This document shows, piece by piece, positions 1-34,376 of a DNA stretch of 34,376 nucleotides. Made by a program: the position numbers and the translations under genes. The first letter of the stretch is position 1; each line of letters starts with the position of its first letter. The notes below the pieces were generated by a model. The model worked only from the letters and a program-made list of their open reading frames with translations. It did no database searches and had not been told where the DNA came from. This DNA comes from a bacterium (lineage in GTDB: Bacteria > Patescibacteriota > Minisyncoccia > Phycocordibacterales > PALSA-1337), in the NCBI GenBank assembly GCA_025355565.1, contig JANXZK010000007.1, positions 1-34,376 of the forward strand. The letters are read 5' to 3'.

Positions 1-141
1 GACACGAAAACCGCCAAGGATACCACCCAAAGATCATCCTTGGAGAAGATGGAATTCTTGAAAAAAATTTCGCCGAGCACATAAAACAGGAACACATTAA
101 TTCAGACTACAACAGATGTCATTTCAGCTTTGGTCTGACAG
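1..141. repeat. Terminal inverted repeat, left copy (exact reverse complement of 34236..34376)
   Basis: Read directly: the reverse complement of the last 141 nt equals the first 141 nt; the first mismatch is at position 142 (a versus g). Confidence 0.97.
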
Positions 142-149
142 AAGGGTGA
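3..149 (+). CDS. 3' fragment of a gene running in from outside the contig (hypothetical protein, short C-terminus)
   Basis: Open frame from the contig edge: HENRQGYHPKIILGEDGILEKNFAEHIKQEHINSDYNRCHFSFGLTEG*. The first 46 residues are identical to those of the reverse-strand fragment at 34126..34374. Confidence 0.55.
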   Translation, partial: HENRQGYHPKIILGEDGILEKNFAEHIKQEHINSDYNRCHFSFGLTEG

Positions 150-150
150 A

Positions 151-215
151 GGGGACTAGCGAGCGCGACTGGCGCGAGCTCGAGGAATTTTCCAGCAGGA
201 AAATATCCGTGCCCC
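151..215. repeat. Small palindromic element with AGCA-loop hairpin
   Basis: Perfect stem attttcc-agca-ggaaaat (187..204); outer ggggac (151-156) with gt(g)cccc (209-215). Confidence 0.5.
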
Positions 216-250
216 TAAATCCTTCTTTGTTGTTTACCGTTTACTGATCA

Positions 251-1294
251 CTATTTCACTCCCATCACAGCATACTTTCCATCCTTGTCTCTGTGGAAAT
301 ATTTCGGATTTTGAAGATTGACGATGATGGTATTTTCTTTGACATATCGCTCTTTCAATACCTTATCGACGATTTCCTCCTTTGTCAGCGGTCCATTTTT
401 TTCGATAACATGCGCGATGACATCTCGTACGATACCGGGCGCATAACCCCATTCTGCGAGAGCGTAAAGGCCACGGCCGACAAGTACGAATCGTGGATCC
501 TTGATGAGTTCATTGTGCGTAGTAGCGACATGAGCTTTCTTGTTGAACATCGTGGTGATCTGTTTCGCGACATCTCTGAAATGTATAGGTGAGCCATGCT
601 TCCTGATGACGAGAAAAGCGTAATCGCGCATGCCCTTGGTCTTCACATTCGATGAATTGGAAACTCCCCAATCGCCTAGAGCGTTCTTACCTATAGCTTT
701 GGATAATCCAAGCCATCGTTTTACCACTTCTTGATTTTTATATTTCTCAGAAACATCTTCTAAATGACTCAAAAGCTTGCTGATCATCTCTGATTCTGGC
801 AAGAGATCCTGATTGGTCAGACTTCCATACAGCTTCTTCAACGCTTCCTCGACTTTCTTTGCCAACTCTTCGTTGACATGCCATCGATGACGGAAATCAT
901 TGTCCTCTTTGAATTTACGAAAAGGTTCTCCGACAACCAACAGGAAGAATACATGGTTCTGCAAGCTCTTGTCTTTTGAAACATGGCCTAGGAAATCATC
1001 CTCAACAACGATACCACCCAGTGAGTGGAGCAGAGCTTCGATCTCGGTAAACACAGCTTTTTCGTCCGTATACTCTTCGGATTTCCTGATCTGATTCAAT
1101 GCATAATTCTCTATCTGACGGACACGCTCGCGAGTGATGCCATAGACCTTTCCTATAGAATCGAGTGTCATGCGCTTCACATCTTTTCCGAGACCGTATC
1201 GATATATGATGACCTCACGGGCACGATCAGGTAGAGACGACAACAGTCTCTTTACTGTTTGCTTTGGTTTGAACGAAATTGTTGCTGTGACCAT
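251..1294 (-). CDS. Sigma-70 region 4-like HTH fused to HARE-HTH (RNAP delta-like) domain
   Basis: N-terminus 'LPDRAREVIIYRYGLG...LDSIGKVYGITRERVRQIENYALNQIR' is sigma region 4; C-terminus 'PIHFRDVAKQITTMFNKKAHVATTHNELIKDPRFVLVGRGLYALAEWGY' is HARE-HTH-like. Confidence 0.85.
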   Translation of the reverse strand: MVTATISFKPKQTVKRLLSSLPDRAREVIIYRYGLGKDVKRMTLDSIGKVYGITRERVRQIENYALNQIRKSEEYTDEKAVFTEIEALLHSLGGIVVEDDFLGHVSKDKSLQNHVFFLLVVGEPFRKFKEDNDFRHRWHVNEELAKKVEEALKKLYGSLTNQDLLPESEMISKLLSHLEDVSEKYKNQEVVKRWLGLSKAIGKNALGDWGVSNSSNVKTKGMRDYAFLVIRKHGSPIHFRDVAKQITTMFNKKAHVATTHNELIKDPRFVLVGRGLYALAEWGYAPGIVRDVIAHVIEKNGPLTKEEIVDKVLKERYVKENTIIVNLQNPKYFHRDKDGKYAVMGVK

Positions 1295-1329
1295 GTTTGT
1301 AATAGATTATTAAAAACTTCTATATACAG

Positions 1330-1359
1330 ACATTACCATTAGTAGTGTTCTTTTGTCAA
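1330..1359 (-). promoter_or_regulatory. Candidate promoter for the sigma4/HARE gene
   Basis: On the - strand TTGACA (1354-1359) - 18 nt - TAATGT (1330-1335). Confidence 0.4.
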
Positions 1360-1373
1360 CTGTACATCGATAA

Positions 1374-1424
1374 CACTTCGCAAAGAGTGCTCGGTCGTTC
1401 GAGGATCAGGTGGAATGGATTACC
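1374..1424. repeat. Dispersed intergenic repeat, copy A (similar to 18811..18860)
   Basis: cacttcgcaaagagtgctcggtcgttcgaggatcaggtggaatggattacc versus cgcttcgcaaagagtgctctgtcgttcaaggacaggtgggaggagttacc. Confidence 0.7.
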
Positions 1425-1429
1425 AGATA

Positions 1430-1918
1430 TCATCTAGTAACCGATATCGAAGGAGTCAATTCACCAGTAGAGCTCGCGGTGATGCGACCATTATCATCTC
1501 TTCTAATCTCATAGCCAGTATCATAGTCAGTGGTGCTCGCATAATGCGCACTCGCGATAGATGGATCGAACGGCAATGCCGATATGTAGTCCGGAACGAG
1601 ACAATATGCCATGTCACCATTGTCTGTAGATGTGCCTGAACTCTTCACTGTAACGAAACTATTCGATATGTCTTTCGTCTTGCCCTCGCAAACAAACATG
1701 CCCTTATGCTCTGCCATATTCTGATGGATCGCATTCAAGAGCGCATTCACATTGCTGGTACGCTGAGAGTCCCTCGCGAGCTTGAATTGGCGTGCTGGAT
1801 TCACCGCGACCAATACTACAGTCGCTAGTATGGCGATGATGCCAATGACCACTAGAATCTCGATCAAAGTAAAACCCTTCTTCGATGATGAGCGAGTCAC
1901 ATATTTTGTTGATGTCAT
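1430..1918 (-). CDS. Type IV pilin-like protein with prepilin (type III) signal
   Basis: KKGFTLIEILVVIGIIAILATVVLVAVNPARQFKLARDSQR: classic prepilin peptidase motif and pilin N-terminal helix. Confidence 0.93.
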   Translation of the reverse strand: MTSTKYVTRSSSKKGFTLIEILVVIGIIAILATVVLVAVNPARQFKLARDSQRTSNVNALLNAIHQNMAEHKGMFVCEGKTKDISNSFVTVKSSGTSTDNGDMAYCLVPDYISALPFDPSIASAHYASTTDYDTGYEIRRDDNGRITASSTGELTPSISVTR

Positions 1919-1929
1919 ATATTTGCTTC

Positions 1930-2026
1930 TGGTAAACAGTAATCAGTAACCAGTAAACAGATGAATCCAAGTTGCAATTCTCTGTTTACTATTTACCGTC
2001 TACTGTCTACTGATTACTGTCTACTA
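1930..2026. repeat. Inverted pair of degenerate TGTTTACTGATTACTG-type repeats
   Basis: ggtaaacagtaatcagtaaccagtaaacag (about 1930-1959) opposed by ctgtttactatttaccgtctactgtctactgattactgtctact (about 1981-2026). Confidence 0.7.
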
Positions 2027-2050
2027 ATGCCCTCATCTTACATCTTGGTC

Positions 2051-2126
2051 GATAAAATCCGGATGAATATTTGATAAAATTTCGATAAAAATAAAATCAA
2101 ATTTCGATAAAAAAAAGATAAAATCT
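2051..2126. repeat. 76 bp GATAAAA-array direct repeat, copy 1
   Basis: gataaaatccggatgaatatttgataaaatttcgataaaaataaaatcaaatttcgataaaaaaaagataaaatct; five GATAAAA units; closely matches 3803..3878. Confidence 0.85.
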
Positions 2127-2194
2127 GATTTCACCAAAAAAGCCTTGCCTAGCGTATAGATAATGAACATTACAAATAATTGAGATCAACATAT

Positions 2195-2440
2195 ATGAAA
2201 CAATTCGTGCAGAAAACGTTCGATATTCCCGTTCTGAAAGGTATATCAGTGAAAAATATCGAGGAGCATCAAAACTGCACCCTGATCCTCGCTCTCGATA
2301 TGTGGGAACACTCCTATGTTGCCGACTATCAACCCTCAGGCAAGAAAGCTTATGTCGATGATTTCTTCACGAACCTGAACTGGGATATGATCGAGATGAA
2401 CCTCTCACACCTTTCGACCTATACAAATACACCAACGTGA
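2195..2440 (+). CDS. Half-length Fe/Mn superoxide dismutase C-terminal-domain-like protein (or SOD remnant)
   Basis: 'LALDMWEHSYVADYQPSGKKAYVDDFFTNLNWDMIEMNL' matches the conserved SOD C-terminal D-x-W-E-H-x-Y...DY...Y...F...NW pattern; no N-terminal SOD domain upstream. Confidence 0.6.
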   Translation: MKQFVQKTFDIPVLKGISVKNIEEHQNCTLILALDMWEHSYVADYQPSGKKAYVDDFFTNLNWDMIEMNLSHLSTYTNTPT

Positions 2441-3779
2441 ACAATACATAAAACCCCACCACCCACCACTTGGAGAACGCGGGCATATGCACTGAGGCAA
2501 ATGGGAGCCTCGCGAAATTTTCCACCATAAAGAGTTCGTATGAGAGCAACAGGTGAGTCACCCAAGCAAAAACTTGTGCTATCGGAATAGAGAGCATCCC
2601 TATCGCACCAGTCATAAAGACAAAAAGCATCGTGATGGGAATAAACGGCAATACCAAAATATTCACCACCATGCCGATCAACGACAAGTTCCCCATCATA
2701 TATAGTATGTATGGCGAAACGAATATCTGCGTGGCGACAGTCGAAGCGACAATGCCGCGAATGCCGAACTTTTCTGGAATGAATCTCAGCCGCCTTTCGA
2801 TAGGTGAAGCGAGGAGGATGAGTCCCATCGTGGCGAGAAACGACAATTGAAATGAAGGGTCATGAAGCAAGATCATCGGACTCTGTATGAGCATTATGAG
2901 TCCCGCAAATATGAGTGCCCGAGAAACGTTGTAATCCTTCCTCAATATATCCGCCGAGAGAGCGATCCCTGCCATGAAGCATGAGCGGACAACGGTGGCA
3001 CCTCCTCCGACCAAGATCCCGAACAAGGCAATACCTATACCACCTATCGATATGCCCCAAATTCTTGGCAGGAACATGAGCATCCTACGCATCGCATCAC
3101 CGACGATCGTGATGTTGTAGCCAGACAAGACGACGATATGGATGAGACCGACTGTTCTAAAATCATTCAATAGATCATTGCCGAGCGCTGCCTTCTCTCC
3201 GACGACCAGTCCTCCAGCCAACGCCGCATGCGGTTCACCGAGGGTTTTTTCCAGATTTGAGACGAATCGTCTTTTCAATGAGAAAAGCTCACTAGTCAAG
3301 CGAGCGATCACTGAGGAGTTAACTGGGTGCCCATCGCTCACACTATGAAGCGAGACATCGGCACTTTTCATTTCATAGAATATATCGCTCTTGGCCAGAT
3401 ATCCTTCATAATCGAACGATCGACCAGGATCAGTGGTATTGGAGAAATTCATCGGTTTCAATAGCTTCCCATTGAAATTGACCAGATCACCAAATTTGAA
3501 TCTCGGATACAGTTTTGTCTTCATTCGAAGCAGAAAATCCGCCTTACACCGGGTAGAAAGTGTTCTTGAGACCGACAATTCGTCTACATGGACGACCATA
3601 ACTTGTCCCGACTCCTTTCTTTCGGGCTCTTCGCTCACGATACCGCTTCCCAGGACGACCTGTTTCAAGCATGGTCCGATATCTGGCGGTTTTACGCCAA
3701 AAGTCTGTGTTACGCGGAATATCGCGGCCGCCACAAAGATGCTCCAAAATATGATCAGCCCCTTTCTGATTTTCCGCAT
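2367..3779 (-). CDS. comEC: ComEC/Rec2-family competence membrane protein (no metallo-beta-lactamase domain in this ORF)
   Basis: 'ALAGGLVVGEKAALGNDLLNDFRTVGLIHIVVLSGYNITIV' is the ComEC hallmark (G.ALLLG...L....R.TGL.HL.A.SG.......); multiple TM segments. Confidence 0.9.
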   Translation of the reverse strand: MRKIRKGLIIFWSIFVAAAIFRVTQTFGVKPPDIGPCLKQVVLGSGIVSEEPERKESGQVMVVHVDELSVSRTLSTRCKADFLLRMKTKLYPRFKFGDLVNFNGKLLKPMNFSNTTDPGRSFDYEGYLAKSDIFYEMKSADVSLHSVSDGHPVNSSVIARLTSELFSLKRRFVSNLEKTLGEPHAALAGGLVVGEKAALGNDLLNDFRTVGLIHIVVLSGYNITIVGDAMRRMLMFLPRIWGISIGGIGIALFGILVGGGATVVRSCFMAGIALSADILRKDYNVSRALIFAGLIMLIQSPMILLHDPSFQLSFLATMGLILLASPIERRLRFIPEKFGIRGIVASTVATQIFVSPYILYMMGNLSLIGMVVNILVLPFIPITMLFVFMTGAIGMLSIPIAQVFAWVTHLLLSYELFMVENFARLPFASVHMPAFSKWWVVGFYVLFTLVYLYRSKGVRGSSRSYPSSGS

Positions 3780-3802
3780 ATAAACTGATTGTACTCACAT
3801 GT

Positions 3803-3878
3803 GATAAAATCGTGATGAATTTTTGATAAAATTTTGATAAAAAAATAATCAAATTTTGATAAAAAAAAGATAAAATCT
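3803..3878. repeat. 76 bp GATAAAA-array direct repeat, copy 2
   Basis: gataaaatcgtgatgaatttttgataaaattttgataaaaaaataatcaaattttgataaaaaaaagataaaatct; same orientation as copy 1. Confidence 0.85.
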
Positions 3879-4022
3879 ATATGATGCTTTGGCCGCGGCT
3901 TTTCCACACCGCAAATTTGGCATCAGACAATGTTTGTGGTACTATTCTGATCTGCTGCTCTTTTGGATATAATATGCTAAAGGAATAGCTCGAACAATCA
4001 ATTGGTTTACAAGGAACTTAGT

Positions 4023-4229
4023 ATGGTAAGACTAATTCAAGAGACTGATATGGAGCACGGAGGCACTGAGATCGACGAACTTCTATCTCAGATCAAAGCT
4101 GTCTCAAAACAACCTCCCGCCAGAAGGTACAAGATCGACGAAAACACGATCAGCCTCGACGGAGGGGATCTCCTCGTCCGAAATCGTTCACGCGTCAGTT
4201 TGCGCCCCGTTTTGCGGCCTTTGGCTTGA
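4023..4229 (+). CDS. Small hypothetical protein
   Basis: ORF with upstream 'aaggaact' and TATAAT near 3969, followed by a terminator at 4291; no recognised family. Confidence 0.35.
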   Translation: MVRLIQETDMEHGGTEIDELLSQIKAVSKQPPARRYKIDENTISLDGGDLLVRNRSRVSLRPVLRPLA

Positions 4230-4290
4230 TCAAACGGCCAATAGATTGAGCTGCTGATCCGATCGCACCTCTACTTGACCATAGTCACAC

Positions 4291-4327
4291 ACTCCACAAA
4301 CACGATCAGGTTGTGGAGTCTTTTTTA
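4291..4327 (+). terminator. Rho-independent terminator
   Basis: actccacaa-[acacgatcagg]-ttgtggagt followed by cttttttaa. Confidence 0.85.
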
Positions 4328-4332
4328 ACACC

Positions 4333-4362
4333 TTGACTCTGCCGCCCTTTTCATGCTTTACT
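4333..4362 (+). promoter_or_regulatory. Candidate promoter upstream of typA
   Basis: TTGACT (4333-4338), 18 nt spacer, TTTACT (4357-4362); followed by short hairpin gagcc-ggc-ggctc (4372-4384). Confidence 0.4.
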
Positions 4363-4417
4363 TAATTCATCGAGCCGGCGGCTCTATTTTAATTCGCCGA
4401 ATCCCCAATATACTCAT

Positions 4418-6244
4418 ATGGAAATACGCAACATCGCCATCATCGCACACGTCGACCACGGTAAGACAACCCTTACTGATGCCATCATGGCCCAATGTGG
4501 TCACGGTGACGAAGGTACGATGGACAGTAACGCTCTAGAACAAGAGCGTGGCATTACGATCTACGCTAAAAACACCTCCGTCAATTACAAAGGCACGAAG
4601 ATCAACATCGTCGATACCCCAGGGCACGCAGATTTCGGTTCAGAAGTCGAACGCGTCCTCCGTGCCATCGATGCGGTCTTGCTCGTCGTCGACGCTCAAG
4701 AAGGTCCCATGCCCCAGACTCGTTTCGTATTGAAGAAGTCGCTTGAACTCGGTCTAAAACCTATCGTAGTCATCAACAAGATCGACAAACCCGCGGCAAA
4801 TCCAGCACGTGTGCATGATGAAGTACTCGAACTCTTCATGGAGCTCGGTGCACATGACTCGCAGATCGATTTTCCTACCATTTATGCCATTGGCCGCACC
4901 GGTGTCGCAAAGAGGTTGATGACCGATGAAGCAGTAGATCTCACGCCATTGTTAGATACGATCATAGAGTATGTGCCCTCTGCAAATATAAAAAATATCA
5001 ATAGAACTTCCAAGTCTGCCGACGAAAAGTTGACGGCGCAAGTTTTCAACCTCGGTTATGACAACTTCCTCGGACGTCTGGCTGTTTGTCGCATATATTC
5101 TGGCACGATCAAGGATGGTCAGAACATCTGGATCAAGGATGTCAACGGCAAATCATTTACAGGAAAAGTGACGAAGCTATTTACATTCGAAGGCAAGAAA
5201 CGCCTCGAAACTATACAAGCAGAATCCGGTGATATCGTCACAGTCGCCGGAGTACCGGAAATCTTCATCGGAGAAACTATCACAGACGATGAAATGACAG
5301 AACCTCTTCCGGCTATCAGTGTCGACGAACCGACTATCTCCCTGCAATTTTTAGTCAACAATTCTCCATTTGCTGGCAGAGAAGGTACTTTTGTCACCGG
5401 TCGCCAGATTCGCGAGAGACTCGAACGTGAACTAGAAACAAATGTCGGACTGAAAGTCTATTTCAATATGAATGAATATTTCACCGTATTCGGTCGCGGA
5501 GAGTTGCATATCGGTATATTGCTGGAAAATATGCGCCGTGAGGGCTACGAGCTCCAAGTCTCCCAGCCAAAAGTTATCATCAAGGAAGAAAAAGATGCGA
5601 CCGGTAATGTCACGAAAACTCTAGAACCTTTCGAGGAGGTCATCATCGACACTCCAGAGGAATTTTCTGGTGCCATCATCGAGACTCTCGGTAAACGAAA
5701 AGGCATCATGTCCAACATGACCACTCATGGAAATCAAGTCCGTATGGTATTTGATATCCCTACTCGAGGATTACTCGGCTACAGGAACGCATTCACGATC
5801 GACACAAAAGGTGAAGGTATCATGTCGAGTCGTGTCACAGGATTCCGAGAGCACGTCGGTCCGATCGAAAAACGAGAGACAGGGTCCATGACTTCGATGG
5901 TCTCAGGCAAATCATTTGGCTTCTCTCTGTGGAATCTCCAAGATCGTGGACGTCTCTTCATCGTTCCGGCTATGGACATATATGAAGGCATGGTCATCGG
6001 TGACACTTCCAAAGGCGACGACCTCGAAGTCAATCCATGCAAAGGTAAACAGCTCTCGAACATGCGTTCTTCTGGAAAAGACGAAGCTCTCACGCTCGTT
6101 CCACCGTTTATACTTTCGATCGAACGTGGCCTCGAGCTCATGCGCGATGACGAATATCTGGAGATCACTCCAAAGAACATCAGGCTCCGCAAGAAATATC
6201 TAACAGAACTCGATAGAGCGAGAGCGAGAAGGAAAGATTTATAA
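4418..6244 (+). CDS. typA: Ribosome-associated GTPase TypA/BipA
   Basis: [53 protein letters not shown], full-length TypA architecture. Confidence 0.97.
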
Positions 6245-6294
6245 AAGTATAGTGGATACGTCTGCTTGAACTTTCTGATTTTCCTTCAACCTGC

Positions 6295-6300
6295 TACAAT
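6295..6300 (+). promoter_or_regulatory. Extended -10 box of hisS
   Basis: TGcTACAAT, ending 9 nt before the hisS ATG. Confidence 0.4.
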
Positions 6301-6309
6301 ACTTCCATC

Positions 6310-7590
6310 ATGGCAGAAAAAGCCAAAAAACTAAACACCGAGGCATACAAGGGGGTACGCGACTTCTTTCCGCTAGATATGGCTATAGAAAAAGGTATTT
6401 TTGGAATATGGAGGAATGTCGCGGAAAGATACGGATATGAAGAATACGGCGCCTCCGTTCTAGAATCAGCCGAGCTATATCGAGCAAAATCCGGCGAGGA
6501 GATAATCAATGAGCAAACATATACATTCACGGATCGTGGGGATCGCGAGGTCACATTGCGTCCAGAGATGACCCCGACCGTCGCGCGTATGGTGGCTGCC
6601 AGGAGACGCGAGCTCATCTTCCCTCTGCGTTGGTACTCGATACCAAACTTATTCCGATATGAGAATCCTCAACGAGGTCGAGTGCGTGAGCACTGGCAGC
6701 TCAACGTAGACATCTTTGGCGTGAATTCTATGAGTGCAGAGATAGAGGTCATCAATATGGCTTATGACATCATGCACGCATATGGATTGAAAGATACAGA
6801 TTTTGAGATCCGTCTCAACAACCGCAAGCTGATGAACTATATCACCAGCGATGTTTTCGCATTGGACGAGGCAGCAGCGCAGAGACTTTCCAAACTGATC
6901 GACAAAAAGGACAAACTCAAACCGGAGGCTTTCGAACTAGGTGCGACAGAATTGCTGGGCGATAGAGCTCAACGATTCCTAACCCTATTGAATTCCCAGA
7001 ATTTCGAAGAATTTACCACTAGACTCCCACAAACCAAAGAGGAACATGTCGGATTGAAGGAGATCCGTAATGTCATGGCAGGATTGGAAAATCTCGGTAT
7101 AACCAATACCCGCTTCGACCAGACACTGATGCGAGGATTCGACTATTACACTGGCATCGTATTTGAAGTATATGACCTGAACCCAGTCAATCGCCGATCA
7201 GTTTTCGGTGGTGGCAGATACGACGATCTACTGGCATTGTTCGGAAATGACAAAGTATCGGGAGTCGGTTTTGGCGCAGGAGATGTCATCGCTCGGGATA
7301 TCATGGAAACTTACAGCACTCTGCCAAAAGCCGATGTGACGACCGAGATCACCATCTGCGTCATAGGCGAACAAAATATCCCTTTTGCTATGGATATGGC
7401 ACAGACTCTGCGTGAAAAAGGAACTCATGTGTCCATCGATCTTTCAGGCAAGAAGCTCGGCGACGAGATCAGTAACACCGACAAACGCGGCATCCCAAAA
7501 GTTATCGTGATAGGGGATGAAGAAGTAAAGACTGGTAAAATCAAAGTAAAGAATCTAAAGACAGGCGAAGAAAGCGATGTATCCCTTTAG
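6310..7590 (+). CDS. hisS: Histidyl-tRNA synthetase
   Basis: KGVRDFFPLDM, TLRPEMTPTVARMV, FRYENPQRGRVREHWQ, RGFDYYTGIVFEVYD, GGGRYDDL: class II HisRS motifs. Confidence 0.97.
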   Translation: MAEKAKKLNTEAYKGVRDFFPLDMAIEKGIFGIWRNVAERYGYEEYGASVLESAELYRAKSGEEIINEQTYTFTDRGDREVTLRPEMTPTVARMVAARRRELIFPLRWYSIPNLFRYENPQRGRVREHWQLNVDIFGVNSMSAEIEVINMAYDIMHAYGLKDTDFEIRLNNRKLMNYITSDVFALDEAAAQRLSKLIDKKDKLKPEAFELGATELLGDRAQRFLTLLNSQNFEEFTTRLPQTKEEHVGLKEIRNVMAGLENLGITNTRFDQTLMRGFDYYTGIVFEVYDLNPVNRRSVFGGGRYDDLLALFGNDKVSGVGFGAGDVIARDIMETYSTLPKADVTTEITICVIGEQNIPFAMDMAQTLREKGTHVSIDLSGKKLGDEISNTDKRGIPKVIVIGDEEVKTGKIKVKNLKTGEESDVSL

Positions 7591-7605
7591 ATGTATCCCT
7601 TTAGC

Positions 7606-7634
7606 TTGCCCAGATAGTCATCTTCCCTTACAAT
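7606..7634 (+). promoter_or_regulatory. Sigma70-like promoter of the exonuclease gene
   Basis: TTGCCC - 17 nt - TACAAT; ATG only 7 nt after the -10. Confidence 0.55.
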
Positions 7635-7641
7635 AGACCGC

Positions 7642-8217
7642 ATGCGCAAGATAACATTTGACATCGAGACGAAGAATTTCTTCCAAGATGTAGGCTCCAA
7701 TAACCCCCGAGATCTCGATATCTCCGTTGTTTGTATACACGATTCATCGGATGATACATATCAGAGCTTCCTAGAAGCCGATTTCAAGAAGCTTTGGCCG
7801 ATCATCGAAAAAGCGGATATGTTGATAACATGGAATGGAGATCATTTTGATATCCCCTTATTAAATAAATACTACTCTGGAGATCTTTCCAAGATAAAGA
7901 GCTTGGATCTCATGAAAGAAGTCCAGAAAGTGCTTGGCAGAAGACTCAAGCTCGATAGTGTCGGTGAGGCAACTCTAGGACGTAACAAATCAGGCCACGG
8001 ATCTGATGCTGTTGACTGGTGGAATAGTGGTGAGATCGATAAATTGATCTCTTACTGCATAGACGACGTCAGATTGACCAAGGAATTATATGACCATGCC
8101 ATGAGTCATGGACATCTAAAATACAAAGACGCCGGTGCGCTCCGAGAAATCAAGCTTGATACCTCTCTCTGGGAGGCGCCGACGTCAACAGTGATGACCT
8201 ACACATTGCCATTCTAA
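7642..8217 (+). CDS. Stand-alone RNase H-like 3'-5' exonuclease domain protein (DEDD/YprB-like)
   Basis: ITFDIETKN, ITWNGDHFDIPLL, YCIDDVRLTKELY: ExoI/II/III-type motifs. Confidence 0.8.
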   Translation: MRKITFDIETKNFFQDVGSNNPRDLDISVVCIHDSSDDTYQSFLEADFKKLWPIIEKADMLITWNGDHFDIPLLNKYYSGDLSKIKSLDLMKEVQKVLGRRLKLDSVGEATLGRNKSGHGSDAVDWWNSGEIDKLISYCIDDVRLTKELYDHAMSHGHLKYKDAGALREIKLDTSLWEAPTSTVMTYTLPF

Positions 8218-8247
8218 AATTTTTTCTCGTGGCATTTCCTCAAAAAC

Positions 8248-8276
8248 TTGTATCTTACCTTTCATCCCTGTAAACT
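8248..8276 (+). promoter_or_regulatory. Sigma70-like promoter of the DsbA-like gene
   Basis: TTGTAT - 17 nt - TAAACT; ATG 6 nt after the -10. Confidence 0.5.
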
Positions 8277-8282
8277 GTACCC

Positions 8283-9110
8283 ATGGAAACAAAACAAACA
8301 AGCCCGCTTACCATCCCTGCCGCGATCGTCATCGCCGCAGCCATAGTCGCAATAGCCATTATTTATGTGAAGAATCCTGCACCTGTGATCACAAAGACGG
8401 CACCCGAGGCTCCGGGCATCACTGTGAACCTAGCGACGATAACTAATTCGGATCATACCTATGGAAACCCGAATGCACCTGTCCGCATCGTCGAATATTC
8501 TGATCCTTCATGCCCATATTGTAAGACCTTCAATCCGACGATGGAAAGCCTGATCACCAAATACGGCCCGTCTGGAGAGGTAGCTTGGGTCTATAGGCAT
8601 TTTCCACTCGATAAGCCTGACCAGAATGGCAATATTCTGCATAAAAACGCCAACCATGAGTCCCAGGCACTGGAATGTGCAGCCAGTGTTGGTGGCAATG
8701 ATCTATTCTGGGCATACGAGAAAAAATTGTACGAAACAACGCCTTCTGTCACAGGCCAGACACCAAACGGTCTCGACCAGACACAACTGCCGATCATAGC
8801 CAAAGCTGTCGGTATCGATGCTACGAAGTTCACAGAATGTCTCTCTAGCGGTAAATTCAAAGATGCTGTTGAGCAGCAATACCTGTCTGGCGTCAACGCG
8901 GGAGTTTCAGGAACACCGACGAGCTTCATCGTCCTAAATAGCCCAGCGGGCAAAGCTACCACTGATTTTATAGACAATGCGCTCGTCTCTTACAAAATAC
9001 CGCAACAGTTGCTATTCATCGATAATAACAAGAAGATCATCTCCATGAGTGGAGCACTACCATTAGAACTCATCACTGGATTGATCGCGGCGATACAGAC
9101 TGGAAAATGA
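8283..9110 (+). CDS. DsbA-family thiol:disulfide oxidoreductase, membrane anchored
   Basis: N-terminal TM; 'IVEYSDPSCPYCKTFNPTM' CPYC active site; 'GVSGTPTSFIV' cis-Pro loop. Confidence 0.9.
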   Translation: METKQTSPLTIPAAIVIAAAIVAIAIIYVKNPAPVITKTAPEAPGITVNLATITNSDHTYGNPNAPVRIVEYSDPSCPYCKTFNPTMESLITKYGPSGEVAWVYRHFPLDKPDQNGNILHKNANHESQALECAASVGGNDLFWAYEKKLYETTPSVTGQTPNGLDQTQLPIIAKAVGIDATKFTECLSSGKFKDAVEQQYLSGVNAGVSGTPTSFIVLNSPAGKATTDFIDNALVSYKIPQQLLFIDNNKKIISMSGALPLELITGLIAAIQTGK

Positions 9111-9171
9111 TCATTCCTCATAAACATCTAGAGCCTATCATACTGGATGATAAACCTAGTGCGCATACTTA

Positions 9172-12100
9172 CTAGATTTTTCTCATTCCGCACCACTCGC
9201 ATTTCGGGTCACTACAAGATGATCTCACTATACTGCCGCTCCAGACCGATCGAACGAGAGTCTGTATATGATCCTTGACGGCGTTTTCATCTCTTTCTTC
9301 TATAGGCAAGGTGATGGTCGGGCATCGTCCCTTATCGTCTGGTGACACGAAGACGAGTGCGGGCGTGATGCGCCTATCCTTAAAGCGTCGGTCTCCTCTC
9401 ATCAGTATCTTGTAGAAAATCAATTGTCGAAAATAGTTACCGTCAGAGTTCTTGGTCTCACCTCTCACGGCATTCTCCGACATCGCCTGTTTGGTTTTAT
9501 AATCAAAAACTTTTACCTCCTGTCCATCGTCTATGATCGCATCGAGTTTTCCGTGAAGTGGAATAGTGATCTCAGAATCGTTCGACCCGCTCGAACTAGC
9601 CGGATTTGCACTTATATTTGCATCTGCATGTTCAATCATACATCTTACACTAGTTTCCACCCATGTTTCCGTAAATATCATGTCATCCTTACCTTTTGCG
9701 GAAAAATGTGGCGACAACGCAACAGAAACACTAGGCATATCATCGATCAATTCTCTTTCTGCCGACTCTTTCTCTTTCACTGAAAGTAATGATCTGCCAA
9801 AATATTCTCGAATAGTTTCTCCCAGAATCTTGCAAATCTCGTCTGATGCAATAGCCTTGTTACCACCTGATGCCGAAACTGCCGCCCAAACTCGCGCCAA
9901 TGCTTCATGCATCGCTGTCCCTCTTTCTGCCGCTACAGAAGGTGCCTGTGGCATTTTCAGGATGCTCTGATAGATGAACTGATTTGGACACTTGATGAAA
10001 TGATTGAGCGCTGTTACTGACAAACCCTTGTTTGTTAGCACCTGCTTCATGATATCTAACAGTTTGTTGTTGATAGATTCATCTCTATCGACTCCATCTG
10101 TGTCACTTTCATACAATTTCTCAGCCCCAACTCGAGGCAATACCGCCGCACGTACATGATCTTTATGCAATTCCCCGATGAATCTGAGAGGGGTCACGCC
10201 CTTACCATCCGCCTCCTCTAGAGATGTCATGATGACCACATGCTTTCTGGCACGCGTCAACGCCACATAGAATAACCTACGGACGTCCTTCACTTCTGAT
10301 TCCGTCGTCCGTTTCTTTGGTAAGACGAACGAAGCACCTCTCGGTCTGCCAACCCACGATTCTTCTGTCGCGTATAGGATGAAAACGTAATCAAATTCCA
10401 ATCCTTTGCTCCCGTGAGCAGTCATCGCCTGAATAGGCAGATCTGGCGCACCAACAGAGACTTTGATCATACGAGTCTCAGCCGATGTTCGGTACGCCAA
10501 TAGTTTCGTGACGAGTGTGAGAGGATCGACAACGTCGCCATCCTTAGCGAGAGATTCAGCAAGTGAGACTATGCCTCGCCAGACATTTATATAGATCGGA
10601 TCCCGATCTATGATAGATGTATATCCCGATCTTTCTCCGGCCCGCACGAGGAATTCGATCGATCCTGTCGATAACAATGCCGCGCGTATACTCGAAAGCC
10701 CAGGTATCTTTGTCTCGAATTCGTCAAATGTACCGCTTCGGAGTTTGTTTATGATCTCCGCTACTGATGAGAGATCGAGCCCCCACATACCGACGATGAT
10801 CGTATTTGCGAGCAGATCGACTCGTGTCGGATCGATGATGTATTGAAGCAGATCGAAAAAGACTCTCCCCACAGGGTGATTGAATATGTCTATGCTCCTC
10901 TCTGATGAGATCGGGACTCCATGAAATTCACAGAGCCTGATGACGCGATCCAGATCACGATTCCTACGAACGATGATCGCGGCAGTATACCTTGGACCAC
11001 TGAGCTCTTTCAACCTTTCGATCAACGCGAGCTCGATCGCTGTGGTATTTAGTCCGGTAACAACTTCGATCGGTGTCGCCTTTTCAGTTCCACCCGCCAC
11101 GAGTTTCACACGCAAATCACAGTTTTCGTCCTCTTCATAATTCTTCTCGATCATGGCGAAACTACCATCCAGAATGCTCTGATGCGATCTATAGTTTTGA
11201 TCCAATTTTATCACTTCCATATCTGGCCATTTCTTCTGTAATTTCGAGAAATTCTCGACAGATGCGCCTTGGAACCTATATATCGCCTGTTTCTCATCGC
11301 CGACTATGAATATATTTGGTGTTTCGAAAAATTCCGCGATCAACGACAGGATGAAATTCTGCGCGTCGTTGGTATCCTGATGCTCATCGACATGGATATA
11401 TAGGTATCGCTCTTGGATGAGCCGCAGTAACAATTCGTCATTACGCAAGGCCAGTAAGAGCTCGATGATGAGATCATTGAAATCCATCCTCTTTGATTCG
11501 CGTTTCGCCGATTCATATAACTCGTAAACATCGGCAAAGAGATATGTTCGTTCGCATTTTTCTATCTGTTCCCTGGCATCGGCTTTGAGTTGACCTTTGG
11601 TCGCGCCTCGAGTGGAGATAGATCCTTCGTCATTCTTTATCCTCTCGATCTCGTCTCGTGCAAATCTTCGTACCATCTCTCCAGTCATCGCCTCTCTCTT
11701 GGATTCATCGATACCACGAATAATGCCTGAGATATAGACATCTGGTTTTCCTGTTGGTCGGATATCAGAGAATTTGGCATCTTCGATGATCTTCCTCACC
11801 AACGACTCCTGTTCGATATCGGTCATCTGCTTCATTTCATTCAGATGCAAGAAATGATCTTGGTACTCTCCAATGATCGCCGAAGCAAATCCGTGGAATG
11901 TATGTATGCGCACATCGTGCGCTCGGTCGCCTATGATGCTGGTCAATTTCGTCCTCATCGCTTTCACACCCGCGTCCGTATATGTGATGGCCAAAATACC
12001 ATTTGCAGGCGTATCTGTTCTTTTCAGGATATTGGCGATACGGAGCGTGAGTATCGTCGTCTTGCCTGTTCCCGGTCCAGCGATGACCATGACAGGCCCT

Positions 12101-12213
12101 TCGATCTCATCGACTGCTTTCTTTTGCACGGAATTTAGCCGATCGTATTGCTCAGCAAAGAGATCGTGTTTCTGTGATATTTTTGTTCTCAAAGTGGGCA
12201 TATGTGTCTCCAT
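9172..12213 (-). CDS. UvrD/PcrA/AddA-like superfamily I helicase with C-terminal PD-(D/E)XK RecB-like nuclease
   Basis: VMVIAGPGTGKTTILTLRI (Walker A), HVDEHQDTN (motif II variant), FIVGDEKQAIYRFQGA, LDQNYRSH, TAHGSKGLEFDYVF, RRLFYVALTRARK; C-terminal 'GKLDAIIDDGQEVKVFDYKTK' and CX..CEWC. Confidence 0.92.
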   Translation of the reverse strand: METHMPTLRTKISQKHDLFAEQYDRLNSVQKKAVDEIEGPVMVIAGPGTGKTTILTLRIANILKRTDTPANGILAITYTDAGVKAMRTKLTSIIGDRAHDVRIHTFHGFASAIIGEYQDHFLHLNEMKQMTDIEQESLVRKIIEDAKFSDIRPTGKPDVYISGIIRGIDESKREAMTGEMVRRFARDEIERIKNDEGSISTRGATKGQLKADAREQIEKCERTYLFADVYELYESAKRESKRMDFNDLIIELLLALRNDELLLRLIQERYLYIHVDEHQDTNDAQNFILSLIAEFFETPNIFIVGDEKQAIYRFQGASVENFSKLQKKWPDMEVIKLDQNYRSHQSILDGSFAMIEKNYEEDENCDLRVKLVAGGTEKATPIEVVTGLNTTAIELALIERLKELSGPRYTAAIIVRRNRDLDRVIRLCEFHGVPISSERSIDIFNHPVGRVFFDLLQYIIDPTRVDLLANTIIVGMWGLDLSSVAEIINKLRSGTFDEFETKIPGLSSIRAALLSTGSIEFLVRAGERSGYTSIIDRDPIYINVWRGIVSLAESLAKDGDVVDPLTLVTKLLAYRTSAETRMIKVSVGAPDLPIQAMTAHGSKGLEFDYVFILYATEESWVGRPRGASFVLPKKRTTESEVKDVRRLFYVALTRARKHVVIMTSLEEADGKGVTPLRFIGELHKDHVRAAVLPRVGAEKLYESDTDGVDRDESINNKLLDIMKQVLTNKGLSVTALNHFIKCPNQFIYQSILKMPQAPSVAAERGTAMHEALARVWAAVSASGGNKAIASDEICKILGETIREYFGRSLLSVKEKESAERELIDDMPSVSVALSPHFSAKGKDDMIFTETWVETSVRCMIEHADANISANPASSSGSNDSEITIPLHGKLDAIIDDGQEVKVFDYKTKQAMSENAVRGETKNSDGNYFRQLIFYKILMRGDRRFKDRRITPALVFVSPDDKGRCPTITLPIEERDENAVKDHIQTLVRSVWSGSIVRSSCSDPKCEWCGMRKI

Positions 12214-12234
12214 ATGCTAACACTTCATTCACTA

Positions 12235-12268
12235 TTGCGCTCGCTCGCGAATTTGCATTCGCGACGCA
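12235..12268. other. Perfect intergenic hairpin
   Basis: tcgcgaat-ttgc-attcgcga (12244-12263) within outer ttgcg/cgcaa (12235-12239 / 12264-12268). Confidence 0.7.
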
Positions 12269-12282
12269 ACATGGTTTGCAGG

Positions 12283-15200
12283 TCAATTCAGTGCTATGCA
12301 ATTGACCGTAGCCGTTTTTCCATCTGTAGAAGACACCTGGAGATACCAACCTGAGCTGTTATTTGGTATTGTCACAGTCCACATCTTCTGGAATGGCAAT
12401 GAACTCGATGTTGCTCCAGAAACTATAATACCGTCTAGACTGCTATTGCGTTTCAATTCATATGAGTAAGGAGCCGCTCCACCACTCACCGATCCGTCCG
12501 CGGCAACAAACACATGGAATCCACTAACACTTACAGCATCCGAGGCGTTACATGATGCGTTTGTGACGTTCAATGCGGTACTTGTCGGATTCGTGACAGG
12601 TCGTGTTGTTACAGGAGCGGTTGGTCGAGTAATGTTTGTTGGAGCTGGTCGTGCCGAAACGCCAGATTCAATCGGATAGCATTGGATCTTTGCTGTGTTC
12701 CCATCCTTCGAAGTTACCTCTAGATATGGGAGTTTTTTGCTGGATACGCGTGCACTTGCCGTTCCTGGTACTGTTGCGCGGGATGTGATAGCGGCATTGC
12801 TAGTGTTAACTATGTTTCCCAAGACATACGTATAAGGAGATTTGGCACCAGTCACCGAGCCGGCAAACTTGAAGGTGGCGTTGCTATACACTCCACTGCT
12901 AGCTGGTGATGTTATCGGGCAAGCAGTTCGACAAGGCTTAGCGGGAGCGAGAGTCATCGTGCAAGAGAGGTTGGTAGTGCTTAGAGGTATTGGTGCAGCG
13001 GTAATAGTCAATGGAACGCTGTTGGACCAGTCGCTGTTAAATGCGCCCACTTTCAATGAATATGACCCTGCTGGGAGATTGGCCGGTATGGTGAAAGATA
13101 TAGTTGTGCCGTCAGAATTCAGACCTAGGATTTCTGTGGTAGTTGCAGAATTAGAGATCTGTACAGCATTGTCGGTAGGAGTGAATCCTGACCCAGTTAC
13201 AGCTGAAGGCGTTCCGGCAACGGCAGCTACTAAAGATTTGGCGACTCCATCCAAAAAATATCCTATCTTTTCAAAGACAGTTCCATCAGTTGGGAATGGT
13301 TTCTTGTCCGGAACGGTGTGTGATACTGCGGAGATGGCAAGGGTGGAGCCAGGGGCTACAGTGCTGGCGGAAACGAAGGTGAGAGTTGGTTTAGGAGCAG
13401 CTGGAGGAATGCCTGCGCTCGTAATAGATCCAGGATTTTGCGCCATTTTCAAACACTCTGGCCAATGTTTTTCTGCGTTATCCTGGTAGATAGACTCGAA
13501 ATTCAAACCAGAAATGATATATCCGCAGCTTATGACGTTGAACCTTAGTTCAGTAGCTTGGTCATACATAATACTTTTGGGCGACGGACGGTAGTATGGG
13601 CTGTGTTCATAGTTTATACCCTCCCAACATCCGTCTGTACTGACACTTTCATAAGATCCGTACATCCTATTGTCGATAGAGCTTCTGAAATCTAGATATG
13701 GTTCAAGTGAGCAGTTTTCCAACAATTTATTTTCAGAGAATTGCTGTTCCTGAGCAGGATTTGGATACTCATCTGAAAGATCCCCTACAGCATGACCCAA
13801 TTCGTGCATGGCAGTCATGGCAAGATTATACCCTCCAGTTCTCAAAGAAGGGATGTCTAGAAGAACAAAGTTAGCTAAGTCTTTACCAATATTATAAGCA
13901 GTGTAAGCAGGATAAATAAGTGGGTTGCCCGAAAGAAAGACATATATATGACCACTATCACCACAACTAGATGATGTTACAATTTCTGATTCCGTCAAGC
14001 GATCGTACTCCTTATAATCTGTATTTGAGTAAGCTATACCAAGACCTTCTTCATCATAAGGCTGTAAATCAACATAAAAAGAAAACTTATCCATGCGACT
14101 CTTAAATGGTTCAACTTTACTTAGGCCATTATCTATAATATCACTCACCCGAGAAAAATATCCTTTCATATTAATATCCTCCGCAACTAACCCACCGGCA
14201 ATAAACACTATTTGATAAGCCCCTTCTCCTTGGTATATTCCATTTCCCGCCAACTTGATACAATTCTTAATTTTTACAATATTGCTGTAATCGGTGTACA
14301 TTCCATCAGCATATTTACCTCGGACACGGTAACTCTCAGTTACGGGTCCTCTTCTCAAAATATCAAAGGTGCCAGACGAAGTTAATAAGTTATCCGAATA
14401 CGACTTCGTCGTACCAGAAACTGTCGCCAAAGTATACATTAGTGACGATGAATCTAACCCGCGATCTATTTGGTAACTGGTTTTGTCACCAGTACCACCA
14501 GACCAAGACAGATTGGCGATCACATCTCCACTTGGAGATAGACCCGACGTCGTCGATAAAACTGGTGCAGTTGTATCTACCTGAGCCTTATTGAAACTGG
14601 CCGTAACTGAAGTATCTCCATTTACAGTGATCGAGCAGGTCGGTGAGGTTCCAGAGCAGGCACCACTCCAACCGGCAAACGTAGAACCTGTATCGCTCGA
14701 TGCAACAAGCGTAACAGCGGAATTATTTCCAACTGAAGCTGAACACGTATTACCGCAATCTATTCCATTTCCAGAAACTGTTCCTGTGCCAGATCCGGAT
14801 TTCGTCACAAGTATATTTGTGCTTGCAGTTCTATCAAAACTGGCCGTAACTGAAGTATTTCCAGTAATTGTGACAGTACATGTAGGTGATGTCCCCGAGC
14901 AAGCACCGCCCCAACTGGTAAATACAGAGTCTCCATCTGGAGTGGCAGTCAGATTGACTGGATATTTCATACCAAATATTCCTGAACAAGTAGTACCACA
15001 ATTGATTCCCTCTCCTGCAACATTACCGATGCCTTGACCAGATTTGGAGACAGATAGAGAGTAACCTGAAGTAAAAACAGCAACTGGACATCCACTACTA
15101 TTCATAAGACCATCCATACAATTATATGAAATACCTCCAGCCGGAACTGTCACTTCTACACCATTTGGATAACGAAATTTATCACCGGCATAATAGGCTA

Positions 15201-15564
15201 TAAACCTTATTGTCCTGGAACCAGGCGGATGAACTGAAAACCATCCTCCAGGCGCCACATACCACCAATCATGTTCTCCCGCTGTCGTGGTAATGTGAGG
15301 ATTGGTACTAAACACATCAATATCGCCGTTCGCGAATTCTAATCGTGCAAATACATATGGATCACCTTTCGGATTAATTCCTGGATTAATTCCTGGTGGC
15401 AATGTTATCAATCCCCCACCATTCCAATTACAAGTACCTGCGGCAATAGATGCACCACTACACGGAGCTGTTTGTGCTCTCACTAGCAATACATTTCCGG
15501 CAAACACAAAAAATGCTCCTGACAATAGGATACCGGCGCATATAGATATTGATCTGTTTCGCAT
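12283..15564 (-). CDS. Large secreted multidomain protein with M64-like zinc metalloprotease core and InlB-B-type repeats
   Basis: Signal peptide; two tandem 'NG..CG..C...F/V...LTA..D..S.F..W.GACSGTSPTCTVTI.G.TSVTASF' repeats; 'AMTAMHELGHAVGDLSDEY' matches the M64 HExxHxxGxLxDEY pattern. Confidence 0.82.
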   Translation of the reverse strand: MRNRSISICAGILLSGAFFVFAGNVLLVRAQTAPCSGASIAAGTCNWNGGGLITLPPGINPGINPKGDPYVFARLEFANGDIDVFSTNPHITTTAGEHDWWYVAPGGWFSVHPPGSRTIRFIAYYAGDKFRYPNGVEVTVPAGGISYNCMDGLMNSSGCPVAVFTSGYSLSVSKSGQGIGNVAGEGINCGTTCSGIFGMKYPVNLTATPDGDSVFTSWGGACSGTSPTCTVTITGNTSVTASFDRTASTNILVTKSGSGTGTVSGNGIDCGNTCSASVGNNSAVTLVASSDTGSTFAGWSGACSGTSPTCSITVNGDTSVTASFNKAQVDTTAPVLSTTSGLSPSGDVIANLSWSGGTGDKTSYQIDRGLDSSSLMYTLATVSGTTKSYSDNLLTSSGTFDILRRGPVTESYRVRGKYADGMYTDYSNIVKIKNCIKLAGNGIYQGEGAYQIVFIAGGLVAEDINMKGYFSRVSDIIDNGLSKVEPFKSRMDKFSFYVDLQPYDEEGLGIAYSNTDYKEYDRLTESEIVTSSSCGDSGHIYVFLSGNPLIYPAYTAYNIGKDLANFVLLDIPSLRTGGYNLAMTAMHELGHAVGDLSDEYPNPAQEQQFSENKLLENCSLEPYLDFRSSIDNRMYGSYESVSTDGCWEGINYEHSPYYRPSPKSIMYDQATELRFNVISCGYIISGLNFESIYQDNAEKHWPECLKMAQNPGSITSAGIPPAAPKPTLTFVSASTVAPGSTLAISAVSHTVPDKKPFPTDGTVFEKIGYFLDGVAKSLVAAVAGTPSAVTGSGFTPTDNAVQISNSATTTEILGLNSDGTTISFTIPANLPAGSYSLKVGAFNSDWSNSVPLTITAAPIPLSTTNLSCTMTLAPAKPCRTACPITSPASSGVYSNATFKFAGSVTGAKSPYTYVLGNIVNTSNAAITSRATVPGTASARVSSKKLPYLEVTSKDGNTAKIQCYPIESGVSARPAPTNITRPTAPVTTRPVTNPTSTALNVTNASCNASDAVSVSGFHVFVAADGSVSGGAAPYSYELKRNSSLDGIIVSGATSSSLPFQKMWTVTIPNNSSGWYLQVSSTDGKTATVNCIALN

Positions 15565-15761
15565 TGTAGATAATTAAATGGATAAATAGACTTTTATATA
15601 TTGTACCACATCAGATTTCTGTAGATTTCATTCTATGTGGACAATGACTCATGAGGCATCTGATAGATTGGCCATCAAAAAAAGGGAGATGCTTGAAGCA
15701 TGCTCCCCTCCTCAAATCTGAACATCTTTTATATCCTCGACTTCAACGACTTCGAATAGTA

Positions 15762-15854
15762 GTAAGGTCTTTCTTTCTTACCACTACTAGAACCTGTGGA
15801 CTGTTAGTCCCGATAACTACAGTACGTGAACCTTCTGCCGACACGAAGCTGTCG
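15762..15854. other. Cluster of short intergenic hairpins (possible structured RNA)
   Basis: gtaag..cttac (15762-15781), ggact-gtt-agtcc (15798-15810), cgaca-cgaagc-tgtcg (15839-15854). Confidence 0.3.
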
Positions 15855-15892
15855 ACAAGATTCTTACTCAGAGTCGTGAGGAGTTACCATCA

Positions 15893-15901
15893 CCCCCCCC
15901 C
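15893..15901. repeat. Homopolymeric C9 tract abutting a -35 box
   Basis: ccccccccc immediately before TTGACT. Confidence 0.9.
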
Positions 15902-15931
15902 TTGACTTTTATACCAAATGTGTAGTATAAT
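15902..15931 (+). promoter_or_regulatory. Near-consensus sigma70 promoter
   Basis: TTGACT - 18 nt - TATAAT, upstream of the lipoprotein gene. Confidence 0.8.
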
Positions 15932-16021
15932 AGGTGTTGAAATCGGGAGTGTTTCCCGGTAAGAAACAACAAAAACAGCCAGAAATGGCGAAAAACCGGA
16001 AAAATTGGAGTTCCTTGATTT

Positions 16022-16300
16022 ATGAAAATGAACGAAAAGATAGTCCAGTTGGCGGCCTTGTTGGCCGGAGTTACATTAATGTCTGGTTGTGCCATCCAGA
16101 CCAAGGGTGGTACGCGGTACTCGATCGGCGACCCCGTGGCGCCGGTATATTATGCGCCTTACGCGCCGCCTCCGGTCTATTACGCGCCGCCGCAAATCGT
16201 GTATGAAGCGCCGCCCCCGGGCGTCGTGCTCTATCGGCACTCCCCCGGCATCGTGTTTTGGATCGGCCGCGATGGCGGCCGCCACTACCACCGCCGCTAA
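16022..16300 (+). CDS. Small Pro/Tyr-rich lipoprotein
   Basis: MNEKIVQLAALLAGVTLMSGC lipobox; VYYAPYAPPPVYYAPPQIVYEAPPP; GC-rich relative to flanks. Confidence 0.75.
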   Translation: MKMNEKIVQLAALLAGVTLMSGCAIQTKGGTRYSIGDPVAPVYYAPYAPPPVYYAPPQIVYEAPPPGVVLYRHSPGIVFWIGRDGGRHYHRR

Positions 16301-16322
16301 TCGTCGGCCACCACAAACAAAT

Positions 16323-16361
16323 CGAGCTACATCCCACCGAGGGACGTAGCTCGACTTTTTT
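16323..16361 (+). terminator. Strong Rho-independent terminator
   Basis: cgagctac-a-tccc-accga-ggga-c-gtagctcg then acttttttat. Confidence 0.92.
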
Positions 16362-16395
16362 ATCTTGAAAACCCGCTAATTTCACAGATCTCAAT

Positions 16396-16998
16396 CTACG
16401 CTGTACCAACAGCAGGCGCAACAGCCGGAGAGACGCCTGCAGTCGAAACACTGCCATCCACCATGACATGCTCTTCGATATGACTCATGATCAGGTTTTT
16501 GACTTCATTCGGATTTGGGATCTGGCGAAAATCAAATTTGTTCTCTGTCCCAGCGGTTTGGATGACGAGGTCGCCAAATTTCAGTATTGATTGGAACAAA
16601 CCATCGACTTTGACGGATATATCCTGCACCCGCGAGAGATGGAGCTCCGAGACCGAACGATTGAAGAAGCCGTGTTGAGTGCTATCGATGATCCTCTTGT
16701 CAGTGACGATCCAGACATCTAGAACGTACATAGTTATGGAATAGAACAGCACTTGCCACAACAGCAAACACCACAGGCTGTAAAAGAGAAAGGCTATGCC
16801 TGTCAGGCCATATCGTATGAAGAATGTAGAAAATGTCGCCCAGACGAGGATCGGCAAAACAGATAGGATCAAAATAAATATAACCTTGACGATGATGAAA
16901 AATGGATGCCTACGCGTCAGTAGTAATACCGTCTCATCGCTCCCCTTACCTTCAAAGGAGTTGTCCGAATTGTTGAATATTGAAAATAACGATTTCAT
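16396..16998 (-). CDS. Membrane protein with bacterial PH domain (YdbS/DUF304-like)
   Basis: Two TM helices followed by 'WIVTDKRIIDSTQHGFFNRSVSELHLSRVQDISVKVDGLFQSILKFGDLVIQTAG'. Confidence 0.8.
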   Translation of the reverse strand: MKSLFSIFNNSDNSFEGKGSDETVLLLTRRHPFFIIVKVIFILILSVLPILVWATFSTFFIRYGLTGIAFLFYSLWCLLLWQVLFYSITMYVLDVWIVTDKRIIDSTQHGFFNRSVSELHLSRVQDISVKVDGLFQSILKFGDLVIQTAGTENKFDFRQIPNPNEVKNLIMSHIEEHVMVDGSVSTAGVSPAVAPAVGTA

Positions 16999-17017
16999 TG
17001 AGATTTATCTATATTGA

Positions 17018-17320
17018 TCACATCGCCGGAGGATCATACATACTGCCAAATAGCGATATGATGCTAGACTTTATGACACCGAGATCGACAGAGACGAACA
17101 AGAGAAAAACCACGGAGAAGAATAGTGCCGAACCTAGAAGGTACAGCGTCGCTAGTTTTTTCGGCAATGTGCCTATGCCAAATCTGATCAGATGATAGAA
17201 AACAGTGAACGAAAATACCCAATAGGCTATAAAAACGAGAACCAGCAATACATAGAAGAGATTTTGCGGATTGAATATAGTTTCAAATGCCATAGAGATA
17301 AGTATACAACGATTTCGCAC
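17018..17320 (-). CDS. Small hypothetical membrane protein
   Basis: Hydrophobic segments; the actual start may be the internal Met at MAFETIF. Confidence 0.6.
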   Translation of the reverse strand: MRNRCILISMAFETIFNPQNLFYVLLVLVFIAYWVFSFTVFYHLIRFGIGTLPKKLATLYLLGSALFFSVVFLLFVSVDLGVIKSSIISLFGSMYDPPAM

Positions 17321-17324
17321 CCCT

Positions 17325-17342
17325 TGTTTACTGATTACTGAT
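17325..17342. repeat. TGTTTACTGATTACTG-family repeat next to the rpoD stop
   Basis: tgtttactgattactgat; related to 231-250 and 1930-2026. Confidence 0.6.
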
Positions 17343-17344
17343 CC

Positions 17345-18610
17345 TCAATAATTCTTCAACCTATTTATATTGTCATGCTGGCGGATCTTCTCATGGGCTT
17401 TGGCTTCGATCTGACGGATGCGCTCGCGAGTGACACCAAATTCGCGACCGACTTCCTCGAGAGTATGAGTGATGCCGTCGATCAGTCCATGGCGCATCTC
17501 TAGGATCCTGCGTTCCTTCTCAGAGAGGTCATTCAAGATCATGTTGACTTGATCACGAAGGATACGGCGTGAAGATTCTTGATCAGGAGAAAGGATCTTG
17601 TCATCAGCGATGAAATCTTGCAATGTGGATTTGTCGTCACCATCGTCCCCGACCGGCTTTTCGAGCGAGACGACTTCCTGCTCGATCTTTTCGATCTGAT
17701 AGATCTTCTCGACGGCCATACCCATCTCCATAGCGATCTCATCGGGCAATGGTTCACGGCCAAGGTCATGCGATAGGCGACGAACGACTTGCTTATACTT
17801 AGCGATCGTTTCTACCATATGCACAGGGACGCGGATAGTACGTGACTGATCAGCTAAGGCGCGAGTGATCGCTTGACGTATCCACCATGTGGCATATGTG
17901 GAAAACTTGTAGCCCTTCGTCCAGTCAAACTTGTCGACGGCTCGAAACAAACCTAGATTTCCCTCTTGAATGAGATCGAGCAATGTGAGATCTGGTGACC
18001 GGCCGACATATTTTTTTGCTATAGAAACGACGAGACGTAAGTTGGCTTTTGCCAGGAGTCCCACAGCCTCCTTGTCACCGTTTTGGATACGCTTGGCCAA
18101 CTCCTTTTCCATACTGGCGTTGATGAGCGGGTATTGACCGATCTCTTTTAGATACATCTGGATAGAGTCGTACGCGGAGTCTGGACTGCGAGAAAGGTGT
18201 GAAGCTGGTTTCTTGTGACTCAAATCTTCAACTTCGAGCAAGCCTCCACCTTCCAGGACATCGACGTTGGCAGTTGTGAACCTCGTATAGAGTTCATCCA
18301 AAAACAACACATCGTTCTCGATCTGTGGGAATTCCTTCAAAATCTCATTATAAGTAACGAATCCGCGATCTTTCCCTTTTTGTATCAGTTTGTTTGCTTT
18401 TGATTCAAAGTCACGAGCCTTGTCTGCTTTGGATTTCGGACCCGCGCTCTTGGATGTGCTCTTTGTGCCAGAGGAACCAGAAGATCCGGAAGATCCGGAA
18501 GACGAGCGTGCAGCCTTTCTGGCTGGTGTTTTTATTCTAAAAGACTCCCTTTTAGTCGGACGTTGCGAACTGCGACGGGCTCTTGAAGCCGCTTTTTTAT
18601 TTTTACGCAT
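17345..18610 (-). CDS. rpoD: Primary RNA polymerase sigma factor
   Basis: [69 protein letters not shown]; low-complexity (SSG)n N-terminus. Confidence 0.97.
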
Positions 18611-18638
18611 GTGGAGGGTAAATGATTAACTTGGCACT

Positions 18639-18667
18639 ATTGTATAGTAATGGGAGCAACTTGGCAA
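18639..18667 (-). promoter_or_regulatory. rpoD promoter
   Basis: On the - strand TTGCCA (18662-18667) - 17 nt - TACAAT (18639-18644). Confidence 0.55.
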
Positions 18668-18733
18668 GTGCGAGGAAGTAACAGTGCATCATAGATAACT
18701 CCTCCCACCTGTCCCCTCACTTCCTCGCAATTT
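18664..18733. repeat. Short palindromic element with CGAGGAAGT termini
   Basis: gcaagtgcgaggaagt (18664-18679) opposed by acttcctcgcaatttgc (18719-18735); core gcgaggaagt/acttcctcgc perfect. Confidence 0.7.
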
Positions 18734-18858
18734 GCTAGCAATCTCTCGGCATTTTCACAAAAGACTCGCTCCAAGGATTCACTCATCCTTTGGAAAATGC
18801 CACGAGATATCGCTTCGCAAAGAGTGCTCTGTCGTTCAAGGACAGGTGGGAGGAGTTA
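18696..18858. repeat. 163 bp nested palindromic element between dnaG and rpoD
   Basis: Perfect 19 bp arms taactcctcccacctgtcc (18696-18714)/ggacaggtgggaggagtta (18840-18858); middle stem atctc..ggcattttc/gaaaatgcc..gagat; inner stem ccaaggat-tcactc-atccttTgg. Confidence 0.85.
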
Positions 18859-18910
18859 CCGACACAATGCATGTAATATGATTACGACAGTCGATCAGGA
18901 GCGGTGCATA

Positions 18911-20848
18911 TCACATGATCTTCCTTCCTACTTCTGCCTTTCTCACAGATAAAACCTGGCATTTCTTGGCCAATTCGGCGACACGAGCATGATCTCCCGC
19001 TTTTTCAGCCACACGTAGTTCCTGCATAGCCCCTATCAACTCCTCATTGACGATATCAAGACCAAAATTCGAGATGAGTTCCCTCATATGATTGTCCCAT
19101 TTCTCCTCGTCACTGCCGTACAGAGTTTCCGCCTCGAATGACATGTCTTCTATGTCCTTCGCCACTCGTCCACTACGAGTCTTGAATGTATCGCCAGCCG
19201 TCTTTTCCACTTCACTCAAATATTCACCGTACTTCTTCTCATCTTGTTTCTTGATGAGATCCAGAAGACCGAACATGCGGCGCTCTACCAAGTCATAATG
19301 CCTCTGCTTGTTCGCACTGGCGTCCAAAGGAGAATTATTCTGCAAATTTGTCGGACTCGTCGAGCTTGCCGGAGTCTTTGTGGCCGCCGCTTGCGCCTCT
19401 GTTTCCATCTTCTTCCGCACTGCGCGCAAGTCATCCCATATCGCTCCAGCATCTATATTTGCCTTGTCAGCGATCATTTTTACGAAAAAATCTTGATCTG
19501 TGCGACTCTCGATCGAGGCGAGTAACGGAAAGACTCTTTCTCGCAATTCACGTGGGATCTTACGAGGATCTTTTTCGTCCCTGAGAACATTCATCAACTC
19601 AAATTCAACGACAGGTTTAGTGGTACGCAATATTTCTTTCCAGATCTCAGGATTTTCTCTGACGAGATCGGCCGGATCCTTACCGCCTACGAGATCGGCC
19701 ATCTTCACATCCATGCCGAGTGAAAGAGCTATACCGGCCGCTCTAAATGCCGCTTTACGTCCGGGAGCGTCAGAATCAAAGGCGATCACGACATTCGGTG
19801 ATAAACGCCGAACCAAGCCGAAATTGTTGATGATGCCTGCCTTATTTATCGATTCATCAGAAACGGCCGTACCGGATGCTGCGACAATGTTGCGAACCCC
19901 AGACTGATACGACATGATGAGATCCATCTGCCCTTCGACCATGATCGTATAATTCATCGAGCGGATCACGGTCTTTGCTTTATCGAGTCCAAATAATATC
20001 GAGGATTTGTCATAAAGCGATGTGTCCGGACTATTCAGATATTTTGCTGACTTCTCATCAGCCTTCAATATACGTCCAGTAAATGCCACGATACGCCCGC
20101 CAGAATCAGAGATAGGAAACATGATCCGTCCTCGGAAGCGATCGTAATAGGAGAATTGTTCGGGACTACGAGGAAGTTGCCCCGAAACGAACGGTGTCGA
20201 CTTCTGCTGAAGTCGCACCTCGTTCTCACTCGGTCCAGAGACACGATTCTGCTGAATCGCCTTCGCTCGCTCCGAAGGTCGTTTCTGATCAACTTCCTCG
20301 TAGTTCCTTTCTTTCTTCTTGATCAGTCCCGCCTTTTCCATCACTATCTGAGTCCAACCTTTTTTCTTCAGATGATCGAGCAGATGGTTCCAACCCTCTG
20401 GTGCCCAGCCGATATGGAAAGCTTCACGAGTCTCCGTCTTGATACCGCGATTCTTCACGTATTCTTGCGCCTCTCTAGACTTCATGAACTGATCTTCAAA
20501 GAATTTCGAGGCGTCAACCATGATCCTCCACAACTGATCTCTCTCACTTTCATCTTTGTGATCCATGACGAGAGGAACGCCAGCTCTCTCAGCTAACACC
20601 TTGAGCGCACCCTTGAAATCTAGACCTTCGAACTGTTCAACGAAATTGAATATATCCCCTTTCGCGCCGCATCCAAAACAGTAATACCCACCCCTCTCTG
20701 GAGAGATGAAAAATGACGCCGATTTTTCGTTGTGAAAAGGGCATTTGGCTTTGAATGACTTGCCCGCGCGATCGATCTTCACATATGAGCCGATAAGGTC
20801 TTCTATGGGTATGCGCGCTTTGATCTCTTCGACGGTAGTTCGTGACAT
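18911..20848 (-). CDS. dnaG: DNA primase with in-frame palindromic-element insertion
   Basis: CPFHNEKSASFFISPERGGYYCFGCGAKGD zinc finger; YDRFRGRIMFPI; MVEGQMDLIMSYQSG; VVIAFDSDAPGRKAA toprim. Confidence 0.97.
   Translation of the reverse strand: MSRTTVEEIKARIPIEDLIGSYVKIDRAGKSFKAKCPFHNEKSASFFISPERGGYYCFGCGAKGDIFNFVEQFEGLDFKGALKVLAERAGVPLVMDHKDESERDQLWRIMVDASKFFEDQFMKSREAQEYVKNRGIKTETREAFHIGWAPEGWNHLLDHLKKKGWTQIVMEKAGLIKKKERNYEEVDQKRPSERAKAIQQNRVSGPSENEVRLQQKSTPFVSGQLPRSPEQFSYYDRFRGRIMFPISDSGGRIVAFTGRILKADEKSAKYLNSPDTSLYDKSSILFGLDKAKTVIRSMNYTIMVEGQMDLIMSYQSGVRNIVAASGTAVSDESINKAGIINNFGLVRRLSPNVVIAFDSDAPGRKAAFRAAGIALSLGMDVKMADLVGGKDPADLVRENPEIWKEILRTTKPVVEFELMNVLRDEKDPRKIPRELRERVFPLLASIESRTDQDFFVKMIADKANIDAGAIWDDLRAVRKKMETEAQAAATKTPASSTSPTNLQNNSPLDASANKQRHYDLVERRMFGLLDLIKKQDEKKYGEYLSEVEKTAGDTFKTRSGRVAKDIEDMSFEAETLYGSDEEKWDNHMRELISNFGLDIVNEELIGAMQELRVAEKAGDHARVAELAKKCQVLSVRKAEVGRKIM
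20162..20307. repeat. 146 bp palindromic element inside the dnaG coding sequence
   Basis: 15 bp perfect outer arms actacgaggaagttg (20165-20179)/caacttcctcgtagt (20290-20304), enclosing cgacttc-tgct-gaagtcg (20198-20215), cgattc-tgct-gaatcg (20244-20259), ccttcg-ctcgctc-cgaagg (20260-20278). Confidence 0.9.
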
Positions 20849-20936
20849 AAGGACAGTATATGATATAAAGTCCCAAGTATAAAGGGAAAGATAATTTGGA
20901 TAAATCTAAACCAGTCTTCGCAGTGATCCCCTACGA

Positions 20937-23900
20937 CTATTTCTCGACCTCACCCGCATCTCTCTTTTCGATCATCGCGTCGATCATCGCTTTTTTTGGT
21001 GATCCGGCAAATCCTGTACCAGCTGGAACGAGGCGACCTATGATGACATTTTCCATGAGACCAGTGAGATCATCATCAGCACCGCGAACAGCGTTGGCGA
21101 TAAGAACGCGAGTGGTGTGTTGGAATGAGGCGGCTGACAAGAAGCTCTTTCTCGATAGCGAAGTTTCTGTGATACCCATAACCAATTTTGTCGCTTTAGC
21201 TACTTCGCCTCCATCTGCCTTAGCGGCAGCATTCTCTTCACCGAGCTGGACATCATCAACAACCATACCATCAGTCAGATTGGTCGTCCCACCTTCGGTG
21301 ACCTTACGACGGCTGAACATCTGCTTCACGATGAGCTCGATGTGTTTACGCGACACAGTCTCACCTTGGAGCTCGTATATCTTTCCAACTTCCGTGATGA
21401 CATAATCCTTGGCTTTCTCTTCGCCCCCGTATTCGAAGACCTCATCGATATCAGCAGATCCATCAGTCAAGAGTTGACCTTTCACGACTCGGTCACCTAC
21501 ATGAACAGTAGTAGTGCGACGATACGGGAAGAGATATTCCACTTCTGCGCCTTTCTTTGCGGAACCTTTACCCTTGTCTTCGATGTCTGGAATGACATAG
21601 ATAGCTTTCTCTTTACCCATGTCTTTGAATCCCGTGACAACTCCGTTCACTGTGGCAACGACTGCCGGATTCTTCGGTCGGCGTTTTTCAAAGACTTCTT
21701 CGACGCGTGGCAGACCTTGCGTGATATCACCACCTAGTCCTGCGGCACCTCCTTGGTGGAATGTACGCATAGTGAGCTGTGTTCCCGGTTCACCGATCGC
21801 TTGGGCGGCAACTGTACCAACGGCTTCACCGAGTGATACAAGCGAATTCTTACCTAGATCCAATCCGTAACACATCGAACAGACTCCGCGAACCGTCTTA
21901 CATGAGAGTGGAGATCGGACATGGACCGCCGTGATACCGACTTCCTCGACTTTCTGAGCATCAGCCTTTGAAAGCAAGTGGCCCTTTTTGAATAGGACTT
22001 CGCCATCTGCAGTCTTCACATCCTCGGCGATGATACGTCCGCGGATATTCTTTGACAGGGGGATATTCATACCCGAAGCAGTCTGTTTGTGGATCACTAT
22101 GCTATCCTTCGTCCCACAATCTTCCTCCGAAACAACCACATCTTGGGCAACCACGAACAGTTTGCGCGTCAGGTATCCTGCCTTGGCAGTATTTAGAGCA
22201 GTATCTGTGAGACCCTTACGAGATCCGTGAGTGGTGATGAAATACTCGATAGGAGTCAAACCTTCCTTGGCACATGATAAGATCGGAAATTCGATCGTCT
22301 CTCCGGAAACTGACGAGATCAAACCCTTCATACCTGCCATCTGAGTGATCTGCGACAGAGATCCGCGGGCGCCAGATGTGATCATATCGTACACAGAACC
22401 CATCTTGTCGAGTGATGATGGAATGGCCTTCTCGACTTCTCCCTTGGTTTTCTGCCAGATCTCGATATGTTTCCTGATGCGCTCTTCCTCTGTGAGGAGA
22501 CCATCATCGAACTGTTTGGAAACAATGAGTGCCGCCCTCTTGCCACGAGAAACTATCTCTTTCTTTGCGTCTGGTACCATGATGTCATCGATACCCCATG
22601 TGGTGCCAGATGTCGTGGCATAACTGAATCCAAATGATTTGATCTTGTCTAGGATCGGGGCGATGTTTATCGCGCCATGCAGAGTGATCATATCATCGAT
22701 GATCACAGCAATACGTTTACGGCTAACTTCTTCATTTATGAATGGGTAATCCTCTGGCAACATGTCATTGAACAATATACGGCCGGCTGTCGTCTCGAAC
22801 ATTCCTTCCTTGAAAGCGGCATATTTCTTGTTCTTCAATGCGAGTACTCGGACTGGCTCGCGCAAATCGATGTCTTTAAAATCAAAAGCTAGAACGGCAG
22901 CTTGTGGCGATTCGAAATATTTCGTGGCAGATTCTGCTTGCTTCCTGCTTCTTTCGCCTTTTTCTTTACTCTCTGCCTCCTGTCCGGGATTTTTCTTCAT
23001 CTTTGTCACCCAGAAACATCCGAGAACGATATCCAACATTTTTGCAACCACTGTCGGATCATTGTTACCTGGCTTCAAAATGTTTTTGTCCGCGGCCATG
23101 ATCTCACGAGCTTCCATCTGCGCTTCATCAGAAAGTGGCACGTGAACGGCCATCTGATCTCCGTCGAAGTCAGCGTTAAAGGCTGTACAGACGAGCGGGT
23201 GAACTTGGATAGCATTTCCTTCGATCAAAACTGGTTTGAAAGCTTGGATACCTAACCTGTGCAAAGTAGGAGCACGATTCAAGAGCACGTATTTGCCCTT
23301 GATGACTTCCTCCAATATCTCCCAGACTTCTTTGGCATCATCATCGATGAATCTATTGGCGCCACGGATGTTGTATGCGAGCTCCTTCTTCAAGAGTCCT
23401 GAGATGACGAACGGTCTGAATAGTTCGAGTGCCATGTGTTTCGGAAGACCACATTCATCTATCTTGAGTTCTGGTCCGACGATGATCACGGAACGACCAG
23501 AATAATCAACGCGTTTTCCGAGAAGGTTTTGACGGAAGAGACCGCGTTTGGATTTCAAACTGTCTGAAAGAGATTTTAGAGCACGCTTTTGCGCGGCGAT
23601 CGCGGCGGCACCAGCGGATGAGCTGTGACGGATCGAATTGTCTATGAGAGCGTCAACGGCCTCCTGCAAGATACGTTTTTCGTTACGTAGGATGACTTCC
23701 GGAGCGTTGATCTCTTTCAGTTTCAAGAGACGATTGTTACGATTGATAACGCGACGATATAGGTCGTTCACGTCTGACGTAGCATAACGTCCTCCATCCA
23801 GAGCAACCATCGGACGGATTCCTGGTGGAATGACTGGGATACGTACGAGAAACATCCATTCCGGACGAACCTTGGCTTTGATCATCTGTTTCACTAGCGA

Positions 23901-24674
23901 GATCCTCTTTGCCAGCTTATCGCTGTCAGCCGATCCGGCAACATCGTATTCTTTTTCCAATTCGACTTGGAGCTTAGCGAGGTCGATCTTTTTCAATAGC
24001 TCATATACGACTTCCGCGCCGATACCCGCCTCAAATAGTGAACCGTACTTCACGGCGTATTTGTGATATGTCGCTTCGTCCATGACGAATCCGGCATTCA
24101 GACTTTCGATCTCCTTCCTGGCATTCACGACTAGTTCCTTCAGTGCTTCTTTGGTCTTATCATCCTGGGCTGTCTTCACTTTATTTTTAAATTCTTGGTC
24201 TAGATCTTTCAAGAACTGCGCCTTCTCCGCATCATGCGCCTTGATGATGATGTATCCGGCAAAATAGACGACTTTCTCGAGATCTGATGTCGTCATGCCG
24301 AGGATGAGTCCGATGCGTGATGGAACACTACGCAAGAACCAGATATGAGAGACTGGTGTAGCGAGCTCGATGTGACCCATGCGATCACGACGAACTATAG
24401 AGCGAGTGATCTCTACTCCACATTTTTCACAGACGATGCCTTTATATCGAATGCCTCGATATTTTCCGCAATAACATTCAAAATCTCGATCTGGACCGAA
24501 TATGCGCTCGTCAAACAGGCCTGATTTCTCGGATCTCTGCGTACGATAGTTGATCGTCTCTGGCTTGGTGACCTCGCCAAATGACCACTCGAGGATATTG
24601 TCCGGAGACGCGAGTGTCAGTCGCACTAGGTCGAAATTTGTCGGGTCATTGGCTTTTTTTATTGGTGTTTGCAT
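20937..24674 (-). CDS. rpoC: DNA-directed RNA polymerase subunit beta'
   Basis: [55 protein letters not shown]. Confidence 0.98.
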
Positions 24675-24711
24675 GGGTTTTTTGTAATTTAATAATTAAT
24701 GAAACGAGCTA

Positions 24712-26250
24712 TTAAATCGAACATAAACTAAATTTTGCCGAACCGGACTCATTTCCATTTACATCAACTAATGAAAAATTATTAAATAATGTTTGATCAT
24801 CGATTACGTATACTGTGTCAATATTGCAGCTTCTCAAAACAACCCAAACTGATCTATTCTTTGCACCAAAACCAGAGTCACCAACAAAGACATAATCCCA
24901 TCGGATAACATGTAAGCCTCTCTCAGTAAATTCTGTCTTCTTTGTCTTGGAACTATCGATTCCGCCGACGACTGGTCCAGCCAGAATAGCGCCGATTTGT
25001 GTCTGATCACCCGTAGATAATACTGACACTCTGCTATTTGAATCAGTTGTGAAAGCGGTAATGGAATAATTTGGGTACTGATCTTGTGACAATATCTTCC
25101 AGCTATTTGGATAACCTACGGTAAATCCATTAAATAACTTTTTGATCAAAGTAGGCTTTGAAATTGCCCCCGTTACTGTAAATTTGAAAGTCGACAAAAT
25201 CTTTGTAAACATTTCTTGCTTCTGACTTGGTGTAATAATACCTGGGAGATTCAAGTAGGTTTGATAATCTCTAATAATTGAACTAAATTCAGTGATAAGC
25301 ATGTCATCAATGATCAGTGTCTTCGTCGGGGAGAGGGTGAAATAATATACATCTTTCCCACATCCTTCTACTCCTTCAGTAATTTTGTATCCGCTCAATG
25401 ATCCCAAAGTAAATGGATTCTTGGATACATAGTCCCAACCAGGATATGAGCTGCTCTGAACAAAAGCTTTCAAATCTTGATCAACGATCTTGATAGAGAC
25501 AGCAAGATCTGTAAGCCTTTCTAGAGGTTTTGCATCTCCCTTCATATCACAAGGATCGGGATGTTTGTACGCAATTGAATGGATCAAATTGATCGCATCC
25601 GCGCTCTGACCAACAACGAATAAAGGCGGGTAATTGAATGACAGACCAAGGACACTATTCGAATACTTCTTCCAATTGGAGTCGATAACTGAAGCTGGTG
25701 CAGTACTATTGACAGAATTGCTAACAGTGAAATATCCATCAGAACTATCTACTGGACCTGCACCGCTATTCGTTCCTCCAGCACTTGTAATCTTAATTTT
25801 ATATTGAACATTTGATGCCAGGTCATTGGAAGGTATCCATAAATATGATCCCGAATTATCGATTGCTTCAGCAATATAATTTGTGATCGAATCAATCGGT
25901 GTACCTTCTTGGGAATACTTCTCAAGTAAAATATTCACTTTTAATGGTGCATCAATATTCTTCCAAGAGATGATATACCCTTTATTACCAATCACTTTTT
26001 CACCTCCATTTGGAGTGACCACAGTCATTGAAGACTTTACAGATCTTGAATACGTAGAATCAATCGTTGCATTATGATCAATATTTATCTGACTTTCACT
26101 CACCTCTGAAATCAAACCGGGATCTTCGTTGTTACCCGTAGAAGTTGCCTTCTCACGAGAAGATATGAGATAAATCGCGCCACCAATAACCACGATCGCA
26201 ACAGCGATGAGTAATGGAGCGACAAAACCTTTTTGTAATGAGTTTTTCAT
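24712..26250 (-). CDS. Secreted/membrane-anchored protein with Kre9/KNH-like domain, lying between rpoB and rpoC
   Basis: MKNSLQKGFVAPLLIAVAIVVIGGAIYLI anchor; 'MTVVTPNGGEKVIGNKGYIISWKNIDAPLKVNILLEKY' KNH-like; start chosen at Met26250 to avoid the overlap with rpoB. Confidence 0.8.
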   Translation of the reverse strand: MKNSLQKGFVAPLLIAVAIVVIGGAIYLISSREKATSTGNNEDPGLISEVSESQINIDHNATIDSTYSRSVKSSMTVVTPNGGEKVIGNKGYIISWKNIDAPLKVNILLEKYSQEGTPIDSITNYIAEAIDNSGSYLWIPSNDLASNVQYKIKITSAGGTNSGAGPVDSSDGYFTVSNSVNSTAPASVIDSNWKKYSNSVLGLSFNYPPLFVVGQSADAINLIHSIAYKHPDPCDMKGDAKPLERLTDLAVSIKIVDQDLKAFVQSSSYPGWDYVSKNPFTLGSLSGYKITEGVEGCGKDVYYFTLSPTKTLIIDDMLITEFSSIIRDYQTYLNLPGIITPSQKQEMFTKILSTFKFTVTGAISKPTLIKKLFNGFTVGYPNSWKILSQDQYPNYSITAFTTDSNSRVSVLSTGDQTQIGAILAGPVVGGIDSSKTKKTEFTERGLHVIRWDYVFVGDSGFGAKNRSVWVVLRSCNIDTVYVIDDQTLFNNFSLVDVNGNESGSAKFSLCSI

Positions 26251-26272
26251 ATTCGTATAATTCGCATCGATA

Positions 26273-29200
26273 CTATTCCTCGTCAATTTTTGGTTTGCTA
26301 ACAAGTTCGACATTTAACGCCAATCCACGGAGGGTCTTTAATAGCACATTGAATGATGCTGGTAGATTTGGTGCGCGTAACTTTTCACCTTTCACTATAG
26401 AATCGAACGTCTGACTACGACCTAGGATATCGTCAGATTTGACTGTCAGAATCTCACGCAGAGTGTATGCGGCTCCATGACCGAGCAATGCCCAAACCTC
26501 CATTTCTCCAAATCTCTGACCACCACCTTGAGCTTTACCGCCGAGCGGCTGTTGGGTGATCAAGGAGTAAGGACCGATCGAACGCATGTGTATCTTGTCC
26601 TCAACCATGTGATGCAGTTTCATGATATACATGAAACCGACAGCGATAGGTTGATCGAAATGTTCACCAGTTCGCCCATCACGAAGCAGCATCTTTCCTG
26701 ATGCATCGAATCCCGCCTTAACGAGCTCTTGCTTGATCTCTGCGTCAGTTGCTCCTGCGAATGGCGGAACGATCGCCTGATAACCGAGACTATTTGCGGC
26801 GAGTCCCAAGTGCAATTCTAAGATCTGTCCCAAGTTCATACGGGACGGCACACCGAGAGGTGTCAAGATGACATCTACTGGTCTCCCGTCTTCCATATAT
26901 GGCATATCCTCTTCTGGAAGGATCTTGGAGATGACTCCCTTGTTCCCATGACGGCCTGCCATCTTATCACCGACAGAGATGTTACGAACCTGAGCGACTT
27001 CTATATATATCTTTTTGATGATTCCGGACTCCAATTTATCACCCTTCTCACGTGAGAATATCTTCATTGAGATAACACGGCCTTGCTTTCCATTTTCCAT
27101 CCTTTTCGAGGTGTCTTTCACATCGCGAGCTTTCTCACCGAAGATCGAACGCAATAGACGTTCTTCTGGAGTGAGTTGTGTCTCACCTTTCGGTGAAATC
27201 TTTCCCACGAGGATATCTCCTGGACGGACTTCCGCACCGATACGGACGATACCTTCCTCCGTGAGATTCTTGAGTTTGATCTCTCCAACATTCGGAATAT
27301 CACATGTTGTGACTTCTGGACCGAGTTTCGTGTCACGAACATTCACTACGAATTCCTCGATATGTATAGAGCTCCATTTACTATCCTTGACGATACGCTG
27401 AGACAAGATGATAGCGTCTTCATAGTTACTACCAGACCAGGACATAAAAGCGACGAGTGCATTGTGACCAAGCGCGATCTCTCCATGATCAGATGTGGAA
27501 GTATCAACCAAGATATCGCCCTTCTTGACCTTGTCACCGAGTGTGACGATAGGTCTCTGATGAAATGCCGTAAAATCATTTGTTCGCGAAAACAAAACTA
27601 GATTGTAATCATGAGATTTACCGGTTTTCTTTGATTTGACGGTAACCTTTCGAGCATCGACGTATGTGATCTCACCATCTTCTTGTGCGACGATCACACG
27701 TCCAGTATCCAATACAGCTTTCTTTTCTATGCCAGTTGCGACAAATGGTGCTTCTGGTATCAAACAAGGAGTTGCCTGCTTCTGCATGTTTGATCCCATG
27801 AGTGCTCTGTTAGCATCGTCATGGTTCAAGAATGGTATGAGTGATGTGGCGATCGAGAATGCCTGGTTGGTATCGACGTCGATGTAATCAACGTCTTTCT
27901 TTGTCGCCATCTCGGGTTTGCCGTTCTGACGGACTTCCACTTCAACATCAGTGATATTGCCGTCAAGATCATATGGCGTAGCGGCGTGAGCGATACGGAA
28001 ATTTTCTTCTTCGAGAGCATTCATATAAACGACTTCTTTGGTGACTTTGCCGTCCTTAACTTTGGCATATGGAGTCTCGATCATACCGAAATGGTTGATA
28101 CGAGCATAATTCGCGAGACGCAAGATGAGACCGATGTTCGGACCTTCAGGCGTGTGGATCGGACAGAGACGGCCATAGTGAGATGGGTGCACGTCGCGAA
28201 CTTCGAATCCAGCGCGTTCGCGTGATAGTCCACCGGGACCGAGGGCTGTTAGTTGACGCAAGTTCTCGATCTCGGCAAGCACGTTTTCCTGTTGCATGAA
28301 TTGCGACAACTGGTTAGTAGTGAAGAACTCTTTGATGCGAGCCTGGAGTGGTCGCGGATAGATGAATGAGACGGGCATAGTGACATCTAACTCAACAGTA
28401 GACATCTTGTCCTGGATATTGCGTCTCATCTGTGTCAGGCCGAGACGGACACGCTGTTCTAGGAGCTCACCCACATATCGGACGCGTCGTGAACCGAGGT
28501 GATCGATGTCGTCAGCTTGCATGTCTGGTGTAACGGAAATGGCCACGATATGAGATATCGTAGTCGCGAGATCATCTAGAGAGAGCGTGCGACGATCTAA
28601 CTCGACTTCTTCCATCGATTTCTGGAAGCGCTTGTTGAATCGGAACCTGCCGACGCGTGAGATATCGTATCGGTCAGCCGCCAGAAGAGCCTTGACGAAT
28701 GAACGCGCGTTTTCCGCGGTTGCCAGATCTCCGTCTCGTAGCCTCTTGTGAATCTCTATATATGCGTCATCGACTGTCTTTGCGTGATCTTTGCTCAAAG
28801 TCGTCTCGATCACCTTCTTCGAATCTGCGTTAGCGGCAAAAAGGTCGACGATCTTCTCATTCGTATCAGCTCCCAAGATGCGTAGGAGCGAAGTCACCGG
28901 GAATTTGCGTTTGCGATCGATACGGCAATATACCGTCCCATCCGCGTCCGTTTCTATCTCCATCCAGACGCCGCGTGCTGGGATGATCTTGGCACCAAAA
29001 TAGCTCTTGCCTTTGAGTTCTGAAGCTGTAAAGAAGATGCCAAATGAACGAGCGAGCTGAGGAACGATGACACGTTCGACGCCGTTTATGATGAATGTCC
29101 CATGGTCGGTCATCAGCGGAAAATCAGCGAGGAACATCTCCTGCTCTTTCACGACATTCAATGACTTATTCTTCAAGGTTACTTTGACTTTGATCTGGCC

Positions 29201-29500
29201 TTCATAGTTCTGCTTGTTGTTCTTGGCAAAATGCTCATCATACTTCGGGCGGACGAGCTCCATATGACTGAATGACAGCTCAAATTTCTTTTCAGCGTAG
29301 TCTTTGATCGGAGAGAACTCCTTCAAGAGCGCAGGCAGACCTCTTTCCATGAGGTCAGTGAAAGAAAGCAACTGTGACTCTACTAGATGCGGCATCTCTG
29401 CGAGCGGGACTTTGTATTTGGAAAAATATTTCTTCGGACGGTTCGTCGCGGATGTTACCGGAACTGATGCCCCCTTCACGAATGTAGTAGATGTTGTCAT
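26273..29500 (-). CDS. rpoB: DNA-directed RNA polymerase subunit beta
   Basis: [78 protein letters not shown]. Confidence 0.98.
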   Translation of the reverse strand: [1075 protein letters not shown]

Positions 29501-29639
29501 AGTGTATTTATTAAAATATTAAAGCCTGACACGAGTCACTTTTAAAAACGAAAGATCAACTAATATATTCAACCGACGAGCACGAGACAGAACGCAAAAT
29601 TCGCCGTCAAAGAAAACGGTTGCTTTTAGACCAGCCTTA

Positions 29640-29730
29640 TATTGAGATTATCACAGTTAGGATTAATGTTGTACCTTACTAATCCTCCGCGTGCCAGGCA
29701 GAACACAATCTGCGAAGTTAGATGGAGCCT
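29640..29730. other. Possible structured rpoB leader
   Basis: aggatta (29659-29665)/taatcct (29680-29686); gcaga-acacaa-tctgc inside aggc...gcct. Confidence 0.3.
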
Positions 29731-29776
29731 AGCATACCCTATTTACGAAGTCAATGGGGATAACCTGTTATAAGGG

Positions 29777-30523
29777 TTATGGTGACTTTTTCACCCCCTT
29801 CCTCATCGTCCTCCATTCATCCATCTTTGCGTGATGACCACTCAATAGGATTTTCGGCACTCTATACTTCTTCCCTTTGAATTCGATGACTTCGGGCCGT
29901 GTGTAGACATCTGGACTGGCGATCCTGGACTCTTCGACAGATAGATGATCCCCAAGCACGCCTTTTATGCGCCTTGAAATGGTGTCGATCATGATCATCG
30001 CCGGCAATTCTCCACCAGTCAAGACATACGGACCAACAGAGATGTCAACCATCGGAAAAGCTCTCTTGACTCGAGCGTCTATTCCTTCATATCTGCCGCA
30101 GACAAAAATGATGTCCGTGTATTTCTTGAGCTTTTCGGCAACATCATTCGTGAACTGTTCACCAGAAGGACTAAAAAAAACAATTTTGATTTTTGGATTT
30201 CGAGCTTTGGATTTGTTTAGAGTTTCGTGCTTAGAATTTAGAGCTTTTGCGACCCCTAGTGCTGCTTCAATCGCTCTCATTACTGGTAACGCCTCTATGA
30301 CCATCCCGGGACCACCACCGTATGGTTTATTATCCACGCGTCTCTCTGAGTAAGTCATCTTCCCATCCGTTTTCGCCAGATCCTCGGCAGACATGGCGAA
30401 ATCTCGCGGATTGTAATATTCGACGGCGATATATCCGTCTTCTTTGGCGCGCTTCAAGATAGATTCATTCAAATATGGATCGAGGCTTGCCGGAAACAAT
30501 GTGATTATATGAAATGTGATCAT
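29777..30523 (-). CDS. trmD: tRNA (guanine-N1)-methyltransferase with inserted segment
   Basis: MITFHIITLFPASLDPYLNESILKRA, KPYGGGPGMVIEALPVM, VCGRYEGIDARV, ISVGPYVLTGGELPAMIMID. Confidence 0.96.
   Translation of the reverse strand: MITFHIITLFPASLDPYLNESILKRAKEDGYIAVEYYNPRDFAMSAEDLAKTDGKMTYSERRVDNKPYGGGPGMVIEALPVMRAIEAALGVAKALNSKHETLNKSKARNPKIKIVFFSPSGEQFTNDVAEKLKKYTDIIFVCGRYEGIDARVKRAFPMVDISVGPYVLTGGELPAMIMIDTISRRIKGVLGDHLSVEESRIASPDVYTRPEVIEFKGKKYRVPKILLSGHHAKMDEWRTMRKGVKKSP
30181..30247. repeat. AT-rich degenerate repeat inserted in frame in trmD
   Basis: caattttgatttttggatttcgagctttggatttgtttagagtttcgtgcttagaatttagagctttt; encodes KALNSKHETLNKSKARNPKIKI. Confidence 0.7.
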
Positions 30524-30533
30524 TGATCACTTC

Positions 30534-30896
30534 TTACCCCAATTTGAGATCTGCCATCGCTTCATCGACTGTCTTTGAGTTCGGTGTGACGAGAGGAACT
30601 GCTGGAGTTGATGCCGCATCTGCTGCCATGCGCTCTGGAGAACGTAGGCCCCCGACTGGCTCGTTGATCTTCAGATTGACGCGAGAGTTATTCTTCATTC
30701 CGACGACACGTAGGAGCGTCCTGATCGCCTTGGCTGTGTTTCCCTCACGACCAATGATCTTGCCCATGTCAGCTGCGCCAACCTCGAGTGTGAGCAGTAC
30801 CCCCATCTCATCTACCGTGCGAGTTGTTTTGACATCTCCGGGATTGTCGACAAGCGCCTTGATAACGTAATCTAGAAATTCTTGATCTTTCTGCAT
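30534..30896 (-). CDS. KH-domain RNA-binding protein (KhpA/YlqC-like)
   Basis: 'DMGKIIGREGNTAKAIRTLLRV' GxxG KH motif; adjacent to rpsP and trmD. Confidence 0.85.
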   Translation of the reverse strand: MQKDQEFLDYVIKALVDNPGDVKTTRTVDEMGVLLTLEVGAADMGKIIGREGNTAKAIRTLLRVVGMKNNSRVNLKINEPVGGLRSPERMAADAASTPAVPLVTPNSKTVDEAMADLKLG

Positions 30897-30924
30897 AGTA
30901 TCTTATTTATTAATTCATAATATT

Positions 30925-30980
30925 GTACAGTTAACATGCTGTACTGGGGTGTAGTGTAGCAAATGCCAAACATGCTGGCA
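30925..30980. other. Two intergenic hairpins sharing an AACATG loop core
   Basis: gtacag-ttaacatg-ctgtac (30925-30944) and tgcca-aacatgc-tggca (30964-30980). Confidence 0.5.
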
Positions 30981-30984
30981 ATCG

Positions 30985-31016
30985 ATACTACTATACTGTA
31001 ATACTACTATACTGTA
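30985..31016. repeat. 16 bp perfect tandem duplication spanning the rpsP stop
   Basis: atactactatactgta x2 (30985-31000, 31001-31016). Confidence 0.9.
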
Positions 31017-31366
31017 GCCGTGGCTTCCGCAGGAGCGGCCGCTGGCTTTGCTTCCTCTTTCTTTGCTTCCTCGACTTTCTTTATAGGTGACTTCTTTGGT
31101 AGAGCATTCAGCTTCTTGCCCACGATGATCTTTTGACCGACTAGAAAATTGTGGAGAGTGAGCGAGAGCTTGGCACCCTTTGTCATCCATTGTTTGATGG
31201 CTTCTGTATCCAACTGCTTCTTGGCGTCGTTCTTGAGACGTGTATCATACCATCCGAGATTCCTGAGATATTTGCCGCTCTTTGGACCATTTTTGGAATC
31301 CGTCAAAACCACGCGAAAAGTCGGTTCGTGTTTGCGGCCTGTGCGCTGTAAGCGGATCATTAACAT
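31007..31366 (-). CDS. rpsP: Ribosomal protein bS16 with K/E/A-rich C-terminal tail
   Basis: MIRLQRTGRKHEPTFRVVLTDSKNGPKSGKYLRNLGWYDTR. Confidence 0.95.
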   Translation of the reverse strand: MLMIRLQRTGRKHEPTFRVVLTDSKNGPKSGKYLRNLGWYDTRLKNDAKKQLDTEAIKQWMTKGAKLSLTLHNFLVGQKIIVGKKLNALPKKSPIKKVEEAKKEEAKPAAAPAEATATV

Positions 31367-31384
31367 ATATGAGACAATACTCTA

Positions 31385-32584
31385 TCAGATTGCCAAGATT
31401 TTCGCAATACATCTCAATGTCTTCGTGATATCTCTTTTTTTCGTCCACCTTCCGAATGAGAACCTGACAGATGTCATACTATCGCCGCCAATCGCTTTCA
31501 ATACATAGGACTCATCAAGGTCGCGAAGACACGAGCTTTTGGTGGACACAGCTATACCTCTAGCATCCAATTGTAGAACGAAGAATTCGTTGTCTATGCC
31601 AGGAATGGATATATTCAAGATATGTGGCGAAACTAACACTTCATCTGTAGGGTGCCTCCTATCGACAGTTTCTGATGGACCATTTACTCTCATATCTGGT
31701 CGAATCTTTTTCAATCCTTCAACCATCATCTTCCTCTGCGCGCAAACATTTTCCATCATGTTCTTTACCTTTTCCATTTTTATGATCTCTAAAGCCTTCG
31801 CCAGTCCTGCTATACCAGGAATATTTTCCGTACCTGATCTCATACCAGATTCCTGACCTCCGCCATAAATGATCGGTGCTATCGGCGTGCCGCGCTTTAC
31901 ATATAGCGCGCCAACCCCTCGTGGACCATAGACTTTGCTTCCATCCAAGGTGAGCAGATCTACGCCGAGTTTTTCGACAAAAAGATCATCATAAAGCGCC
32001 GCTTGTGCAGCGTCCGTATGAAAAAGCGGATATTGCCGCGCCAGCTTCTCTCTTGCATGTCTTATAACCTTTGCAATATCTCTAATAGGTTCGATCGTCC
32101 CAATTTCATTATTTACCGTCATTATGGAAACAAGAAAGGTATTTGGTCTAATCGATTTCTCTAGTTCGTCAAGAGAGATCCTGCCATTCGGACCAACGCC
32201 AAGCCGCGTCACTTCGATACCTTGTCTTTCTAGCACATTCGCACATTCAATGATCGACGAATGTTCAATTGCGGAGATTATCAGATGGGGCTTTTTTATT
32301 CCGCTAATGCGAGCGCCAGCCAATGCACCTTGCAAAGCTAAATTATTGGCCTCCGTGCCACCGCTTGTGAAAACGATTTCGTCAGAAAGCGCGTGGATGA
32401 AATCTGCCGTGCCTTTGCGCGCCCTGTCCAACACCTTCCGCGCTTCCACACCCTCTCGGTACCACGAAGAAGGATTGGCGTATTTCGATACAAAAAATCT
32501 CTTCATCTCACGGATGACGCGAGGATCTATAGGGGTGAGTGATGCGTAATCAAGATATATGCGCCTTCTAGATATTCGAAACAT
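31385..32584 (-). CDS. Cysteine desulfurase (IscS/NifS family)
   Basis: YLDYASLTPIDPRV, FTSGGTEANNLAL, HTDAAQAA, LDGSKVYGPRGVGALYV (PLP Lys), STKSSCLRD (Cys loop); start at MFRISRRRIYLDYA. Confidence 0.92.
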   Translation of the reverse strand: MFRISRRRIYLDYASLTPIDPRVIREMKRFFVSKYANPSSWYREGVEARKVLDRARKGTADFIHALSDEIVFTSGGTEANNLALQGALAGARISGIKKPHLIISAIEHSSIIECANVLERQGIEVTRLGVGPNGRISLDELEKSIRPNTFLVSIMTVNNEIGTIEPIRDIAKVIRHAREKLARQYPLFHTDAAQAALYDDLFVEKLGVDLLTLDGSKVYGPRGVGALYVKRGTPIAPIIYGGGQESGMRSGTENIPGIAGLAKALEIIKMEKVKNMMENVCAQRKMMVEGLKKIRPDMRVNGPSETVDRRHPTDEVLVSPHILNISIPGIDNEFFVLQLDARGIAVSTKSSCLRDLDESYVLKAIGGDSMTSVRFSFGRWTKKRDITKTLRCIAKILAI

Positions 32585-32594
32585 GTCAGATGAT

Positions 32595-34100
32595 CTATAT
32601 AGCTGGTGTCGACGAAGCCAAGGACACATAACAATACTTCAACGCATAGTCGACCATGATCGCGCCAAGCGCTTGTTTTGTGACTGAGTTTTTCGGACAG
32701 CTCTGCTTCTTACCGGATACGATATTACCGTGGCTATAACTATATGCTCCCTCGAACGAAGCAACGACATGTTCCTTAGACACTGGAGCATAGCAGAAAC
32801 TGAGAAGATAATCTCCGGGGAATTTCCTCTCTTCACCACCACCAAAGATACTATTCATCATTCTCACAGGAGGTAATGACTGTACGATAGACATGCCTGG
32901 GATAGATTCCATACTAGGAAGACCTGGGATCGTAAGCGCGGCGGCACCATTGGTCGGGCTCGAACCATAGACCCGCTTGGCTGTATATCCAGTCGGACAG
33001 GCTCTCTTGTTATCTGCTAGGGGATTTGTGAATGATTTGTATGGTGTACCGAACATACCACCGAACTGAGCTACTGGCTCGACCGAGTCTGACTTACCTA
33101 GACACATATACAAAGCATAATCTAAATATTGTGTGCCAAGTATCGGATACGCCGTATATCCGGTCGGGCATGCCTTCTTGTTTCCTGCGAGAGGATTTGT
33201 ATATGTGTCGGCATTGATCAAACCCCCGGACCCATTGCCTGTGCCGTACATACCGCCGAAATAGTACTGCCCCGTGCTTGTCGAGGAGCCTGCACCGCCT
33301 CCATTCGTAGTTGATGCGGAATCTAACAATGACTGTGTATATGATCCAGGTACATAATCTGGATAAGCACTGTTGTTGAGATTTGGAGCTAGATTACCGT
33401 TTTGAGTAGAAGTAGCATGACTGGACGTCGCAGTCAGAGCTGTACCAGCGGTACCATTAGGCGTACTACTACCAGAAGATGAATGACTGGAACTGCCAGT
33501 AATATTCGGATTCCCTTGCGTATTATATGAATTGGAATTGTTCTGTGCAAATAAACTATTTGAGAAAGTTCCTGGCACATATGTGGAAGAAGAACTCCTA
33601 GGACTACAGATCATATTGGCCGGACAAACGGGCGTTGTAGAACTTGTGACTGGTGCCCTGAGGGTGCAGATCATCCCAGAAGGACATTGCACCGATGGAT
33701 TCGGGCCACCTGCTTGCGATGTTGTATATATTCCAGCGCAGCCATACAAACTGTTTATTTTCATCCTGGACGAAGGACCGAAAAACCCTGTACCGCTCAC
33801 GAGACCATTTGGCACCAAGATATCTGCTGGATATTTTTCTTGAAACGCTTTTACCGCATTAAAAACAGCCGTATCATATGTGGTTATCACTGTACCAGAA
33901 GTCCACAGTCCTTCACGAGAAAGATCGCTCGCCAACGCGGCGGCTTCATATGTTGACAAGTCCATACCTAGACGGAGGTCCCTGGTAAATGTGAAGCAGG
34001 ATGTCTGCGCACTGGAGACTGAAGGAGCAAATGATGTGATAAATATAACGGCAGTAATAGTTGTCACCACAATACTTACAAAAGTTAAGTCTTTATTCAT
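32595..34100 (-). CDS. Secreted peptidoglycan-binding-like protein with C-terminal cysteine repeat motifs
   Basis: MNKDLTFVSIVVTTITAVIFITSFAPSVSSAQ signal; PGBD-like 'STYEAAALASDLSREGLW...YDTAVFNAVKAFQEKYPADIL'; three C-P-x...Y/DYAL.xC repeats. Confidence 0.75.
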   Translation of the reverse strand: MNKDLTFVSIVVTTITAVIFITSFAPSVSSAQTSCFTFTRDLRLGMDLSTYEAAALASDLSREGLWTSGTVITTYDTAVFNAVKAFQEKYPADILVPNGLVSGTGFFGPSSRMKINSLYGCAGIYTTSQAGGPNPSVQCPSGMICTLRAPVTSSTTPVCPANMICSPRSSSSTYVPGTFSNSLFAQNNSNSYNTQGNPNITGSSSHSSSGSSTPNGTAGTALTATSSHATSTQNGNLAPNLNNSAYPDYVPGSYTQSLLDSASTTNGGGAGSSTSTGQYYFGGMYGTGNGSGGLINADTYTNPLAGNKKACPTGYTAYPILGTQYLDYALYMCLGKSDSVEPVAQFGGMFGTPYKSFTNPLADNKRACPTGYTAKRVYGSSPTNGAAALTIPGLPSMESIPGMSIVQSLPPVRMMNSIFGGGEERKFPGDYLLSFCYAPVSKEHVVASFEGAYSYSHGNIVSGKKQSCPKNSVTKQALGAIMVDYALKYCYVSLASSTPAI

Positions 34101-34125
34101 AAATATAAAATTATCGTCGCTAAAT

Positions 34126-34374
34126 TTATAATACAAAATATCTGCTTATATAGCTACGTATAATTGTACCATATAGAAAAGCTGCGGCAATGGCTGCGGC
34201 AAATGTGCTACCGCAAATGAAAGCTATAATGTAGCCTGTCAGACCAAAGCTGAAATGACATCTGTTGTAGTCTGAATTAATGTGTTCCTGTTTTATGTGC
34301 TCGGCGAAATTTTTTTCAAGAATTCCATCTTCTCCAAGGATGATCTTTGGGTGGTATCCTTGGCGGTTTTCGTG
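34126..34374 (-). CDS. 3' fragment of the same gene as at the left end, with hydrophobic C-terminus
   Basis: HENRQGYHPKIILGEDGILEKNFAEHIKQEHINSDYNRCHFSFGLTGYIIAFICGSTFAAAIAAAFLYGTIIRSYISRYFVL*. Confidence 0.6.
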   Translation of the reverse strand, partial: HENRQGYHPKIILGEDGILEKNFAEHIKQEHINSDYNRCHFSFGLTGYIIAFICGSTFAAAIAAAFLYGTIIRSYISRYFVL

Positions 34375-34376
34375 TC
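34236..34376. repeat. Terminal inverted repeat, right copy
   Basis: Exact reverse complement of 1..141. Confidence 0.97.

Follow-up and report, generated by a model that had tools for sequence, protein, structure and literature searches.

The palindrome analysed here is best introduced through the described systems that it most resembles. RPEs are palindromes of ~100-150 bp that occur as several families, patchily distributed, in a reduced genome (PMC6649704, PMC10969869), and they are reported to lose arm identity over time (PMC6649704). MITEs of the Correia and ERIC kind are short, non-coding and mostly intergenic, with terminal inverted repeats; inversion is known for Correia (PMC10969869). 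REPs and REPINs, of the GTAG and CGTC types, are dispersed palindromes whose stems show compensatory changes, and REP copies inside replication and repair genes have been described (PMC3733652). Finally, concerted evolution of long, perfect arms is seen in Nematomorpha palindromes and in inverted repeats ascribed to template switching (PMC6649704, PMC8604942): concerted arms have been discussed for the coding palindromes of Nematomorpha (PMC6649704), and the products of template switching are homogenised arms and inverted spacers (PMC8604942).

The DNA under study (the window) is a stretch of 34,376 nucleotides from a Ca. Taylorbacteria-like genome of 832 kb on 27 contigs. In Patescibacteria, whose genomes are tiny and are believed to be under pressure to lose surplus DNA, it is unexpected to find so prolific a palindromic family along with a sister family in essential replication proteins; a search of the open-access literature (subscription papers were outside its scope) turned up no account of elements like these in the group. 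The palindrome between dnaG and rpoD is most likely a genome parasite-like, mobile-looking repeat rather than a switch controlling rpoD. The features of the window referred to below are as follows.

149 to 216, plus strand: copy of the 'cap A' palindrome family, located by cap search
1369 to 1424, minus strand: partial copy of the element's family, left side only, located by the own-genome repeat search
17345 to 18610, minus strand: rpoD (sigma-70 regions 1.1, 1.2, 2, 3 and 4), the downstream gene
18639 to 18667, minus strand: predicted rpoD promoter, TTGCCA - 17 nt - TACAAT, common to relatives without the element
18696 to 18858, minus strand: palindromic element, a dispersed-repeat copy with ends TAAC...GTTA, supported by repeat search and copy alignment
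18696 to 18714, minus strand: right outer arm, in coding orientation GGACAGGTGGGAGGAGTTA
18741 to 18756, minus strand: one arm of the middle stem (partner 18793-18808), with compensatory changes in the helix
18767 to 18784, minus strand: apical cap GAGTGAATCCTTGGAGCG, better conserved than any other part of the family
18840 to 18858, minus strand: left outer arm, in coding orientation TAACTCCTCCCACCTGTCC, variable among copies and complementary within each copy
18911 to 20848, minus strand: dnaG, the upstream gene
20165 to 20304, minus strand: second palindrome, in frame in dnaG in the linker before YYDRFRGR, a member of the sister coding family

Because the minus strand encodes both genes, dnaG comes first in the direction of transcription, followed by the element and then rpoD. 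The element sits after the dnaG stop codon and before the predicted rpoD promoter, 28 bp from the latter, and not in the rpoD leader. Its nested palindrome of 163 bp is far beyond chance. The outer arms (18696-18714 and 18840-18858) are complementary over all 19 nt (100%), the middle arms (18741-18756 and 18793-18808) pair at 14 of 16 positions, an inner stem with one bulge is present, and extra short helices occupy the space between the stems. Compared with dinucleotide shuffles, the element folds on the plus strand at -82.3 kcal/mol (z -5.4), and the whole dnaG-rpoD intergenic sequence on the coding strand at -112.2 kcal/mol (z -6.6). The coordinates and three-stem anatomy proposed in a first-pass annotation of this DNA are thus confirmed by arm pairing and folding, as is its claim that one arm lies in the loop of a shorter palindrome: the latter (18666-18679 and 18719-18732, 93%) surrounds the arm at 18696-18714, but alone is much weaker, at about -32 kcal/mol vs -89 for the element.

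The same annotation had left two readings side by side, a MITE-like or palindromic mobile element and a conformational switch upstream of rpoD, and had staked the former on the existence of other copies and of compensatory changes in relatives. Both were found, the compensatory change being massive: the mobile reading is supported in kind and the switch is not. With the dnaG-rpoD intergenic sequence as query, 21 other places in the element's own genome match at E <= 2e-9, and near full-length copies number five (88-97% identity). Related copies are present in four of the 60 relatives searched (G009, G011, G017 and G029). The apical pattern GANYGAANCCNTGGAGSG gives matches in 6 of 101 genomes, with 6-10 per genome in five hosts and one stray match elsewhere, while a reversed-pattern control gave zero matches; searches of viral contigs, phages and plasmids with the element returned no match. 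All copies seen in this family are between genes, and in-frame insertion in protein genes was not seen. The family is short, non-coding, bounded by terminal inverted repeats and present in many copies, as in the definition of MITE-type elements. Some copies fall at contig ends, as repeats break assembly; G029 has two copies split over contig ends, and its four half-copies can be paired via their complementary arms. In practical terms, copies of this kind break metagenome assemblies, and their complementary arms offer a means of pairing contig ends.

Comparison with relatives bears on how the copies arose. In G011, the nearest relative inspected, the dnaG-rpoD gap is 60 bp and contains no palindrome, although the rpoD promoter is kept; in several more relatives the gap is 63-72 bp. 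A second copy in the element's own genome, starting 4 bp after tgt, is absent downstream of tgt in G009, G011, G029, G015, G021, G018 and G001. Both absences make the copies look like insertions. The insertion at dnaG-rpoD is nevertheless not a clean one-step difference, since the intergenic sequence in the window is ~77 bp longer than the element plus the G011 gap, and genome divergence is too large for a single insertion event to be followed.

The copies span approximately GTAAC to GTTAC (these ends occur in most of them) and begin on the outside with a stem that is variable; asymmetric internal loops follow, then an inner stem, and at the centre is the cap AAAGGATGAGTGAATCCTTGGAGCGAATCCTTT. 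RNAalifold applied to 26 aligned copies gave 54 pairs, 39 of them with at least one double compensatory change; variants of the stem next to the cap include AAAGGAT/ATCCTTT, AAATAGT/ACTATTT and AAAGGCT/AGCCTTT. Among the 26 copies, 92.1% of cells pair according to the named structure, compared to 77.8% in shuffles and 41-48% when slid, and double-change cells number 213, vs 64 +/- 7 for the shuffled and 34-64 for the slid control: the shuffle test is inflated by sequence relatedness, but the slid control keeps that relatedness and still falls far short. The outer stems differ among copies and are almost perfectly self-complementary within each copy, with 710 of 735 outer-arm pairs being Watson-Crick, nine G-T and four A-C. 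Stems selected only at the level of RNA are expected to tolerate many more G-U pairs; near-perfect variable outer stems with so few G-T pairs point to arm-to-arm copying in DNA. Beyond the ends, the palindrome continues into unique flanking sequence for a mean of 2.9 bp, vs 0.3 bp for mismatched flanks (n=13). Target-site duplications, which the first-pass annotation had suggested as a signature, did not emerge cleanly: direct duplications of at least 3 bp were seen in 3 of 13 copies, and all are palindromic words explained by the inverted extension.

Two more palindrome families in the same genome carry near-identical caps within unrelated perfect stems. The 'cap A' family matches 34 of 61 genomes of the order, in 15 of 27 genera, with unrelated arms: across 37 copies, an arm scores a mean of 19.8 against its own partner and 5.8 against other copies (G019, where 'cap A' copies have common arms, is the exception). 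In G015 and G021 a palindrome is present at 4/4 orthologous sites, the arms and sometimes the caps differing strongly, and at one of these sites the cap has the opposite orientation with respect to its flanks; two G015 elements are absent from several other relatives. The second palindrome of the window belongs to a coding family and lies in a dnaG linker of 58 aa here vs 7-17 aa in many relatives; compared with G011 and L039, its cap is flipped. A related coding element, ~81% identical over ~125 bp, sits within tgt in G009 and within dnaG in G011, in frame in both. The coding element was found in 13 of 61 genomes; 13 distinct copies were checked, and every one of them keeps the reading frame of the long open frame that contains it. 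The host genes identified are tgt, dnaG, dnaE, topA, recG and uvrB, alongside two further hosts. Two other observations concern coding sequence: a 109-bp palindrome with 14-bp arms (33101-33209) lies inside an open frame of the window (32595-34136) that has no Pfam match, and dnaG of the relative L040, at 1026 aa, contains, downstream of the zinc-finger motif YYCFG, a large insertion of intein-like appearance.

Taken as a whole, we consider it probable that the palindrome arose by insertion of a dispersed palindromic element that is non-coding, MITE- or RPE-like in behaviour and patchy in a clade of Ca. Taylorbacteria, and whose arms would be renewed by template switching. The site of insertion would have been downstream of the dnaG stop codon and short of the rpoD core promoter, leaving the latter intact; the element may have spread as hairpin-forming DNA moved in trans by a putative activity. 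After insertion, template switching during replication would copy one arm onto the other, a process that could keep arms perfect while they diverge and allow the cap to flip. Template switching is proposed because arm homogenisation and cap inversion match its published signature (PMC8604942), with the cap flips being observed in the sister families and not in the element's own family. Any effect on rpoD, such as blocked read-through from dnaG or processing of a hairpin RNA, would be a putative by-product. The combination of concerted arm change and cap flips offers a natural setting in which to study bacterial template switching.

The likeness to known systems is in each case partial. As with RPEs, the clade has a sister family whose copies interrupt unrelated conserved proteins in frame; however, the element's own family, seen only between genes, is likened to RPEs by description, and its arms stay near perfect while their sequence changes. 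In contrast to Correia and ERIC MITEs, its terminal repeats vary among copies rather than being the conserved part, and neither a parental insertion sequence (in a search of the Y1 family) nor a clear target duplication was found. Nematomorpha palindromes and template-switching products are single-locus inverted repeats, whereas here there is a dispersed family with a conserved cap. The element thus works like RPEs or MITEs and cannot be filed as either, given that its target duplications are equivocal and that no parental transposon is known.

A rival explanation is a large transcription terminator or insulator, kept for function at gene ends. Many copies of these palindromes in the element's own genome follow a gene end, G015 and G021 keep theirs at all four of four orthologous sites despite the difference in sequence, and other species have unrelated palindromes between dnaG and rpoD. 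Several copies, though, are situated between divergent genes, copy number is patchy, and the rarity of G-T pairs is unlike that of stems under RNA-level selection alone. The T-tract that the first-pass annotation noted as absent is indeed missing, a scan for intrinsic terminators (GC stem then T run) giving 0 sites. We regard this explanation as improbable.

At first we favoured a different origin for the arms, namely that target DNA next to the insertion point is duplicated in inverted form when the element inserts, the outer arms then being target-derived. Near-identical caps enclosed by wholly different perfect arms suggested as much, as did the extension of palindromes into unique flank and a tRNA-Arg whose 3' part is repeated, inverted, downstream. 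The idea was weakened by two sites aligned with element-free relatives, where the arm has no native counterpart, and by the coding element, whose arms travel with it into different genes; it now seems quite improbable. Insertion into the loops of pre-existing hairpins was likewise rejected, the relatives' sites without the A1 element showing no hairpin. Integron attC sites have conserved ends and a variable inside; considered on account of the TAAC/GTTA ends, they were dropped because the element shows the reverse pattern.

Very improbable, in our judgement, is a REP/REPIN-type element that depends on a RAYT (Y1) transposase for its movement. Its appeal lies in the palindromic form, the intergenic spread and the fact that 35 of 61 genomes have a Y1 transposase domain. 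REPs, however, are 20-40 bp long with a foot tag, whereas the element is ~160 bp with a conserved cap and GTAAC/GTTAC ends; neither a GTAG or CGTC foot tag nor a RAYT gene flanked by repeats was found. The Y1 family search tied no transposase to the family: Y1 is broken in the element's own genome and absent from the family carriers G009 and G017, and the Y1 loci inspected have no flanking palindromes of such a kind.

A conserved cis-regulatory RNA or rpoD conformational switch is scarcely credible and already largely refuted: the element is just upstream of the rpoD promoter and the two hairpins overlap geometrically, but it is outside the rpoD leader, neither the nearest relative nor most of the others have the palindrome, the 21 other places adjoin unrelated genes, Rfam gives no meaningful match at gathering or relaxed thresholds, the competing hairpin is the weaker by far, and its outside partner was not seen in the relatives' dnaG-rpoD intergenic sequences examined.

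Rather unlikely, yet worth stating, is that Patescibacteria of this order harbour a mobile palindrome superfamily with a conserved cap and freely changing, perfectly matched arms, intergenic as well as in frame in replication and repair genes, which would spread as hairpin DNA and have its arms renewed by template switching without a dedicated transposase.

Further palindromes were noted in passing. One in the window (1936-2020), downstream of a gene, has CAGTAATCAGTA units, and a similar motif occurs at L178 15774-15859 and L173 5840-5889. At L182 17126-17270 a palindrome arm corresponds to the 3' part of tRNA-Arg (17074-17146), with the inverted repeat ~130 bp downstream. Palindromes with GTCATTCCCGCG and CGGGAATCC, at L043 3744-3935 and in L202 upstream of its gene, resemble CGTC-type REPs (PMC3733652).
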